Shown in pieces: positions 1 through 64,000 of a DNA stretch of 64,000 nt. Position 1 is the first letter of the stretch, and every line of letters begins with the position of its first letter. This DNA is from Pseudomonas sp. FP1742 (lineage in GTDB: Bacteria > Pseudomonadota > Gammaproteobacteria > Pseudomonadales > Pseudomonadaceae), in the NCBI RefSeq assembly GCF_030687145.1, contig NZ_CP117460.1, forward strand, positions 3,162,001 to 3,226,000, written 5' to 3'. The notes under the pieces are model-generated. The model was not told the origin of the DNA and did no database searches. It saw only the letters and a list, made by a program, of their open reading frames with translations. The translations under genes were made by a program, and so were the position numbers.

Positions 1-390
1 GCGTGGGACATTGCGCTGATCATTTTCATTGCCAGCATCGCGGTGCCGGGCATCAAGTTCGTTGCTCTCTCCCTGCTGCTGATCACAGTGCAACGCGGCA
101 GCTTCTGGGCGCGCAAGGAACGCTCGAGGCTTTACCGTTTCGTCGAGCTGATCGGCTACTGGTCGATGCTCGACGTCATTGTCGTTGCGCTGGTGGCCGC
201 ATTGGTGAAATTCCAGGCTTTGGGCGATATCGAACCGCGCCCGGGCATTCTGTTCTTTGGTCTGGTGGTGGTGTTCACCATGTTGTCGGCGATGAGTTTC
301 GACCCGCGGCTGATCTGGGATAACGAGCGGGATAAAGCGCTGCAAAACCCACAAGATGAGGAGCCCATGGATGAAGTCCCAAGCCACTGA
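1..390 (+). CDS. pqiA: PqiA family inner-membrane protein, C-terminal part
   Basis: The gene enters from the left edge, so its start is not visible. The 129 visible residues contain three hydrophobic spans (about 4-30, 48-70 and 80-96 of the visible part) and end with the motif SFDPRLIWD and an acidic tail, as at the C-terminal ends of PqiA/YebS proteins. PqiA proteins are polytopic inner-membrane partners of the MCE protein PqiB and the lipoprotein PqiC, which together form a lipid-transport conduit across the periplasm. The next gene starts inside its 3' end, and pqiC follows, so the E. coli pqiABC order is kept. The identification rests mainly on the C-terminal motif and this context. Confidence 0.85.
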   Translation, partial: AWDIALIIFIASIAVPGIKFVALSLLLITVQRGSFWARKERSRLYRFVELIGYWSMLDVIVVALVAALVKFQALGDIEPRPGILFFGLVVVFTMLSAMSFDPRLIWDNERDKALQNPQDEEPMDEVPSH

Positions 391-2026
391 CGGTCCGCAA
401 GCCCCTGGCCAGGCCGCGATCAAGACCCGTCGCTTCAGCGTTTCTCTGGTGTGGATAGTGCCGATCGTTGCGGTGCTGGTGGGGATTTCCCTGGTGGTGC
501 ACAGCTGGCTGCAGGAAGGCCCGACCATTACCGTCACGTTCAAGACCGGTAGCGGCCTGGTAGCCAACAAGACCGAGGTCAAATACCGCAACGTGGTTAT
601 CGGCCGTGTCTCGGAGGTGAAACTGAGCGGCGACCAGAAACGCGTCGACGCCACGATCCAGCTCGACAAACAGGCTGAAAGCTTTACTCGCGCAGACTCG
701 CAATTCTGGGTTGTGCGGCCGCGCATCGGTGCCGGTGGCGTTTCGGGCATCGATACCTTGCTGTCGGGCGACTACATTGGTGCCGACATCGGCCAGGCCG
801 ATGCCCGCTCCAAACACTTCACCGGGCTGGAAAACCCGCCGCCCATTACCTATGGCGAGCCGGGTAAACGCTTCATGCTGCACACCCAGGACCTCGGCTC
901 GCTGGACATCGGCTCCCCCGTCTATTACCGCAAGATCCCCGTCGGGCAAGTGGTGGCGTATGCACTGGATGCCGACGGCAAAGGGGTGAACATCGAGATC
1001 TTCGTGCATGCACCCAATGACGCCTTCGTCACCGAGAACACCCGGTTCTGGAACGCCAGCGGTATTGATGTAAATGTCGGCGCCAACGGTTTTTCGGTGA
1101 AGACCGAATCCCTGTCAGCCTTGTTGGTGGGCGGCGTCGCCTTTCGCGCGCCGGAATACAGTCCTAACGATGAAGTGGCCATCGAGGATAAAGCCTTCGA
1201 CCTGTTCGAGGATGAGCACACCGCCCTCGCCCCGCCCAACGGCAAGGCGCAGTTCCTGAGCTTGCGTTTCGATCAGGCGTTGCGCGGGCTCAAGGTTGAT
1301 GCACCGGTGGAGTTTCTTGGTGTGGAGATCGGCCGGGTGGTGGCGGTCAATCTGGATTTCGACGCGAAAAAACGCAGCTTTCCGGTCAATGTCGGCATCG
1401 TGATCTACCCGCAACGCCTCGGTAAGGCTCACATCAAAATGCTCGAGGCCTTGAAGCATGACCCCAATGACGAATCTGCAACCGTGCGCCTGCTAGGCTC
1501 CTTCATCGAAAACGGCCTGCGAGCTCAGGCCCGTAGCGGCAATCTGTTGACCGGTCAGCTTTACATTTCGCTCGACTTCTATCCCAAGGCGGAGAAAGTC
1601 GCGTTCGATCCGTCGGCCCGCCCCATCTCTATTCCCACCATTCCCGGCAGCCTTGAGCAGTTGCAGGAAAAACTCGAGAGCATGGTCAACAAGATCAACC
1701 AGCTGCCCATCGAACGCATAGCCGGCAACCTCGACAGCAACCTCGTCGAACTGCGCAAAGGCTTAGCACAATTCAACGCCAAGACCCTGCCCGGCGTGCA
1801 AACCACCTTGGCGGACGTCAGCAAGACCTTGCAGTCGGCCAGCTCGACCCTCGCCGACGATTCACCGCAGAGGGAGCAATTGAGCCAGACCCTGGACGAG
1901 CTCGGACGCATGTCGCGCTCGTTGCGTGAACTCTCGGACTACATGGGGCGGCATCCGGAATCGCTGATTCGCGGCCGCCCCGACAATGCCGCGCCGATGG
2001 ATCTGCAAGGGCCACCGCGCAACTGA
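371..2026 (+). CDS. pqiB: PqiB, MCE-domain lipid transport protein
   Basis: This is a 551-residue inner-membrane-anchored periplasmic protein. One membrane span (about 23-45) is followed by three MCE/MlaD-type domains starting near residues 48, 165 and 290; each contains the family pattern of a Gly-rich strand ending in V-x-x-G-R/Q-V (RNVVIGRV, RKIPVGQV, LGVEIGRV). A long helical C-terminal segment (about 425-530) fits the needle of hexameric PqiB. I chose ATG 371 over the in-frame ATG 356 because GAGGAG at 358-363 lies 7 nt before it. The start overlaps the end of pqiA by 20 nt, which suggests translational coupling. E. coli PqiB has 546 residues, so the length is normal. Confidence 0.92.
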   Translation: MKSQATDGPQAPGQAAIKTRRFSVSLVWIVPIVAVLVGISLVVHSWLQEGPTITVTFKTGSGLVANKTEVKYRNVVIGRVSEVKLSGDQKRVDATIQLDKQAESFTRADSQFWVVRPRIGAGGVSGIDTLLSGDYIGADIGQADARSKHFTGLENPPPITYGEPGKRFMLHTQDLGSLDIGSPVYYRKIPVGQVVAYALDADGKGVNIEIFVHAPNDAFVTENTRFWNASGIDVNVGANGFSVKTESLSALLVGGVAFRAPEYSPNDEVAIEDKAFDLFEDEHTALAPPNGKAQFLSLRFDQALRGLKVDAPVEFLGVEIGRVVAVNLDFDAKKRSFPVNVGIVIYPQRLGKAHIKMLEALKHDPNDESATVRLLGSFIENGLRAQARSGNLLTGQLYISLDFYPKAEKVAFDPSARPISIPTIPGSLEQLQEKLESMVNKINQLPIERIAGNLDSNLVELRKGLAQFNAKTLPGVQTTLADVSKTLQSASSTLADDSPQREQLSQTLDELGRMSRSLRELSDYMGRHPESLIRGRPDNAAPMDLQGPPRN

Positions 2027-2043
2027 CCACAGGAGCAACACCC

Positions 2044-2595
2044 ATGGTTTCGTCGCTGAAGATCACGCTGGTCGCCGCGTTGCTGCTTCTCACCGCTTGC
2101 CGTAGCGACCCGATTCAATTCCATACCCTGACTCCGGCTCAACCGGGCGGGGGCGGTGGTTCCGACATTCAGATCGAAAGCATAACCGTGCCGCCCCAGG
2201 TCGACCGCCCGCAGATCGTCATTCGTCAGGGCAACGCCGGCCTGGCCATCCTCGAAACACAATGGTGGGGGGCGAGCCTGTCAGATGAATTGCGCAGTGC
2301 TCTGATCGATCAGCTGGTCAACCGTAACCCACGGCGCAAAGTGTCGTTGCGTCTGGTTGTGCAACGCTTCGACTCGATACCCGGTCAATACGCGCTGATC
2401 GACGTTAAATGGCGGCTGCGCAATCTCGGTAACGGCGATGCCGAACTCGTCACCTGTCGCAGCACGTTTCAGACCCCTTCCGGCGCGAGCATCGATGAGC
2501 TGGTAGTGGCCCATCAAAACAATGTGAAACGGTTAGCCGCCGCCATCAGCCAGACCACCGCCGACACGTCGAAAGCCTGCCCAGCGGCTCAATAA
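2044..2595 (+). CDS. pqiC: PqiC-type outer-membrane lipoprotein
   Basis: This 183-residue protein starts with a lipoprotein signal peptide ending in the lipobox LTAC (Cys19). The rest matches the PqiC/YmbA (ABC-type transport auxiliary lipoprotein) pattern, including the segment around IDVKWRLRN. It follows pqiB by 17 nt and completes the operon. The family role is an outer-membrane receptor contacting the PqiB tube, so that lipid can move between the membranes. An AGGAG-like site lies just before the ATG. I saw no anomaly. Confidence 0.88.
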   Translation: MVSSLKITLVAALLLLTACRSDPIQFHTLTPAQPGGGGGSDIQIESITVPPQVDRPQIVIRQGNAGLAILETQWWGASLSDELRSALIDQLVNRNPRRKVSLRLVVQRFDSIPGQYALIDVKWRLRNLGNGDAELVTCRSTFQTPSGASIDELVVAHQNNVKRLAAAISQTTADTSKACPAAQ

Positions 2596-2643
2596 ATGCA
2601 CCTCAACTCACTTAATGAACGCTGAAATATCTTTACGCAAATT

Positions 2644-2660
2644 TTTCACATTCCTTTCAC
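2644..2660 (+). promoter_or_regulatory. Tandem TTTCAC repeat, candidate response-regulator operator
   Basis: Two TTTCAC half-sites at 2644-2649 and 2655-2660 are 11 bp apart start to start (one helical turn) and are separated by ATTCC. The arrangement is typical of direct-repeat sites for OmpR-family response regulators. Almost the same sequence occurs upstream of arnB at 11034-11050. It lies 35 nt before the upstream start of the phosphatase gene. ColR or PmrA is the obvious candidate regulator, but that is inference. Confidence 0.5.
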
Positions 2661-2694
2661 TACGCCGACACCTGGCTTGATCTAGGGTCTCGCC

Positions 2695-3441
2695 ATGGCC
2701 ATTTTGCGTTGTCATGCGAGGCCGTATTTGAAAGTTGTTCTCTATGGCGTACTGATGGGTAAAAAAGTGCTTGATCAATTATCGCGCAAACTGCCAACTG
2801 CACTTACATCGCGGCTCATCAAACTGGTAACGGCAACGACAACTCTGGTTATCGCTGTGCTGGTGATGGGGTTTGTCTTGTGGCCCAGATCTCCGATCAA
2901 TCTGGCGACGGCCGGCTCCGAAGTGACCAGCAGCCTGGTCGATCGCTGGCAAGCCGGCGAAGTGGCGGTACTGGTTCGCCATACGGAACGCTGCGACCAG
3001 TCCAGCAATCCGTGCCTAGGCCCCGCCGACGGCATTACTCGAGTCGGCAGCGACGCCGCAACAGCCGTGGGCCAAGGCTTTATGCATCTGGGCATGGCGC
3101 AGACCGATGTGTTGAGCAGCCCCGCCACCCGCACGGCGCAAACCTCGCACTACATGTTCGGCAAAGATGCCGTTACCCAGGAATGGCTGGTCAGCTGCGG
3201 CAAAACCCTGCGTAACGATGTGGTGGCGCACAAGCAAACCCGTCGAAATCTGGTGTTGGTCACGCACAGTGGTTGCATCAGCGATTTCGAAGCCCAGGCC
3301 GGTTTTGAACACGCAAAAACCAGTAAATATGGCAGTTCTTTGTTCGTGCACATTGCCGCCGACGGGCAACTTCAGGTACTCGGAGTTGTGAATGCCACTG
3401 ACTGGCAGTCTCTGTTGCAAGGTAAAACCTTGAAACAATAG
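2695..3441 (+). CDS. Membrane-anchored histidine phosphatase family protein (Ais/PmrG-like)
   Basis: A protein of up to 248 residues with an N-terminal membrane span (about 44-63) and a phosphoglycerate-mutase-type domain. The phosphohistidine motif is VRHTERC and a second conserved histidine is in VTHSGC. The fold matches small periplasmic histidine phosphatases such as Ais/PmrG, which remove phosphate from LPS core heptose in enterobacteria. Its neighbours, an ArnT paralogue and the arn operon, support a role in LPS or lipid A phosphate chemistry. The start is uncertain: ATG 2695 and ATG 2755 (228 residues) both lack a strong ribosome-binding site, and the span is retained either way. A candidate operator lies upstream at 2644-2660. 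The substrate is not shown by the sequence. Confidence 0.75.
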   Translation: MAILRCHARPYLKVVLYGVLMGKKVLDQLSRKLPTALTSRLIKLVTATTTLVIAVLVMGFVLWPRSPINLATAGSEVTSSLVDRWQAGEVAVLVRHTERCDQSSNPCLGPADGITRVGSDAATAVGQGFMHLGMAQTDVLSSPATRTAQTSHYMFGKDAVTQEWLVSCGKTLRNDVVAHKQTRRNLVLVTHSGCISDFEAQAGFEHAKTSKYGSSLFVHIAADGQLQVLGVVNATDWQSLLQGKTLKQ

Positions 3442-3620
3442 CCATTGCTAAATTTACATATCGAGAGCGCACTTTTACATGGGCCGACTATAACTTTTCC
3501 ATACCCAGTAAGTAGCTGATGTCTATTTCTGTAGTTCAAATCGCTTCCGTTATGTAAGAAGTTTCGCAGGCACGCGAGAGCACCGAGCGGAGCAACATCC
3601 TTTTGCGCCAAGGTCGAGTC

Positions 3621-5342
3621 ATGACGCCCAATAATCTGCTGTCCCACCCTGCCCGTTCTTTATCCCATAGCACTACCGGTGCGTTACCCATGACCGATCG
3701 CTGGATCGTGCCCGGCTTGCTGTTGGCGTTCGTGGTGTTCTACCTGCTGCCGCTGATGAGCCATGGACTGTGGATTCCCGACGAAACCCGCTACGGCCAG
3801 ATCAGCCAGGAAATGTTGCTGAGCGGCAACTGGATCTCGCCGCATTTCATGGGCATTCGCTACTTCGAAAAACCCATCGCCGGTTACTGGATGATCGCCA
3901 TCGGTCAGGCGGTATTCGGCGACAACCTGTTCGGTGTGCGTATCGCTTCGGCACTGAGCACCGGGCTGAGCATCTGGCTGACCTACCTGATTGCCCGACG
4001 CCTCTGGGGCGACCCGCGAAAAAGCGCCGCCTGCGCTTTGCTCTACATGAGCTTCGGCCTGATCGCCGGGCAGGCTGGATACGCCAACCTCGATCCGCAA
4101 TTCACGCTCTGGGTGAACTTGAGCCTGGTCGCATTGTGGTTTGCCATCGATAGTCATTCCCCTCGCGGTAAACTCGGTGCCTGGGCGCTGCTGGGCGTTG
4201 CCTGCGGCATGGGTTTCATGACCAAGGGGTTTCTCGCCTGGTTGTTACCGGTGTTGATCGCCCTGCCCTACATGATCTGGCAGCGACGCCTGGGAGAACT
4301 GTTGCGCTACGGGCCGCTGGCGGTGGTCGTGGCGACGGTGGTCTGCCTGCCATGGGTGCTTGCCATTCATCATCAGGAACCGGACTTCTGGCGGTTTTTC
4401 TTCTGGCACGAACACATCCGCCGTTTCGCTGGCGAAGATGCGCAACACGCGCGCCCGTGGTGGTTCTATTTGCCGCTGCTGGTCGCGTCGAGCCTGCCGT
4501 GGGCTGCCTTGTTGCCAACGACACTCCTCCAGGCCTGGCAGCAAAAGCGCCAGCCCGTGATCGGTTTTCTGTTGCTCTGGATGCTGTTGCCGCTGGCGTT
4601 CTTCAGCCTCAGTAGCGGCAAACTGCCGACCTACATCATGCCTTGCCTGTTGCCTTTGGCATTGCTGATGGGGCACGCAGTGGTGGAGCTGTTGAATCAA
4701 GGACGAGGCCGAGTCATTCGCATCAACGGCGTGCTCAATGTCGTTATGGCCAGCTGCGCCCTGATCGCCCTGCTTTATCTGCAAGCCACCAAAGAGGTCT
4801 ACGAAAATACCGAGATGTTCGCCCTGTCTCTGGTGTTCATCGTGTTGCTCGGCTGGATCATTGCCAATGCCTTGCAGGTGCTGCGTCCGGTGGTGTTCTG
4901 GGCTATGCCCGCACTCGGCATCTGGCTGCTGGTGGCGTTGTTGCCGGCGGCAATGCCGTCACAGATCGTCGACAGCAAAATGCCCGATCAGTTTATCGCC
5001 GAGCATGTGGATGCCTTGAGTCAGACGACATCGCTGCTCAGTAACGATCTTGGCGCGGCGTCAGCCTTGTCCTGGCGCCTGAAGCGGCCGAGGGTTGATC
5101 TTTTCAACACGATCGGCGAGCTTAAATATGGCCTCGACGACCCCGCCATGGCCTCACGTAAAGTCACTCTGGGCAATATTGGACAGTGGATGACCGAAGC
5201 CCGCAAAAAAGGCGCGGTCGGAGTGGTGATGCGGGTTAACAGTGTCGCGGAAATGCAGGAAGTCGAGATGTTGCCTGTCGATGGCAAGCGTTACCAGCGC
5301 GGTAACCTGGAGATTCTGGTTTTCCCACAGAGCAAACCCTGA
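3621..5342 (+). CDS. ArnT-like lipid A glycosyltransferase, paralogue outside the arn operon
   Basis: A 573-residue polytopic GT-C enzyme of family 39 (PMT/ArnT). The N-terminal loop carries [16 protein letters not shown], with the acidic residues expected for the catalytic periplasmic loop, then FEKPIAGYW and a series of membrane spans, with a soluble C-terminal domain from about 480. It is strikingly similar over its whole length to the arnT product at 16289-17944; both share, for example, [21 protein letters not shown] and [16 protein letters not shown] (GDDAQH in the other). It therefore probably transfers a sugar from undecaprenyl phosphate to lipid A. ATG 3621 has AAGGTCGAG upstream; ATG 3690 would give a shorter form nearer the usual ArnT start. 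It is followed 26 nt later by another family-39 enzyme. The donor sugar may differ from aminoarabinose. Confidence 0.82.
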
Positions 5343-5368
5343 CGCTGCTCTTCCTACAGGAAACCGCT

Positions 5369-6895
5369 ATGAAGTTTTGGGCAAGTGAAAGGGGCGCATT
5401 AGTGCTCCTGCTGGGTGTGTCTGCGCTGATTTTATTGTTGGGACTGGGTTCGCGGGAGTTATGGGGGCCGGAAACCCGCTGGGCCAACATCGCATTGCAA
5501 ATGCTGCAGAGCGGTGACTATTTCGATCCTTACCTCAAGGGGGGGCCGTATTACGACAAGCCGCTGCCCTCCTACTGGCTGATCACCGCCACGGCGTGGC
5601 TGACCGGCGGCCTGGGGCACTGGTCATTACGCATGTCATCGGTGATTGCTGCCTGGTTGAGCATCTGGCTGGTGTACCTGATCGGCGAGCAGCTCTGGCA
5701 CAAAGGCACGGGGTTGATTGCCGGCTGGATGCTGGCAACCACCTTCTATTTCGTCTTCTGGGCACGGGTCGCGACCGCCGACATCCTCACCGTCTGCGGT
5801 GTGCTGGCGGCGGTATGGTGGTATTGGCGCGGTCCCCAGGACATGCGTTTCAGCCGTTACCTGGTGTTCTTCCTGCTGTTGTCCCTGACCTCATTGTTCA
5901 AAGGCCTGATCGGGTTCATTCTGCCGGGCTTGCTGCTGATACCGCATGTGGTGCGGGACGGTCGCTGGAAACAGCACCTTAATCTGCGGCTGTGTGTGGC
6001 TCTGTTAATCGCCGGGGCGTTTTACATGACACCGTTCATGTTGTCGCATCTCTACGGCGCACCGACTTACGGCGAAAGCGGCCTGGGCCTGGTATTACGG
6101 GAAAACGTCGTGCGGTTTTTCCAGCCCTTCGACAACATCGGGCCGATTTACACCTATCTGCTTTACCTCCCTGTCTACACCCTGCCGTGGGCACCTTGTT
6201 GGCTGCTGGCGTTGTGGTATGCGCTGCGCCACTGGCGCGGCATCGAACCCCATACTCGCTGGCTGGTTTGGGGGTTGGGTTTGTTGATGTTGTTTTTCAC
6301 GGCCAGTGGCAGTCGACGCAGTTACTACGTGTTGCCCCTGGTGCCCTTCGCTCAGTTGCTGGGCGCCTGGTGGATCACCCGGCGAATAGCCGAACGCCAC
6401 GCCACAGGCAGGTTCGGCGGTCGCCGGTTGCAAATCGGTTTCGGCCTGTCTGCTGTGCTGCTGATGGGGGTGCTTGGGGTCTTCTATCCCTGGACCAACG
6501 GTGGTGGCGGCGTGGTTCAGTTCGGTGAGACGGTCAGGCTGGAGGCCAGCAAGCGCGCCCCTCTGAATACATGGCGCATGGTGATGATCGAAGTGGACAA
6601 CAAAGTACCGATGTACCTGCAAACCGGGGGCGCGCCCTTCTATTACGTGCAGCAAACCCAGGACTTTCCTCGCACCGGCGATACCGCTGCGCTGATGACC
6701 TGGCTGGACAACACCAGCGGCCAGCACTGGGACCCACAGCACACCATCGTTATCACCCAGTACCGCAACGGTGATGCGTTACCGCTGGACTACCTGAGTG
6801 CCGACCATCAGGTCATCACCACTACGCCCACCAACGGCGAACGGATATTCCACGCCCGTGAAGACCAGAGCGTGGCGTTTATTCCCCGGGGGTGA
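5369..6895 (+). CDS. Family-39 glycosyltransferase, membrane
   Basis: A 508-residue polytopic protein. The first luminal loop has GSRELWGPETRWANIALQM, which aligns with the catalytic loop of ArnT/PMT enzymes (W-x-P-E-T-R). FDPYLKGGPYYDKPLPSYW then matches the second conserved block. About eleven hydrophobic spans precede a C-terminal soluble domain. It is clearly more distant from ArnT than the gene before it. It follows that gene by 26 nt with AGGAA before the ATG, so the two are probably co-transcribed. Likely role: transfer of a polyprenyl-phosphate-linked sugar to an envelope acceptor on the periplasmic side. The acceptor and sugar cannot be read from the sequence. Confidence 0.78.
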   Translation: MKFWASERGALVLLLGVSALILLLGLGSRELWGPETRWANIALQMLQSGDYFDPYLKGGPYYDKPLPSYWLITATAWLTGGLGHWSLRMSSVIAAWLSIWLVYLIGEQLWHKGTGLIAGWMLATTFYFVFWARVATADILTVCGVLAAVWWYWRGPQDMRFSRYLVFFLLLSLTSLFKGLIGFILPGLLLIPHVVRDGRWKQHLNLRLCVALLIAGAFYMTPFMLSHLYGAPTYGESGLGLVLRENVVRFFQPFDNIGPIYTYLLYLPVYTLPWAPCWLLALWYALRHWRGIEPHTRWLVWGLGLLMLFFTASGSRRSYYVLPLVPFAQLLGAWWITRRIAERHATGRFGGRRLQIGFGLSAVLLMGVLGVFYPWTNGGGGVVQFGETVRLEASKRAPLNTWRMVMIEVDNKVPMYLQTGGAPFYYVQQTQDFPRTGDTAALMTWLDNTSGQHWDPQHTIVITQYRNGDALPLDYLSADHQVITTTPTNGERIFHAREDQSVAFIPRG

Positions 6896-7029
6896 ATAAG
6901 CGTCAGTGCATGCTTTTGTCCGCCATGGCGTCGACTCGGTTTTCCGTCGACAGCAAAATGACAACTATTAACGGTTTTTTTGACGTTTTTTTCTCATTTG
7001 GCTCTCTACATTCGCGGCGACTTAAACAT

Positions 7030-7048
7030 GCAAATGATTCGCATTGTT
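7030..7048 (+). promoter_or_regulatory. Putative Fur box
   Basis: GCAAATGATTCGCATTGTT matches the 19-bp Fur consensus at about 12 positions, including the central AATGAT and CATT blocks. It lies 53-71 nt before the start of the iron-binding protein gene, which makes iron repression of the ABC importer plausible. The 205-nt gap after the glycosyltransferase gene otherwise shows nothing clear. Confidence 0.55.
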
Positions 7049-7100
7049 CCGCTGAGTGAATCCGCGCGTGTTGACTAAAAAAACAGGAGCCGTCGACAGA

Positions 7101-8117
7101 ATGATTTCCCGCATCCCCTCGTTCCTTAAAAAAGCATTGCTGACCACTGCTTTCCTCAGTGCCGGTCACGTGTATGCCGCTGAGCAGGCTGACGGTATCG
7201 TGGTCTACAACGCTCAACACGAAAGCCTGACCAAATCCTGGGTCGAAGGCTTCACCAAGGAAACCGGTATCAAAGTGACCGTGCGCAATGGCGACGATAC
7301 CGAGATGGGCAATCAGCTTGTGCAAGAAGGTGCAGCCTCCCCGGCCGACGTGTTCCTGACCGAAAACTCCCCGGCCATGGTGCTGGTCGACAACGCGGGG
7401 CTGTTTGCACCGGTTGCGCCAAGCACGCTGGAACAAGTGGGCGCGGCCTATCGTCCGGCGCATGGCAAATGGGTCGGGATTGCCGCACGCTCCACGGTGT
7501 TCGTCTACAACCCGAGCAAGCTGGCCGAAGCAGATTTGCCAAAATCGCTGATGGACCTCGCCGCACCGAACTGGAAAGGTCGCTGGGCCGCTTCGCCGGC
7601 CGGTGCCGACTTCCAGGCCATCGTTGCTGCCGTACTGGAACTCAAGGGTGAAGCCGCCACTCTTGACTGGCTGAAAGCCATGAAAACCAACTTTACCGCC
7701 TACCGGGGCAACAGCGCCGTGCTCAAGGCAGTCAATGCCGGTCAGATCGACAGCGGCGTGATCTATCACTATTACAGCTTCGTCGATCAGTCCAAGACCG
7801 GCGAGAACAGCAAGAACACCTCACTGTACTACTTCAAACACAAGGATCCAGGTGCCTTTGTCAGCCTGTCCGGTGGCGGCGTTCTGGCTTCCAGTCAACA
7901 CAAGGAACAGGCCCAGGCATTCCTGAAATGGATTACCGGCAAAGACGGTCAGGCGATCCTCAAGACCGGCAATTCGTTTGAATACGCCGTGGGCAAGAAC
8001 GCAGAGTCCAACCCGAAACTGGTACCGCTGCAGCAACTCGACGCCCCGGCTGTCGATGTCTCGAAGCTCGACAGCAAAAAGGCTGTAGAGCTGATGACCC
8101 AGGCCGGGTTGCTCTAA
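7101..8117 (+). CDS. Ferric iron ABC transporter, periplasmic binding protein
   Basis: A 338-residue extracytoplasmic solute-binding protein of the FbpA/FutA type. A signal peptide ends near residue 26 (HVYA before AEQ). The mature protein begins with IVVYNAQHESLTKSW, the opening of iron-binding FbpA proteins. DVFLTENSPAM and YHYYSFVDQS are further family blocks; the tyrosines of YHYY correspond to the ferric-ligand region. ATG 7101 has AGGAG 11 nt upstream; an upstream GTG at 7056 would add 15 residues before the signal peptide and is less likely. A Fur-like box lies upstream, and the permease and ATPase genes follow directly. Confidence 0.88.
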   Translation: MISRIPSFLKKALLTTAFLSAGHVYAAEQADGIVVYNAQHESLTKSWVEGFTKETGIKVTVRNGDDTEMGNQLVQEGAASPADVFLTENSPAMVLVDNAGLFAPVAPSTLEQVGAAYRPAHGKWVGIAARSTVFVYNPSKLAEADLPKSLMDLAAPNWKGRWAASPAGADFQAIVAAVLELKGEAATLDWLKAMKTNFTAYRGNSAVLKAVNAGQIDSGVIYHYYSFVDQSKTGENSKNTSLYYFKHKDPGAFVSLSGGGVLASSQHKEQAQAFLKWITGKDGQAILKTGNSFEYAVGKNAESNPKLVPLQQLDAPAVDVSKLDSKKAVELMTQAGLL

Positions 8118-9719
8118 TTGCTTCCTGAAACTCTACCGGTAGAGGTCGCTGCGGCGTCCTCTGCACACTTGCGCGTACGCTCTCGCGGAGTGTTCGTGGG
8201 CCGTGGCGGCGCATGGGTGATTGGTCTGTCGGTGCTGGTATCGTTGCTGGCGTTACTGCCGATTGCTTTCGTCATCGGCGTGTCGGTGCAGACAGGCTGG
8301 GCGACGCTTGTGACGCTGGTATGGCGCCCACGCGTCGGCGAGTTGCTGATCAACACCGTGTTGCTGGTATTGCTCACCATTCCCTTGTGCATCGCACTGG
8401 GGCTGGCCCTGGCCTGGTTGACGGAACGCACCAACTTGCCGGGGCGGCGCTGGTGGTCGCTGTTGGCGACGGCGCCGCTGGCGGTGCCGGCATTCGTGCA
8501 CAGCTATGCCTGGGTCAGTCTGGTGCCACCGATTCATGGGCTGTTTGCCGGCGTTCTGGTGTCGGTCATCGCCTATTTCCCGTTTCTTTACTTGCCGATA
8601 GCAGCGACTTTGCGCCGGCTCGATCCAGCCATCGAAGATGTCTCCGAGTCGTTGGGGCTCAAGCCCTGGGCGGTATTCTTTCGCGTGGTGCTGCCGCAGT
8701 TGCGTCTGGCCATCTGCGGCGGTGCCTTGCTGGTGGGGCTGCACCTGTTGGCCGAGTACGGTCTGTACGCGATGATTCGCTTCGACACCTTCACCACGGC
8801 CATCTTCGATCAGTTCAAGTCCACCTTCAACGGGCCCGCCGCCAATATGCTGGCCGGCGTCCTCGCGCTCTGTTGCCTGGCCATGCTGACGGCCGAGTCG
8901 GCTGCCCGTGGCTCGGCGCGTTACGCCCGGGTCGGGTCGGGAAGCGCGCGTGAACAAAGAATCGTGCGCTTGAATTTGCGCACTACCCTGCTTGCGCTCA
9001 TGCTGCAAGGCATCACCTGTGCCCTGGCACTCGGTGTACCGTTGATCACCCTTGGAAAGTGGCTGATCGCCGGCGGCGCGCAAGTCTGGCAGCTGAGCGA
9101 ACTGCTGCCGGCGCTGGAACAAACCCTGATGCTCGGGGCCGCCGGCGCGCTCATTACCACCTGCGCGGCCATTCCGATTGCCTGGCTGTCGATTCGCTCG
9201 CCGGGCCCGTTGCAGCGTGTGCTGGAAAGCTGCAACTACATTACCAGCGCACTGCCGGGGATCGTCGTTGCGCTGGCATTGGTGACCCTGACGATTCATT
9301 TTGCCCGGCCGATTTACCAAACCACCATCACGGTGCTGCTGGCGTATTTACTGATGTTTTTACCCCGCGCCCTGGTGAGTTTGCGCGCGGGCATCGCCCA
9401 GGCGCCGGTGGAACTTGAGAACATGGCCCGCAGTCTCGGCCGTTCGCCCGGTCGGGCGTTGTGGCTGATCACCCTGCGTCTGGCCGCACCCGGTGCTGCC
9501 GCGGGCGCTGCGCTGGTGTTTCTGGCGGTCAGCAATGAGTTGACCGCTACTTTGTTACTCGCCCCCAACGGCACGCGCACCCTGGCCACCGGTTTCTGGG
9601 CAATGACCAGTGAAATCGACTATGCCGCCGCTGCGCCCTATGCCTTGCTCATGATTCTGCTGTCGCTTCCGTTAACCGGACTTCTTTATCACCAATCCAA
9701 ACGCACGGCTGGCCGATGA
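8118..9719 (+). CDS. Ferric iron ABC transporter, fused permease
   Basis: A 533-residue permease with about twelve membrane spans, made of two fused binding-protein-dependent permease units as in FbpB. Each half has an EAA-type loop that docks the ATPase: [20 protein letters not shown] near residue 174 and [17 protein letters not shown] near 434. I take TTG 8118 as the start, immediately after the stop of the binding-protein gene; no good ATG exists before the first span, so the exact start is uncertain. The gene overlaps the ATPase gene by 4 nt (ATGA). Role: moves ferric iron delivered by the upstream binding protein into the cytoplasm. Confidence 0.87.
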
Positions 9720-10804
9720 ACGCTCTTGAACTCCACTCGATCTGCAAGTCCTACGGCTCTCACCGAGCCCTGGAGAACATCAGCCTGTCGGTGCCGACAG
9801 GAAGCCGTACGGTGATCGTCGGCCCCTCCGGTTCGGGCAAGACCACCTTGCTGCGAATGATAGCCGGTTTCGAATTCCCGGATTCGGGCAGCCTTTCGCT
9901 CAATGGTCAGACGCTGGTCGACGGCACCCATGAGGTCCCCGCGCATCAACGGTTGATCGGCTATGTTCCGCAGGATGGCGCACTGTTCCCGCACATGACC
10001 GTAGCCGCCAACATCGGTTTCGGGCTCGCAGCCAAGGGCGTTGCCAAACAGGAACGTATCGCTGAGCTGATGGACAGTGTGGCGCTGGATTCGAGCATGG
10101 CCAATCGTTGGCCGCACGAACTCTCCGGCGGCCAGCAACAGCGTGTCGCGCTGGCCCGGGCCCTGGCGCAACAACCACGGTTGATGTTGCTGGACGAGCC
10201 TTTCTCGGCGCTCGATACCGGTTTGCGCGCCGCCATGCGTAAATTGGTCGCACGGCTTCTGGCTGACGCCGGTGTCACGACTATTCTGGTAACACACGAT
10301 CAAAGTGAAGCGTTGTCGTTCGCCGATCAGTTGGCGGTGATGCGTCAGGGCCGGTTAGTGCAATCCGGACATCCGCTGGACCTTTACCGCTATCCCGTTG
10401 ATGAACAAACCGCCCTGTTTCTCGGGGATGCCGTGGTCATGCCCGCCACAATCGAAGCGGGCTGGGCCCATTGTGATTTGGGTCGCATTCCGGTCAATAA
10501 CCACAGAAATAACAAATCAGCGCAAATCATGCTGCGCCCCGAGCAACTTCAGTTGATCAGCGCGCCCCACGGCCTGGCGCAATCGGACGGCTGTCGCGGC
10601 GTGGTCACCGAATGCGATTTCGGTGGTAATACCTGCACCTTGACCGTGGAATTGCAGGCGTTGGCCGCTGATACACGTCCGGGGCGTTCATTGCTGGTGC
10701 GCAGCTCCGGCATGCACGCGCCACCCGCTGGCAGCGAAGTTCATGTGTCGACCATCGGCCATGCTCATGTACTCAGCGATCCCACAGGTTCCGCGCCTGA
10801 CTGA
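9716..10804 (+). CDS. Ferric iron ABC transporter, ATP-binding protein
   Basis: A 362-residue ABC ATPase. It has Walker [10 protein letters not shown] near residue 39, signature [15 protein letters not shown] near 138, Walker [13 protein letters not shown] and the switch histidine in [11 protein letters not shown]-terminal regulatory domain of about 120 residues (TOBE-like) follows, as in FbpC and other iron or spermidine-type importers. The ATG overlaps the permease stop, so the three genes form one operon. FbpC-like identification follows from the context and binding protein. No terminator is obvious downstream. Confidence 0.87.
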
Positions 10805-11252
10805 CTGGCATTGGGTCAACAGGTTGGTTTTTGAGACCTTTGACTCGGTAACAGGCAAGTCAATCAAGCGAAATCGTCTTGTATAAAAACACTGCAAAAA
10901 AACAACTAAGCCAGGCACACAAGTCCATTAAGGCGGACAGTTCTGTACGTCTTTTCCGACAAAAAGCGCGATGAGTGGCAGAAGCCTGAACAGTGCCTGT
11001 ATGGGTTTCAAATAAACGATTCCCCGACCGGGTTTTCATGTTCCTTTCACAAAATCGCGCTTAATCTTCACGGTATGAGATGGCGTCTTGATGGCGTCCA
11101 GCCAGCCGATCATGACAAAAAAAATCAAACGATGTAATTTGTCACAAATTTATGGCAACTGCTTGATGTGGCTTTTGTTTTAGCGTCTACGCTGATGTTG
11201 GATCCATTGGATATGCCTGCCAGGCTATTTATTTTTCAGTACCGAGGTGCCT
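10805..11252. other. Long non-coding gap upstream of arnB
   Basis: This 448-bp stretch is AT-richer than its neighbours and has no convincing gene. It contains the TTTCAT/TTTCAC operator-like repeat at 11034-11050, which leaves about 200 nt of possible leader before arnB. A TATAAA at 10881-10886 could be a -10 element. I found no clear hairpin and T-run for the preceding operon. Confidence 0.4.
11034..11050 (+). promoter_or_regulatory. Tandem TTTCAT/TTTCAC repeat upstream of arnB
   Basis: TTTCAT at 11034-11039 and TTTCAC at 11045-11050, 11 bp apart, with GTTCC between. It differs from the repeat at 2644-2660 at only two positions over the 17 bp. The shared site suggests that the arn operon and the phosphatase gene answer to the same response regulator (ColR, PmrA or ParR being candidates by knowledge of polymyxin response in pseudomonads). 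Confidence 0.5.
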
Positions 11253-12401
11253 ATGAGTCAGGCGTTTCTCCCCTTCTCCCGCCCCAGTATCGGCGATGAA
11301 GAAATTGCTGCGGTAGAGCAAGTACTGCGCTCCGGCTGGATCACTACCGGGCCGAAAAACCAGCAACTGGAAGAACACTTCGCCAACTATGTTGGCTGTC
11401 GGCATGCCGTTGCATTGTCCTCGGCGACCGGTGGCATGCACATTACTTTATTGGCCTTGGGGATCGGTCCTGGCGACGAAGTCATCACTCCGTCGCAGAC
11501 CTGGGTGTCCACCGCCAACATGATCTGTCTGCTCGGTGCGACGCCGGTTTTCGTCGACGTTGACCGCGACACATTGATGAGCGATGTGGCGAGTATCGAA
11601 GCAGCGATCACGCCTCGCACCAAGGCGATCATTCCGGTGCATTACGCCGGCGCGGCATTCGACCTCGATCCGCTTTACGCCCTGGCCGACAAACATGGCA
11701 TCGCCGTCATTGAAGACGCGGCCCACGCGGCGGGCACTTTCTACAAAGGGCGGCACGTCGGTGCCCAAGGCACGGCGATCTTCTCGTTCCACGCGATCAA
11801 GAACATGACCTGCGCCGAGGGCGCGATGTTCGTCAGTGACGACGAAGCCCTGGCCAATCGGGTACGCATGCTCAAGTTTCATGGCCTGGGCGTCGACGCC
11901 TATGACCGCCTCACCCACGGCCGCAAGCCCCAGGCCCAGGTGATCGAACCCGGCTTCAAGTACAACCTGGCCGACATCAATGCCGCCATCGCCCTGGTGC
12001 AACTGGAGCGTCTGGACGCGATCAACGCCAAGCGCACGGAGCTGGCGCAGACTTACCTGCAACGCCTCGAAGGCCTGTCGGTACAACCGCTGGCCATTCC
12101 GGCGTATGCACAACAGCACGCCTGGCACCTGTTCATCCTGCGCATCGATGCCGAACGTTGCGGGCTGGACCGCGAGGCTTTCATGAAGGCGCTGCAGGAG
12201 CAGAACATCGGCACCGGTATTCACTTCATCGCTACCCACCTGCATACCTACTACCGCCAGCGTTTCCCCAACATCTACCTGCCCAACACCGAATGGAATT
12301 CAGCGCGGCTGTGTTCGATCCCGTTGTTCCCCGACATGACCACCGATGATGTCGATCGTGTCGTCGGCGCCATTGAAAACACACTGGATGCAAGCCTGTG
12401 A
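11253..12401 (+). CDS. arnB: UDP-4-amino-4-deoxy-L-arabinose aminotransferase ArnB
   Basis: A 382-residue PLP-dependent DegT/DnrJ/EryC1 aminotransferase. The PLP lysine lies in [15 protein letters not shown] and the family blocks [15 protein letters not shown] and [12 protein letters not shown] are present. The enzyme converts UDP-4-keto-arabinose to UDP-4-amino-4-deoxy-L-arabinose in the cytoplasm, using glutamate. ATG 11253 has GAGG at 11244-11247; an in-frame GTG at 11247 is less likely. It is the first gene of an eight-gene run in which almost every stop overlaps the next start. The last codon region also holds the GTG start of arnC. Confidence 0.95.
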
Positions 12402-13417
12402 AACCTTATCCGATCCGTTGCGTATCAATCGTCATCCCGGTCTACAACGAGCAGGACAGCCTGCCCGAGTTGCTCAGGCGCACCGAAGCGGCGTGCCAGC
12501 AACTGCACCATGACTACGAAATCGTGTTGGTCGACGACGGCAGCCGCGACAACTCGGCGCAAATCCTCGAGGACGCAGCCAGTCGTGATTGCAGCCCGGT
12601 GGTGGCGGTCATTCTCAACCGCAACTACGGCCAGCACGCGGCAATCATGGCCGGGTTCGAACAGTGCAAGGGCGATGTGGTCATCACCCTCGACGCCGAC
12701 CTGCAAAACCCGCCGGAAGAAATTCCGCGGCTGGTGGCGCAGGCCGAACTGGGCTACGACGTGGTCGCCACGGTGCGCAACAACCGTCAGGACTCGGCCT
12801 TGCGTCGCTGGCCATCCAAACTGATCAACCTGGCCGTGCAGCGTTCCACCGGGGTTGCCATGACCGACTACGGCTGCATGCTGCGGGCCTACCGCCGGAC
12901 CATCGTCGATGCCATGCTCGCCTGCCGCGAACGCAGCACCTTCATCCCGATCCTGGCCAACAGCTTCGCCCGGCACACCACCGAGATTCTGGTAACCCAC
13001 GCCGAGCGCGAACACGGCGAATCCAAATATAGCCCGATGCGCCTGATCAATCTGATGTTCGATCTGATCACCTGCATGACCACCACACCGCTGCGATTAT
13101 TGAGCATCGTAGGCTTCGGCATGGCGACGCTCGGTGTGCTGTTCGCCATCGCGTTGATTGTGCTGCGCATGGTTTTCGGCGCCGGATGGGCCGGTGGCGG
13201 CACGTTCGTCCTGTTCGCCGTGCTGTTCGTTTTCACCGGTGGGCAATTCATTGGCATGGGCCTGTTGGGCGAGTACCTGGGCCGCATGTACAGCGACGTC
13301 CGGGCGCGTCCACGGTTCTTTATCGAAAAGGTTTTGCGTAGCACCCCCCCTGCTCCTGCTCCCGTTGTCACCGTTGACGGTCTTACTTCCACTTCTTCAG
13401 ATCAGGTTCTCTCATGA
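12398..13417 (+). CDS. arnC: Undecaprenyl-phosphate 4-deoxy-4-formamido-L-arabinose transferase ArnC
   Basis: A 339-residue family-2 glycosyltransferase. The N-terminal GT-A domain begins [15 protein letters not shown] and has the acidic motif [10 protein letters not shown]; two C-terminal membrane spans lie at about 230-255 and 265-290. It moves formamido-arabinose from UDP to undecaprenyl phosphate at the inner membrane. The GTG start overlaps the arnB stop as GTGA. The C-terminal tail (from about 315) is rich in Ser, Thr and Pro and is longer than in E. coli ArnC (322 residues). Confidence 0.94.
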
Positions 13418-15408
13418 GTGCAAAAGCTGTTGTCTTCGCGTATCACGATATTGGCTGCGCCGGCATTGAAACCCTGCTTGCCAGCGGTTTCGAGATTGCA
13501 GCGGTGTTCACCCATCCCGACGACCCGAAGGAAAATGCATTCTATGGCTCGGTTGCGCAACTGTGCGCCCGCAAAGGCATCCCGGTGCACGCTCCGGAAG
13601 ACGCCAACCACCCGCTGTGGATCGAGCGCATCAGCAAGCTCAACCCCGATTACCTGTTCTCGTTCTACTACCGCAATCTGCTGAGCGAACCACTGTTGGC
13701 CACGGCCAGCAAAGGTGCTTTCAACCTGCACGGCTCGTTGTTGCCTCGCTACCGTGGGCGCGCACCGGCCAACTGGGTGCTGGTCAACGGTGAAACCGAA
13801 ACCGGCGTGACCCTGCACCGTATGGTCAAGCGTGCCGACGCCGGCGCAATCATCGCCCAGCAACGGGTGGCAATCGAGCGCACCGACACCGCATTGACCC
13901 TGCACGGCAAATTGCGCCAGGCCGCCACCGATCTGCTGCGTGACACCTTGCCTGCACTGCTTCAAGGCAAAGTCAGCGAAACGCCGCAGGACGAATCCAA
14001 AGCCACGGTGTTTGGCCGTCGTACTCCGGCGGATGGCAAACTGGTCTGGAGCAAACCGGCCGAAGAACTGTTTAATCTGGTGCGTGCCGTAACCCAGCCT
14101 TATCCGGGTGCTTTCTGCGCCGTGGGCGAGCACAAGTTGATTGTCTGGAGCGCCGACGTCGTCAAGGGCAATGAAGGCCAGGCGCCAGGCCGGGTCATCA
14201 GCGTCGATCCATTGCGAATCGCCTGCGGCGAAGACTCGCTGGTGATCCACGCCGGCCAGCGCAACGATAACGGCCTGTACCTGAGCGGTCCGCAACTGGC
14301 CAACGAGCTGGGACTGGTCGATGGGTCGGTACTGCGTGGCGCCGAATCGGGCCGTGCACCGCGCCGCACCCGAGTGCTGATCCTTGGCGTCAACGGCTTC
14401 ATCGGCAATCACCTGTCCGAGCGTCTGCTGCGTGACGACCGCTATGAAGTGTACGGCCTGGACATCGGTTCGGATGCCATCGAGCGCCTGCGCAGCCATC
14501 CGCGTTTCCACTTCGTCGAAGGCGATATCAGCATCCACTCGGAGTGGATCGAATACCACATCAAAAAATGCGATGTGGTCCTGCCGCTGGTAGCGATCGC
14601 CACGCCGATCGAATACACCCGCAATCCGCTACGTGTGTTCGAACTGGATTTCGAAGAGAACCTGAAACTGGTTCGCTACTGCGTCAAATACAACAAGCGT
14701 GTGATCTTCCCTTCGACCTCGGAAGTCTATGGCATGTGCCAGGACGCCAACTTCGACGAAGACAGCTCCAACCTGGTGGTCGGGCCGATCAACAAGCAAC
14801 GCTGGATCTACTCGATCTCCAAGCAGCTGCTTGACCGGGTGATCTGGGCCTATGGCCAGAAAGGCCTGAACTTCACCCTGTTCCGCCCTTTCAACTGGAT
14901 GGGCCCACGCCTGGACCGTCTGGACTCGGCGCGTATCGGCAGTTCCCGGGCCATCACCCAGTTGATCCTGAACCTGGTGGAAGGCACGCCGATTCGCCTG
15001 TTCGACGGCGGCGAGCAAAAACGCTGCTTCACCGACATCGCCGATGGCGTCGAAGCCCTGGCGCGGATCATCGACAACGACAACGATGTCTGTAACGGCC
15101 AGATCATCAACATCGGCAACCCGGACAACGAGGCCAGCATTCGTCAGTTGGGCGAAGAGTTGCTGCGTCAGTTCGAGGCTCACCCGTTGCGCGACAACTT
15201 CCCGCCATTCGCCGGTTTCCGCGATATCGAAAGCAAGGCCTTCTACGGCACTGGCTATCAGGACGTGTCTCACCGCAAACCGAGCATCGCCAACGCCAAA
15301 CGCCTGCTGGACTGGGCGCCAACCGTGGAGATGAAGGAGACCATCGGTAACACGCTGGACTTCTTCCTGCGCGAGGCGATGCTCGAAATCGCGGACAAAA
15401 AACGTTGA
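13414..15408 (+). CDS. arnA: Bifunctional ArnA: UDP-glucuronate decarboxylase and formyltransferase
   Basis: A 664-residue two-domain enzyme. The N-terminal domain (about 1-305) is a formyltransferase with [16 protein letters not shown]. The C-terminal SDR domain (from about 318) starts with the nucleotide motif [12 protein letters not shown] and carries the STSEVYG and YSISKQ catalytic blocks. It oxidatively decarboxylates UDP-glucuronate to the 4-keto-pentose and later formylates the amino sugar. Length matches E. coli ArnA (660). The start overlaps the arnC stop as ATGA. Confidence 0.96.
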
Positions 15409-16292
15409 TGCAGGCAGGCCTTCGAATCGATGTCGACACCTACCGAGGCACCCGTGAAGGGGTGCCGCGGTTGCTCGAAATGCTTGATGAAGCACAGGTC
15501 AAGGCAACGTTCTTCTTCAGCGTCGGGCCAGACAACATGGGGCGCCACTTGTGGCGCCTGATCCGTCCGCAGTTTCTCTGGAAGATGCTCCGTTCCAACG
15601 CCGCCGGTCTGTATGGCTGGGACATTTTGCTGGCCGGCACTGCGTGGCCGGGCAAACCGATCGGTCGTGACCTCGGGCACCTGATGCGTCAGGCTCAGGC
15701 GGCCGGGCATGAAGTCGGCTTGCACGCCTGGGATCACCACGGCTGGCAGGCCAATGCCGGACGCTGGAGCCAAGCGCAACTGATCGAGCAGATCCGCCGT
15801 GGTGTCGACAGCCTCAGTGACATCCTCGGGCAAAAAGTCGAATGCTCGGCGTCCGCCGGTTGGCGCGCGGACGAGCGTGTGATCGAAGCCAAGCAAGGTT
15901 TTGGCTTTCGCTACAACAGCGATTGTCGAGGCCATCACCTGTTCCAGCCGATCCTGACCGATGGTAGTCCGGGGGCTCCGCAAGTTCCGGTGGACCTGCC
16001 GACCTTCGACGAAGTGGTTGGCCCGACCGTCTCAGCCAAAGACTTCAACACCTTCATTCTTGAGCGGTTCTCCCCGCAAAAACTCAACGTCTACACTGTG
16101 CATGCCGAAGTAGAAGGGATTCTGATGGCCAACGATTTTCGCCAATTACTGGCCGATGCTCGCCAACGTGATATTCATTTCCAACCCCTGGGCAATCTGC
16201 TGCCCGAGTCCCCCGCCCTCTTGCCTCTGGGTCGGGTCGTACGCGGTACCCTTGACGGTCGCGAAGGCTGGCTAGGGGTCCAGGGCGCATGA
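15405..16292 (+). CDS. arnD: 4-deoxy-4-formamido-L-arabinose-phosphoundecaprenol deformylase ArnD
   Basis: A 295-residue NodB-fold deacetylase-like enzyme. The metal-binding motifs are [11 protein letters not shown] near residue 5 and [10 protein letters not shown] (the H-x3-H pair) near 104. It removes the formyl group after the sugar is on undecaprenyl phosphate, committing it to transfer. The start overlaps the arnA stop as ATGA, and arnT starts in its last codons. Length matches known ArnD (about 296). Confidence 0.95.
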
Positions 16293-17944
16293 GCAAACCT
16301 TGGGCATTGCCGTTGTTACTGGTGGTTCTGGTGCTGGCGTACATATTGCCGCTGGGCACTCACGGCCTATGGATTCCCGACGAAACCCGTTACGCGCAGA
16401 TCAGCCAGGACATGCTCCTGAGCGGTAACTGGGTGTCGCCGCACTTCATGAGCCTGCGTTACTTTGAAAAGCCCATCGCGGGCTACTGGATGATCGCCAT
16501 CGGCCAGGCGCTGTTTGGCGACAATCTGTTTGGTGTGCGCATTGCCTCGGTGCTGAGTACCGGGCTGAGCGTGTTGCTGTGTTATCTGATCGCTCACCGG
16601 CTGTGGAACGAGCCGCGCAAGAGTTTTGCCTGTGCGCTGCTGTACATGAGTTTTGCGATCGTCGCCGGGCAAGCCGGCTACGCCAACCTCGATCCGCAAT
16701 TCACCTTCTGGGTCAATCTGAGTCTGGTGGCTTTGTGGTTTGCGCTGGACAGCACCAGCCGCGGCCAGCGTCTGCTCGGGTGGGCCGTGCTGGGGCTGGC
16801 CTGCGGCATGGGGTTCATGACCAAGGGGTTCCTCGCCTGGCTGCTGCCGGTGTTGGTCGCCCTGCCCTGGATGCTCTGGCAGAAACGCTGGCGGGAACTG
16901 CTGACTTGCGGCCCGGTGGCGATTGTGGTGGCCATCGCGGTAAGCCTGCCGTGGGCCTTGGCGGTGCACGCGCAAGAACCCGATTACTGGCGGTTCTTCT
17001 TCTGGCACGAACACATTCGCCGCTTCGCCGGGGATGACGCTCAACACGATGCGCCATGGTGGTTCTACCTGCCGCTGCTGGTGGCGTTCAGCCTGCCATG
17101 GGCGGCGTTGCTGCCATCGGCGCTGAAACAGGCCTGGCAGACCCGGCGTCAAGCCAATATCGCGTTCCTGCTGCTGTGGTTGCTGATGCCCTTGCTGTTT
17201 TTCAGCCTGAGCAATGGAAAACTGCCGACCTACATCATGCCCTGCCTGCTGCCTCTGGCGTTGTTGCTGGGCCATACCCTGGCCGACCGACTGAAGCTGG
17301 AACAGGGCCGGGTGCTGGGGATCAATGGTCTGCTCAACCTGGCATTGGGCCTGGTGACCCTGATTGCGCTGGTCTGGCTGCAACTGAAAAAGCCATTGTA
17401 TGACCATGAATTGCACAACCTCGTCCTGGTGTTCATCGGCTTGATCGGCTGGATCATGGCCAACCTGCTGCAGGCCTTCCGTCCCTTGCAATGCTGGGCG
17501 GCACCGGCCTTTGGCAGCTTGCTGCTGATCGGCGTGCTCCCGGCCGGAATGCCCGATTCTGTTGTGGCAAACAAAATGCCCGACCAGTTCATCCTCCAGC
17601 ACGCCCAGGAGCTGGCGCAGACCGACAAGCTATTGAGCAACGACCTGGGCGCCGCCTCGGCCCTGGCCTGGCGCTTGAAACGCCCCGAGGTGGCGTTGTA
17701 CAACACGATAGGTGAATTGAAATACGGCCTCGCCTACCCTGATCCCGACGCTATCGAGCAGCGGGTCGATCTCGAACACGTGCAACAGTGGATGCGCGAA
17801 GCGCGCCAGAGTGGCTCGGTCGGCGTGGTGATGCGGGTCAAAGGGGATGACGAACTGCAAGAAATCGAACTGCTACCCAAAGATGGCAAACGTTATGAAC
17901 AAGGCAACCTGGTGATTCTGATCTTCCCTCGGGATGCGTCATGA
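16289..17944 (+). CDS. arnT: Undecaprenyl-phosphate aminoarabinose: lipid A transferase ArnT
   Basis: A 551-residue GT-C membrane enzyme with about twelve spans and a periplasmic C-terminal domain. The catalytic first loop reads [19 protein letters not shown] and is followed by FEKPIAGYW. It attaches aminoarabinose to the lipid A phosphates, lowering negative charge and conferring polymyxin resistance. It is embedded in the operon by 4-nt overlaps on both sides. A highly similar paralogue lies at 3621-5342, so this is the copy most safely assigned to aminoarabinose by position. Confidence 0.95.
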
Positions 17945-18285
17945 GCCTGTTGCTGCTACTGACCGCGTCCCTGCTGACCTGCCTGGGCCAGATCGCCCAG
18001 AAGTACGCCGTGGAAAGCTGGCGCGGCAAGGCCACTGGTTGGGGCGAAAAACTGCGCTCGCCGTGGCTGTGGCTGGCGCTAGTTTCTCTGGGATTGGGCT
18101 TGCTGGTCTGGCTGCTGGTGCTGCAGCGCCTTGAAGTCGGTATCGCCTATCCCATGCTCAGCCTGAATTTCGTGCTGATCACACTGGTCGCCCGTTTCGT
18201 CTTTCACGAAGTCATCGACCGCCGTCACTGGTTGGGCGTAGCGCTGGTGATTGGTGGCGTGGCGCTCCTGGGGCAACACGCATGA
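17941..18285 (+). CDS. arnE: Aminoarabinose-phosphoundecaprenol flippase subunit ArnE
   Basis: A 114-residue EmrE-like protein with four membrane spans. Family features are [12 protein letters not shown] in the first span and [16 protein letters not shown] in the third. With ArnF it is thought to flip the undecaprenyl-linked aminoarabinose to the periplasmic face. The start overlaps the arnT stop (ATGA) and arnF starts in its last codon region. Confidence 0.92.
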
Positions 18286-18695
18286 GCCTGCGTCGCGGAA
18301 TCGCCTTCGCCCTGGGCAGCGTGCTGTTGAGCACCGTCGCGCAGCTGGGTATGCGCTGGAGCATGACTCGCTTGCCGCATCCCGAACAATGGTTAGCGGC
18401 CTTGAGCAGCGGCAGCGTCGATGTGTCTGCTGTGATTGTCGTGCTGGCGGCCATCCTAGCCTATGCGGTGTCGATGCTCACCTGGCTCGCCGCCCTGCGG
18501 GATGTACCCCTGGGCCGTGCCTATTCGCTGCTGAGCATCAGTTACGCGCTGGTGTATGTGCTGGCCGCCAGCCTGCCGCTGTTCAACGAATCCTTCAGTC
18601 TTTCAAAAACGCTGGGGGTGGCGCTGGTCATCCTCGGTGTTATCACTATTAATTCTCGACCTGCTCGCGCGCCCGAACTTAGGAGTGCATCATGA
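18282..18695 (+). CDS. arnF: Aminoarabinose-phosphoundecaprenol flippase subunit ArnF
   Basis: A 137-residue EmrE-like protein with four membrane spans; [14 protein letters not shown] opens the first and [20 protein letters not shown] is the conserved third. It pairs with ArnE. The 4-nt overlaps on both sides keep it in the operon. The C-terminal tail after the last span is short and basic. Confidence 0.92.
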
Positions 18696-20071
18696 AAATC
18701 AGTGTATTTGGTAGCGGTTACGTTGGTCTGGTGCAAGCCGCCGTCCTGGCCGAAGTCGGCCACGATGTAGTGTGTATGGACATTGACGAGAAAAAAGTTG
18801 CGTTGCTGCAACAAGGCCACGTCAGCATCTTCGAACCGGGGCTGGCCAGCCTGGTGCGTGAAAGCCTGGACGCCAAGCGGCTGCACTTCACCTCGGACGA
18901 AAAATTCGCTGTGCAACATGGCCAGGTAGTGTTCATCGCCGTCGGCACGCCATCCCGGGAGGATGGCTCGGCGGATCTGCAATACGTGTTGTCCGTGGGT
19001 GAAGCGGTGGCGCGTCATCGTGAACAGCCGGTGATCCTGGTGGAGAAATCCACGGTGCCGGTGGGCACCGGCGATACGCTGCGCGCCCATATCGAAGACT
19101 ACCTGCTCAAGGCCGGCCGGCAGTTGCAGTTCGATATCGTGTCCAACCCGGAGTTTTTGAAAGAAGGTTCGGCCGTGGCCGATTGTCGGCGTCCCGACCG
19201 CATCATCATCGGCTGTGAAGGCGATGAAGTGCGCGACGTGATGCGCGACCTCTATGCACCGTTCAACCGCAACCATGACCGCGTCATGTTCATGGACCTG
19301 CGCAGCGCCGAGCTGACCAAATACGCCGCCAACTGCATGCTGGCGACCAAAATCAGCTTCATCAACCAGATCGCCGAACTGGCCGAACACCTGGGTGCCG
19401 ACATCGAATCGGTACGGCTGGGCATCGGTGCCGATTCGCGCATCGGTTACCACTTCATCTATCCCGGCTGCGGTTATGGCGGCTCATGTTTCCCCAAGGA
19501 CATGCGCGCACTGATTCACAGTGCCGAAGAAGCCCATTGCAACAGCGACCTGCTGCAAGCGGTGGAGGCCATCAACGAGCGGCAGAAACACAAACTGTTC
19601 GAACGCATCAACGCGTTCTACAAGGGTGATTTGCGCGACAAGACCTTCGCCGTTTGGGGGCTGGCCTTCAAGCCCAACACCGACGACATGCGCGATGCGC
19701 CGAGCCGGGTGCTGCTGGAATCGCTGTGGGCTGCGGGGGCCAATGTGCGCGCGTTCGATCCGGAAGCCATGCAGGAAACCCAACAACTTTACCCTGACGA
19801 ACCGAAGCTGATGCTCATGGGCACGCCCGAATCGGTGCTTGCGGGTGCTGACGCGTTGATCATCTGCACCGAATGGCAGCAGTTCAAGGCGCCGGACTTC
19901 GACCTGATCCAGCAACGTCTTAATGCACCGGTGATTTTCGACGGGCGTAACCTGTACGACGCCGAGCGCCTGGCCCGTAGCGGTTTCCTGTACTTCCCGA
20001 TGGGCCGTGGTGAATCGTGCAAGTTACCGATTCCCCTGCAGCAATGGCCAGCGGCCTCAGTTGTCGCGTGA
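18692..20071 (+). CDS. ugd: UDP-glucose 6-dehydrogenase
   Basis: A 459-residue NAD-dependent sugar-nucleotide dehydrogenase. The Rossmann motif [19 protein letters not shown] starts at residue 6 and the catalytic cysteine lies in [10 protein letters not shown]. The central [13 protein letters not shown] block and the C-terminal [17 protein letters not shown] are diagnostic. It makes UDP-glucuronate, the substrate of ArnA, so its place at the end of the arn operon supplies the pathway (the pmrE position in P. aeruginosa). An AGGAG lies before the start, which overlaps the arnF stop. Confidence 0.95.
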
Positions 20072-21666
20072 GTACGATATCACCCGGCATTCGTCGGCAG
20101 TCCCTGGGTATCGGGCTGCTGACGCTGATGCTGTTCATCGTCGGGGCTTACCAGCAAACAGCGATAGGTTTCGATTCGCGGTTCGTGCTGTTCGCCCAGG
20201 AAATGCTGCGCCACGGGCCGTCGTTTTTCCCGACCACCTATGGCCAGCCTTATGCCGATTACTCGGCGCTGTCGACATTGTTCGTCTGGTTGCTGTCCCT
20301 GCCGTTCGGGCAGGTCAACAGCCTCACCGCATGGTTGCCGAGCGCCATCGGCGCCGCAGTGATCGTCACGTTGATGTACCGGCTGCTCGCGCCCTGCTCC
20401 ACACGCTGGGCGCTGCTGAGCATCGCGTTGATGTTGCTCACCAGTACGTTTGTCACTGAAACCCGTGCCGTGTCCCAGGACCTGATGCTGGCGGCCGTGG
20501 CTTTTTCGGTGTTCTACCTTGGGTACGCCGCCGATCATTTCGCCATGCCCCGTCGGTGGCCGCTGATTTTTGCGTTGCTGCTGTTGGGCTTCGGGATTCG
20601 CGGGCCGATCGGGCTGGTGATCCCCACCGGTATGCTATGCAGCTACTACCTGCTCAATCGCCAATGGTCGCGGTTGTTCGGTTTTGGCCTGTTGGCGGCT
20701 GTGTTGCTGGGGGTGTGCGTCGCTGCATTGCTGTGGCTGGCCGAAGCCAGTGGCGGGACGGAATTCATGCATGACGTGGTGCGCATGCAGTTCATGGGGC
20801 GCATGGACGGCAGCGAAGGCGTCAGTGGTTCGCTGTATTACTTCACCGCGTCGTTAGGCAACTATGCGCTCGCTTATCCGTTGGCGCTGCTGGTATTGGC
20901 CGCGGTCTGGCTGACGAATCCACGACAGGCAGGTCCTGCATTACGCCTGTTGCAATACTGCACGGCGGCCGGGTTGATCGTGATGATCGGCTTATCGATT
21001 CCCCAGGCGAAAAAGGCCCGTTACCTGCTGCCGATGCTGCCCATGGCGGCGATCATCGCGGCGTACCCGTTTCAGGTGGCGCAGGGGCGAGTGTTCGGTT
21101 GGTTGCGGGGTTTGATGCAGGGGCTGTGGTTGGTGATACCGGGGGTGCTGATTGTCGCATTGCTGATCGTTCAGCGGCGTCTGCCAGCACAACCAACTGC
21201 CTTTGTGCCGGTATTGATCGTGCTTGCGGCCCTGCAAGTCATCACGCTGGCGGCGTGGTTCCGCTCCCACTGGCGAGCCGAGGTGCTGGCCTGGTGCGCA
21301 GTCCTGGCACTGTGGTCGGTTTATATCCTGGTGTTTGAACCGGTGGAGCGTCAGCTTTACGACACGCAAACCTTCAGCCGAGCCGCGTTCGCAGAGATCC
21401 AAAAAGCCCCGGCGCCGTTGGTGCTGCACGGCATGGGCAAAGACGCCAAGGCAATCAAGTTCATGGTCAATATCGAGCAGGACTTTCAACCGGTGTTCAC
21501 CGAATCGATTCAGGAGCTGGAAGCCCTCTCGGGGCCGGCCTGGCTGATGATGGACCGAAACGACTACAACGCCTTGCAAGGCACTCCGCTGGGTGCCCAG
21601 CCACCGGTATTGAGCGGACGTTTCGATAAAAACGATTTCGTATTGCTGCACACGCCGCCCTTGTAG
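20068..21666 (+). CDS. Family-39 glycosyltransferase, last gene of the arn operon
   Basis: A polytopic membrane protein of 532 residues from GTG 20068, which overlaps the ugd stop as GTGA like most junctions in this operon; ATG 20017 would add 17 residues inside ugd and is less likely. About eleven spans are followed by a C-terminal soluble part. The first loop contains YQQTAIGFDSRFVLFAQEML, a diverged version of the ArnT catalytic loop, and SIPQAKKARYLLPMLPM resembles the PMT block near the C-terminal spans. It is a third ArnT relative in this region. The P. aeruginosa arn operon ends with ugd (pmrE), so this is an added gene. Its sugar and acceptor are unknown. Confidence 0.75.
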   Translation: MSTISPGIRRQSLGIGLLTLMLFIVGAYQQTAIGFDSRFVLFAQEMLRHGPSFFPTTYGQPYADYSALSTLFVWLLSLPFGQVNSLTAWLPSAIGAAVIVTLMYRLLAPCSTRWALLSIALMLLTSTFVTETRAVSQDLMLAAVAFSVFYLGYAADHFAMPRRWPLIFALLLLGFGIRGPIGLVIPTGMLCSYYLLNRQWSRLFGFGLLAAVLLGVCVAALLWLAEASGGTEFMHDVVRMQFMGRMDGSEGVSGSLYYFTASLGNYALAYPLALLVLAAVWLTNPRQAGPALRLLQYCTAAGLIVMIGLSIPQAKKARYLLPMLPMAAIIAAYPFQVAQGRVFGWLRGLMQGLWLVIPGVLIVALLIVQRRLPAQPTAFVPVLIVLAALQVITLAAWFRSHWRAEVLAWCAVLALWSVYILVFEPVERQLYDTQTFSRAAFAEIQKAPAPLVLHGMGKDAKAIKFMVNIEQDFQPVFTESIQELEALSGPAWLMMDRNDYNALQGTPLGAQPPVLSGRFDKNDFVLLHTPPL

Positions 21667-21674
21667 GAACTGTC

Positions 21675-21738
21675 GCAGGCTGCGATCTTTTGATGGTTTC
21701 GATGTTGCTGAAGAGCAAGATCAAAGATCGCAGCCTGC
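21675..21738. terminator. Long imperfect hairpin after the arn operon
   Basis: The arm GCAGGCTGCGATCTTTTGAT (21675-21694) pairs with 21720-21738 across a 25-nt loop. It lies 8 nt after the glycosyltransferase stop and between convergent genes, where it could terminate both transcripts. The arm sequence is a repeated motif of this genome: related copies lie at 32940-32962 and 46953-47011. Confidence 0.5.
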
Positions 21739-21808
21739 AGTAGCTCCTGCGTATCCATGTATTGTCCTTTAGTTACTGTTAACCACACTTGAACGCCTAC
21801 GTTTGAGG

Positions 21809-22774
21809 TTAAACCGGCGCCTTCAAATCCACCCCCAGCGCCTGGGCAAACGCCTTCACCAACGGACTGCGCACAGTGTTGTGGCGCAGGATCAGATTGA
21901 ACGGCGTGACGATGTTGATCAGGTCCGGACGCACCGCCCGAAACTGTCCCTGAGCCACCAGGTTTGCCGCGTAATGCTCGGGGAGAAAACCGACGAAACG
22001 CCCCGTCTTGACCAGTAGCGCCACAGCTTCCACTTGAGTCGCCGAGGCGGAAAAGCTGTCGTAGCGGGCAAAATTCAGTTTGTCCCGATGGATCGCGTAG
22101 CGGTGGTTGATGCACTCGTAATCCTGCAGCACATTGCCGCCCATTTCCGCCTCCGGCACCGAGAACAGCGGATGGCCGACAGCGCAATACGCATACGAGC
22201 GTTCTTCATAAAGCGGGAAGTAATCGAACTCTTCTCTTTTCTGATAAACCGGCACGATCCCGGCGACTAACCGGCCCTCAACTACACCTCTTTCCACCTC
22301 ATCCAGTTGAGACGCCTGAAGTTGAAATCTTACTTTCGGTGACTCTTCATTTATCCTTCTAAGCGCTGCAACTAACGGTGAATTCGAGTCCGTAATTGTA
22401 TTGTCAATAACGCCCACTCCAAGGTCGCCAATAAGTTCGTTTTGCGCCGAACTAAGGCGGTCACGAAAGTTATCGACCGAGGCAAATAGATCGATAGACG
22501 CCTGATACACCAGACGCCCTTCTTCGGTCAGGTGAAACCCTTCCCGCCCCCGGGTACACAAGCGCATGCCGATGCGAATTTCAAGGTCGGAAATCTGTTT
22601 GCTGATGGCTGCCAGGCCCACGTTCAGCTCGTTCTGGGCAGCACTGAAGCCACCGGCCTCGACTACGGCCTTGAATACTTTGAGCAATTTGAAGTCCAGA
22701 CCGCTGAGGGTCAGCGGTGCCCGATGCACCGTTTTTGGCGGCGGGTTTCCGGAATTGGAAAGTGGGGTTTCCAT
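21809..22774 (-). CDS. LysR family transcriptional regulator
   Basis: A 321-residue LysR-type regulator. The N-terminal winged helix (about 22-82) reads LKVFKAVVEAGGFSAAQNEL followed by ISKQISDLEIRIG, the recognition helix; a periplasmic-binding-protein-like effector domain follows from about 110. It is divergent from the ArgH-family gene across a 305-bp gap, the classic LysR arrangement, so it is the likely regulator of the catabolic cluster. The ~20-residue N-terminal extension before the helix is Pro- and Asn-rich. GAGGT lies 11 nt before the start. The inducer is unknown. Confidence 0.88.
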   Translation of the reverse strand: METPLSNSGNPPPKTVHRAPLTLSGLDFKLLKVFKAVVEAGGFSAAQNELNVGLAAISKQISDLEIRIGMRLCTRGREGFHLTEEGRLVYQASIDLFASVDNFRDRLSSAQNELIGDLGVGVIDNTITDSNSPLVAALRRINEESPKVRFQLQASQLDEVERGVVEGRLVAGIVPVYQKREEFDYFPLYEERSYAYCAVGHPLFSVPEAEMGGNVLQDYECINHRYAIHRDKLNFARYDSFSASATQVEAVALLVKTGRFVGFLPEHYAANLVAQGQFRAVRPDLINIVTPFNLILRHNTVRSPLVKAFAQALGVDLKAPV

Positions 22775-22846
22775 AATGCTTATTTACCTCTGGCGCCCTA
22801 TTCAACAATCTGTGTCCAACAACAAAAACATAGCCGACCAATAATA

Positions 22847-22990
22847 ATGAACACAGAAAGCAAGGCTTGGCAACCGTTAATAAATCCCGCCGATCAGTGC
22901 CAACTCACTGATTTTGAACTATTAAAAGCTGACACTTCGATCAGCTCTCGCAACGATTCAACTGCCCTCTTGGAAACTGCTTTGGCCTAA
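22847..22990 (+). CDS. Possible small protein in the LysR-argH intergenic region
   Basis: An ATG-started frame of 47 residues (MNTESKAWQPL to TALLETALA) lies between the divergent LysR and ArgH-family genes and points toward the latter. It is hydrophilic, with no membrane span or signal peptide, and I do not recognise it. There is no good ribosome-binding site, the ATG follows AATAATA, and 89 nt separate its end from the next start. It may be a leader peptide or a chance frame. The rest of the gap is AT-rich and presumably holds the divergent promoters. Confidence 0.25.
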   Translation: MNTESKAWQPLINPADQCQLTDFELLKADTSISSRNDSTALLETALA

Positions 22991-23079
22991 CTACGCCCCG
23001 TTGAATCTATTCAACCAAGGCAAGTGTTCAGGGCCTGGCACACCGATTTCAGTTCGCTTTACCGACGAGGAAAACAACA

Positions 23080-24507
23080 ATGTCTCAAACCACCGACCGC
23101 CTCTGGGGTGCCCGCTTCAAGAGCGGCCCGTCCGAAGCCCTGGCGGCCCTGTCCCGTTGCCCCGAGCGCTACTTTCGCCTCACCCCGTACGACCTCGCCG
23201 GCTCCAAGGCCCATGCCCGGGAATTGCAGCGCGCCGGGTTGCTGAACGAGCAGGAAACCCAGACCATGCTCGATGCCCTGCAGCGCATCGGTGATGACTT
23301 CCGAGCCGGCAGCATCGCGCCGACCCTGGACGACGAAGACGTCCACACCTTCATCGAACGCCTGCTGACCGAACGCCTCGGCGCACTGGGCGGCAAGCTG
23401 CGCGCCGGCCGTTCGCGCAACGACCAGACCGCCAATGACCTGCGGCTGTTCCTGCGTGATCACGTTCGCACCCTGGCCGTCGAAGTGCTGGCCTTGCAGC
23501 AAGCGCTGGTGGATCAGGCCGAGCAACACATCGAGAGCATCTGCCCGGGCTTCACCCACCTGCAACAAGCCCAGCCGATCGTCTTCGCTCACCACTTGCT
23601 GGCCCACGCCCAGTCGATGCTGCGCGACGTGCAGCGTCTGGTGGACTGGGACGCGCGCACCTCGCTGTCGCCATTGGGTGCGGCGGCCATGGCCGGTTCC
23701 GCCATCGCTCGCCTGCCGCAGCAGTCGGCCAGGGAAATGGGCTACAGCGGCGTGTGCGAAAACTCCATCGACGCCGTGGCCAGCCGCGATCATGTCGCCG
23801 AGTTCCTGTTTATCGCCAGCATGCTCGGGATCAACATTTCCCGCCTTGCCGAAGAATTCTGCCTGTGGTCGTCGCGACAATTTCGCTGGGTCGCGCTGGA
23901 CGATGCCTACGCCACCGGCAGTTCGATCATGCCGCAGAAGAAGAACCCGGACATCGCCGAACTGGCCCGGGGCAAGGCTGGCCGCTTGATCGGTAACCTG
24001 ACCGGGCTGCTGTCGACCCTGAAATCCCTGCCGCTGTCCTACAACCGTGACTTGAGCGAAGACAAGAACGGCGTGCTCGACAGCGTCGACACCCTGCTGC
24101 TGGTGCTGCCGGCCATGGCCGGGATGGTCGCGACCATGAAGGTCAACGTCGAAGAACTGCGCCGTCAGGCCCCGCTGGGTTTCACCCTCGCCACCGAAGT
24201 GGCCGACTGGCTGGCGGTACGCGGCGTACCGTTCAAGGAAGCCCATGAAATCACCGGCGCACTGGTCCAGGCCTGTGAGAAACACGATATCGAACTGTGG
24301 GAAGCCTCGCCGGCGCTGCTGGCCGAGATCGATCCACGTCTGACGCCAGAGGTGCGCGACAGCCTGACCCTCGAAGCCGCCATCGCCGCCCGCAGTGGCT
24401 GGGGTGGCACCGCGCCGCATCAGGTGCGCGAGCAGATCGGCCGGTTGAAAACCGCCCTTGCCGCGCAGCAAGCGTGGACCGAGAACTATCAGGGCTTCCG
24501 TCTTTGA
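23080..24507 (+). CDS. Argininosuccinate lyase family C-N lyase, probable catabolic paralogue
   Basis: A 475-residue member of the fumarase/aspartase superfamily, ArgH branch. GRSRNDQ (110-116), the TH of PGFTHLQQAQP (His160) and the mobile signature loop GSSIMPQKKNP (280-290) are all intact, so elimination chemistry giving fumarate is expected. The N-terminal third differs clearly from the housekeeping Pseudomonas ArgH as I remember it. The setting (LysR regulator, ABC importer, hydrolases, MmgE/PrpD protein) is catabolic, not arginine biosynthesis. Related lyases act on iminodisuccinate and ethylenediamine-disuccinate, so the substrate may be argininosuccinate or another N-substituted aspartate. 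Its start follows the LysR gene across a 305-bp divergent gap. Confidence 0.82.
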   Translation: MSQTTDRLWGARFKSGPSEALAALSRCPERYFRLTPYDLAGSKAHARELQRAGLLNEQETQTMLDALQRIGDDFRAGSIAPTLDDEDVHTFIERLLTERLGALGGKLRAGRSRNDQTANDLRLFLRDHVRTLAVEVLALQQALVDQAEQHIESICPGFTHLQQAQPIVFAHHLLAHAQSMLRDVQRLVDWDARTSLSPLGAAAMAGSAIARLPQQSAREMGYSGVCENSIDAVASRDHVAEFLFIASMLGINISRLAEEFCLWSSRQFRWVALDDAYATGSSIMPQKKNPDIAELARGKAGRLIGNLTGLLSTLKSLPLSYNRDLSEDKNGVLDSVDTLLLVLPAMAGMVATMKVNVEELRRQAPLGFTLATEVADWLAVRGVPFKEAHEITGALVQACEKHDIELWEASPALLAEIDPRLTPEVRDSLTLEAAIAARSGWGGTAPHQVREQIGRLKTALAAQQAWTENYQGFRL

Positions 24508-24522
24508 AGTAGGACGCAAAAC

Positions 24523-24614
24523 CTGTGGGAGCGGGCTCGCTCGCGAAGAGGCCGTATCAGTCGACATCAATGCTGAATGACCCACCGCTTTCGCGGGCAA
24601 GCCCGCTCCCACAG
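24523..24614. repeat. REPIN (paired inverted REPs)
   Basis: CTGTGGGAGCGGGCTCGCTC on the left pairs with the right arm ending CTCCCACAG. The spacer (GAGGCC-TATCAGTCGACAT-ATGCTGAATGAC) is related to those at 27218, 27349 and 49693. The element lies inside the apparent operon between the lyase and permease genes. Confidence 0.85.
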
Positions 24615-24680
24615 GGATTGTGCTGCAACGAATAAACCACACACGCCGCCTGAATCGAGGGCGGCGTACGGAGAAGCAAC

Positions 24681-25559
24681 ATGAGCCAGACACAGGCAGA
24701 ACGACTCCAGGCGGAGCGTAAACTGGCGGAAAACCAGTTCGATATCACCCAGTATCAACACGTGCCACGGCGTTATTACGGGCGGATTTTTTTCGCCACC
24801 GTCATCGTCATTGCGATTGTCGGCCTGGTGCGAGCCTTCGCCGAAGGCAAGATTGAATGGTCGTACATCGGCCAGTTCCTCACTTCGCAAGCGATCATGT
24901 GGGGCTTGCTCAACACCATTGTCATGGCGGTGCTGGCGATGGCGCTGGGTATCGTCTTCGGGGTGATCACGGCGATCATGCGCATGTCGGCCAACCCGAT
25001 CCTGCGCTATGTGGCGCTGACCTACACCTGGCTGTTCCGTGGCACGCCGCTGATCCTGCAGCTGCTGCTGTGGTTCAACCTGGCGCTGATTTTCCCCACC
25101 ATCGGCATCCCCGGTCTGTTCGAAATGGACACTGTGAGCCTGATGACGCCCTTCGTGGCCGCCCTCCTCGGCTTGAGCATCAACCAGGGCGCCTACACCG
25201 CCGAAGTGGTGCGCGCCGGCCTGCTGTCGGTGGACACCGGCCAGTACGAAGCCGCCAAGTCGATCGGCATGCCGCGCCTGCAAGCGCTGCGCCGGATCAT
25301 CCTGCCCCAGGCCATGCGGATCATCATTCCGCCGGTCGGTAACGAGTTCATCGGCATGGTGAAAATGACCTCCCTGGCGAGCGTCATCCAGTACTCGGAG
25401 CTGCTCTACAACGCCCAGAACATCTACTACGCCAACGCCCGCGTGATGGAGCTGCTGATCGTCGCCGGTATCTGGTACCTGGCCACGGTCACCGTGCTGT
25501 CCTTTGGTCAAAGCCGTCTGGAGCGTCGTTTCGCTCGCGGCGCCGGCAAGCGTTCTTGA
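24681..25559 (+). CDS. Polar amino-acid ABC transporter permease
   Basis: A 292-residue HisM/GlnP-type permease. After a charged N-terminal stretch of about 30 residues, a first span (35-55) and the family block [19 protein letters not shown] lead into the transmembrane domain. The ATPase-docking loop is [20 protein letters not shown] (about 193-212), with the EAA motif as [22 protein letters not shown] is a further family signature. It is followed 10 nt later by its ATPase and then the binding protein, so the importer is complete. Only one permease gene is present, so a homodimer is expected. Confidence 0.9.
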
Positions 25560-25569
25560 GGAATCCGAC

Positions 25570-26334
25570 ATGAGAAGCATCGTCAAGGCCGTGAGCCTGA
25601 ACAAGTATTACGACCATTTCCACGCGCTCAAGGACATCAACATCGAAGTCGAGCAAGGCGAAGTGCTGTGCATCATCGGCCCGTCCGGCTCCGGCAAAAG
25701 TACCCTGCTGCGCTGCGTGAATCAGCTGGAAAAAATCGACAAGGGCGGCCTGTGGGTCGACGGCGAACTGGTGGGTTACCGGATCGTCGGCAACAAACTG
25801 CACGAGCTCAATGAATCGCAGATTGCCCGCCAGCGCCTGGCCACCGGCATGGTGTTCCAGCGTTTCAACCTGTTCCCGCACATGACTGTGCTGCAAAACA
25901 TCATCGAAGGGCCGTGCCAGGTGCTCAAACGTTCGCCCAAAGAAGCGCACGAAGAAGCCGTGGAACTGCTCGCTCGCGTCGGCCTGGCCGACAAGCGCAA
26001 CAGCTACCCGATCGAACTGTCGGGTGGTCAGCAACAACGTGTCGCCATTGCCCGTGCATTGGCCATGCGCCCCAAGCTGATGCTGTTCGATGAACCCACT
26101 TCGGCACTCGACCCGGAACTGGTCGGAGAGGTGCTGTCGGTGATGCGCGATCTGGCGCAGACCGGCATGACCATGATCGTCGTCACCCATGAACTGGGCT
26201 TCGCTCGCGAGGTTTCCAACCGCATGGTGTTCATGGACGGCGGGCAGATCGTGGAGGCTGGAAGCCCCGAAGAAATACTAATAAGTCCGCAAAACCCACG
26301 CACCCAAAGCTTCATTTCTGCCGTTCGAACCTAA
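25570..26334 (+). CDS. Polar amino-acid ABC transporter ATP-binding protein
   Basis: A 254-residue ABC ATPase of the GlnQ/HisP type. Walker A is GPSGSGKST (near 37), the signature is [17 protein letters not shown], Walker B is [15 protein letters not shown] and the switch is [11 protein letters not shown]. An insertion after Walker A ([19 protein letters not shown]) is longer than in GlnQ and resembles HisP. ATG 25570 has TTGAGGAAT upstream. It energises uptake with the permease before and the binding protein after it. Confidence 0.92.
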
Positions 26335-26373
26335 GCGTCCTTTGACGCTCACAACACTCATAAGAGAACGACC

Positions 26374-27198
26374 ATGAAGAACCTAGTAATCCCTGCAGTA
26401 CTTGCCAGCGTCCTGGCATCCGGTTTCGCCTTCGCTGCCGAGTTGCCGGCCAGCATCAAGGACAAGGGCGAGATCGTCGTTGCGATCATGCCGAACTACC
26501 CGCCGATGGATTTCAAGGACCCGGCCACCAACACCCTCACTGGCCTGGACTATGACCTGGGCAACGCCCTGGCCGAACGTCTGGGCGTGAAGATCAAATG
26601 GCAGGAAACCGGCTTCGAGCAAATGATCAATGCGCTGACCACCGACCGCGTGGACATGGTGCTGTCAGGCATGACCGACACCGCGGAGCGTCAGGCCAGC
26701 GTGACCTTCGTCGACTACTTCACCAGCGGTCCGCAGTTCTACACCTTGCAGAAAAACAAGGACACCAACGAGATCGTCGACTTGTGCGGCAAGAAAGTCG
26801 GCACCAGCCGCCGTACCACCTTCCCGGCGGAAATCGCCGAGTGGAGCAAGGCCAACTGCGAAGCCGCCGGCAAGCCAGCGATCAACGTGATCGGCACCGA
26901 AGGCTCGGCCGACGCTCGCGCGCAACTGCGCCAGAGCCGTATCGACGCGGCCATGCAGGGCAGCGAAACCCTGCCGTACCTCAAGACCCAGGAAAAGGAC
27001 ATGTACAAAACCGTGGGCCTGCCGATTTCCAAGCAGTTCTCGGGCATGGGTGTGAGCAAGAAAAAACCCGAGCTGAGCGAAGCGGTGAAAGTCGCGTTGC
27101 AGAGCATGGTCGATGACGGCAGTTATCAGGCGATCCTGAAGAAATGGGACCTGGAACTGGGTGCGATCAAGACCGTGACCATTAACGCCGGCAAATAA
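26374..27198 (+). CDS. Amino-acid ABC transporter substrate-binding protein (family 3)
   Basis: A 274-residue periplasmic binding protein with a signal peptide ending near 21 (FAFA before AELP). VVAIMPNYPPMDFKD, GLDYDLGNALAERLGVK and DMVLSGMTDTAERQ are family-3 blocks; the Asp of DYDL and the Arg of ERQ are ligand contacts for the amino-acid carboxylate and amino group in this family. Two cysteines (LCGKKVG and ANCEAAG) may form a disulfide. Together with the lyase it suggests that the imported ligand carries an alpha-amino-acid-like head. The ligand itself is not determined. Confidence 0.9.
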   Translation: MKNLVIPAVLASVLASGFAFAAELPASIKDKGEIVVAIMPNYPPMDFKDPATNTLTGLDYDLGNALAERLGVKIKWQETGFEQMINALTTDRVDMVLSGMTDTAERQASVTFVDYFTSGPQFYTLQKNKDTNEIVDLCGKKVGTSRRTTFPAEIAEWSKANCEAAGKPAINVIGTEGSADARAQLRQSRIDAAMQGSETLPYLKTQEKDMYKTVGLPISKQFSGMGVSKKKPELSEAVKVALQSMVDDGSYQAILKKWDLELGAIKTVTINAGK

Positions 27199-27217
27199 GC
27201 ATCCGAATGATGCCCAT

Positions 27218-27306
27218 TGTGGGAGCGGGCTTGCTCGCGAAGAGGCCCTGTCAGTCAACATTGATGCTGAATGACACACCGCTTTCGCGAGCAAGCCCGC
27301 CCCACA
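27218..27306. repeat. REPIN, right arm with one-base deletion
   Basis: TGTGGGAGCGGGCTTGCTCG at the left is matched by a right arm reading AAGCCCGCCCCACA, which lacks the T of the usual GCTCCC. The spacer is nearly identical to that of the next element 42 bp downstream, which suggests tandem duplication or two insertions of the same type. Confidence 0.88.
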
Positions 27307-27348
27307 CTGGATCCGGGTCGATCACGATTTTGTGGTTAGCCCGGAAAA

Positions 27349-27440
27349 CTGTGGGAGCGGGCTTGCTCGCGAAGAGGCCCTGTCAGTCAACATCGGTGCT
27401 GAATGACACACCGCTTTCGCGAGCAAGCCCGCTCCCACAG
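27349..27440. repeat. REPIN, intact pair
   Basis: Both arms are complete (CTGTGGGAG at 27349 and CTCCCACAG ending 27440). The spacer GAGGCCCTGTCAGTCAACAT is shared with the element at 27218. The pair fills most of the 281-bp gap between the binding-protein and first deacetylase-like gene. Confidence 0.9.
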
Positions 27441-27479
27441 AGTTCAGTGTTTTACCTATAGATGAACGGAGCGCCACTG

Positions 27480-28328
27480 ATGTCCTCCTCGCTTCAGCCA
27501 ACCTGGCCCGGCACGCACACAGCCTGCCTCGCCCTGGCCTTCGACCTCGATGGCCCCACCGGCGATGCCATGCTCAATGGCTCGATCTGGCGCAAGCCCG
27601 AGTATTTCGGTTTCGGCGGTTATGGCCCCTATCGGGCGCTGCCGCGAATTCTCGATCTGCTGGATGAGTTCCGGATCCCGACCACGTTTTTCGTCCCGGC
27701 CTGGGTCGTGGAGAATTGGCCGAAACAGTGCCAGGCGATTGTCGAGCGCGGGCATGAGGTGGCCTATCACGGTTACAAACACGAATCCTTCTACGCCCTG
27801 ACGCTGGAGCAGCAGAAGGACGTGATGCACAAATCCCGCGAGGTGTTCTGGAAGTACCTGAACATCCGCGCCGAAGGTTTCCGCACCCCGTCCGGCGATT
27901 GGCGCGCCGAAACGCCGGCCATGCTGGTGGAAGCCGGCGTCACCTATTCCAGCAGCATGCGCGGCGATGACCGGCCCTACCTGGTCAAAGTGCCGGGCTT
28001 CGATACCCCGCTGGTGGAAATCCCCGGGCGCTGGGAAATGGACGACTACGCCTCCCTCGCCTACACCCGCGCACCGGACTTCCCTTCCGGGCTGGACCGA
28101 ACCGCCAGCTACGCACTGACCCTCGATAACTGGTGCCGCGAGTTCGATGGCGCCATGGCTGAAGGCCTGTGCCTGACCACCCTGTTCCATCCCAAGATCA
28201 CCGGCAAACCGGGACGCATCCTGCTCCTGGAAAAACTCTTCGAACACATGCGCCAGCGCGACGACGTGTGGTTCGCCACTTGCCGCGATGTCGCCCAGTG
28301 GTGGCTGAAGGAGCATCACCATGGCTGA
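27480..28328 (+). CDS. NodB-fold hydrolase (polysaccharide deacetylase / PuuE / imidase family)
   Basis: A 282-residue protein of the cytoplasmic branch of the polysaccharide deacetylase family; no signal peptide is present. The metal motifs are intact: AFDLDGP (Asp22, Asp24) and HGYKH (His97, His101), with FRTPSGDW as the third motif and FHPKITGKPGR near the C-terminus. This branch includes allantoinase PuuE and cyclic imidases, so C-N bond hydrolysis of a small molecule is more likely than work on a polymer. ATG 27480 has GGAG 9 nt upstream; ATG 27462 is possible. It overlaps the next gene, a paralogue, by 8 nt. Confidence 0.8.
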   Translation: MSSSLQPTWPGTHTACLALAFDLDGPTGDAMLNGSIWRKPEYFGFGGYGPYRALPRILDLLDEFRIPTTFFVPAWVVENWPKQCQAIVERGHEVAYHGYKHESFYALTLEQQKDVMHKSREVFWKYLNIRAEGFRTPSGDWRAETPAMLVEAGVTYSSSMRGDDRPYLVKVPGFDTPLVEIPGRWEMDDYASLAYTRAPDFPSGLDRTASYALTLDNWCREFDGAMAEGLCLTTLFHPKITGKPGRILLLEKLFEHMRQRDDVWFATCRDVAQWWLKEHHHG

Positions 28329-29208
28329 TTCCATTGTCTGGCCCGACGGCTATCGCTGTGCGGTGGTACTGACCGTCGATTACAACGATATCCACGGCAT
28401 CCTCACCCAGGCGCCGGAAGTCGCCGGGCGCGACAAGACCTTGTCGGTGTGGCGCTACGGCACCCAGCGCGGGGTCGAGCGTTTGCTTGGCGTGTTCGAA
28501 GAACTGGGGGTTTCCAGCAGTTGGTTTGTTCCCGGCATCGTCGCCGAGGAAAACCCGCAACACCTCCGGGCGATCCAGGCCGGCGGACACGAGATTGCCT
28601 GCGCCGGCTATCGCCATCAGCACTACGACAACCTGACCCTGGCCGAGCAAAGTGCCGAGATCTCCAAGGGCTGTGCGGCCTTGAGCGCGCTGACCGGTCA
28701 ACGTCCGACAGGCTTTCGCATCCCCGCCGGCAACGGTGCGCCGGGTTTCATCGAGGCGTTGCGCGAGCACGGCATCCGCTGGTCCTCGTCATGGCGCGGC
28801 GATGATTTGCCCTTCGCCCACCCGACGGCCCCCGAGGTGATCGAGTTGCCGCTGCATTACGAACTGGAAGACGAGCCCTATTTCGCCTTCAACCTCAGCC
28901 CGGCGGTGCCACCGGCGCAATCGCGCATCGCCTCTTACAGCCACACGCTGGGCAACCTGCAAATGGACTTCGCCGGGTTTCACCGGTTCGGGCTGTGTTA
29001 CGTGCTGCGGCTGCACCCGGAAATCATCGCCACGCCGGGGCGGATCGGTGTGTTGCGTGAATTGCTGCAAAGCATTCAACAGCATGACGACGTGTGGATT
29101 GCCACCGGTGCCGAGGTTGCTCAATGGTGGGCCGAGTCGGCAGCGCCGGTGACTGAGGATCACCCGGCCGCTGTATATGAGCGGCATTATCGGGATTACG
29201 GCGTATGA
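28321..29208 (+). CDS. Second NodB-fold protein, with altered metal-binding motifs
   Basis: A 295-residue paralogue of the preceding protein, starting 8 nt before that stop. The motifs are changed: DYND replaces DLDG, so Asn22 stands at the second Asp, and the H-x3-H pair is AGYRH (Ala95 in place of His97 of the neighbour, His99 kept). FRIPAGNGAPG and LRLHPEIIATPGR remain. Loss of a usual metal ligand suggests a different metal geometry, a different reaction or a structural partner of the first protein. It overlaps the MmgE/PrpD gene by 4 nt (ATGA). Confidence 0.76.
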   Translation: MADSIVWPDGYRCAVVLTVDYNDIHGILTQAPEVAGRDKTLSVWRYGTQRGVERLLGVFEELGVSSSWFVPGIVAEENPQHLRAIQAGGHEIACAGYRHQHYDNLTLAEQSAEISKGCAALSALTGQRPTGFRIPAGNGAPGFIEALREHGIRWSSSWRGDDLPFAHPTAPEVIELPLHYELEDEPYFAFNLSPAVPPAQSRIASYSHTLGNLQMDFAGFHRFGLCYVLRLHPEIIATPGRIGVLRELLQSIQQHDDVWIATGAEVAQWWAESAAPVTEDHPAAVYERHYRDYGV

Positions 29209-30581
29209 AAGATCAGGGGGGCATGCGGATGGAGCGGTTGGCGCAGTTCTGCGTCGATACGCGTTTCGAAGATTTACCCGCTGCGTTGGTGGAGCAAGCC
29301 AAGCGACACATTCTCGACACCTTCGGCGCAGCCCTGGCCGGGGCTGACAGCGATGTGGCGAAACAGGCGCGTCAGGTATTCAAGGGGGAAACCGGCAGCA
29401 CGTTGGTCTGGGGCACCGGTCAGCGAGTCGGCGCGGCGCAAGCCACCATGCTCAACGGTATCGCCGCGCATGCCCTGGAGCTGGACGATACCGGCGGCTG
29501 CGACCATTCCGGCGCGGTGGTGCTGCCGGCGGTGATGGCGGCGCTGTCGATGTCAACGCTATCGGTTTCTGAAGCGTCCGTGGACGGCCGCGAACTGATC
29601 ACTGCGGTGGTGATCGGCTACGAAATCGGCCGTCGGGTGCTCGAAGCCTGCGGCAGTTACTCAGCCCATAACGGCGCCGGCTGGCACTCCACGGCGACGT
29701 GCGGAGTGTTTGGCGCGGCGGCGGCCAGTGCACGGATTCTGGGGCTGGATGCACAGCAAACCTTGTCGGCACTGGGCATTGCCGGCAGCTTCAGCGGTGG
29801 TCTGTGGGCGTTTATCCATGACGGTTCGCAAAGCAAGAGACTCCACAGCGGGCGCGCCGCCGAAGGTGGATTGCTGGCCGCGCGGTTTGCTCAACAAGGC
29901 ATCACCGGCCCGACAAAACTGTTCGATGATGTCTGGGGCGGCTTCCTCAAGACCCTCGCGGCGGACACCGCCGTGCCCGAGGCGTTGGACGCCGAACTGG
30001 GCCATGTATGGAAACTTGCCCGTTGCTCGATCAAGCCTTACGCAGCCTGCCGAGGGACGCATTCGGCGATCGACGCATTGGGCCTGTTGCTGGATCAATT
30101 GCAGGCCAGCGCCGATCAGGTCGAGGACGTTCAGGTGTCGTTGTGCGGATTCCTTCAGGACATGTGCGGCGGTCAGGACGTCAGCACATTGCCGGCGGCG
30201 CAGATGAGCCTGCGATATGCCCTGGCGGCCCGGCTGGTCCATGGGCATTGCCGGTTGGAAGCCTACGACGATGAACCGCGCCGCCACCCACGGATTGCCC
30301 ACTGGATGTCGCGCATTCGCCTTGAAGTCGACCCGCAACTGTCCGAGGATGGCGAGCCTGTTGTTAGCTTGCGGACCGTCGACGGTCGGCAAGCGCGCCT
30401 GTGCGTTGAGGTGCCGTTGGGGGCGCCGGGCAATCCGCTGAGTGATGGGGCGCTGGAGGAGAAATTCTTCAGTCTGGCGGGACGGGGGATGCCGCGACAG
30501 CGGGCTGAGCAATTGCTTGCGCAGTTGTGGCGGCTGGAAGAACTGGAATCGGTTCGCAGCCTTGATCGGTGGCTGAGTTGA
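29205..30581 (+). CDS. MmgE/PrpD family protein
   Basis: A 458-residue MmgE/PrpD protein. The N-terminal helical domain opens with LAQFCVDTRFEDLP and AKRHILDTFGAALAG and has the family block GIAAHALELDDTGGCDHSGA; KPYAACRGTHSAIDA is the conserved segment of the lid domain. The family contains 2-methylcitrate dehydratase, cis-aconitate decarboxylase and iminodisuccinate epimerase. With no methylcitrate cycle genes nearby and an ArgH-type lyase upstream, an epimerase or dehydratase acting on the same substrate as the lyase is more plausible than propionate metabolism. The start overlaps the previous stop. It ends the tightly packed part of the cluster. Confidence 0.85.
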   Translation: MKDQGGMRMERLAQFCVDTRFEDLPAALVEQAKRHILDTFGAALAGADSDVAKQARQVFKGETGSTLVWGTGQRVGAAQATMLNGIAAHALELDDTGGCDHSGAVVLPAVMAALSMSTLSVSEASVDGRELITAVVIGYEIGRRVLEACGSYSAHNGAGWHSTATCGVFGAAAASARILGLDAQQTLSALGIAGSFSGGLWAFIHDGSQSKRLHSGRAAEGGLLAARFAQQGITGPTKLFDDVWGGFLKTLAADTAVPEALDAELGHVWKLARCSIKPYAACRGTHSAIDALGLLLDQLQASADQVEDVQVSLCGFLQDMCGGQDVSTLPAAQMSLRYALAARLVHGHCRLEAYDDEPRRHPRIAHWMSRIRLEVDPQLSEDGEPVVSLRTVDGRQARLCVEVPLGAPGNPLSDGALEEKFFSLAGRGMPRQRAEQLLAQLWRLEELESVRSLDRWLS

Positions 30582-30606
30582 GTCTTGTGTTGTCTGTGCA
30601 GGCCTC

Positions 30607-30671
30607 TTCGCGAGCAAGCCCGCTCCCACAGGGGAACGCATTTCAAATGTGGGAGCGGGCTTGCTCGCGAA
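30607..30671. repeat. REPIN, close pair
   Basis: TTCGCGAGCAAGCCCGCTCC on the left and its reverse complement ending GCTCGCGAA on the right, with a short spacer. The element lies between the MmgE/PrpD and MFS genes and could end transcription, though no T-run follows. Confidence 0.9.
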
Positions 30672-30729
30672 TGGCAGCGACTCGGTCTTGCGCCAAACAC
30701 TGAATCTGAATAAGGAAATTTGCCCCACC

Positions 30730-31908
30730 GTGGCCACTTACTCCCTCGTTATCCGCCGGCTGATGATCTGCTCGCTGACCATCGTCGTCAGCCGCGCCAT
30801 TACCAGTCCGTTGCTCACCCTGTTTTTGAGCACCAAACTCGGCCTCAACCAACAGGACGTTGGCCTGTTGCTGGGCATCGCGGTATTTATCGCCACCCTG
30901 CTCGCGCTCTATGGCGGTTACATCATCGACCGCCTCGAAAAGCGTCGTCTGTTGATCCTCGCCATGCTGTCCAGTGCCATCGGCTTTGTGCTGCTGACCT
31001 TTGCCGAAAACCTCTACCTGACCACCGCCACCCTGGTGATCACCGAAACCGCCTCGGCGCTGTTTCTGATCGGGTCCAAGGCAATCCTCAGCGATAACCT
31101 GCCCGTGGGCCAGCGGGCCAAGGCCTTTTCGTTGCGCTACACCCTGACCAACATCGGCTACGCCACCGGCCCGATGCTCGGCGTGGTGATCGCCGGCGTG
31201 TACCCGATTGCCCCGTTCCTGATCGCCGGCGGCATCGCGTTTTTCAGCATTTTCCTGATGAGCGGCATTCCCAAGGACCCGGCCCAGACATCCGCCATCG
31301 GCCAGCCCCAAAGTTTTCTCAAAACCCTGGTCACCCTGAAAAACGACCGCACGCTGATCATGTTCACCTGCGGCTGCCTGCTCAGCACCGTGGTCCACGG
31401 TCGTTTTACCTTGTACCTGTCGCAATACCTGCTGGTGACCCACGACTCCAAACGAGCGCTGGAAACCATGGCCGCCCTGCTCGCCTGTAACGCCATCAGC
31501 GTGATCCTGCTGCAATACCAGATCGGCCGGTTTCTCAAGCGCGAACAACTGCGTTACTGGATTGTCGGCGGCAGCAGCCTATTCATCCTCGGCTTGATCG
31601 GTTTCAGCCTGGCCGACGGCCTGGTGAGCTGGTGCATCGCGATGTTCATCTTCACCCTCGGTGAAATGATCATCTACCCGGCCGAATTCCTCTTCGTCGA
31701 CACCCTGGCCCCGGAAGAATTGCGCGGCAGCTACTACGGCGCGCAGAACCTCGCGGCTCTCGGCGGTGCGCTGAGCCCGGTGATCTGCGGCTTCCTGCTG
31801 ATGCACACGCCCGCGCCCACCATGTTCTATGCCCTGAGTGCGTTAACGGCGATGGGCGGTTTTCTCTGTTTCATGAGCGGTCGACGCGTCGCCATACTGC
31901 AAAAATAA
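30730..31908 (+). CDS. MFS transporter
   Basis: A 392-residue major facilitator with twelve spans. The loop between spans 2 and 3 reads GYIIDRLEKRRL, the family G-x3-D-R-x-G-R-R type motif in altered form. The product resembles small drug or metabolite exporters such as MdtH/YdeE. The start is chosen as GTG 30730, just before the first span, because earlier in-frame codons lie within the REPIN; AAGGA lies 13 nt upstream. It follows the catabolic genes in the same direction after a REPIN, so membership of the operon is possible but unproven. Substrate unknown. Confidence 0.8.
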   Translation: MATYSLVIRRLMICSLTIVVSRAITSPLLTLFLSTKLGLNQQDVGLLLGIAVFIATLLALYGGYIIDRLEKRRLLILAMLSSAIGFVLLTFAENLYLTTATLVITETASALFLIGSKAILSDNLPVGQRAKAFSLRYTLTNIGYATGPMLGVVIAGVYPIAPFLIAGGIAFFSIFLMSGIPKDPAQTSAIGQPQSFLKTLVTLKNDRTLIMFTCGCLLSTVVHGRFTLYLSQYLLVTHDSKRALETMAALLACNAISVILLQYQIGRFLKREQLRYWIVGGSSLFILGLIGFSLADGLVSWCIAMFIFTLGEMIIYPAEFLFVDTLAPEELRGSYYGAQNLAALGGALSPVICGFLLMHTPAPTMFYALSALTAMGGFLCFMSGRRVAILQK

Positions 31909-32002
31909 TGCATTGAAACTGCATTAATATGAATTTGTCAGCATCAGTAATGATCGGCAAACTGTGCGCCGTTCCTCCCCCAATAGTTGGAACCACTTCA
32001 AG

Positions 32003-32035
32003 GGCTTTCCGGGTATCCGGATAAGCCTTTTTTTT
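32003..32035 (+). terminator. Rho-independent terminator
   Basis: A GC-rich stem of GGCTTTCCGG and CCGGATAAGCC around a GTAT loop is followed by a run of eight T. It lies 95 nt after the MFS stop and 35 nt before the HPP start, so it ends the MFS transcript or attenuates the next gene. Confidence 0.8.
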
Positions 32036-32069
32036 GCCCCCGGTTTTCGTCAAAGGATCGATTTCAGTC

Positions 32070-32765
32070 ATGCTCGCTCGCTGGTTGCCCGCCGCCATCA
32101 ACACCCGCCCCACCGAATGGAGCCGTGCCGCCATCGGCATGGCCTTGGGGACGATGTTCAGCGTCTGGCTGTGCGGCCAGGTGTTCGGCATCGACGTGGC
32201 ACTGCATTTGATCGGGCCGCTGGGTGCTTCGGCGGTGCTGTTGTTCGCCGTGTCCTCGGGCGCACTGGCCCAGCCGTGGTCGATTCTTGGCGGTTACCTG
32301 TGTGCGGGAGTGGTCTCGCTGCTGGTCGCCCACGTACTCGGGCGCACCCTCGGCAGCGCCTGTCTGGCGGCGGGCATGGCGCTGATTCTGATGTGCTGGT
32401 TGCGTTGCCTGCACCCTCCGGCCGGTGCCTTGGCGTTGCTTATTGTGGTGGCAGATCCGGCGACCGTCGCCATGGGCTGGAAAGCCCTCGGACCGGTGAT
32501 GCTCAGCGGCTCGGCGATGCTGCTCAGCGCGTTGGCCTACAACAACCTGACGCGTATTCGTTATCCCAAGCGTCCCGCTGAACCGGCCCTCCTCATGCCG
32601 GCGAGCGACAGCCAGGCGATCACTGCCGAAGATCTGCGACGGGCGCTCGCCGATATGGAGGCCTTCTACGACGTTACCCCCGAAGACCTCGAGCAGTTGA
32701 TTCATGCCAGTGAGTTGCATGCCAAGCGGCGCAGTATCGGTGAAGTGCTGAGCAGCAGAACCTAA
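32070..32765 (+). CDS. HPP family membrane protein
   Basis: A 231-residue protein with an N-terminal HPP domain of four to five spans (about 20-160); the name-giving motif is in RCLHPPAGALALL. The cytoplasmic C-terminal tail (about 185-231) is charged and contains ITAEDLRRALADMEAFYDV. HPP proteins have been linked to nitrite transport in plants, but bacterial members are mostly uncharacterised. ATG 32070 has AAAGGA 13 nt upstream. It lies just after a strong terminator, so its own promoter must overlap the terminator region or transcription reads through. Confidence 0.82.
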   Translation: MLARWLPAAINTRPTEWSRAAIGMALGTMFSVWLCGQVFGIDVALHLIGPLGASAVLLFAVSSGALAQPWSILGGYLCAGVVSLLVAHVLGRTLGSACLAAGMALILMCWLRCLHPPAGALALLIVVADPATVAMGWKALGPVMLSGSAMLLSALAYNNLTRIRYPKRPAEPALLMPASDSQAITAEDLRRALADMEAFYDVTPEDLEQLIHASELHAKRRSIGEVLSSRT

Positions 32766-32773
32766 AGGCATCT

Positions 32774-32908
32774 TTGTGGCGAGGGGGCTTGCCCCCGTTG
32801 GGTCGCGAAGCAGCCCCAAAACCTGCTAACGAGTTTTTCCAGGCATACCTCATTGCCCTTATCTGCGACTGCTGCGCAGTCGAACGGGGGCAAGCCCCCT
32901 CGCCACAA
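32774..32908. repeat. REPIN of the GGGGGCTTGCCCCC family
   Basis: TTGTGGCGAGGGGGCTTGCC on the left and its inverse ending CTCGCCACAA on the right, about 80 nt apart. This REP family differs from the GTGGGAGCGGGC type; the other copy of it in the window is at 37461-37556. The remainder of the 330-bp gap holds the half-repeat at 32940 and the leader of the next gene. Confidence 0.88.
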
Positions 32909-32939
32909 ATTCAAGGTTGATTCAAAACGGAGTCAGGCT

Positions 32940-32962
32940 GCCGAAGGCTGCGATCTTTTGAT
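32940..32962. repeat. Single arm of the GGCTGCGATCTTT repeat family
   Basis: A 23-bp stretch containing GGCTGCGATCTTTTGAT matches the arm of the hairpin at 21675-21738 and, in part, that at 46953-47011. Here no partner arm is present, so it cannot fold as a terminator. Confidence 0.6.
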
Positions 32963-33095
32963 TTTGCACTAAGGTAAAAATGCAGAAAGAACCTGCACGT
33001 ATCCCGGTTGTACAGGGCAAATTTGCACTGTTACGATCCGGCATCGCTCGCGCGCGAGCTTCTCTAGAAAGAACAATAAAAGCAGGGAGTTAGTG

Positions 33096-34202
33096 ATGAC
33101 TGCTCAGGTTTCATCCCCGGGGACACCGTCCATGGATGCCACGCAAAACGAAGTGTTGGCCGAGGTTCGCAATCACATCGGTCACCTGACCCTCAACCGC
33201 CCCGCCGGCCTCAACGCCATTACCCTGGACATGGTCCGCCGCCTGCAACAGCAACTCGATGCCTGGGCACAGGATCCGCAGGTGCATGCGGTGGTGTTGC
33301 GCGGTGCTGGCGAGAAAGCCTTCTGTGCCGGCGGTGATATCCGCTCGCTGTACGACAGCTTCAAAAGCGGCGACACCCTGCACGAAGATTTCTTCGTCGA
33401 GGAATACGCCCTCGACCTCACGATCCATCACTACCGCAAACCGGTCCTGGCCTTGATGGACGGCTTTGTCCTGGGTGGCGGCATGGGGCTGGTGCAAGGC
33501 GCAGATTTGCGGGTGGTCACCGAGCGTAGCCGTCTGGCGATGCCGGAAGTGGCCATCGGTTATTTCCCGGACGTCGGCGGCAGCTACTTCCTGCCGCGCA
33601 TTCCCGGTGAGCTGGGCATCTATCTCGGCGTCAGCGGCGTGCAGATCCGCGCCGCCGATGCGCTCTATTGCGGCCTGGCCGACTGGTATCTGGAAAGCGC
33701 CAGCCTGGGCGAGCTGGACGAGCGACTCGACCATCTGGAATGGCACGACACCCCGCTCAAGGACCTGCAAGGCGCGCTGGCGAAACTCGCCGTGCGGCAA
33801 CTGCCGGCAGCGCCGCTGGCGGCGCTGCGGCCGGTCATCGACCACTTCTTCGCCCTGCCCGATGTGCCGAGTATGGTGGAACAACTGCGTGCAGTGACCG
33901 TCGCCGACAGCCACGAGTGGGCCATGGCCACCGCCGACTTGCTGGAAAGCCGTTCACCACTGGCCATGGGCGTGACCCTGGAAATGCTGCGGCGCGGTCG
34001 GCACCTGAGCCTGGAACAGTGCTTCGCCCTTGAACTGCACCTGGATCGCCAGTGGTTCGAACGCGGCGACCTGATCGAAGGCGTGCGCGCCTTGCTGATC
34101 GACAAAGACAAGAGCCCGCGCTGGAATCCGCCGACCTTGCAGGCGCTGGACGCCGAGCACGTCGCGAGTTTTTTCACCGGGTTTGACCAGAGCGGGAGCT
34201 GA
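33096..34202 (+). CDS. Enoyl-CoA hydratase/isomerase family, 3-hydroxyisobutyryl-CoA hydrolase type
   Basis: A 368-residue crotonase-fold enzyme; the extra C-terminal region (about 270-360) and the block PDVGGSYFLPRIPGELG mark the hydroxyisobutyryl-CoA hydrolase branch. The oxyanion-hole segments are KAFCAGGDIRSLYD and GFVLGGGMGLVQGADLRV. The enzyme frees 3-hydroxyisobutyrate in valine degradation. ATG 33096 has AGGGAG 7 nt upstream. An acyl-CoA dehydrogenase gene follows after 3 nt, which fits the valine pathway. Confidence 0.85.
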   Translation: MTAQVSSPGTPSMDATQNEVLAEVRNHIGHLTLNRPAGLNAITLDMVRRLQQQLDAWAQDPQVHAVVLRGAGEKAFCAGGDIRSLYDSFKSGDTLHEDFFVEEYALDLTIHHYRKPVLALMDGFVLGGGMGLVQGADLRVVTERSRLAMPEVAIGYFPDVGGSYFLPRIPGELGIYLGVSGVQIRAADALYCGLADWYLESASLGELDERLDHLEWHDTPLKDLQGALAKLAVRQLPAAPLAALRPVIDHFFALPDVPSMVEQLRAVTVADSHEWAMATADLLESRSPLAMGVTLEMLRRGRHLSLEQCFALELHLDRQWFERGDLIEGVRALLIDKDKSPRWNPPTLQALDAEHVASFFTGFDQSGS

Positions 34203-34205
34203 GCC

Positions 34206-35357
34206 ATGCACGATATCGAATTGAGCGAAGAACAAGTGATGATCCGCGACATGGCCCGGGATTTTGCCCGCGGCGAAATCGCGCCCCACGCACAAGCCTG
34301 GGAAAAGGCCGGCTGGATCGATGACGGTCTGGTGGCGAAGATGGGTGAGCTGGGTCTGCTGGGCATGGTGGTACCCGAGGAATGGGGCGGCACTTATGTC
34401 GACTACGTTGCCTACGCCTTGGCGGTGGAAGAGATTTCCGCCGGTGACGGCGCCACCGGTGCACTGATGAGCATCCACAACTCCGTGGGCTGCGGGCCAG
34501 TGCTCAATTACGGCACCGAAGAGCAAAAACAGGAATGGCTGCCGGACCTCGCCAGCGGCCAGGCCATCGGTTGCTTCTGCCTGACCGAGCCGCAAGCCGG
34601 TTCCGAAGCCCATAACCTGCGCACCCGCGCCGAACTGCGCGACGGCCAGTGGGTGATCAACGGCGCCAAGCAATTCGTCAGCAACGGCAAACGGGCGAAA
34701 CTGGCGATCGTTTTCGCGGTGACCGATCCTGAGCTGGGCAAGCGCGGCATCTCGGCGTTCCTGGTGCCAACCGAAACGACGGGGTTCATCGTCGACCGCA
34801 GTGAACACAAGATGGGCATCCGCGCTTCCGACACCTGCGCCGTTACCCTGAACAACTGCACCGTCCCTGAAGCCAATCTGTTGGGCGAACGCGGCAAAGG
34901 CCTGGCCATCGCCCTCTCCAACCTCGAAGGCGGCCGCATCGGCATTGCCGCGCAAGCCCTGGGCATCGCCCGTGCGGCGTTCGAAGCAGCGCTGGCCTAT
35001 GCGCGGGATCGGGTGCAGTTCGACAAGCCGATCATCGAACACCAGAGCATCGCCAATATGCTGGCCGACATGCACACCCGACTGAACGCCGCGCGTTTGC
35101 TGATCCTGCACGCCGCGCGCTTGCGCAGTGCCGGCAAGCCGTGCCTGTCTGAGGCTTCACAGGCCAAGCTGTTTGCTTCGGAGATGGCCGAGAAAGTCTG
35201 CTCGTCGGCGATTCAGATTCATGGCGGGTATGGGTATCTGGAGGACTACCCGGTGGAGCGCTACTACCGGGATGCGCGGATCACGCAGATTTATGAAGGG
35301 TCGAGCGAGATACAGCGGATGGTGATTGCCCGGGAGCTCAAGCACTACCTGGTTTGA
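34206..35357 (+). CDS. Acyl-CoA dehydrogenase, isobutyryl-CoA type
   Basis: A 383-residue flavoprotein dehydrogenase. [15 protein letters not shown] and [13 protein letters not shown] are FAD- and substrate-binding blocks, and the catalytic glutamate lies in [12 protein letters not shown] near the C-terminus. It is tightly coupled to the hydroxyisobutyryl-CoA hydrolase-type gene, so isobutyryl-CoA to methacrylyl-CoA is the likely reaction. It is clearly related to the dehydrogenase at 36287-37414 on the other strand, which is probably specific for 2-methylbutyryl-CoA. Electrons pass to ETF. Confidence 0.86.
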
Positions 35358-35369
35358 AGCCTTAAAAGC

Positions 35370-35462
35370 TTCGCGAGCAAGCCCGCTCCCACATTAGTCC
35401 TGCGATGTACACAGCATCTGTGAACAACCTGGATCAAATGTGGGAGCGGGCTTGCCCGCGAA
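35370..35462. repeat. REPIN between convergent operons
   Basis: TTCGCGAGCAAGCCCGCTCC on the left; the right arm GTGGGAGCGGGCTTGCCCGCGAA has CCC in place of CTC. It lies between two converging dehydrogenase/hydratase operons, where it could act as a bidirectional terminator. Confidence 0.9.
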
Positions 35463-35483
35463 GACGTCCGTGAGAACGCTACA

Positions 35484-36272
35484 TCACTTACCCTGGAACT
35501 CCGCCTCACGCTTGGCAATAAACGCCGCCATCCCTTCCTTCTGATCCTGCGTGGCAAACGCCGCATGGAATACCCGGCGCTCAAAACGCACGCCTTCCGA
35601 CAGGCTGACTTCAAAGGCGCGGTTGACGCTTTCCTTGATCATCATCGCAATCGGCAGTGATTTCTTCGCAATCAGCGCCGCGACTTTCAGTGCTTCGTCC
35701 ACCAGATCATCCGCCGGCACGATGCGCGCGACAATCCCGCAACGCTCGGCTTCCACCGCATCGATCAAGCGCCCGCTCAGGCACATTTCCATGGCCTTGG
35801 CCTTGCCCACGGCGCGGGTCAGGCGCTGGGTGCCGCCCATGCCCGGCAAGACGCCGAGGTTGATTTCCGGTTGGCCAAATTTTGCATTGTCGCCGGCCAG
35901 GATGAAGTCGCACATCAGCGCCAGTTCACAGCCACCGCCCAAGGCGAAACCGTTGACCGCGGCAATGATTGGCTTGCGGCGATTGGCCACGCGATCGCTG
36001 TCGCTGAACAGATCATCGAGGTAGATCTGCGGGTAGGTCAGCTCGGCCATTTCCTTGATGTCGGCACCGGCGGCGAAGGCTTTTTTCGAGCCGGTCAACA
36101 CGATGCAACCGATATTCGAATCGGCTTCCAGGCCATCGAGGGCGTGGTTCAGTTCACTGACGATTTGGGCATTCAACGCGTTCAAGGCTTGCGGACGGTT
36201 GAGGGTGATCAGGCCGACACGGCCGTGGGTTTCCAGCAAAATCGTTTCGTAGTTCAGCTCTTTATTGCTCAC
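35484..36272 (-). CDS. Enoyl-CoA hydratase
   Basis: A 262-residue crotonase. [16 protein letters not shown] and [16 protein letters not shown] form the oxyanion hole, and [20 protein letters not shown] carries the second catalytic glutamate region; both glutamates expected of a hydratase (CEL and PEINLGV) are present. GTG 36272 is chosen because AAGGA lies 8 nt upstream; the frame opens much further but overlaps the dehydrogenase gene. It is the last gene of a minus-strand branched-chain acyl-CoA operon. Confidence 0.88.
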
Positions 36273-36286
36273 AGAGGGATTCCTTC

Positions 36287-37414
36287 TCAAAGATTGCGCG
36301 AAATGACCATGCGCTGAATGTCGCTGGTGCCTTCGTAGATCTGGCACACCCGCACGTCGCGGTAGATCCGCTCCAGCGGGAAGTCGTTCAGGTAACCGTA
36401 ACCGCCAAGGGTTTGCAACGCCGAGGAACAAACCTTTTCGGCCATTTCCGAGGCGAACAGCTTGGCCATGGACGCTTCGACCAGCGCCGGTTTGCCGCTG
36501 TCGCGCAACGCCGCCGCGTAATGCACCATCTGCCGGGCCACGGCGATCTGGGTGGCCATGTCGGCCAGGCGGAACGCTACCGCCTGGTGCTCGATGATCG
36601 GCTTGCCGAAGCTCTCGCGTTCGCGGGCGTAGTCGCGGGCCGCTTCGAACGCGGCGCGGGCCATGCCCACCGATTGCGAGGCGATGCCGACACGTCCGCC
36701 TTCGAGGTTGGCCAGGGCGATCTTGTAGCCTTCGCCCTCCTCACCCAGTCGATTGGCCACCGGCACTTTCACATCCTCGAAGAGGATCTGGCAGGTATCG
36801 GAGGCATGTTGACCAAGCTTGTCTTCGACCCGCGCGACTTTATAGCCCGGCGAATCGGTGGGCACGATCAGCGCGGTGATCCCGCGTTTGCCGGCACTTG
36901 GGTCAGTCACCGCAAACACAATCACCACCCCGGCGTTTTGCCCGGAAGTAATGAACTGCTTGCAGCCGTTGAGCACGTAGTGATCGCCTTCCAGCCGGGC
37001 ACGGGTTTTCAGGCTGCTGGCATCGGAGCCGGCTTGCGGTTCGGTCAGCGCAAACGCACCGAGCATCTCGCCGCTGGCCAGGGGTTTGAGGAAACGTTCT
37101 TTCTGGTCGTCGTTGCCGAACTTGAGGATCGGCACGCAACCCACCGAGTTGTGCACGCTCATGATGGTCGAGCAGGCGCCATCGCCGGCGGCGATTTCTT
37201 CCAGGGCCATGGCGTAAGCCAGGTATCCGGTGTCACAACCGCCCCACTGCTCCGGCACCAGCATGCCGAAGAAGCCCAGGTCAGCCATCTCGCCGATGGC
37301 TTCCTTGGGGAAGCGATGTTCGCGGTCCCATTCGGCGGCGAACGGTTTCAGCCGTTCCTGGGCAAACTGCCGGGCCGCGTCGCTGATCTGAAGTTGTTCG
37401 TCGTTGGGGATCAT
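36287..37414 (-). CDS. Acyl-CoA dehydrogenase, 2-methylbutyryl-CoA type
   Basis: A 375-residue acyl-CoA dehydrogenase. [17 protein letters not shown] and [13 protein letters not shown] are the cofactor and substrate blocks, and the catalytic glutamate is in [11 protein letters not shown]. Its company (hydratase 14 nt downstream, thiolase, SDR dehydrogenase) points to isoleucine degradation, where it would oxidise 2-methylbutyryl-CoA to tiglyl-CoA. Short-chain acyl-CoA specificity is the alternative. A nested REPIN lies between it and the thiolase gene. Confidence 0.86.
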
Positions 37415-37449
37415 GCCAAGTCCTTAAAATTCAAGTTGAAACGCAAGAC

Positions 37450-37571
37450 CTGTGGGAGCCTTGTGGCGAGGGGGCTTGCCCCCGTTGGGCCGCGCAGCGG
37501 ACCCAAGAATCTGCGAGCGCTGCGCACTCGAACGGGGGCAAGCCCCCTCGCCACAAGGCCCGCTCCCACAG
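37450..37571. repeat. Nested REPINs of two families
   Basis: An outer CTGTGGGAG (37450) and its partner CTCCCACAG (ending 37571) enclose a complete REPIN of the other family, TTGTGGCGAGGGGGC at 37461 to CCACAA at 37556. The junctions GGAGCC/TTGTGG and CCACAA/GGCCCGC show that the inner unit replaced or interrupted the core of the outer one. Confidence 0.82.
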
Positions 37572-37586
37572 GGATTGGCGTCAGCT

Positions 37587-38780
37587 TCAGTACAGGCATT
37601 CCACGGCCATGGCCGTCGCTTCGCCGCCGCCGATGCAGATCGCTGCCACGCCGCGTTTCAGGCCTTTCTGGCGCAACGCCGAGAGCAAGGTCACGAGGAT
37701 CCGCGCACCGGACGCGCCAATCGGGTGGCCCAGGGCACAGGCACCGCCGTGGACGTTGATCTTCTCGTGGGGGATTTCCAGTTTGGTCATGGTCACCAGG
37801 CTTACCACCGCGAAAGCTTCGTTGACTTCGAACAACTCGACCTCGTCCAGGGACCAACCGGTTTTCTTCATCAGCTTCTTGATCGCACCCACCGGTGCCA
37901 CCGGGAACAGCCCCGGGGTGTCGGCGAACGCCGCGTGGCCGTGAATCACTGCCAGCGGCTTCAAGCCTTGTTTCTCGGCTTCGGAACGGCGCATCAGCAC
38001 CAGTGCCGCCGCGCCGTCGGAAATCGAACTGGAGTTGGCCGCCGTCACCGTGCCGCCCTCGCGGAACGCCGGTTTCAGCGAAGCGATCTTGTCCAGTTTG
38101 GCTTTCGGCGGTTGTTCGTCGTGGCTGATCAGCACTTGCTGTTTGCCGACAGTCACAGTGAGCGGCACGATCTCGGCGTTAAAACTACCTTCCTCGATCG
38201 CCTGTTGGGCGCGGGTGGTCGACGCGATGGCAAACGCGTCCTGATCTTCACGGCTGAAGCCATTGGTCTCGGCGCAATCCTCGGCAAAGGTGCCCATCAG
38301 GCGGCCCTTGTCGTAGGCGTCTTCGAGGCCGTCGAGGAACATGTGATCGAGCACCCGGCCATGGCCCATGCGGTAACCACTGCGGGCGCGGTCCAGCAGG
38401 TACGGCGCGTTGGACATGCTTTCCATGCCACCCGCGATCACCACCTCGGCGCTACCGGCGAGCAGCATGTCGTGGGCCAGGATTGTCGCCTCCATGCCCG
38501 AGCCGCACATTTTGTTCAGCGTCGTGCAGCGGGTCGACTTATCCAGCCCGGCACCCAGTGCCGCTTGCCGCGCCGGGGCCTGGCCGAGGCCGGCGGAGAG
38601 CACGCAGCCGAACAGCACTTCTTCCACGGATTCCGGGGCGATACCGGCGCGTTCGACCGCGGCACGAATCGCTGCGGCGCCCAGTTGCGGCGCGGTCAGG
38701 CTTTTCAGTTCGCCCTGGAAACCGCCCATCGGGGTGCGGACGGCGCTGACAATAACAATCGGATCGTTGGACAGTGTCAT
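37587..38780 (-). CDS. Acetyl-CoA C-acyltransferase (thiolase)
   Basis: A 397-residue thiolase. The acyl-accepting cysteine is Cys92 in KMCGSGMEA; HGGACALGHPIGASGARI supplies the histidine and CIGGGEATAMA the second cysteine near the C-terminus. GGMESMSNAPYLL is a further signature. In this operon it probably cleaves 2-methylacetoacetyl-CoA to acetyl-CoA and propionyl-CoA. The SDR gene lies 12 nt upstream on the same strand. Acetoacetyl-CoA activity cannot be excluded. Confidence 0.92.
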   Translation of the reverse strand: MTLSNDPIVIVSAVRTPMGGFQGELKSLTAPQLGAAAIRAAVERAGIAPESVEEVLFGCVLSAGLGQAPARQAALGAGLDKSTRCTTLNKMCGSGMEATILAHDMLLAGSAEVVIAGGMESMSNAPYLLDRARSGYRMGHGRVLDHMFLDGLEDAYDKGRLMGTFAEDCAETNGFSREDQDAFAIASTTRAQQAIEEGSFNAEIVPLTVTVGKQQVLISHDEQPPKAKLDKIASLKPAFREGGTVTAANSSSISDGAAALVLMRRSEAEKQGLKPLAVIHGHAAFADTPGLFPVAPVGAIKKLMKKTGWSLDEVELFEVNEAFAVVSLVTMTKLEIPHEKINVHGGACALGHPIGASGARILVTLLSALRQKGLKRGVAAICIGGGEATAMAVECLY

Positions 38781-38792
38781 GACAAATACTCC

Positions 38793-39554
38793 TTATTTGG
38801 CGGCCATGCGCAAGGCACCGTCGAGACGGATCACCTCGCCGTTGAGCATGCTGTTTTCTATGATATGCCTGGCCAGCGCGGCGTACTCGCTCGGCTTGCC
38901 CAGGCGTGGCGGAAACGGCACCCCAGCGGCCAGTGAATCACGTACTTCCGGGGTCATGCCGGCCATCATCGGCGTTTCGAAAATGCCCGGCGCGATGGTC
39001 ATCACGCGGATGCCGAAGCGCGCCAGTTCACGGGCGGCGGGCAAGGTCAGGCTGGCGATCGCGCCTTTGGAGGCCGAATACGCGGCTTGGCCGATCTGGC
39101 CGTCGAAGGCTGCGACCGAGGCGGTATTGATGATCACCCCGCGCTCGCCGTCTGCATCGGCTTCGGTCTCGGCAATCGCCGCTGCAGCCAGGCGCAACAT
39201 GTTGAAACTGCCGATCAGGTTGACGTTGATCACCTGGCTGAAACTGGCCAAGGCATGGGGGCCGGTCTTGCCGAGGATCTTCTCGCCACGGACGATGCCG
39301 GCGCAATTGACCAGGCCATTGAGGCCGCCAAACGCTTTGACCGTCGCCTGCACCGCCGCTTCTGCCGCCGCTTCATTGCTGATGTCGGCTACCACGCTTT
39401 GCGCGCCGAGACGTGCAGCCTGCGCCGCGACGGCTTCGGCATTCATGTCCACCAGCATCACCTTGGCGCGGGCGGCCACCAGCATTTCAGCGGTGGCGGC
39501 ACCGAGGCCGGAGGCACCGCCGGTGACGAGAAAAACCTTGTTTTCGATCTGCAT
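38793..39554 (-). CDS. SDR family 3-hydroxyacyl-CoA dehydrogenase
   Basis: A 253-residue short-chain dehydrogenase. The NAD motif is VTGGASGLG near residue 10; the catalytic set is the Ser of [10 protein letters not shown] with Tyr and Lys of YSASKGAI. The C-terminal half ([15 protein letters not shown]) resembles the type-10 hydroxyacyl-CoA dehydrogenases. The expected reaction is oxidation of 2-methyl-3-hydroxybutyryl-CoA. Two ATGs adjoin (39557 and 39554); AAGGA is 7 nt before the second, which I chose. Confidence 0.88.
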
Positions 39555-39570
39555 CATTGTTTCCTTGGAT

Positions 39571-41235
39571 TCAAGCTGAAACGTTCTTCGCGGCGGCCTC
39601 TTGAGCCTTGGCGATTTCCTGGTTGCGCAAGATAAAGCGCTGCAATTTGCCGCTTGGGGTTTTCGGCAATTCGCTGACAAATTCGATTTCACGGGGGTAT
39701 GAGTGCGCCGCCAGACGCTTGCGCACGTGTTGTCGCAGTTCTTCGGCCAACGCAGGTTCAGCACGGTATTGCGGGCTGAGCACGACGAAGGCTTTGACCA
39801 GTTCGGTGCGCTCTGGATCAGGCTTGCCGATCACCGCCGCCTCGACCACCGCCGGGTGTTCGATCAGCGCGCTTTCCACGTCGAACGGGCCGACGCGGTA
39901 CCCCGAGGTGGTAATCACATCGTCGCTGCGGCCGACGAAGCTGATGCTGCCGTCCGGGTTCCACTCGACGGTGTCGCCGCTCAGGTAATAATTGCCGACG
40001 AACGCTTTGGTCGGTACGCCTTCGTAACCGCCAAACCAGCACATCGGCGACTGGGTGCGGTCGATGGCCAGGATGCCTGGCTGGCCGACGCGGAGTTCTT
40101 TGTATTCGTCATCCAGCACCACGATACGGTGACCCGGCGAGGCGAAACCGGCGGCGCCCATGTGGATCGGATGTTCCAGTCCATGGTGATTGCACAGCAC
40201 CATGCCCAGTTCGGTCTGGCCGTAATGGTCGTGAATCACCACGCCGAGGTTGTCGGCGAACCAGCGGATCACTTCCGGATTCAGCGGCTCGCCGGCGCTG
40301 CTGACGATGCGCAGCTTGCCCTTGATCGAACGGGCGAATTCATCGCCACCGGCAATCAGCAAGCGGTAGGCGGTCGGTGAGCCAGTGAGGTTGGTAATCC
40401 CGTATTTGTTGATCACCCGGCAGGTGCTTTCGAGGGTGAACGGGCCATCGTAAAAGGTGATCGGATGCCCCATCGCCATCGGCCCGGTGACACCGAAATA
40501 AATGCCGTAGGCCCAACCCGGATCGGCGACGTTCCAGAAAGCGTCTTCGGGGCGCAAATCCACTGCGTCACGGGTGTAACTCTGGAACGCAACGATGGCC
40601 TTGAGCGGCACCGACAGCGCTTTCGACGGGCCAGTGGTACCCGAGGTGAACATCAGCAGGAACGGGTCTTCGCCGGTCAGCAATACCGGTTCGCAGACGC
40701 TGGAGTAGTTGGCCAGTTCCGCCCAGAAACTGAAGTCGCCGCGCACGATGCCCTGCCCCTTGGCGCCACCGACGGTGACGATGGTCGGGCAGTCGGCCAC
40801 TTCAGCCAGTTTCGGGCGATTGACCGCATCGGTGACCACCACTTTGGCGCCGGAACTGTTCAGACGGTGTTCGATGGCTTTGGGGCCGAAGGCAGTGAAC
40901 AGCGGCTGATAAACCGCACCGATGCGCCAGGTGGCGAACACGGTGATCAGCAATTCGAAGTTGCGGGGCAGCAGGCCTGCGACCTTGTCGCCCTTCTTCA
41001 CGCCCTGGGCCAGCAGGAAATTGGCAAAGCGTGCGGCCTTATCCTGCAAGTCGCTGAAGGTGTAGGTCGCGCTGCTGCCGTCGCGACCTTCCCAGAACAG
41101 CGCTATGCGCCCCGGCAAGGCATGCCGGTCGCAACACTCGACGCAGGCGTTGAGCGCGGTCAACGACCCTGTGAGCGCGGCATCGACGGTGTGCTGATAA
41201 TTGAACTGTGACGTAGCAGACAAGTAATCGCGCAT
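39571..41235 (-). CDS. AMP-dependent acyl-CoA synthetase
   Basis: A 554-residue adenylate-forming enzyme. The P-loop-like motif is [14 protein letters not shown], followed by YGQTELGM and the hinge [20 protein letters not shown]; the C-terminal lysine is in [11 protein letters not shown]. It resembles acetyl-/medium-chain acyl-CoA synthetases and would activate short or branched acids for the downstream operon. It is the first gene of the minus-strand block and follows the AraC gene after a REPIN-containing gap. Substrate chain cannot be read from the sequence. Confidence 0.88.
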
Positions 41236-41389
41236 TGCCAGAATCCCTCTGTATTTTTATTAGGTTGGGGGAACCGTAATCAACAGGGAAATACTCGCTC
41301 TGCGCGGGGAGCGGGACAATGGTCAAAGCTATCAAGTTGCGTGACTGGTTTGGCCATGGTTCACAGGATGCGGCGCCTGGGAGGACGCC

Positions 41390-41482
41390 TTCGCGAGCAA
41401 GCCCGCTCCCACATGGGTTTTATGTGGGTTGCAGATAGGTGATCGGACACAAATCCACTGTGGGAGCGGGCTTGCTCGCGAA
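41390..41482. repeat. REPIN between AraC regulator and acyl-CoA synthetase genes
   Basis: Both arms are complete (TTCGCGAGCAAGCCCGCTCC and GCGGGCTTGCTCGCGAA). It occupies the middle of the 277-bp gap; the rest, next to the synthetase start, presumably holds its promoter. Confidence 0.9.
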
Positions 41483-41512
41483 GGCGCCAGACCACTCACC
41501 CCATGATCCGGA

Positions 41513-42529
41513 TCAGTCGGCTTCGTTAAGAATCAAACTCCGATAATGCCCCGGATTGGACCCCGACCACTTGCGAAATGCCTTGTAGAACGAGCTGGCA
41601 TCGGCAAACCCCAGGCGGGTGGCGATTTCGGCGAAGCTGATGGCCGGCTCGGCCAGCCAGACGATGGCCAGTTCCTTGCGCACGCTGTCCTTGAGCCCCT
41701 GATAGGTCTGGCCCTCCTCGGCCAGGCGGCGGCGCAGGGTCGAGGCCGACATGCACAGTTGCTGCGCCAGCGCCTCGGTTTCCGGCCAGTGCTCGGCGGG
41801 CAGTTGCCGTAGATCCTGCTTGATCCGGCTGGCCAGGCTCTCGGGATCGCGGTACTTGACCAGAATGTTCGCCGGCGCATGGGCCAGAAAGCGCTTGAGC
41901 TCTTCGGCGCTGCGCTTGATCGGCAAATCCAGGCAGTCGGCGGAGAAAATCATCCGCGTACGCGGCCGGTCGAATCGCAGGTTCTCGGAAAACATCACCC
42001 TGTAGTCGTCGCAAAAATCCGGCGCCGGGCAGCGCAGTTCGATAGCCAGGATTGGAATCCGTCGGCCCGCCAGCCAGCAGGCAACGCCGTGCACGATCAT
42101 CCAGTAAGTGAAATAGGTGAAGGCGCGACGCGGTTCTTCGTCGTCTTCGAGCAGGACGATTTCCGCCAGGCTTTGCTGGCGAACCAGCTGCGCGGGCATG
42201 CGCTCCAGCATCAACGATAGAAAGCCCAGCCCCGCAGTCAGCCCGGCGGCCAGGCTCGGCTGGACCATGGAGCAGCGACAGAGAAACTCCAGGCTGCCGG
42301 ACTTGAGCTTGCGCGGGTCCATGCCAAAAAACTCATCGTCCCCGCGCCGGGCCAGCAAACGCCACAGGCGCGCATAGGCCGTGGCCGGGACACGGGCGTC
42401 GGTGCTGTCCAACAGCGCTGGATCGATGCCGACCTTGTTCAACACCTCTGCGGTGGCAGCGCCCGGGGCGCAACTTTGCAACAGTGCTTCACGCACCAGT
42501 TGAATGGCGATGGTGTCTTTTTCCGACAT
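41513..42529 (-). CDS. AraC family transcriptional regulator
   Basis: A 338-residue regulator with an N-terminal ligand-binding domain of the Arabinose_bd/OruR type (about 25-210) and a C-terminal AraC DNA-binding domain (about 240-335). The second helix-turn-helix reads ISFAEIATRLGFADASSFYKAFRKW, split here by its core IATRLGF. It is on the same strand as, and directly upstream of, the branched-chain acyl-CoA operon, so it is the likely activator. Upstream lies the divergent efe operon. The effector, perhaps an acyl or CoA intermediate, is unknown. Confidence 0.87.
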   Translation of the reverse strand: MSEKDTIAIQLVREALLQSCAPGAATAEVLNKVGIDPALLDSTDARVPATAYARLWRLLARRGDDEFFGMDPRKLKSGSLEFLCRCSMVQPSLAAGLTAGLGFLSLMLERMPAQLVRQQSLAEIVLLEDDEEPRRAFTYFTYWMIVHGVACWLAGRRIPILAIELRCPAPDFCDDYRVMFSENLRFDRPRTRMIFSADCLDLPIKRSAEELKRFLAHAPANILVKYRDPESLASRIKQDLRQLPAEHWPETEALAQQLCMSASTLRRRLAEEGQTYQGLKDSVRKELAIVWLAEPAISFAEIATRLGFADASSFYKAFRKWSGSNPGHYRSLILNEAD

Positions 42530-42652
42530 TGACCGGGGTGAGCCTTGTTATTGGAGTGGTGGGCATATTAGCGCACCGCTCGCTCCTAAGGGATGGTGGG
42601 ATCTTCAGGGTTGTTCAGCTTAGGTTCAGGCAATTAGCAATAACTACCATAT

Positions 42653-42671
42653 GAGAATGAGTTTCATCATG
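42653..42671 (+). promoter_or_regulatory. Putative Fur box upstream of efeU
   Basis: GAGAATGAGTTTCATCATG matches the Fur consensus at about 13 of 19 positions, with the 7-1-7 palindrome TGAGAAT-G-AGTTTCA at 42652-42666. It ends 40 nt before the efeU start, a normal position for iron repression. Confidence 0.65.
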
Positions 42672-42711
42672 TTACAAATTAGCACCCTATCTAATTACTC
42701 CCCGGTGCTGA

Positions 42712-43557
42712 ATGCTCGTTCCTTTTCTGATCATGCTGCGCGAAGGCATCGAAGCCGCGTTGATCGTTGGCATTATCGCCAGTTACCTCAAGCAGACCGG
42801 TCGCGGCCAATGGATGCCGGCAGTGTGGGTCGGCGTATTCCTCGCCGCCGCGCTGGCCCTGCTGGTCGGCGGTGGCCTGGAACTGGTCAGTGCTGAATTC
42901 CCGCAAAAGCAGCAAGAGCTGTTTGAAGGTGTGGTCGGTTTGCTGGCCGTCGGCATTCTCAGCTCCATGGTGTTCTGGATGCGCAAGGTGGCGCGTTCGA
43001 TCAAGCATTCGCTGCACGTTTCCCTCGATCAGGCGCTGACCGGCTCCAGGCATCAAGTGACCGCGCTGATCGCCATGGTGTTTTTCGCCGTCGCCCGGGA
43101 AGGCCTGGAAACGGTGTTCTTCCTGCTCGCCGTGTTCCAGCAAAGCGAAGGCCCGGCCGCACCGCTCGGCGCCCTGCTCGGCCTGGCCCTGGCGATCATC
43201 GTCGGCTTCCTGATCTACACCGGCAGCCTGCGCCTGAATCTCTCGGCGTTCTTGCGCTGGACCGGTCTGTTCATCCTGGTGGTGGCCGCCGGGATTCTCT
43301 CCAACTCGGTGCAAGCCCTGCATGAAGCCGGCGTGTGGAATCACCTGCAAACCGTGCTCTTCGATTTCAGTGCCACGCTGCCGATGGACGGCCCGCTGGG
43401 CTCGGTGCTGGCCGGGATGTTCGGCTACCAGGACGCACCGACGGTCAGCACCCTCGGGGCATATCTGACTTATCTGTTGGTGGCACTGGTGATGTTTTTT
43501 CTCCCGGCTCCCGTAGCCACATCTGCGCAAACACCCTCCTCCGTTTCCAGCCAGTAA
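42712..43557 (+). CDS. efeU: Iron permease EfeU (FTR1 family)
   Basis: A 281-residue inner-membrane permease with seven spans. Both iron-handling R-E-x-x-E motifs are present: REGIE at residues 10-14 and REGLE at 129-133. EfeU imports iron delivered by EfeO and EfeB in the periplasm. It heads an efeU-efeO-efeB-efeM series with gaps of 8, 18 and 26 nt. A Fur-like site lies upstream. The ATG follows the AAT-rich promoter region without a strong ribosome-binding site. Confidence 0.95.
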   Translation: MLVPFLIMLREGIEAALIVGIIASYLKQTGRGQWMPAVWVGVFLAAALALLVGGGLELVSAEFPQKQQELFEGVVGLLAVGILSSMVFWMRKVARSIKHSLHVSLDQALTGSRHQVTALIAMVFFAVAREGLETVFFLLAVFQQSEGPAAPLGALLGLALAIIVGFLIYTGSLRLNLSAFLRWTGLFILVVAAGILSNSVQALHEAGVWNHLQTVLFDFSATLPMDGPLGSVLAGMFGYQDAPTVSTLGAYLTYLLVALVMFFLPAPVATSAQTPSSVSSQ

Positions 43558-43565
43558 GGGCCTTC

Positions 43566-44765
43566 ATGTCAACGCCAGTTCCTCCAGTGGCTTCCCCGCC
43601 CCGCGCCTTGCGCTGGGCGGTAGCCGGTTCGGTGATCGTGATGATCGCCGCCGGTGGCCTGTTCTACTACGCCTCGAAAATGGCCGCCGCCAAGCGCCAA
43701 AGCAACCACGACCAAGTGCTGGTCACCCTTCACCCGCACAGCTGCGAACCGAATGCGCTGACGGTTCCGGCCGGTCGCACCAGTTTCCGTATCGTCAACC
43801 GCTCGGACCGTGCCGTCGAATGGGAAATTCTTGACGGCGTGCTGGTGGTCGAAGAGCGCGAGAACATCGCCCCTGGCCTGAGCCAGGTGATCAACGCCAA
43901 CCTGTTGCCCGGCGACTACGCCATCACCTGCGGCTTGCTGAGCAACCCGCGCGGCACCTTGCATGTCAGCTCGACTGCCGCGTCCGATGCGGCGGCCAAG
44001 GCGCGTCCGTCGATGGTGGCGTTCATTGGCCCATTGTCGGAGTTTCGCGTGTACCTGAGCAGCCAGAGCACCGCATTGATCAAAGCCGTCGCCGCGCTTG
44101 AGCAAGCAATCGAGGCCGGCGACCTGAGCCAGGCGCAAGCCTTGTATGTGCCGGCTCGCGCAGCTTATCAACGGTTGGCTCCAGCAGCCCAGCGCCTGGC
44201 GGAGCTGGACAACGCGATCAATGCCCGCGCCGATTACTTCGATAAGCGCGAGCAGGATCCGGGCTTCGTCGGCTTCCACCGCCTCGAATACGCGCTGTTC
44301 CAACAACGCAACCTCGACGGTCTGACGCCTGTTGCACAACGCCTGAGCATCGATGTCGCCAACCTCAAACAGCAACTGCTGGCCCAGTCGCTGCCGCCGG
44401 AACAACTGGTGAGCATGCTGGTGCGCAACCTCAACAGCCTCGCCGAGGTACGCGCCAGTAGCGGCGAAGAAGAACGCTACAGCCACACCGACCTGAACGG
44501 TTTCGCCGCCAACCTCGACGCGACCCGCAAAGTCGTCGACCTGTTGCGGCCATTGCTGAGCAAACCTGCCGCTGAACTACTGGCGAAAATTGACAGCGCG
44601 CTCACGGCCTTCGACGCCGAACTCAACGGTTTCAAGGTCAAGGATGGCTACGCCAGCTACGACACTGTCAGCGCCGAACAGCGCAAACGTATCGCCGACA
44701 AGGCCAAGGTTCTGGCCGATGCACTCGATGGAATCGATCCCGCCCTTGGCCTTTCCGGCCTGTAA
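43566..44765 (+). CDS. efeO: Iron uptake protein EfeO with cupredoxin and M75 domains
   Basis: A 399-residue periplasmic protein anchored or exported by an N-terminal hydrophobic segment (about 16-36). A cupredoxin-like domain (45-135, with Cys60 and Cys122) precedes the M75 imelysin-type domain, which has the H-x-x-E motif at His238-Glu241 (FHRLEYALF). EfeO is proposed to bind iron and pass it to EfeU. The start at 43566 is 8 nt after efeU. The long N-terminal segment lacks a clear signal-peptidase site, so membrane tethering is possible. Confidence 0.93.
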   Translation: MSTPVPPVASPPRALRWAVAGSVIVMIAAGGLFYYASKMAAAKRQSNHDQVLVTLHPHSCEPNALTVPAGRTSFRIVNRSDRAVEWEILDGVLVVEERENIAPGLSQVINANLLPGDYAITCGLLSNPRGTLHVSSTAASDAAAKARPSMVAFIGPLSEFRVYLSSQSTALIKAVAALEQAIEAGDLSQAQALYVPARAAYQRLAPAAQRLAELDNAINARADYFDKREQDPGFVGFHRLEYALFQQRNLDGLTPVAQRLSIDVANLKQQLLAQSLPPEQLVSMLVRNLNSLAEVRASSGEEERYSHTDLNGFAANLDATRKVVDLLRPLLSKPAAELLAKIDSALTAFDAELNGFKVKDGYASYDTVSAEQRKRIADKAKVLADALDGIDPALGLSGL

Positions 44766-44783
44766 TCAGAAGACCTCAGACAG

Positions 44784-46082
44784 ATGAACGACTCAGAACA
44801 GTTTTCAGCACAACGCCGTCGTGTATTGATGGGTATGGGAGCCGCCGGTGTGGCGATAGCTGGTTCGGCCCTGAGTTGCCCGGCCATGGCCGCCAGCCCC
44901 GCGCAAGTCACCGAAGCACCCAGCAGCGACAAGACCGAGGACCGCCACGCCTTCCACGGCCCGCACCAGACCGGCATCGTCACCCCGCGCCCAACATCCG
45001 GCATGCTGGTGTCGTTCGACGTATTGGCCAGCGACCGCGCAGATCTGGAGCGGCTGTTTCGCACGCTCAACGAGCGTATCGCGTTCCTGATGCAGGGCGG
45101 TCCGGTGGCCCAGGTCGACCCCAAACTGCCGCCGCTGGACTCGGGGATTCTTGGCCCGGTGGTCACACCGGACAACCTGACCATCACTGTATCGGTGGGC
45201 GAGTCGCTGTTCGACGAGCGCTTCGGTCTGGCCGGCGCCAAGCCCAAGCGGCTGATCCGCATGGTCGGTTTCCCCAACGACGCACTGGAGGCCGACTGCT
45301 GCCACGGCGACCTTAGCCTGCAGTTCTGCTCCAACACCGCCGACACCAACATCCACGCCCTGCGCGACATCGTGAAAAACCTGCCGGATCTGTTGCTGGT
45401 GCGCTGGAAACAGGAAGGCAGCGTGCCTCCGCAAGCCCCGACGAAACCCGGCGTGCCGGCGCAAAGCGCACGCAACTTTCTGGGTTTTCGCGACGGCTCG
45501 GCCAACCCCGACTCCAACGACGCCAAGGCCATGGACAGCATCGTCTGGGTCCAGCCCGGCAGCGACGAACCGGCCTGGGCGGTCAACGGCAGCTACCAGG
45601 CGGTGCGGATCATCCGCAACTTCGTCGAACGCTGGGACCGCACGCCGCTGCAAGAACAGCAAAGCATTATCGGCCGGGTCAAGAGCACCGGAGCACCGAT
45701 GGATGGTGCGCATGAAACCCAAGTCCCGGATTACGCCAAAGACCCGGAAGGCAAGCTGACCAAACTCGACGCCCACATCCGCCTGGCCAACCCGCGCACC
45801 GCCGCAACCCAGGCCAACCTGATCCTGCGCCGGCCGTTCAACTACTCCAACGGCGTGAACAAGAACGGTCAGCTGGACATGGGTTTGCTGTTCATCTGTT
45901 ACCAGGCGGATTTGCAAAAAGGCTTCATCACCGTGCAGACCCGACTCAATGGCGAGCCGTTGGAGGAATACCTGAAACCGGTTGGTGGCGGGTACTTCTT
46001 CACCCTGCCGGGTGTGACCGGCGACAAGGACTTCATCGGCCGCTCGCTGCTCAACGCCACACAACCCAAAGCCTCAGTCTGA
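44784..46082 (+). CDS. efeB: Deferrochelatase/peroxidase EfeB (DyP family), Tat-exported
   Basis: A 432-residue dye-decolorising-type haem peroxidase. The N-terminus has a twin-arginine signal (QRRRVLMG at 10-17) followed by a hydrophobic stretch and AMA cleavage region near 36. The DyP motif GFRDG (234-238) carries the catalytic Asp237, and [10 protein letters not shown] holds the proximal haem histidine. EfeB releases or oxidises iron in the periplasm for EfeU. It lies between the two M75 proteins of the operon. Confidence 0.95.
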
Positions 46083-46108
46083 CCCTTACCACTCCACGGA
46101 ACCGTCCC

Positions 46109-46933
46109 ATGAAAAAGTCGCCCCTCGCGTTACTGCTGACCCTTGGTTTGCTCAACACCCCGTTTTCGGCTTTCGCGGCGACGGCGCCGCTGGAGTTAGT
46201 GGGGCCGATCTCTGACTACAAGATCTACGTCACCGAACAACTGGATGAACTCGCCAGCCACACTCAGCAATTCACCGATGCAGTGAAAAAAGGCGACCTG
46301 GCCACCGCGAAAAAGCTCTACGCACCGACCCGTGTCTATTACGAGTCGATCGAACCGATTGCCGAGTTGTTCAGTGACCTCGATGCGTCCATCGACTCGC
46401 GGGTCGACGACCACGAAAAAGGCGTGAAGGCCGAAGACTTCACTGGTTTCCATCGCATCGAATATTCATTGTTCTCGGAGAACAGCACCCAGGGTCTGGA
46501 CGCGCTGGCTGACGGCTTGAACAAAGACGTGAAAGACCTGCAAACCCGCGTCGCCGGCCTGACCTTCCCACCGGAAAAAGTCGTCGGCGGCGCCGCTGCG
46601 CTGCTTGAAGAAGTGGCCGCCACCAAGATATCCGGCGAGGAAGATCGCTACAGCCACACCGACCTCTATGATTTCCAGGGCAACATCGACGGCGCGAAGA
46701 AAATCGTCGACCTGTTCCGTCCGCAGATCGAGAAGCAAGACGCGGCATTCATGGCCAAAGTCGACAAGAACTTCGCTACGGTGAACAAGACGTTAGCCAA
46801 GTACAAAACTACAGGGGGTGGTTTTGAAACGTATGACAAGGTGAAGGACAGCGACCGCAAAGCGCTGGTCGGGCCGGTGAATACGTTGGCTGAGGACTTG
46901 TCGATGTTGCGGGGGAAGTTGGGGTTGAACTGA
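46109..46933 (+). CDS. EfeM/EfeO-like M75 imelysin-type iron uptake protein
   Basis: A 274-residue periplasmic protein with a cleavable signal peptide (to about residue 24, FAA-TAP) and a single M75 domain with His115-x-x-Glu118 in FHRIEYSLF. It lacks the cupredoxin domain, so it is of the EfeM type. It ends the operon 26 nt after efeB. It shares several blocks with the M75 half of EfeO (GEEDRYSHTDL in both), which suggests duplication. The hairpin at 46953-47011 follows. Confidence 0.9.
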   Translation: MKKSPLALLLTLGLLNTPFSAFAATAPLELVGPISDYKIYVTEQLDELASHTQQFTDAVKKGDLATAKKLYAPTRVYYESIEPIAELFSDLDASIDSRVDDHEKGVKAEDFTGFHRIEYSLFSENSTQGLDALADGLNKDVKDLQTRVAGLTFPPEKVVGGAAALLEEVAATKISGEEDRYSHTDLYDFQGNIDGAKKIVDLFRPQIEKQDAAFMAKVDKNFATVNKTLAKYKTTGGGFETYDKVKDSDRKALVGPVNTLAEDLSMLRGKLGLN

Positions 46934-46952
46934 ATATCGGCGTTGTCTGTGA

Positions 46953-47011
46953 AAAGATCGCAGCCTTCGGCGGCGCCCACAGGCGCGGAGCTGCCGAAGG
47001 CTGCAATCTTT
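46953..47011. terminator. Bidirectional terminator-like hairpin
   Basis: AAAGATCGCAGCCTTCGGC (46953-46971) pairs with 46993-47011, one mismatch, around a 21-nt loop. A-runs on one side and T-runs on the other let it serve both the efe operon and the converging pssA gene. The arms belong to the same repeat family as 21675-21738. Confidence 0.7.
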
Positions 47012-47022
47012 GCTTTTGAACC

Positions 47023-48366
47023 CTACAAAATCCGATACAACAACCGCTCAATCCTGACGCGACTCACACGCTTGAGAAACTTGGCCACCCCCGCCGGGTA
47101 ATCCGGCAGCGTTTGCAGATCCAGGTAACGCTCAATACGGCGAGTGTGCTGGAAAATCTCCGCCAGTTCCTTGCCACGCGGCTCCAGCAACTCGCCTTTC
47201 GGATCATCAATCAGCAACGCGTTTTCCAGGTCGAGACGGAACGCCCGTGGATTGAGGTTGTTGCCGGTCAGCAAGGTGTAGCGCTGATCGATCCACATGC
47301 CCTTGAGGTGATAGGTGTTATCACCATCCTTCCACAGATGCAGGTTCAGCTTGCCGCTGTCGATGTTGCGCTGATGACGCTTGGCGAAACGTCGCAGGCT
47401 GATTTCGTAGAGGTATGGCAGCGCCGCGATCACCTTGAACGGCTCGCTGGGCGGGATGTAGAAATCGTTGGCGGTCTTGTCGCCGACGATGATGTCGATC
47501 TTCACGCCGCGAGCCAGGGCCCGATTGATTTCCCGAGTCACCGCCAGCGGCAGGTTGAAGTACGGCGTGCAGATGGTCAGCTGATGCTGCGCACTGGCGA
47601 TCAGCTCGCAGATCACCCGACTCAACGGGTTGTTCTTGCCCACACCGAGCAACGGACTGACCGATAAACCGCCCTTTGCCGTGCTACCCGCCGTGGTGTC
47701 GTACGCCGCGTGCTTGAGACGGCTGCGCAGGTCGCCGATGTCGTGGCGCAGACTGCGGGTGGTCGGCAGGTTCGGCAGGTCGAGGCGATGCACCGCTTTG
47801 GAGGTGATCAAACCGTGCTGGATCAGGTGATGCATCGAATCGGCCAGCGCCTGATTCTGCAGCAGGTGATAACGGTCGAAGCGGTACTTGTCGAATTTGT
47901 GCAGGTAAACGTTGTTCAGGCTCGCGCCGCTGTAGATCACGCAATCGTCGATCACGAAGCCCTTCAAATGCAGCACGCCGAACAGCTCGCGGGTCTGCAC
48001 CGGCACGCCGTACACCGGCACTTCGCTTTCGTGGGTGCGGGTGGTTTCCTGATACCAGGCCGAGTTGCCCGGCTGCTTGCCGGCACCGATCAAGCCACGT
48101 TGGGCACGCAGCCAGTCCACAACCACCACCACGTCCAGTTCCGGGCGTGCCAGTTTAGCTGCGTGCAGGGCATCGAGGATTTCCTGGCCGGCCTCATCCT
48201 GTTGCAGGTACAGCGCAACGATGTAGATGCGCCGGGTCGCCTGGGCGATTTTTTCCAGCAGACAACGACGGAACTCGGCAGCGCCAGAGAGGATGGTGAC
48301 GGCATCGGCGGTCAGCGGAAAACTGCGCAATTTAGGCAGCAGAGAGCGTTTGAAAAGCAACGGCAT
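47023..48366 (-). CDS. pssA: CDP-diacylglycerol-serine O-phosphatidyltransferase PssA
   Basis: A 447-residue phospholipase-D-superfamily enzyme. Both H-x-K-x4-D motifs are intact: HLKGFVID (133-140) and HLKGMWID (353-360), almost the same spacing as in E. coli PssA (451 residues). It makes phosphatidylserine, the precursor of phosphatidylethanolamine, at the membrane surface. I chose ATG 48366; the frame opens to 48552 but the upstream part runs through the REPIN at 48452 and looks non-coding. No strong ribosome-binding site precedes the ATG. Confidence 0.9.
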   Translation of the reverse strand: MPLLFKRSLLPKLRSFPLTADAVTILSGAAEFRRCLLEKIAQATRRIYIVALYLQQDEAGQEILDALHAAKLARPELDVVVVVDWLRAQRGLIGAGKQPGNSAWYQETTRTHESEVPVYGVPVQTRELFGVLHLKGFVIDDCVIYSGASLNNVYLHKFDKYRFDRYHLLQNQALADSMHHLIQHGLITSKAVHRLDLPNLPTTRSLRHDIGDLRSRLKHAAYDTTAGSTAKGGLSVSPLLGVGKNNPLSRVICELIASAQHQLTICTPYFNLPLAVTREINRALARGVKIDIIVGDKTANDFYIPPSEPFKVIAALPYLYEISLRRFAKRHQRNIDSGKLNLHLWKDGDNTYHLKGMWIDQRYTLLTGNNLNPRAFRLDLENALLIDDPKGELLEPRGKELAEIFQHTRRIERYLDLQTLPDYPAGVAKFLKRVSRVRIERLLYRIL

Positions 48367-48451
48367 AAGGCTCGCAAAGGGTCGAATCCGAAGAGTCAGA
48401 GAGCTTACACCATGGATTGCCTTGGGTCTTGTCAGTGTCTGTAAAGAGCCC

Positions 48452-48515
48452 TTCGCGAGCAAGCCCGCTCCCACAAGGATAACGCGGTACCTGTGGGCGC
48501 GGGCTTGCCCGCGAT
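48452..48515. repeat. REPIN upstream of pssA
   Basis: The left arm TTCGCGAGCAAGCCCGCTCC is standard; the right arm GTGGGCGCGGGCTTGCCCGCGATAGC is a diverged REP. It lies between the divergent pssA and TetR genes. Confidence 0.85.
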
Positions 48516-48544
48516 AGCAATTTCGCAGACAGAAAAATATTTTC

Positions 48545-48573
48545 TTGACCAAGAAGAACGATCATTCTACTGT
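48545..48573 (+). promoter_or_regulatory. Promoter with embedded palindromic operator of the TetR gene
   Basis: TTGACC (48545-48550) and TACTGT (48568-48573) form -35 and -10 elements 17 nt apart. Between them lies the near-perfect palindrome AGAACGATCATTCT (48555-48568), a probable autoregulatory TetR site. Transcription would begin at about 48580, at or next to the ATG 48581, so the mRNA may be leaderless. Confidence 0.55.
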
Positions 48574-48580
48574 TTGCCAC

Positions 48581-49144
48581 ATGAACGAAATCACTAGCAA
48601 TGACACACGCGACATCATTCTGGATGTCACCGAAAAGTTGATCTACAAAAGTGGCATTGCTGCCACCGGCATGGATCTTCTGGTGAAAACCGCCGGCGTT
48701 TCCAGAAAAAGTATTTACCGCTACTTCGCCAACAAGGAGGAGCTTGTCGTCGCGGCCCTGCAACGCCGTGATGTGCGCTGGATGAACTGGTATCGGAGCG
48801 AAGTCGGCAAGGGCCAAACCCCCGCCGAGCGGCTGCTCGACCTGTTTACCGTGCTCAAGGCCTGGTTCGCCTCCGAGGGCTTTCGCGGCTGCGCATTCAT
48901 CAATACCAGTGGCGAAACCGGCGACCCGCAAGACCCGGTTCGCCTGGTCGCCAAAGAACACAAACAGAAGCTGCTCGACTACGTGCGCGAGCTCTGTACC
49001 GAATATGGCGCAACAGACCCGGAGACGCTGGCCAGACAGCTGCTGATCCTGATCGACGGTGCCATTACCGTAGCGCTTGTGACGGGTGATCACAGTGCCG
49101 CCGATAATGCGCAATGCATGGCGCGAAAGTTATTGGACCTGTAA
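48581..49144 (+). CDS. TetR/AcrR family transcriptional regulator
   Basis: A 187-residue regulator. The N-terminal helix-turn-helix domain reads GIAATGMDLLVKTAGVSRKSIYRYFANKEEL in two blocks (GIAATGMDLLVKTAGV and SIYRYFANKEEL, about 22-52); the ligand domain follows. ATG 48581 fits the domain start; TTG 48545 would place the operator inside the gene and is rejected. Its palindromic operator overlaps its promoter. The adjoining NTF2-like gene, 56 nt downstream, is the likely co-regulated partner. Ligand unknown. Confidence 0.85.
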   Translation: MNEITSNDTRDIILDVTEKLIYKSGIAATGMDLLVKTAGVSRKSIYRYFANKEELVVAALQRRDVRWMNWYRSEVGKGQTPAERLLDLFTVLKAWFASEGFRGCAFINTSGETGDPQDPVRLVAKEHKQKLLDYVRELCTEYGATDPETLARQLLILIDGAITVALVTGDHSAADNAQCMARKLLDL

Positions 49145-49200
49145 CACTTTAAATAAGCCCGACAACTTGCTTGAACGTTAATTTGATAGGGAGACTTAAT

Positions 49201-49677
49201 ATGTCTACTGCCGAAGTTCGTCCGCCATTGCCACCGTTTACCCGTGAATCGGCCATCGAAAAAGTTCGCCTGGCCGAAGACGGCTGGAACTCTCGCGACC
49301 CGGAGCGGGTGTCCCTGGCCTACACCCTTGACACCCAATGGCGTAATCGCGCCGAGTTCGCCCACAACCGCGAAGAAGCCAAAGCTTTTCTGACCCGCAA
49401 ATGGGCCAAGGAACTGGACTACCGGCTGATCAAGGAACTCTGGGCCCACGGCGACAACCGCATTGCCGTGCGCTACGCCTACGAATGGCACGACGACTCG
49501 GGCAACTGGTTCCGTTCCTACGGCAACGAGAACTGGGAGTTCGACGAGAACGGGCTGATGTTCAACCGTTACGCTTGCATCAACGACCTGCCGATCAAGG
49601 AAAGCGAGCGCAAGTTCCGCTGGCCGCTGGGCCGCCGGCCGGATGATCACCCGGGCTTGTCCGACCTGGGCCTGTAA
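49201..49677 (+). CDS. NTF2-like / DUF1348 family protein
   Basis: A 158-residue single-domain protein. The cone-shaped NTF2/SnoaL fold is suggested by [18 protein letters not shown], then [18 protein letters not shown] and [18 protein letters not shown], which are typical of DUF1348 proteins. No catalytic function is established for the family. ATG 49201 has GGGAG 9 nt upstream. It follows the TetR gene and is probably controlled by it. Confidence 0.85.
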
Positions 49678-49692
49678 CTTCACAGAGATCCA

Positions 49693-49782
49693 TGTGGGAG
49701 CGGGCTTGCTCGCGAAGGCGGACTGACATTCAACATTGATGTCGACTGACACACCGCTTTCGCGAGCAAGCCCGCTCCCACA
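49693..49782. repeat. REPIN between the DUF1348 and sfnG genes
   Basis: Both arms complete, TGTGGGAGCGGGCTTGCTCG on the left and CGCTCCCACA region on the right; the spacer again includes ATTGATG and GACTGACACACCGC, related to the elements at 24523, 27218 and 27349. It lies between convergent genes. Confidence 0.9.
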
Positions 49783-49796
49783 ATGTTTTGTGGTGT

Positions 49797-50891
49797 TCAG
49801 GCGACTGCGGTGCTCTGCTCGAGCTGTGCTTTGGCTTCCAACTCCCGCACCAGCGGCAACACCCGTTTACCGAAGTACTCCACCTCCTCCTGAAAGTGCA
49901 GAAACCCCGCCAGCACCAGATCCACCCCCACCGCTTTCAACGCGACGATCCGTTCGGCAATCTGCTGCGGCGTACCGATCAGGTTGGTCTTGAAACCGTC
50001 GTTGTACTGCACCAGATCTTCAAAGGTCGATTTGGCCCAGTTGCCCTCGCCCTCTGGTGACGCCCTGCCCGCCTGTTTCGCCGCATCGCCAAAGGCATTC
50101 ACCGCGTGCGGATCGGCCTGATCGATGATCTGCGCCAGTACCGCCCGCGCCTCTTCTTCGGTGTCGCGGGCAATGACAAAGGCATTCACTCCAACCTTCA
50201 CCGAATGATTATTGGCGCTCGCTTTCGCGCGAATATCGTCGACTTGGGCCTTGATGCCTTCAGGAGTGTTGCCATTGGTGAAATACCAATCCGACACCCG
50301 CGCCGCCATGTCTCTGGCAGCACGGGAGCTGCCGCCCTGGAAGACTTCCGGTCGACCCAACGGCTTGGGTTTGAGGCTGTAGTTGTCGAAGCGATAGAAG
50401 TCACCGCGAAAGGTGAAATTATCCTGGGTCCAGATGCCCTTGAGTGCGCGGATAAATTCTTCGGAGCGGCGATAACGCTCGTCGTGCTCCAGCCAGTGTT
50501 CGCCGATGGCCTGAAATTCCCCCTTGAACCAGCCACTGACAATGTTCACCGCCACCCGGCCATTGGTGAGTTGATCGATGGTCGCCAGTTGCTTGGCTGC
50601 CAACGCCGGTTGCCATGGCCCCGGCAAGATTGCCGCAATCACTTTCAGCTTGCTGGTCGCGGCCAGCAGTGCATGGCTGAACGCAACCGATTCATGTTGA
50701 AACTCGGCGCCATACCCAGCGGTGAAACGAATCTGGGTCAAGGCATATTCGAACCCCGCCTCTTCGGCCAGTTGCGCCAGTTTGCGGTTATAGTCGATGC
50801 CCCAATGGGTGCGCTGTTCGATCTTGCTGACCACCAGCCCGCCACTGACGTTCGGCACCCAGTAGGCAAATTTGACGGCTTGCTGACTCAT
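49797..50891 (-). CDS. sfnG: FMNH2-dependent dimethyl sulfone monooxygenase SfnG
   Basis: A 364-residue luciferase-like (LLM) flavin monooxygenase. The opening KFAYWVPNVSGGLVVSKIEQ, then ATIDQLTNGRVAVNIVSGWF and EVFQGGSSRAARDMAA, are SfnG/SsuD blocks. It converts dimethyl sulfone to methanesulfinate for use as a sulfur source under sulfate starvation, with FMNH2 from a reductase encoded elsewhere. A sigma-54-type promoter lies at 50930-50945 and an IS110 element begins 115 nt upstream of the start. The divergent sfnB-type gene lies beyond the element. Confidence 0.92.
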   Translation of the reverse strand: MSQQAVKFAYWVPNVSGGLVVSKIEQRTHWGIDYNRKLAQLAEEAGFEYALTQIRFTAGYGAEFQHESVAFSHALLAATSKLKVIAAILPGPWQPALAAKQLATIDQLTNGRVAVNIVSGWFKGEFQAIGEHWLEHDERYRRSEEFIRALKGIWTQDNFTFRGDFYRFDNYSLKPKPLGRPEVFQGGSSRAARDMAARVSDWYFTNGNTPEGIKAQVDDIRAKASANNHSVKVGVNAFVIARDTEEEARAVLAQIIDQADPHAVNAFGDAAKQAGRASPEGEGNWAKSTFEDLVQYNDGFKTNLIGTPQQIAERIVALKAVGVDLVLAGFLHFQEEVEYFGKRVLPLVRELEAKAQLEQSTAVA

Positions 50892-50929
50892 GGACGTGTC
50901 CTCGGGTTTTCAGGGAAGTCCTTGGCCAG

Positions 50930-50945
50930 AGCAGCAACCGTGCCA
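50930..50945 (-). promoter_or_regulatory. Sigma-54 promoter of sfnG
   Basis: Reading the minus strand, TGGCACGGTTGCTGCT has the GG and GC doublets 12 bp apart and matches the -24/-12 consensus TGGCACG-N4-TTGC closely. SfnR, a sigma-54 activator, controls sfn genes in P. putida, which agrees. The IS element lies about 60 bp upstream of the -24 GG. Confidence 0.75.
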
Positions 50946-51008
50946 TCGCTTGAATCGCGTTTTGTGACACTGGCGTCTTGAGTCGAGCGAGATACCCTGT
51001 GGGAGATT

Positions 51009-51971
51009 CTATGTTGCAGGACAACCCTGCAACGGTCGATTCGGTTGGTATTCGCTCTGGTTTTTCATCAGAGCGAACGCCACCCGGGCGAGTTTTCGGG
51101 CAAGGATTACCAGGGCCTGAGTCCTCTTGAAACCTCTGGCCAGGTACCCTTCATAAAATGGTTTCCAGGTCGCTGAACGACAGGCGGCCATGGCCGAGTT
51201 GTGGGCCAGACGTCGTATTTCCGGATCCCCTTTCTTGGTCAGACTGCGACTCCCCGTCTTTTTTCCCGAGTCATCGACCCTCAAGTCCATGCCCAAAAAA
51301 GCGATGAAGGCATTGCTGTCCTTAAACTCGCCACGCAAAAAAGCCGTCGCAAATCCAGTTGCCGTCAGTACACCAACGCCTTCAATGGCCTTGCAACGCT
51401 CAATATTTTCGGCGGCTCCGGCCTCTTTGCTCAGGTCACGCAGCTGTTTTTGAATGGCCAAATCCGAGCGCTTAAACGTCTCCATCAGACATTTCAGCTC
51501 TTCTTCCAGGCGCGGCTCATTGGCCCAGCTCTGAGCCAGGCTGACACGCGCCTTGATCAGTGCTGCCCGTCGATGAAGCAGGCTTTGCAGGGCCTTGTAA
51601 GCCTTGGGCGGCGGGCTCCAAGCGCGTAACCCACCCTGTTCATGCGCCAGATACCGAGCCAGAAGACGAGCATCACACGGATCATTTTTAGCTCGTTGGC
51701 CGACACCGCGGCGGTAATGACTCAAGCGATAACCGTCCACGACGTAGACCTGATGACCCAACTCATAGGCCAACTCAACCGTGTCCAAGTGGTAAATGTT
51801 GGTGGCCTCAACGGCAATGCCACTTTTGGCGGGCAGCGTCTTGAGCCAACGTTTGAGTGCTGCTCGATTATTGGAGATGGCTTGTGTGGTTTGCAGATCG
51901 GCGCGATAGACGAGCACCTCAGCCTTGGCCACATCAACACCCACGACCGCTTGCGAAGTAAGGATTGTCAT
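51009..51971 (-). CDS. IS110 family transposase
   Basis: A 320-residue recombinase. The N-terminal RuvC-like DEDD domain has VVGVDVAKAEV (Asp13), AVEATNIYH and RAKNDPCDARLLARY; the C-terminal Transposase_20 domain has KAIEGVGVLTATGFATAF and SRSLTKKGDPEIRRLA, which holds the serine used with the RuvC site. The protein looks intact, so the element may be active. The gene ends 3 nt from the right-end border. Family members carry out RNA-guided recombination with a bridge RNA. Confidence 0.95.
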   Translation of the reverse strand: MTILTSQAVVGVDVAKAEVLVYRADLQTTQAISNNRAALKRWLKTLPAKSGIAVEATNIYHLDTVELAYELGHQVYVVDGYRLSHYRRGVGQRAKNDPCDARLLARYLAHEQGGLRAWSPPPKAYKALQSLLHRRAALIKARVSLAQSWANEPRLEEELKCLMETFKRSDLAIQKQLRDLSKEAGAAENIERCKAIEGVGVLTATGFATAFLRGEFKDSNAFIAFLGMDLRVDDSGKKTGSRSLTKKGDPEIRRLAHNSAMAACRSATWKPFYEGYLARGFKRTQALVILARKLARVAFALMKNQSEYQPNRPLQGCPAT

Positions 51972-52017
51972 GACGAATCCTCGGAGCTAGGGTTTAAGAG
52001 CTTGTTGGGGTCTACCG

Positions 52018-52158
52018 TTGCGCTGGCTTGTCTCTATCGTCGGCCTAGCCGATGAATTCCTTATTGGCGCTTTTAGGTAGAAGGGGTGGGACGAAGTCTC
52101 CCACGGTCTGTACTGGCTAGAGTCAGAATCGGGCTTTTAGTCCCACCCACCCCTTCAA
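52018..52158 (-). ncRNA. Predicted bridge RNA of the IS110 element
   Basis: Two hairpins with internal loops lie between the element border and the transposase start. Hairpin 1 (52080-52156) closes with GAAGGGGTGGGAC and its complement; its inner stem is 52107-52114 with 52121-52127. The loop strands are AAAAGCCCG (minus strand, 52130-52138) and GTGGGAG (52098-52104), which equal and complement the two sides of the REP target AAGCCCG-CT-CCCAC. Hairpin 2 (52020-52070) carries GGAAT and ACAAG, which fit the element ends AGAAT and CTTGT. The exact RNA ends are not visible. Confidence 0.72.
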
Positions 52159-52173
52159 GTCTAAACATACAAG

Positions 52174-52256
52174 CGGGCTTGCTCGCGAAAGCGGTATGCC
52201 AGCCAATAAATAAGTTGAATGTTAACCTCCCTTCGCGAGCAAGCCCGCTCCCGCAG
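52174..52256. repeat. Right part of the REPIN split by the IS110 element
   Basis: CGGGCTTGCTCGCGAA at 52174-52189 is the remainder of the split REP, whose first part CTGTGGGAG lies at 50998-51005. The partner arm TTCGCGAGCAAGCCCGCTCC follows at 52232 and ends in CGCAG, with one change from the usual CACAG. Confidence 0.85.
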
Positions 52257-52360
52257 GTAACCGGGTACACCTGAAGCAATTTGCTGATGCACTGTTGCCA
52301 CAGCAACAATTCAGGCCACGCCGAAATCCACACCCTCCAATAAACTATACCTGCGAGCTT

Positions 52361-52376
52361 CGGCATGGACCGTGCA
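52361..52376 (+). promoter_or_regulatory. Candidate sigma-54 promoter of the sfnB-type gene
   Basis: CGGCATGGACCGTGCA has GG and GC doublets 12 bp apart and matches several other positions of the -24/-12 consensus. It predicts a start near 52387, about 50 nt before the ATG. It is weaker than the sfnG promoter but agrees with SfnR control of both genes. Confidence 0.5.
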
Positions 52377-52438
52377 ATCGCCCTTGGCATGCAACGCCTT
52401 TCACCGCCGATTTTTTTACCACGCCAAGGAGCTGTCCC

Positions 52439-53677
52439 ATGACCGATCACCAGGTAATCAACCCGCTGTCCACCGGCACTGACTATGAAGCACTGGCCGA
52501 ACGCTTTCGGCCGATCTTCCAGCGCATCGCCGCCGGTGCCGTCGAGCGCGAGCAAAGCCGCAGCCTGCCGAACGAGCCGATTCAGTGGCTCAAGGACGCC
52601 GGTTTCGGCGCGGTGCGAGTGCCGGTTGAATACGGCGGTGGCGGCGCATCCTTGCCACAGTTGTTCGAATTGCTGATCGAACTGGCCGAAGCCGACTCCA
52701 ACGTACCCCAGGCCCTGCGCGGGCATTTCGCCTTTGCCGAGGACCGCTTGAACTCACCCCCGGGGCCGGGCCGGGATCTGTGGTTCAAACGCTTTGTTGA
52801 CGGAGACATCGTCGGCAATGCCTGGACCGAGATCGGCGCCGTGGCAATCGGCGAAGTGATCACCAAGGTTTCTCCCCATGGCGAGCAGTGGCGGCTCAAT
52901 GGCGAGAAGTTCTACAGCACCGGCAGCATTTTCTCTGACTGGATCGACGTCTATGCCCAACGCAGCGATACCGGTGGCGACGTGATCGCCGCCGTCCGCA
53001 CACGCCAGCCGGGGATTGTGCAGAGCGATGACTGGGACGGTTTCGGCCAGCGCACCACTGGCAGTGGCACCTCGCGCTTTACCGATGCCGAAGTGGAGGC
53101 TGAAAACATCATCGACTTCGCCACCCGTTTCAAATACCAGACGGCGTTTTATCAGTTGGTGCTGCTGGCGACCCTGGCCGGCATCGGCCGCTCTGCCTTG
53201 CGCGATGTGACGCATCAGGTGCGCGAGCGTAGACGCATCTATAGCCATGGCAATGCGCAGCGGGTCAGCGAGGATTCGCAAGTGCAGCAGGTGGTGGGTG
53301 AAGTGGCGGCGTGGGTGTATGCCGCCGAAGCCAGTGCCCTGAAAGCCGCACAACCGGCGCAGCGGGCTTATCTGGCACGGTTCTCAGGGGATGAAGCGCT
53401 GGAACGCGCGGCGAATGTGGCGGCGGAGATTGAATCGGCCAAAGCTCAGGTGGTGGTCTCGGAATTGATCCAGCGGGCGACTACGGCGCTGTTCAACGCC
53501 TTGGGCGCTTCGGATGTTCGCGAAGGTAAATCGCTGGATCGGCATTGGCGCAATGCGCGGACCGTGTCATCGCACAATCCGGTGATCTACAAGGCTCGGA
53601 TTGTTGGGGACTGGGCGATTAACGGGACCGAACCGCCGTTTGTGTGGCAGATCGGTAATGGGCCTGTGCGCAAGTGA
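52439..53677 (+). CDS. sfnB: SfnB family sulfur acquisition oxidoreductase (acyl-CoA dehydrogenase fold)
   Basis: A 412-residue flavoprotein of the DszC/acyl-CoA dehydrogenase fold. DAGFGAVRVPVEYGGGGAS, GNAWTEIGAVAIGEVIT and KSLDRHWRNARTVSSHNP are blocks of the SfnB/DszC branch; the catalytic glutamate of true acyl-CoA dehydrogenases is missing, with HNPVIYKAR at the C-terminus instead. SfnB proteins are thought to act as monooxygenases in organosulfur use. ATG 52439 has AAGGAG 8 nt upstream; the frame extends earlier without a start signal. It is divergent from sfnG across the IS element. Confidence 0.85.
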   Translation: MTDHQVINPLSTGTDYEALAERFRPIFQRIAAGAVEREQSRSLPNEPIQWLKDAGFGAVRVPVEYGGGGASLPQLFELLIELAEADSNVPQALRGHFAFAEDRLNSPPGPGRDLWFKRFVDGDIVGNAWTEIGAVAIGEVITKVSPHGEQWRLNGEKFYSTGSIFSDWIDVYAQRSDTGGDVIAAVRTRQPGIVQSDDWDGFGQRTTGSGTSRFTDAEVEAENIIDFATRFKYQTAFYQLVLLATLAGIGRSALRDVTHQVRERRRIYSHGNAQRVSEDSQVQQVVGEVAAWVYAAEASALKAAQPAQRAYLARFSGDEALERAANVAAEIESAKAQVVVSELIQRATTALFNALGASDVREGKSLDRHWRNARTVSSHNPVIYKARIVGDWAINGTEPPFVWQIGNGPVRK

Positions 53678-53698
53678 TGTGTTGTTGGAGTTGACGCC

Positions 53699-53780
53699 TT
53701 CGCGAGCAAGCCCGCTCCCACATTCGACCGAGTTCCTTCAGAGGAATGCGATTAAATGTGGGAGCGGGCTTGCTCGCGAA
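53699..53780. repeat. REPIN between the sfnB and TSUP genes
   Basis: TTCGCGAGCAAGCCCGCTCC on the left and the inverse ending GCTCGCGAA on the right. No T-run follows. Confidence 0.9.
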
Positions 53781-53875
53781 TAGGCCAGACCGGTCGCTGC
53801 AAAGTTTGGATATGGGTAAGATACCGGCCTTCCCCCGCAGCCCCTCTTCTGCGCCCTGCCGAATAAGCCCATTCC

Positions 53876-54655
53876 ATGCCTTTCGAACTCAGCGTTGACC
53901 TCACTACTTTGGCCGTTCTGGCCTTCGTCGCTTTCATTGCCGGTTTCATCGACGCCATCGCCGGCGGTGGCGGTCTGTTGACCACCCCGGCGCTGTTGAC
54001 CGCCGGCCTGCCGCCGCACCTGGTGCTGGGCACCAACAAACTCAGTTCGACCTTCGGCTCGGCCACCGCCAGCTTCACCTTCTACCGGCGCAAGCTGTTC
54101 CATCCTCGGCAATGGATGCACGCCATCGTCGGCACACTGGTCGGCGCACTCACCGGCGCTGTGGTCGCTCATTACTTGCCGGCGGAATGGCTGAACAAGA
54201 TGCTGCCGGTGATTGTGTTCGCCTGCGGCTTGTACCTGTTGTTCGGTGGCACGCCGAAAGCGCCGCTGGACAGCGATGCACCGATCAGGAAGAAGTGGCA
54301 ATCGAGCCAGGGCTTCAGTCTCGGCTTCTACGATGGCGTGGCCGGGCCGGGAACGGGGGCGTTCTGGACCGTCAGCAGCCTGCTGCTCTACCCCATCGAC
54401 CTGGTCAAGGCCAGCGGCGTGGCGCGCAGCATGAACTTCGTCAGCAACATTGCGGCGCTGTCGGTGTTCATCTTTTCCGGGCAAGTGGACTGGATTATCG
54501 GCCTGAGCATGGGCCTGTCGGTGATGGTCGGCGCCTTCTTCGGCGCACGCACCGCCATCAGCGGCGGTGCGAAATTCATTCGCCCGGTGTTCATCACCGT
54601 GGTGCTGGGCCTGACCGTGCGCCTAGCCTGGCAGCACTGGTTCAGCGTGGCCTAA
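53876..54655 (+). CDS. TSUP family permease (TauE/SafE-like)
   Basis: A 259-residue inner-membrane protein with about eight spans. The first family repeat is [18 protein letters not shown] with [12 protein letters not shown], and the second is [14 protein letters not shown] with [20 protein letters not shown] proteins move sulfite, sulfonates or organic sulfur compounds. The adjacent sfn genes make sulfite or sulfinate handling plausible, but a REPIN separates them and many TSUP proteins lie elsewhere. Its end overlaps the convergent nudC gene by 33 nt. Confidence 0.86.
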
Positions 54656-55453
54656 GCGCCGCGCCACGTAGACGTCGATCAGGTAGCGGGCAATCGAGCG
54701 TGACGCCGGCAGCGGCGGCAGCTCGTGCACGTTGAACCACTGGGCGTCTTCGATCTCATCTTCCTGACAGACAATCTCGCCACCGGCGTACTCGGCATGA
54801 AAACCGAGCATCATCGAATGCGGGAACGGCCAGCACTGACTGCCCATGTACTGAATGTTCTTGACCTCGATCTGCACCTCTTCGCGAACCTCGCGAATCA
54901 GGCAATCTTCGGCCGACTCACCCGGCTCGGCAAACCCCGCCAGCGTGCTGTAGACCCCGCTGACAAAACGCGGCGAACGGGCCAGCAGAACCTCGTCGCC
55001 ACGGGTCACCAGCACGATCATGCTCGGCGAAATGCGCGGATAGTGGCGTAAATCGCACGGTTCGCAGTACATCGCCCGCTCACGCGGCACCTGGATCATC
55101 GCCTGCCCGCAGTTGCCGCAGAAACGATGTTCACGAGCCCAGGTACCGATTTGCGCGGCATAGCCGAGTACCTTGTAGACGGTGTGATCGCCGTCGAGCA
55201 TGAACGCCCGCAGGCCTTTCCAGTTGCAGCCCGGCACTTCGCTGTGACTGCGCAGCTCCAGCAGGTACACCGGTTCACCATCGAGGTGACCGATGCCATG
55301 CTCGGCGAGAATCGACAAGTCCTGACGCTTGAGCCATTCCCGTGGAAACAGTGCGCCATTGTCATCGAACAAAAAACCTTCGGGGCTGCGCGCCACGGCC
55401 CAGCCGCCAGGTTGATCGGTGTCCAGTACTGCGGTGGTCCAGCGTGAAATCAT
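54623..55453 (-). CDS. nudC: NAD(+) diphosphatase NudC
   Basis: A 276-residue Nudix hydrolase. The zinc site is Cys112, Cys115, Cys130 and Cys133 (CGNCG and CEPC), and the Nudix box lies at about 173-195 ([11 protein letters not shown] then REVREEV). The family motif SQPWPFPxS is present as SQCWPFPHS, with Cys for Pro. The enzyme hydrolyses NADH and NAD caps of RNA to NMN. The last 33 nt overlap the TSUP gene tail to tail. The crotonase gene ends 6 nt upstream on the same strand. Confidence 0.93.
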
Positions 55454-55459
55454 GGTTAA

Positions 55460-56272
55460 TCAATCCAGAAATTCGGGTTTCTGTTTGCTCATATGGGCGG
55501 CCATGGCCACGCGCAGATCGGTGGATTGCAGCATGGCGGCATTCCAGGTGGCGACGTATTCGAGGCCGTCGTCGATGCGATGGTCGCGCATGTAGCTGAT
55601 CATCTCTTTGGTACCGGTGATGGCAATCGGCGACTTGCCGGCGATTTCGCGGGCAATCCCCATCACGCCTTCTATCAGGCTGGCGGTGTCGCTGTAGACG
55701 CGATTGACCAGGCCAATGTTACGCGCTTCTTCGGCGCCAAAGGTGCGACCAGTGTAAGCCAGTTCACGCAGCATGCCGTCACCGATGATCCGCGGCAAGC
55801 GTTGCAAAGTGCCAACATCCGCCGCCATGCCGATATCGATTTCCTTGATGGAAAATTGCGCGTCCTGGGCTGCGTAACGCATGTCGCAGGCCGAAATCAG
55901 ATCGATGGCGCCGCCCAGGCAATAACCCTGGACCGCCGCCAGCACCGGTTTGCGGCAGTTGTCGACGGCGTTGAAGGATGCTTGCAGCGCCAGGATCTTG
56001 CGCCGCAGCAGGCGCGCATTGCGGCCGACGTCCTTGCCCAGCTCATTGGCCACACCGGCGAGCATCATCAGGTCGATGCCGGAAGAAAAATGCTTGCCGG
56101 CGCCACTGAGCACCACCACCCGCACTTCATCGGTATCGTCGATCCACTGGAAAATCTCGATGATCTCGCTCCAGAACGCGGCGTTCATCGAGTTGATCTT
56201 GTCCGGACGGTTGATCTGCACATGGGCGATGTTATCGGCCAGTTCGACGCTGAAGGCGGTGTATTGAGACAT
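55460..56272 (-). CDS. Crotonase/enoyl-CoA hydratase family protein, dienoyl-CoA isomerase-like
   Basis: A 270-residue crotonase. KHFSSGIDLMMLAGVANELG and GYCLGGAIDLISACDMRYA form the oxyanion hole; the acidic pattern (IDL in the second block and KEIDIGMAADVGTLQRLP) resembles the ECH1-type delta-3,5-delta-2,4-dienoyl-CoA isomerase more than a hydratase. It would help degrade unsaturated fatty acids. It lies 6 nt before nudC on the same strand, so the two are probably co-transcribed. Confidence 0.82.
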   Translation of the reverse strand: MSQYTAFSVELADNIAHVQINRPDKINSMNAAFWSEIIEIFQWIDDTDEVRVVVLSGAGKHFSSGIDLMMLAGVANELGKDVGRNARLLRRKILALQASFNAVDNCRKPVLAAVQGYCLGGAIDLISACDMRYAAQDAQFSIKEIDIGMAADVGTLQRLPRIIGDGMLRELAYTGRTFGAEEARNIGLVNRVYSDTASLIEGVMGIAREIAGKSPIAITGTKEMISYMRDHRIDDGLEYVATWNAAMLQSTDLRVAMAAHMSKQKPEFLD

Positions 56273-56399
56273 GGCAGTGATCCTTTACCGGACAGAAAAT
56301 GAGGCCCGAACTATAACAAGGCAGCCGTGCCGGCAGTAAGGCAGCGGTTCGGCCAAATGCGGGACTGGTCTCAGGTTTTTTTAGCGTCTGAACGGCCCT

Positions 56400-56474
56400 T
56401 TCGCGAGCAAGCCCGCTCCCACATGAGGTCTTTGGTGCTCACAAATCCCCTGTGGGAGCGGGCTTGCTCGCGAA
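56400..56474. repeat. REPIN between the crotonase and methyltransferase genes
   Basis: Both arms complete, TTCGCGAGCAAGCCCGCTCC and GCGGGCTTGCTCGCGAA. It fills the gap downstream of the methyltransferase gene. Confidence 0.9.
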
Positions 56475-56489
56475 GGCCGCACCGCCGAT

Positions 56490-57263
56490 CTAACGGTCCT
56501 TCACCGCCACAAACGCTACGGTTTCATAAGGCACGGTCACCACATCCCGCCCCCTCAGCGCCGGTTCCCCGGCGATCAGTGCCCGAAGTTGTGCATCAAC
56601 CTTCGCCCGCTCCGCCACCGGCAACGCAGCGATATAACTGATGGAGCGCACCCGATTGAAAATTACATCCTCCAGCGACCCCGTATGACCATGACTGAAA
56701 TACTGCACCTGCAACGGCCCGAATGCCTGATGTGGAAAGGCTTCGCGCCACGCGCCGGTGTAATAACGCGGTGTGTCGCCTTCCAGCGCGTTGACAATCG
56801 CATCCAGTTTTGGCATCCAGCTGACCTTGGCGTCGCGCAGGTTCCACACCAGCCCCAGCTTGCCGCCGGGCTTGAGCACCCGGGCAATCTCGGTCAACGC
56901 TTCGGTGCTGGCAAACCAGTGAAAGGCCTGAGCACAGACCACCACGTCCACCGACGCATCCGGCAGCGGCAGGTCGGTGGCGGTGCCGCTCACTGCCAGT
57001 ACCTCAGGAAAGGCTTCGGACAGTTTCTCCAGCATCTGCGGCACAGGCTCCACCGCAATCACCTGCGCCCCGGTCGCCACCAGCTGCCCGGTGAACTTGC
57101 CGGTACCGGCGCCCAGGTCGAGCACGGTTTTATCGGCGTTCAACTCAAGGGTAACCGTAAGCCAATCAGCCACTTGGGCTGGATAATCCGGACGACCACG
57201 GACATAAGTGTCGGCACCGACTTTATACCCTGCGGCCGCAGAGTGATGGACCTGATCTTTCAT
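56490..57263 (-). CDS. Class I SAM-dependent methyltransferase
   Basis: A 257-residue methyltransferase. The SAM motif is VLDLGAGTGKFTGQL (about 45-59), followed by VIAVEPVPQML and VVCAQAFHWFA, which resemble ubiquinone/menaquinone-type and trans-aconitate methyltransferases. ATG 57263 has GGAG 7 nt upstream. HHSAAAGYKVGADTYVRGRPDYP at the start is common in a bacterial family of unassigned methyltransferases (core GADTYVRGRPDYP). Substrate unknown. Monocistronic by position. Confidence 0.83.
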   Translation of the reverse strand: MKDQVHHSAAAGYKVGADTYVRGRPDYPAQVADWLTVTLELNADKTVLDLGAGTGKFTGQLVATGAQVIAVEPVPQMLEKLSEAFPEVLAVSGTATDLPLPDASVDVVVCAQAFHWFASTEALTEIARVLKPGGKLGLVWNLRDAKVSWMPKLDAIVNALEGDTPRYYTGAWREAFPHQAFGPLQVQYFSHGHTGSLEDVIFNRVRSISYIAALPVAERAKVDAQLRALIAGEPALRGRDVVTVPYETVAFVAVKDR

Positions 57264-57429
57264 GGCAGTTCTCCAAATGGACAACGAACGCTGTCGAGGA
57301 TAGCGCCTCGATTTGCGCTTTCCTTGCAATGATTGTCAGAAAAAAATGAATAATTTTTCACACCGCGGTGTTCACCGTTCATCGCCCATGGGGTCATGAC
57401 CATTGTCTATTGGTCGAGCATCGAACACG

Positions 57430-57456
57430 CCTTGATGCTGATTGGGCATCAAGGCG
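57430..57456. other. Perfect 10-bp hairpin upstream of the nicotinamidase gene
   Basis: GCCTTGATGC pairs with GCATCAAGGC around a TGATTGG loop. No T-run follows. It lies in the 291-bp gap between divergent methyltransferase and nicotinamidase genes, where it could be an operator or an mRNA structure. Nothing else clear is seen in the gap. Confidence 0.4.
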
Positions 57457-57554
57457 GCACTGGAGGGTACGGCGAAGTTATTGAGAAGCCGGCTTAGCAC
57501 TCCAGCGAACTTATCACTATGCTGCACCTGACTTTCCAAGGAGGAACCTACCCC

Positions 57555-58184
57555 ATGCCGATTTCTTCACGCGCTGCCTTGCTGGTTATCGACGTACAGA
57601 ACGACTTCATTCCCGGTGGGCAACTGCCGGTGCCGGAGGGTGACCTGACCGTGCCCTTGATTAACCGCATCGGCCGCCAGTTCAAACAGGTCATCATTGC
57701 CCAGGACTGGCACCCGCCCGGCCACGCTTCATTCGCCTCCAGCCACCCCGGGCGCAAGCCTTACGACGTGATTCAGTTGCCTTACGGTGAACAGACGCTG
57801 TGGCCGGAGCATTGTGTTCGCGCCACGCCCGGCGCCGAGTTCCACCCGGAGCTGGACCTGCCCCACGCCCAATTGATCATCCGCAAGGGCTGCAACCCGG
57901 ACATCGACAGTTATTCGGCATTTCTGGAGGCGGATCGAACCACCACCACTGGTTTGGCCGGGTACCTGAAAGAACGCGGCATCGACACGGTTTACATGGT
58001 TGGGCTGGCACTGGATTTCTGCGTGATGTTTTCTGCGCTGGATGCGCGGGCGGCGGGGTTCAATGCGTTTGTGGTGATGGATGCTTGCCGCGCGATTGAT
58101 CTGGAAGGTTCGCTGGCGGCTGCGATTGAGCGGATGCAGGTGGCGGGGGTCGGGTTGATTGAGTCAACCGCACTACTCGACTGA
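57555..58184 (+). CDS. pncA: Nicotinamidase PncA
   Basis: A 209-residue isochorismatase-fold amidase. The catalytic triad is Asp13 (VIDVQNDF), Lys111 (IIRKGCNPD) and Cys156 (GLALDFCVMFSALDA); the metal ligands are Asp51, His53 and His86. The last two triad positions equal those of E. coli PncA. It deaminates nicotinamide to nicotinate for NAD salvage. ATG 57555 follows AAGGAGG by about 10 nt. Confidence 0.93.
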   Translation: MPISSRAALLVIDVQNDFIPGGQLPVPEGDLTVPLINRIGRQFKQVIIAQDWHPPGHASFASSHPGRKPYDVIQLPYGEQTLWPEHCVRATPGAEFHPELDLPHAQLIIRKGCNPDIDSYSAFLEADRTTTTGLAGYLKERGIDTVYMVGLALDFCVMFSALDARAAGFNAFVVMDACRAIDLEGSLAAAIERMQVAGVGLIESTALLD

Positions 58185-58233
58185 ACTGCAGATCGTTCCC
58201 TCGCCTGGCTCGGCAGTTGCTACAACGAATGCG

Positions 58234-59535
58234 TCAGGCTGAGTTGGGCAGCCACAAACGGAACCGTGCGCCGCCCAATGGCGATGCTTGCGCGGTCAGC
58301 GTGCCGTCCTGCGCTTCCAGCGCTCGGCGGCTGATCGCCAGCCCCAGGCCAAACCCGCCCGTGGCCCGGTCCCGGCTGCGATCCAGCCGATAGAACGGTT
58401 CAAAGATCCGCTCCCGCTCTTCCTCCGGAATGCCGATGCCATCGTCGTCCACCCAGATCTCACAGCCCTTGGGGCACACCTGCACACCAATCTGAATCCG
58501 CTTTTCGCAATAGCGCATGGCGTTGCGCAGCAGGTTCTGGATCGCCCGGGCGGTCAACCGCGGGTCCAGCGAGAAGCGTTCGAGCTGACCGTGCAGCAGC
58601 ACATCAATGACGATTTCCGGTGACTCAAGCTCTTCATCGACGCTGCCCAAAATACTGTCGATGAATTCATCCAGCGACACCTCGACCTGTTCCGGCAGCC
58701 GCGCCGGGTTTTGCAAGCGGCTGTAGGACAGCAATTCCAGCACCAGCTCATCCAGTTCGCGAATGTGCGCGACCAGCCCCAGCAACCGCTCGCGACTGGT
58801 AGCCGGCAAGTCGTCGGACAGCGCCAGGGCCAGGCCGAAATCCAGCCGCGTCAACGGGGTGCGTAGCTCGTGGGACACGGCGTTGAGCAAGTCGCGCTGC
58901 TGGTTGAGCAGGTTTTCGATGTCGCCGGCCATGGTGTCGAACACATTGGCCAGGCTGCCGATGTTGGAGCTGGAGGATATCTGCGTGCGCTCGCTCAGGT
59001 GGCCCTTGCCGAAGCGTTCGGCGGTGCTTTTGAGACGTTCCAGGTCGCGCCAGTGCGGGCGCAGCCACAACAACAGGCAGGCCAGCATCGTCGCACCGAT
59101 CAGCACGTTGATGCTCCAGTACAACCAACTGACATCCGTGGGGTCCGGTGGCACGACCATCTCCACCACCATCTGCTCGTTCAACGGTGTCACCGCCAGG
59201 GTGCGCCAGCCCCAGTCGCCGATGCGTACCACGTTCTCCCCGCGCTGCAAGCGTTCGCGCTCATCCAGGGTAAATTCGGCATCGTCGTTGCGGGCCAAAA
59301 TGATGTGCAGCGGCTGGAACTCCTTGTCCATCTCCGCCGCCATTGCGGGCCATTGCTCGACAGGGACACCGCGAAACTGTTTGACGATCAGGGTTTGCAA
59401 GCCTCGGGAATAATCGAGGTTGTAGGTCACAAAACGCTCATGGAAGGCCTTGATCACCAGGTCCGGCACCAGGTAGATCGCCGCGCTGAACGAGACAATG
59501 GTCACCAGATACAGGCGAAAGAGGATTCTGAACAT
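58234..59535 (-). CDS. Sensor histidine kinase, RstB/ParS-like
   Basis: A 433-residue kinase with a span at about 5-24, a periplasmic domain to about 135, a second span at 136-158, then HAMP, HisKA and HATPase domains. The phosphorylated His222 lies in SHELRTPLTRL, and the ATP lid includes DDDGIGIPEEE and GGFGLGLAISRR. The length equals that of E. coli RstB (433). ATG 59535 starts 4 nt after the regulator stop. In P. aeruginosa the related ParS senses cationic peptides. The signal here is not known. Confidence 0.86.
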   Translation of the reverse strand: MFRILFRLYLVTIVSFSAAIYLVPDLVIKAFHERFVTYNLDYSRGLQTLIVKQFRGVPVEQWPAMAAEMDKEFQPLHIILARNDDAEFTLDERERLQRGENVVRIGDWGWRTLAVTPLNEQMVVEMVVPPDPTDVSWLYWSINVLIGATMLACLLLWLRPHWRDLERLKSTAERFGKGHLSERTQISSSSNIGSLANVFDTMAGDIENLLNQQRDLLNAVSHELRTPLTRLDFGLALALSDDLPATSRERLLGLVAHIRELDELVLELLSYSRLQNPARLPEQVEVSLDEFIDSILGSVDEELESPEIVIDVLLHGQLERFSLDPRLTARAIQNLLRNAMRYCEKRIQIGVQVCPKGCEIWVDDDGIGIPEEERERIFEPFYRLDRSRDRATGGFGLGLAISRRALEAQDGTLTAQASPLGGARFRLWLPNSA

Positions 59536-59539
59536 ATGT

Positions 59540-60241
59540 TCAGCATTCCCACTCGGAACGGCTGAACAGGTAACCCTTGCCCCACACGGTCTTGATTTTG
59601 CGTGCCTCTCCGGCATGGTCGTCGAACTTGCGTCGCAGCTTGGAAATAGCCACGTCCACCGAGCGATCGGTGCCATTGAACTCGATACCACGCAGGCGTT
59701 GCAGAATCTGGTCGCGGCTCAGCACTTCGCCGGCATGCCGGGCCAGCACCACCAGCAGGTTGTATTCACCGCTGGACAACTCGACCAATTGCCCGCGCCA
59801 GGTCACGGTGCGCTCCGAAAGGTCGATGCACAGGTTGCCCATCAGAATGCGGTCGTTGGCGGTCAGCGGTTCGCTGAGGCTGCTGCGCCGCAGCAAGGTC
59901 CGCACCCGGGCCAGCAACACACGGGGCTCGCAGGGTTTGGTGACGTAGTCGTCGGCGCCCATTTCCAGGCCCAACACTTGATCGTGGCTGTCATCCCGGG
60001 CGGTGAGCATCAGGATCGGCAAGGTCGCCGAATCGGCCCGCAGCAAGCGGCAGACCTGCAAACCGTCGAGCCCGGGCAGCATCAGGTCGAGAATCACCAG
60101 ATCCGGCGGATTCACCCGCGCTCGTTCACGGACGTGATCGCCGCGGCTGATCACATTGACTGAGTAGCCATTGCGTTCCAGGTAGCTGGAAATCAGTTCG
60201 GAGAGCGCGGTGTCGTCTTCGACCAGGAGGATGTTGGGCAT
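59540..60241 (-). CDS. Response regulator, RstA/ParR-like (OmpR family)
   Basis: A 233-residue regulator. The receiver domain has Asp9, Asp10, the phosphoacceptor Asp52 (LDLMLPGLDG) and a lysine in VTKPCEPR; the C-terminal winged helix includes DRSVDVAISKLRRK. ATG 60241 fits the family start. It is divergent from the RND efflux genes across 277 bp, a common arrangement for a pump regulator. The frame continues upstream through the REPIN but this is not coding. Confidence 0.88.
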   Translation of the reverse strand: MPNILLVEDDTALSELISSYLERNGYSVNVISRGDHVRERARVNPPDLVILDLMLPGLDGLQVCRLLRADSATLPILMLTARDDSHDQVLGLEMGADDYVTKPCEPRVLLARVRTLLRRSSLSEPLTANDRILMGNLCIDLSERTVTWRGQLVELSSGEYNLLVVLARHAGEVLSRDQILQRLRGIEFNGTDRSVDVAISKLRRKFDDHAGEARKIKTVWGKGYLFSRSEWEC

Positions 60242-60280
60242 GGTGTTTCCAGAAAGTGCTGTGGCGACGGGGCCGGCCTC

Positions 60281-60356
60281 TTCGCGAGCAAGCCCGCTCC
60301 CACATGGAATCTGTGTCGCACTGAAGATCAAATGTGGGAGCGGGCTTGCTCGCGAA
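60281..60356. repeat. REPIN in the divergent promoter region of the regulator and pump genes
   Basis: TTCGCGAGCAAGCCCGCTCC on the left and GCGGGCTTGCTCGCGAA on the right. It lies only 40 nt upstream of the response-regulator start, leaving 60357-60518 for the promoters. Confidence 0.9.
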
Positions 60357-60518
60357 GGCGGCATAACCGTCGCAAAAAGTTTCAAGCTGCGAAGGATATA
60401 CGCCCTCACGCACACGCGAGCAAAACCCTTACACAATTTCACACAGCACCTACAAAGCTTCACCGCTACCCTCATCGACTCCCCGTAGGATGCGGGTAGT
60501 CATTATTGGGGTATTTCC

Positions 60519-61676
60519 ATGTCAAAGAACCTGCTTGCCACACTCAGCCTGATTGCCCTGGCGTTGACACTGAGTGCTTGTGACCAGTCTTCGACCGCCG
60601 AAGAGCAAGCACCACTGGCCACGGTGCGCATCGAAACCATCGAAGCCCGCCCTCTGTCGATCAGCAGCGAACTGAGCGGGCGGATTGCCGCGCCGCGCAT
60701 CGCCGAAGTCCGCGCCCGTGTCGCCGGTGTGGTGCTGCAGCGGGTCTTCCAGGAAGGCAGCGACGTGAAAAAAGGCGACGTTCTGTTCCGTATCGACCCG
60801 GCCCCCTTCAAGGCCGACCTGGACAGCGCCGAAGCCGCGCTGCGCAAGGCCGAAGCCAACGCGTTCCAGGCCAGATTGCAGGAGCAGCGTTACGCCCAGT
60901 TGATCGAAGGCAACGCCATCAGCGCTCAGGATTACGACAATGCCCGCGCCAACGCCCGGCAAACCGCCGCCGATGTCGCCGCCAACCAAGCCGCGGTGGA
61001 GCGGGCGAAACTTAACCTCGGCTATGCCACCGTCACCGCGCCGATTTCCGGGCGCATCGGCCGCGCGCTGGTGACTGAAGGCGCGCTGGTGGGGCAGAAC
61101 GAAACCACGCCGCTGGCGCTGATTCAGCAGTTGAACCCGATCCACGCCGACCTGACGCAATCGACCCGTGAGCTCAACGACCTGCGCCGGGCCTTCCGTT
61201 CCGGCCAACTGCAGCAAGTCGGCCAGGGCCAGGCCAAAGCCACGCTGATCCAGGACGACGGCAGCCTTTATCCGTTGCCCGGCAAGTTGTTGTTCACCGA
61301 CATCACCGTCGACCAGGGTACCGGCCAGATCATCCTGCGCAGCGAGTTCCCCAACCCGGACCTCGACTTGCTGCCGGGCAGCTTCGTTCGCGTGCGTCTG
61401 GAGCAAGCGTTCAATCAGCAAGGCATCAGCGTGCCGCAACGGGCCATCCAGCGTGACAGTGCCGGCATCGCCCAAGTGCTGTTGCTCGACGCCGAGCAGC
61501 GGGTCGGTCAGCAACCGGTAGAGCTGGGCGCGGTGCAGAACGATCGCTGGATCGTCACCCGCGGCCTCAAGCCCGGCGACCGCATCGTCACTGAAGGCCT
61601 GCAACACGCGCGCCCCGGTGAAAAAGTCCAGATCGACAATACCCCTCTTCCACTTGCCCAGGTTTCTGGTCAGTAA
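60519..61676 (+). CDS. RND efflux membrane-fusion lipoprotein
   Basis: A 385-residue periplasmic adaptor with lipoprotein signal and lipobox LSAC (Cys21). RVAGVVLQRVFQEGSDVKKG is the first lipoyl half, a coiled-coil hairpin (about 100-165) follows, and LGYATVTAPISGRIGRALV is the second lipoyl half; the C-terminal domain holds SVPQRAIQRDSAG. It links the pump, encoded 14 nt downstream, with an outer-membrane channel, which is not seen in the window. The closest known relatives by pattern are AcrA, MexA and MexX. Confidence 0.92.
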   Translation: MSKNLLATLSLIALALTLSACDQSSTAEEQAPLATVRIETIEARPLSISSELSGRIAAPRIAEVRARVAGVVLQRVFQEGSDVKKGDVLFRIDPAPFKADLDSAEAALRKAEANAFQARLQEQRYAQLIEGNAISAQDYDNARANARQTAADVAANQAAVERAKLNLGYATVTAPISGRIGRALVTEGALVGQNETTPLALIQQLNPIHADLTQSTRELNDLRRAFRSGQLQQVGQGQAKATLIQDDGSLYPLPGKLLFTDITVDQGTGQIILRSEFPNPDLDLLPGSFVRVRLEQAFNQQGISVPQRAIQRDSAGIAQVLLLDAEQRVGQQPVELGAVQNDRWIVTRGLKPGDRIVTEGLQHARPGEKVQIDNTPLPLAQVSGQ

Positions 61677-61690
61677 GCAGGACGCTTTTT

Positions 61691-64000
61691 ATGCCGCAGT
61701 TCTTTATCGACCGCCCGGTGTTCGCCTGGGTGGTTGCCTTATTCATCCTGCTGGCCGGTGCGTTGGCCATTGGGCAGTTACCCGTGGCGCAATACCCGAA
61801 CGTGGCGCCGCCGAAAGTCGAAATCTACGCCACCTACCCCGGCGCTTCGGCGCAGACCGTGGACGAAAGCGTGGTCAGCCTGATCGAGGGAGAACTCAAC
61901 GGCGCCGACCATCTGCTGTACTTCGAATCCCAGAGCAACCTCGGCAGCGCCACCATCACCGCGACGTTCCAGCCGGGCACCAATCCGGAAATGGCCCAGG
62001 TCGATGTGCAAAACCGCCTCAAAGCGGTTGAGTCGCGCCTGCCTCAGGCGGTCACCCAGCAAGGTTTGCAGGTGGAGAAAGTCTCCGCCGGTTTCCTGTT
62101 GCTGATCACCCTCACCTCCAGCGACGGCAAGCTCGATGACGTGGCGCTCAGCGATTACCTGGCGCGCAACGTGATGAACGAGATCAAGCGTCTGGATGGC
62201 GTCGGCAAAGCCCAGTTGTACGGCGCCGAACGAGCGATGCGGATCTGGATCGACCCGCAGAAGCTGATCGGCTTCAACCTGACCCCGGCTGACGTCAACG
62301 CCGCCATCGTTGCGCAGAACGCTCAGGTTTCCGCAGGCAGCATCGGCGACTTGCCGACCCGCACCACTCAGGAAATCACCGCGACCGTTCTGGTCAAAGG
62401 CCAGCTGTCGACGCCTGAAGAATTCGCCGACATCGTGCTCAAGGCCAATCCCGACGGTTCCACCGTGCGCATCCGTGATGTGGCACGGGTCGAGATCGGC
62501 AGCCAGGAATACCAGTTCTCCACGCGCCTGAACGGCAAACCGTCCACCGCCGTCAGTGTGCAACTGTCGCCGGGCGCCAATGCCCTGAGCACGGCAACGC
62601 TGGTGCGGGCGAAGATGGATGAACTGGCGCGCTACTTCCCGGCGGGTGTCGAATACAAGATCCCGTACGACACCTCGCCCTTCGTCAAAGTCTCGATCAC
62701 CAAAGTGGTCTACACCCTCGGCGAGGCGCTGCTGCTGGTGTTTGCGGTGATGTTCCTGTTCCTGCAAAACATCCGCTACACGCTGATCCCGACGCTGGTG
62801 GTGCCGGTGGCGTTGATGGGCACGTTTGCGACCATGCTCGCGCTGGGCTTCTCGATCAACGTGCTGACCATGTTCGGCATGGTGCTGGCCATCGGCATTC
62901 TGGTGGACGACGCGATTGTGGTGGTGGAGAACGTCGAACGAATCATGGCCACCGAAGGCCTGTCGCCCAAGGAAGCGACGCGCAAGGCGATGAAGCAGAT
63001 CACCGGGGCGATCATCGGTATCACCCTGGTGCTGGTGGCGGTGTTCATTCCGATGGCGTTCATGCAGGGCTCGGTCGGGGTGATTTACCAACAGTTCTCG
63101 CTGTCCATGGCCACGTCGATCCTGTTCTCGGCGTTCCTCGCCCTGACGCTGACCCCTGCGTTGTGTGCGACGCTGTTGAAGCCGATTGCCAAGGGCGAGC
63201 ATCACGAAAAAGCCGGATTCTTTGGCTGGTTCAACCGGCGCTTCGAACAACTGACCGAGCGTTATCAGGGCTGGGTCGCCTATGCGTTGAAACGCACCGG
63301 TCGTTACCTGTTGATCTATGGCGTGCTGCTGGTCGGCCTGGGATTGTGTTTCAGTCGCCTGCCCTCCTCATTCCTGCCGGTGGAAGACCAGGGCTACACC
63401 ATCACCGACATCCAACTGCCACCCGGCGCGAGCAAGAATCGCACAATAAATGTGGTGGAGCAGATCGAAGCACACAACGCCACCGAACCGGGCGTCGGCG
63501 ACAGCACAGTGATTCTCGGCTTCAGTTTTTCCGGCAGCGGGCAGAACGCGGCGTTAGCGTTCACCACGCTCAAGGACTGGTCGGATCGGGGCAGCGACGA
63601 CTCGGCGAGTTCCATCGCCGATCGCGCCAACATCGCGCTGAGCCAGATCAAGGATGCCATGGCTTTCTCGGTGCTGCCGCCGCCGGTTGACGGTCTCGGC
63701 ACCTCCAGTGGTTTCGAGTTCCGCTTGCAGGACCGTGGCGGCCTCGGCCATGCCACGCTGATGAAAGCGCGCAGCGAATTGCTCGCCGCCGCCGAGAAAA
63801 GCCCGATCCTGATGAATGTGCGCGAAAGCGCCCTGGCCGAAGCGCCACAGGTTCAGCTGGAAGTCGACCGCAAACAGGCCAACGCCCTGGGCATATCCTT
63901 TGCCGACATTGGCAATGTGCTGACCACGGCGGTCGGTTCGGCCTACATCAACGACTTTCCCAACCAGGGGCGAATGCAGCGAGTGGTGGTCCAGGCTGAG
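61691..64000 (+). CDS. RND efflux pump, inner-membrane transporter (3' truncated by window)
   Basis: 770 codons are visible and the frame stays open at the right edge; full-length pumps have about 1,040 residues. The start MPQFFIDRPVFAWVVALFIL, the porter segments, and the spans including GMVLAIGILVDDAIVVVENV (the proton-relay Asp pair) are of the HAE1 type. It pumps hydrophobic or cationic drugs out with the preceding adaptor. With a ParRS-like system adjacent, a MexXY/ParXY-like role is possible. The outer-membrane partner, if linked, lies beyond the window. Confidence 0.94.
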   Translation, partial: MPQFFIDRPVFAWVVALFILLAGALAIGQLPVAQYPNVAPPKVEIYATYPGASAQTVDESVVSLIEGELNGADHLLYFESQSNLGSATITATFQPGTNPEMAQVDVQNRLKAVESRLPQAVTQQGLQVEKVSAGFLLLITLTSSDGKLDDVALSDYLARNVMNEIKRLDGVGKAQLYGAERAMRIWIDPQKLIGFNLTPADVNAAIVAQNAQVSAGSIGDLPTRTTQEITATVLVKGQLSTPEEFADIVLKANPDGSTVRIRDVARVEIGSQEYQFSTRLNGKPSTAVSVQLSPGANALSTATLVRAKMDELARYFPAGVEYKIPYDTSPFVKVSITKVVYTLGEALLLVFAVMFLFLQNIRYTLIPTLVVPVALMGTFATMLALGFSINVLTMFGMVLAIGILVDDAIVVVENVERIMATEGLSPKEATRKAMKQITGAIIGITLVLVAVFIPMAFMQGSVGVIYQQFSLSMATSILFSAFLALTLTPALCATLLKPIAKGEHHEKAGFFGWFNRRFEQLTERYQGWVAYALKRTGRYLLIYGVLLVGLGLCFSRLPSSFLPVEDQGYTITDIQLPPGASKNRTINVVEQIEAHNATEPGVGDSTVILGFSFSGSGQNAALAFTTLKDWSDRGSDDSASSIADRANIALSQIKDAMAFSVLPPPVDGLGTSSGFEFRLQDRGGLGHATLMKARSELLAAAEKSPILMNVRESALAEAPQVQLEVDRKQANALGISFADIGNVLTTAVGSAYINDFPNQGRMQRVVVQAE

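Follow-up and report, generated by a model that had tools for sequence, protein, structure and literature searches.

The left end of a REP-inserted IS110 element in Pseudomonas reads as a bridge RNA whose target loop matches its insertion site

Bridge RNAs have been described for IS110 elements, together with covariation across thousands of them (PMC11208160). Natural redirection is in print for ISMch6 (PMC11187229), as is the targeting of REPs by Pseudomonas IS110 elements (PMC1525189). IS621 from E. coli has a recombinase of this family, a CT core and an RNA in its left end with two internal loops, LTG/RTG order and a REP target; its donor right end, as read from the numbering of the structure paper, is CTTGTAT (PMC11208160, PMC11208158). 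The seekRNA elements ISEc21 (IS110) and ISEc11/ISPa11 (IS1111) use an RNA guide with one match per strand, and in ISEc21 the RNA lies upstream (PMC11187229). ISPa11 targets a REP in P. aeruginosa but is of the IS1111 type, with its RNA downstream of tnp (PMC11187229). ISPpu9 and ISPpu10 of P. putida KT2440 are IS110-family elements that, by description, are always found at the same point of a Pseudomonas REP, with a direct repeat of 2 bp (PMC8450116, PMC1525189). In the open-licence literature, searched by titles and the beginnings of abstracts, we found no description of bridge RNAs of REP-targeting IS110 elements in fluorescent pseudomonads.

Judged by its sequence and the RNA predicted from it, the element analysed here shares the listed features of IS621, the RNA guide of the seekRNA elements, the upstream RNA position and guide order of ISEc21, and the family, REP position and 2-bp direct repeat of ISPpu9 and ISPpu10. 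It differs from IS621 in its target sequence, in a right guide of 7 nt rather than 4 and in a subterminal inverted repeat of about 6 nt rather than 2–3. It also differs from the IS1111 group, in which the RNA lies downstream of tnp and the inverted repeats measure 7–17 bp, and from ISPpu9, in which tnp has an antisense RNA on its upstream side and a sense RNA on its downstream side (PMC8450116). It appears to be a genuine representative of the bridge-RNA/seekRNA family of 2024 and no novel type of system; the mechanism has been in print since 2024.

The window, the whole 64-kb stretch of DNA that was analysed, holds one complete IS110 element, inserted in a REP; all features of the element are given on the minus strand. 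Its tnp gene (51009-51971) encodes an IS110-family DEDD transposase/recombinase of 320 aa, identified by Pfam (DEDD_Tnp_IS110, 3.7e-19; Transposase_20, 3.3e-13) and by solved relatives, the best of which was the IS621 transposase (8wt6, E 1.2e-21), with ISCro4 (9t56) at E 9.9e-21. A DEDD RuvC domain and a Tnp domain with the conserved serine are present, as in IS110-group bridge RNA elements, and D13, E55, D97, D100 and S235-G236 align with the DEDD and Ser-Gly motifs of IS621 in an alignment read by eye. The left half of the target REP, AAGCCCG (52174-52180), adjoins the left copy of the core CT (52172-52173); at the other end, ATAGAAT (51006-51012) is followed by the right copy of CT (51004-51005) and by the right half of the REP, CCCAC (50999-51003). 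CT stands at either end of the element and also in the REP, as a core dinucleotide common to donor and target. The tnp stop codon TAG lies inside ATAGAAT, about 5 nt from the right core. Just inside the right end, within the tnp coding sequence of this copy, stands the palindrome GTTGCAGGGTTGTCCTGCAAC (51013-51033); relatives have a palindrome at the same place with other letters, for example GTTGAGGGCTTCCCCTCAAC.

The host chromosome (6.67 Mb, one contig) carries nine full copies, one split copy and one left-end fragment with 27 codons, as well as an additional, distant IS110 at 29% identity. All 11 left-end junctions join CAAGCCCG to CTTGTATG at the same site and in the same orientation, and all 10 right ends observed (those of L001-L009 and of the split copy L010/L011) join AGAAT to CTCCCACA. 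L002 keeps GAGCAAGCCCG next to a farther left flank that is unlike the usual REP, so the left flank shared by all copies is only about 10–12 nt long. Exact AAGCCCGCTCCCAC sites number 1238 in this genome. Sites with at most one mismatch to AAGCCCGCTCCCAC occur 23 times in the window alone, against 0.09 expected, mostly as close inverted pairs.

The non-coding left end (202 nt, 51972-52173), which runs from 52173 (CTTGTATG...) to 51972 and contains two hairpins, is the bridge RNA region and tnp leader predicted by a covariance model. Hairpin 1, the target loop, has a 5′ arm GGGGTGGGTGGGAC (52140-52153) and a 3′ arm GTCCCACCCC (52083-52092), both assigned from sequence and duplex energy of cognate arms, and an apical stem-loop TCTGACT...AGTACAGA (52107-52127) recognised by its conservation in leaders. 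At 52130-52138 the loop reads AAAAGCCCG, including the left target guide AAGCCCG (52130-52136), which is identical to the target at 52174-52180 left of the CT core and covaries with it in relatives. The right target guide GTGGGAG (52098-52104) is complementary to CTCCCAC and includes the complement of the core. An earlier note on this DNA had read the left end as a bridge RNA whose target loop spells the REP in which it sits; the sequence and coordinates on which it relied were right, both loop strands hold in this copy, and the layout that it invoked, a left guide with the sequence of the target's top strand and a right guide complementary to that strand, agrees with that of IS621 (PMC11208160). 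The RNA probably reaches past 52018, to about 51992.

The left end contains a single AAGCCCG and a single GTGGGAG, and both motifs, in this order and 20–60 nt apart, appeared in 2.5e-5 of 200,000 order-1 Markov versions of it. As this figure takes no account of structure and the motif was picked post hoc, relatives provide the real test. Folded alone, the left end showed a modest excess of stability (z -1.88; 10 of 200 shuffles were equally stable). The predicted fold pairs the two guide strands partly with each other, so that an open loop 1 is taken from the known family. An Rfam scan of 49500-53500 gave no match above gathering score; of five sub-threshold matches, none came near that score, and the highest-scoring one, MIR8670 (49670-49803), was discarded because its sequence reads as a REP palindrome. 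When promoters were sought across the joined right and left ends, the best -35/-10 scores were not above those of shuffles in most of 46 groups (8 for this element, shuffled mean 7.5).

We then compared the RNA helices across 42 aligned leaders. In the drawn helices, 90% of cells were paired, compared with 28–47% when the helices were slid, a fit favoured by drawing the structure on the same sequences. Two-sided changes affected 7 pairs, compared with 2.0 ± 1.0 in shuffles, and most of them fell either in the apical stem of loop 1 or in the inner hairpin of the donor loop. The apical stem of hairpin 1 had two-sided changes in 3 of 7 pairs, with 99% of cells paired. The arms of hairpin 1 differ by clade, with GGGGTGG/CCACCCC in one and GGAGGAGG/CCTCCTCC in another. 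MAFFT misaligned this hairpin between clades, and the arms were therefore compared by duplex energy, which averaged -26.3 kcal/mol for cognate arms (n = 45) and -19.9 across clades. The poor hairpin-1 stem obtained with RNAalifold over all clades had the same misalignment as its cause and was set aside. One left end with hairpin 1, L133 (G091), has no donor loop and was left out of alignments A1 and A2.

A closing helix (P0), CTTGnnGGG/CCCnnCAAG, connects the start of the left end with the stretch just upstream of the tnp start. Its 5′ strand CTTGaaGGGG (52150-52159) shares GGGG with hairpin 1, and its 3′ strand CCCCaaCAAG (52001-52010) also appears in the RNAalifold structure of an 18-sequence set. 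In this helix 94.9% of cells were paired, six of eight pairs were invariant and a single two-sided change was seen, in L156; its support is thus conservation more than covariation. Its energy was -19.5 kcal/mol for cognate strands, -17.8 across clades and -12.5 when shuffled. Extra sequence before the ACTTG/ACCTG block was present only in L027 and L156; with the other 40 of 42 leaders apparently leaving no room for it, an IS621-like 5′ stem-loop seems to be absent. Its apparent absence and the conserved 5′–3′ closing helix set the element apart from IS621. Because other fold types are reported in the family (PMC11208160), the apparent lack of the stem-loop bears on the subtype only.

The second hairpin, or donor loop, is closed by a GCGC stem (5′ strand 52067-52070, paired with the 3′ strand 52020-52023) that is invariant in 42 of 42 leaders and hence gives no covariation information. 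Three of the four pairs in its inner hairpin (52036-52053) had two-sided changes, but no more than 74% of cells were paired. The GGAAT and ACAAG named in the earlier note are both present. GGAAT lies within ATAAGGAAT (52056-52064), a left donor guide candidate opposite ATAGAAT, whose variants among the 42 leaders are ATAAAGAAT (23), ATAAGGAAT (18) and ATAGAGAAT (1). On sequence, the candidate pairing is either GGAAT with AGAAT or ATA(AG)GAAT with ATAGAAT. IS621 has a discontiguous donor pairing in its right donor guide (PMC11208160); the candidate here is in the left one, and we do not claim that they are the same. The putative right donor guide ACAAG (52027-52031) is complementary to CTTGT at the left end, and CAAG, complementary to CTTG there, occurs in all 42 leaders. 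The element ends and the donor loop hardly vary, so covariation cannot decide the donor pairing; the complementary strings are consistent with donor guidance and are not evidence for it.

Right and left ends read AACATA/TATGTT or ACCATA/TATGGT, a subterminal inverted repeat of about 6 nt, and the base beside the ATA/TAT triplet keeps its complement in 106 of 113 copies, the seven exceptions being TATGC. Directly after the putative right donor guide, at what is the handshake position of IS621, 41 of 42 leaders have a C. T was found there only in P. rhodesiae-type elements (L014/L089, L086, L221), which are also those found in targets with C at -1; L221 sits in AAGCTCG. For this one lineage, the link between the two is only suggestive.

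Relatives were collected by a transposase search of 398 Pseudomonas genomes, at least 56 of which had a match at 1e-40 or better. The sample comprised 100 fetched regions, loci from a named collection and 60 further junctions, drawn from 177 (84 + 93) in 33 genomes with a left-end pattern that excludes A at -8. Four right-end-only loci and nine of the 60 extra junctions that lack the guide loop were left out of the counts, and L014/L089, L015 and L018/L090, with one left mismatch each, stood outside the covariation tests. When copies of one genome are compared, they begin to differ at the expected ends, about 202–213 nt upstream of tnp. Across 117 copies in 46 groups, the left guide equalled the target in 76–91% of genomes at each position from -1 to -7 and in 9% at -8. 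The mean left match was 5.79 of 7, compared with 4.68 ± 0.13 when targets were shuffled, and none of 5,000 shuffles reached it. With a one-nucleotide shift allowed, it rose to 6.10 (shuffled 5.02 ± 0.12; 0 of 5,000), and shuffling only within clades gave 5.28 ± 0.12 (0 of 5,000). Among the 168 copies with a readable guide (46 groups), the match was 7/7 in 82, 6/7 in 60 and lower in 26 (5/7 in 14, 4/7 in 6, 3/7 in 5 and 2/7 in 1).

The right side behaved in the same way. Among 165 copies counted, GTGGGAG accompanied CTCCCAC in 152, CTCCTAC in 8 and CTCTCAC in 1, and all four copies with the guide GTAGGAG sat in CTCCTAC. Single genomes illustrate the pattern. Genome G217 has guide ATGCCCG with targets ACGCCCG, ATGCCCG and TTGCCCG, and G018 has CAATTCG with AAATTCG, GAATTCG and CGATTCG. 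Two genomes pair the right guide GTAGGAG with CTCCTAC on the right: G094 (left guide TAGTTCG, target AAGTTCG) and G356 (TACGCGG, target GTCGCGG). An Ectothiorhodospiraceae element has guide GACGCCG and the identical target in 3 of 4 copies, the fourth lying in GACATCG.

A quick transposase tree with 46 rows implies at least 20 changes of the guide and 23 of the target. Phylogenetically independent pairs at -3 changed in the same way in 5.5 and in opposite ways in 0 of 7 (median p 0.03); at -2 the figures were 2.8 and 0 of 4, too few to judge. At -6, covariation was not supported (2.2 same, 1.5 opposite, of 6 pairs). In the mismatch table of 161 copies, from which seven G301 copies were left out, position -6 had 11 G-over-A wobbles and 27 mismatches, and position -1 had 3 mismatches. 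Genome G139 keeps guide AAGCCCG with three of four junctions in AAGCCCC and one in AAGCTCG; L014, L015 and L018 likewise keep the guide with one left mismatch to the target. The match is thus a preference with tolerance and no absolute rule. The earlier note had held that the same loop in different targets would speak against its reading; such cases exist in G139, L014, L015 and L018, so that the objection applies in part.

Two loci in this sample are irregular. L154 (G186) has no recognisable REP on its left, and both flanks share CTCCCACATTTGGTAG, as if a local repeat had received the insertion or had been duplicated along with it. L128 and L129 (G066), 1352 bp apart in the same orientation and with identical upstream flanks over 287 nt, are apparently tandem copies.

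REP pools differ between hosts, and many of 44 genomes hold hundreds to over a thousand sites. We asked how often a copy sits in the REP variant that best fits its own guide. This was the case for 85 of 122 insertions, compared with 60.7 ± 3.7 expected from the host pools; the maximum in 20,000 draws was 74, and none reached 85. The test, which treats copies of one genome as independent draws, covered 122 copies in 38 genomes with the right side CTCCCAC and four counted left variants. The other 46 of 168 copies were dropped for lack of usable genome counts (17), another left variant (17), a right side other than CTCCCAC (9) or a missing right flank (3). Expectation was exceeded in 24 of 31 informative genomes. 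In G125 (guide AAGCTCG), 6 of 7 copies lie in AAGCTCG, a variant that makes up 106 of 1075 counted sites, where the pool predicts 0.7. In G217, none of nine junctions lies in AAGCCAG (359 sites) and eight lie in NNGCCCG (524 sites). Counter-examples are G301, with 0 of 7 copies in its nominal best variant (0.1 expected), G128 (0 of 3; 0.6), G290 (1 of 4; 1.4), G139 (0 of 1; 0.96) and G111 (4 of 5; 4.5). Genome G367, in which 7 of 14 copies are in AAGCCAG and AAGCCAGCTCCCAC has 10 sites, seemed to be very strong evidence. That reading was dropped: six of these AAGCCAG targets continue with CTCCTAC, and the genome has 1807 RRGCYNGCTCCTAC sites. The test was therefore limited to insertions with CTCCCAC on the right and one of four variants on the left.

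A covariance model built from 18 relatives outside the clade of this element (tnp at most 58% identical) matched 51966-52173 with 154.6 bits (E 3.8e-46; E-values are rough) and, up to E 10, nothing else in the 64 kb. The left end, which the earlier note had proposed to check against such a model, is thus recovered without its own clade. Of 14 loci given, the model found the left end in 12, down to 32–45% protein identity, with the match upstream of tnp; L012 and L070 gave no match. In relatives at 34–45% identity with a different target, the right guide fitted at 7/7 in L039, L042 and L045 and at 6/7 in L040. The left guide fitted at 7/8 in L044 and L045, 6/8 in L041 and 5/8 in L040 and L042, the last two being no better than non-cognate pairs. 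The covariation of loop and target that the earlier note had looked to is seen between genomes, within hosts, on the tree at -3, on the right side and in distant relatives.

Taken together, we conclude that 51972-52173 is very probably where this IS110-group insertion sequence encodes its bridge RNA. Anatomy, ends, target site, guide–target covariation and the preference for matching REPs come from the present analysis, and the remaining steps are borrowed from IS621 and the seekRNA elements. By that analogy, the element would excise as a circle, and transcription of its left end would yield an RNA to which the recombinase binds. As in IS621 and ISEc21, loop 1 would pair with both strands of the REP around the CT core and loop 2 with the joined element ends, whereupon the recombinase would exchange strands at CT as directed by the RNA. 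The guide here spells REPs of the type GCAAGCCCG followed by CTCCCAC.

Could the transposase alone recognise the REP, by its sequence or as a folded palindrome, with the left end serving only as a structured leader or regulator of tnp? REP-specific IS110 elements were known before guide RNAs (PMC1525189), the 5′-UTR and an antisense RNA regulate tnp in ISPpu9 (PMC8450116), on whose small RNAs this explanation is modelled, and a conserved helix does lie in the leader close to the tnp start. However, a mere leader would not predict guide letters that track the target within a transposase clade or on independent branches, nor would it account for the joint change of the left and right sides in L182 and L156 or for the fits to other targets in distant relatives, and we regard it as very improbable. 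More improbable still is that the guide-like strings are functionless REP DNA, captured or gene-converted. REPs are abundant (1238 exact sites) and the guides resemble local ones, but the two halves are split by the apical stem, one direct and one inverted, and agreement stops at -8; a guide tract longer than the published 7–9 nt was not seen, and relatives that have other targets retain this layout.

A guide that is real but vestigial or redundant, with wide target tolerance and a covariation that mostly mirrors the REPs on offer in the host, would fit the 82 of 168 copies at 7/7, the insertions of G139 in mismatched REPs and the 60.7 of 85 best-fitting insertions that host pools alone predict. 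The excess over the host pool is nevertheless significant (0 of 20,000 draws) and extends to 24 of 31 informative genomes, which leaves this account little chance of being right. A bridge RNA with an active guide remains the preferred reading. The elements then offer a natural test of bridge-RNA targeting, with about 20 guide changes on the transposase tree of one closely related Pseudomonas set. They also provide a natural mismatch table, with tolerance frequent at -6 and little of it at -1 to -4, that is useful for judging guide stringency. In addition, the data suggest how REP-bound elements survive the drift of host REPs.

Because the same GGGG is needed for hairpin 1 and for the closing helix with CCCCnnCAAG, the transcript could switch between the two. 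It is conceivable, though in our view unlikely, that the left end is a two-state RNA, in which a guide form and a tnp-messenger form of the same transcript alternate. If so, the guide letters around the switch would be free to mutate and to follow REP turnover from species to species.

Nine of the 60 extra left-end junctions (L186, L192, L196, L208, L222, L223, L224, L236 and L243) proved to be scars. In the oriented loci, from position 49 onward, a REP is followed by 23–33 nt of left end, as read by eye, and then by unrelated host DNA; no right end was present in the stretch fetched for any of the nine. In all nine, the break falls within the hairpin-1 5′ arm, apparently a hot spot for deletions.
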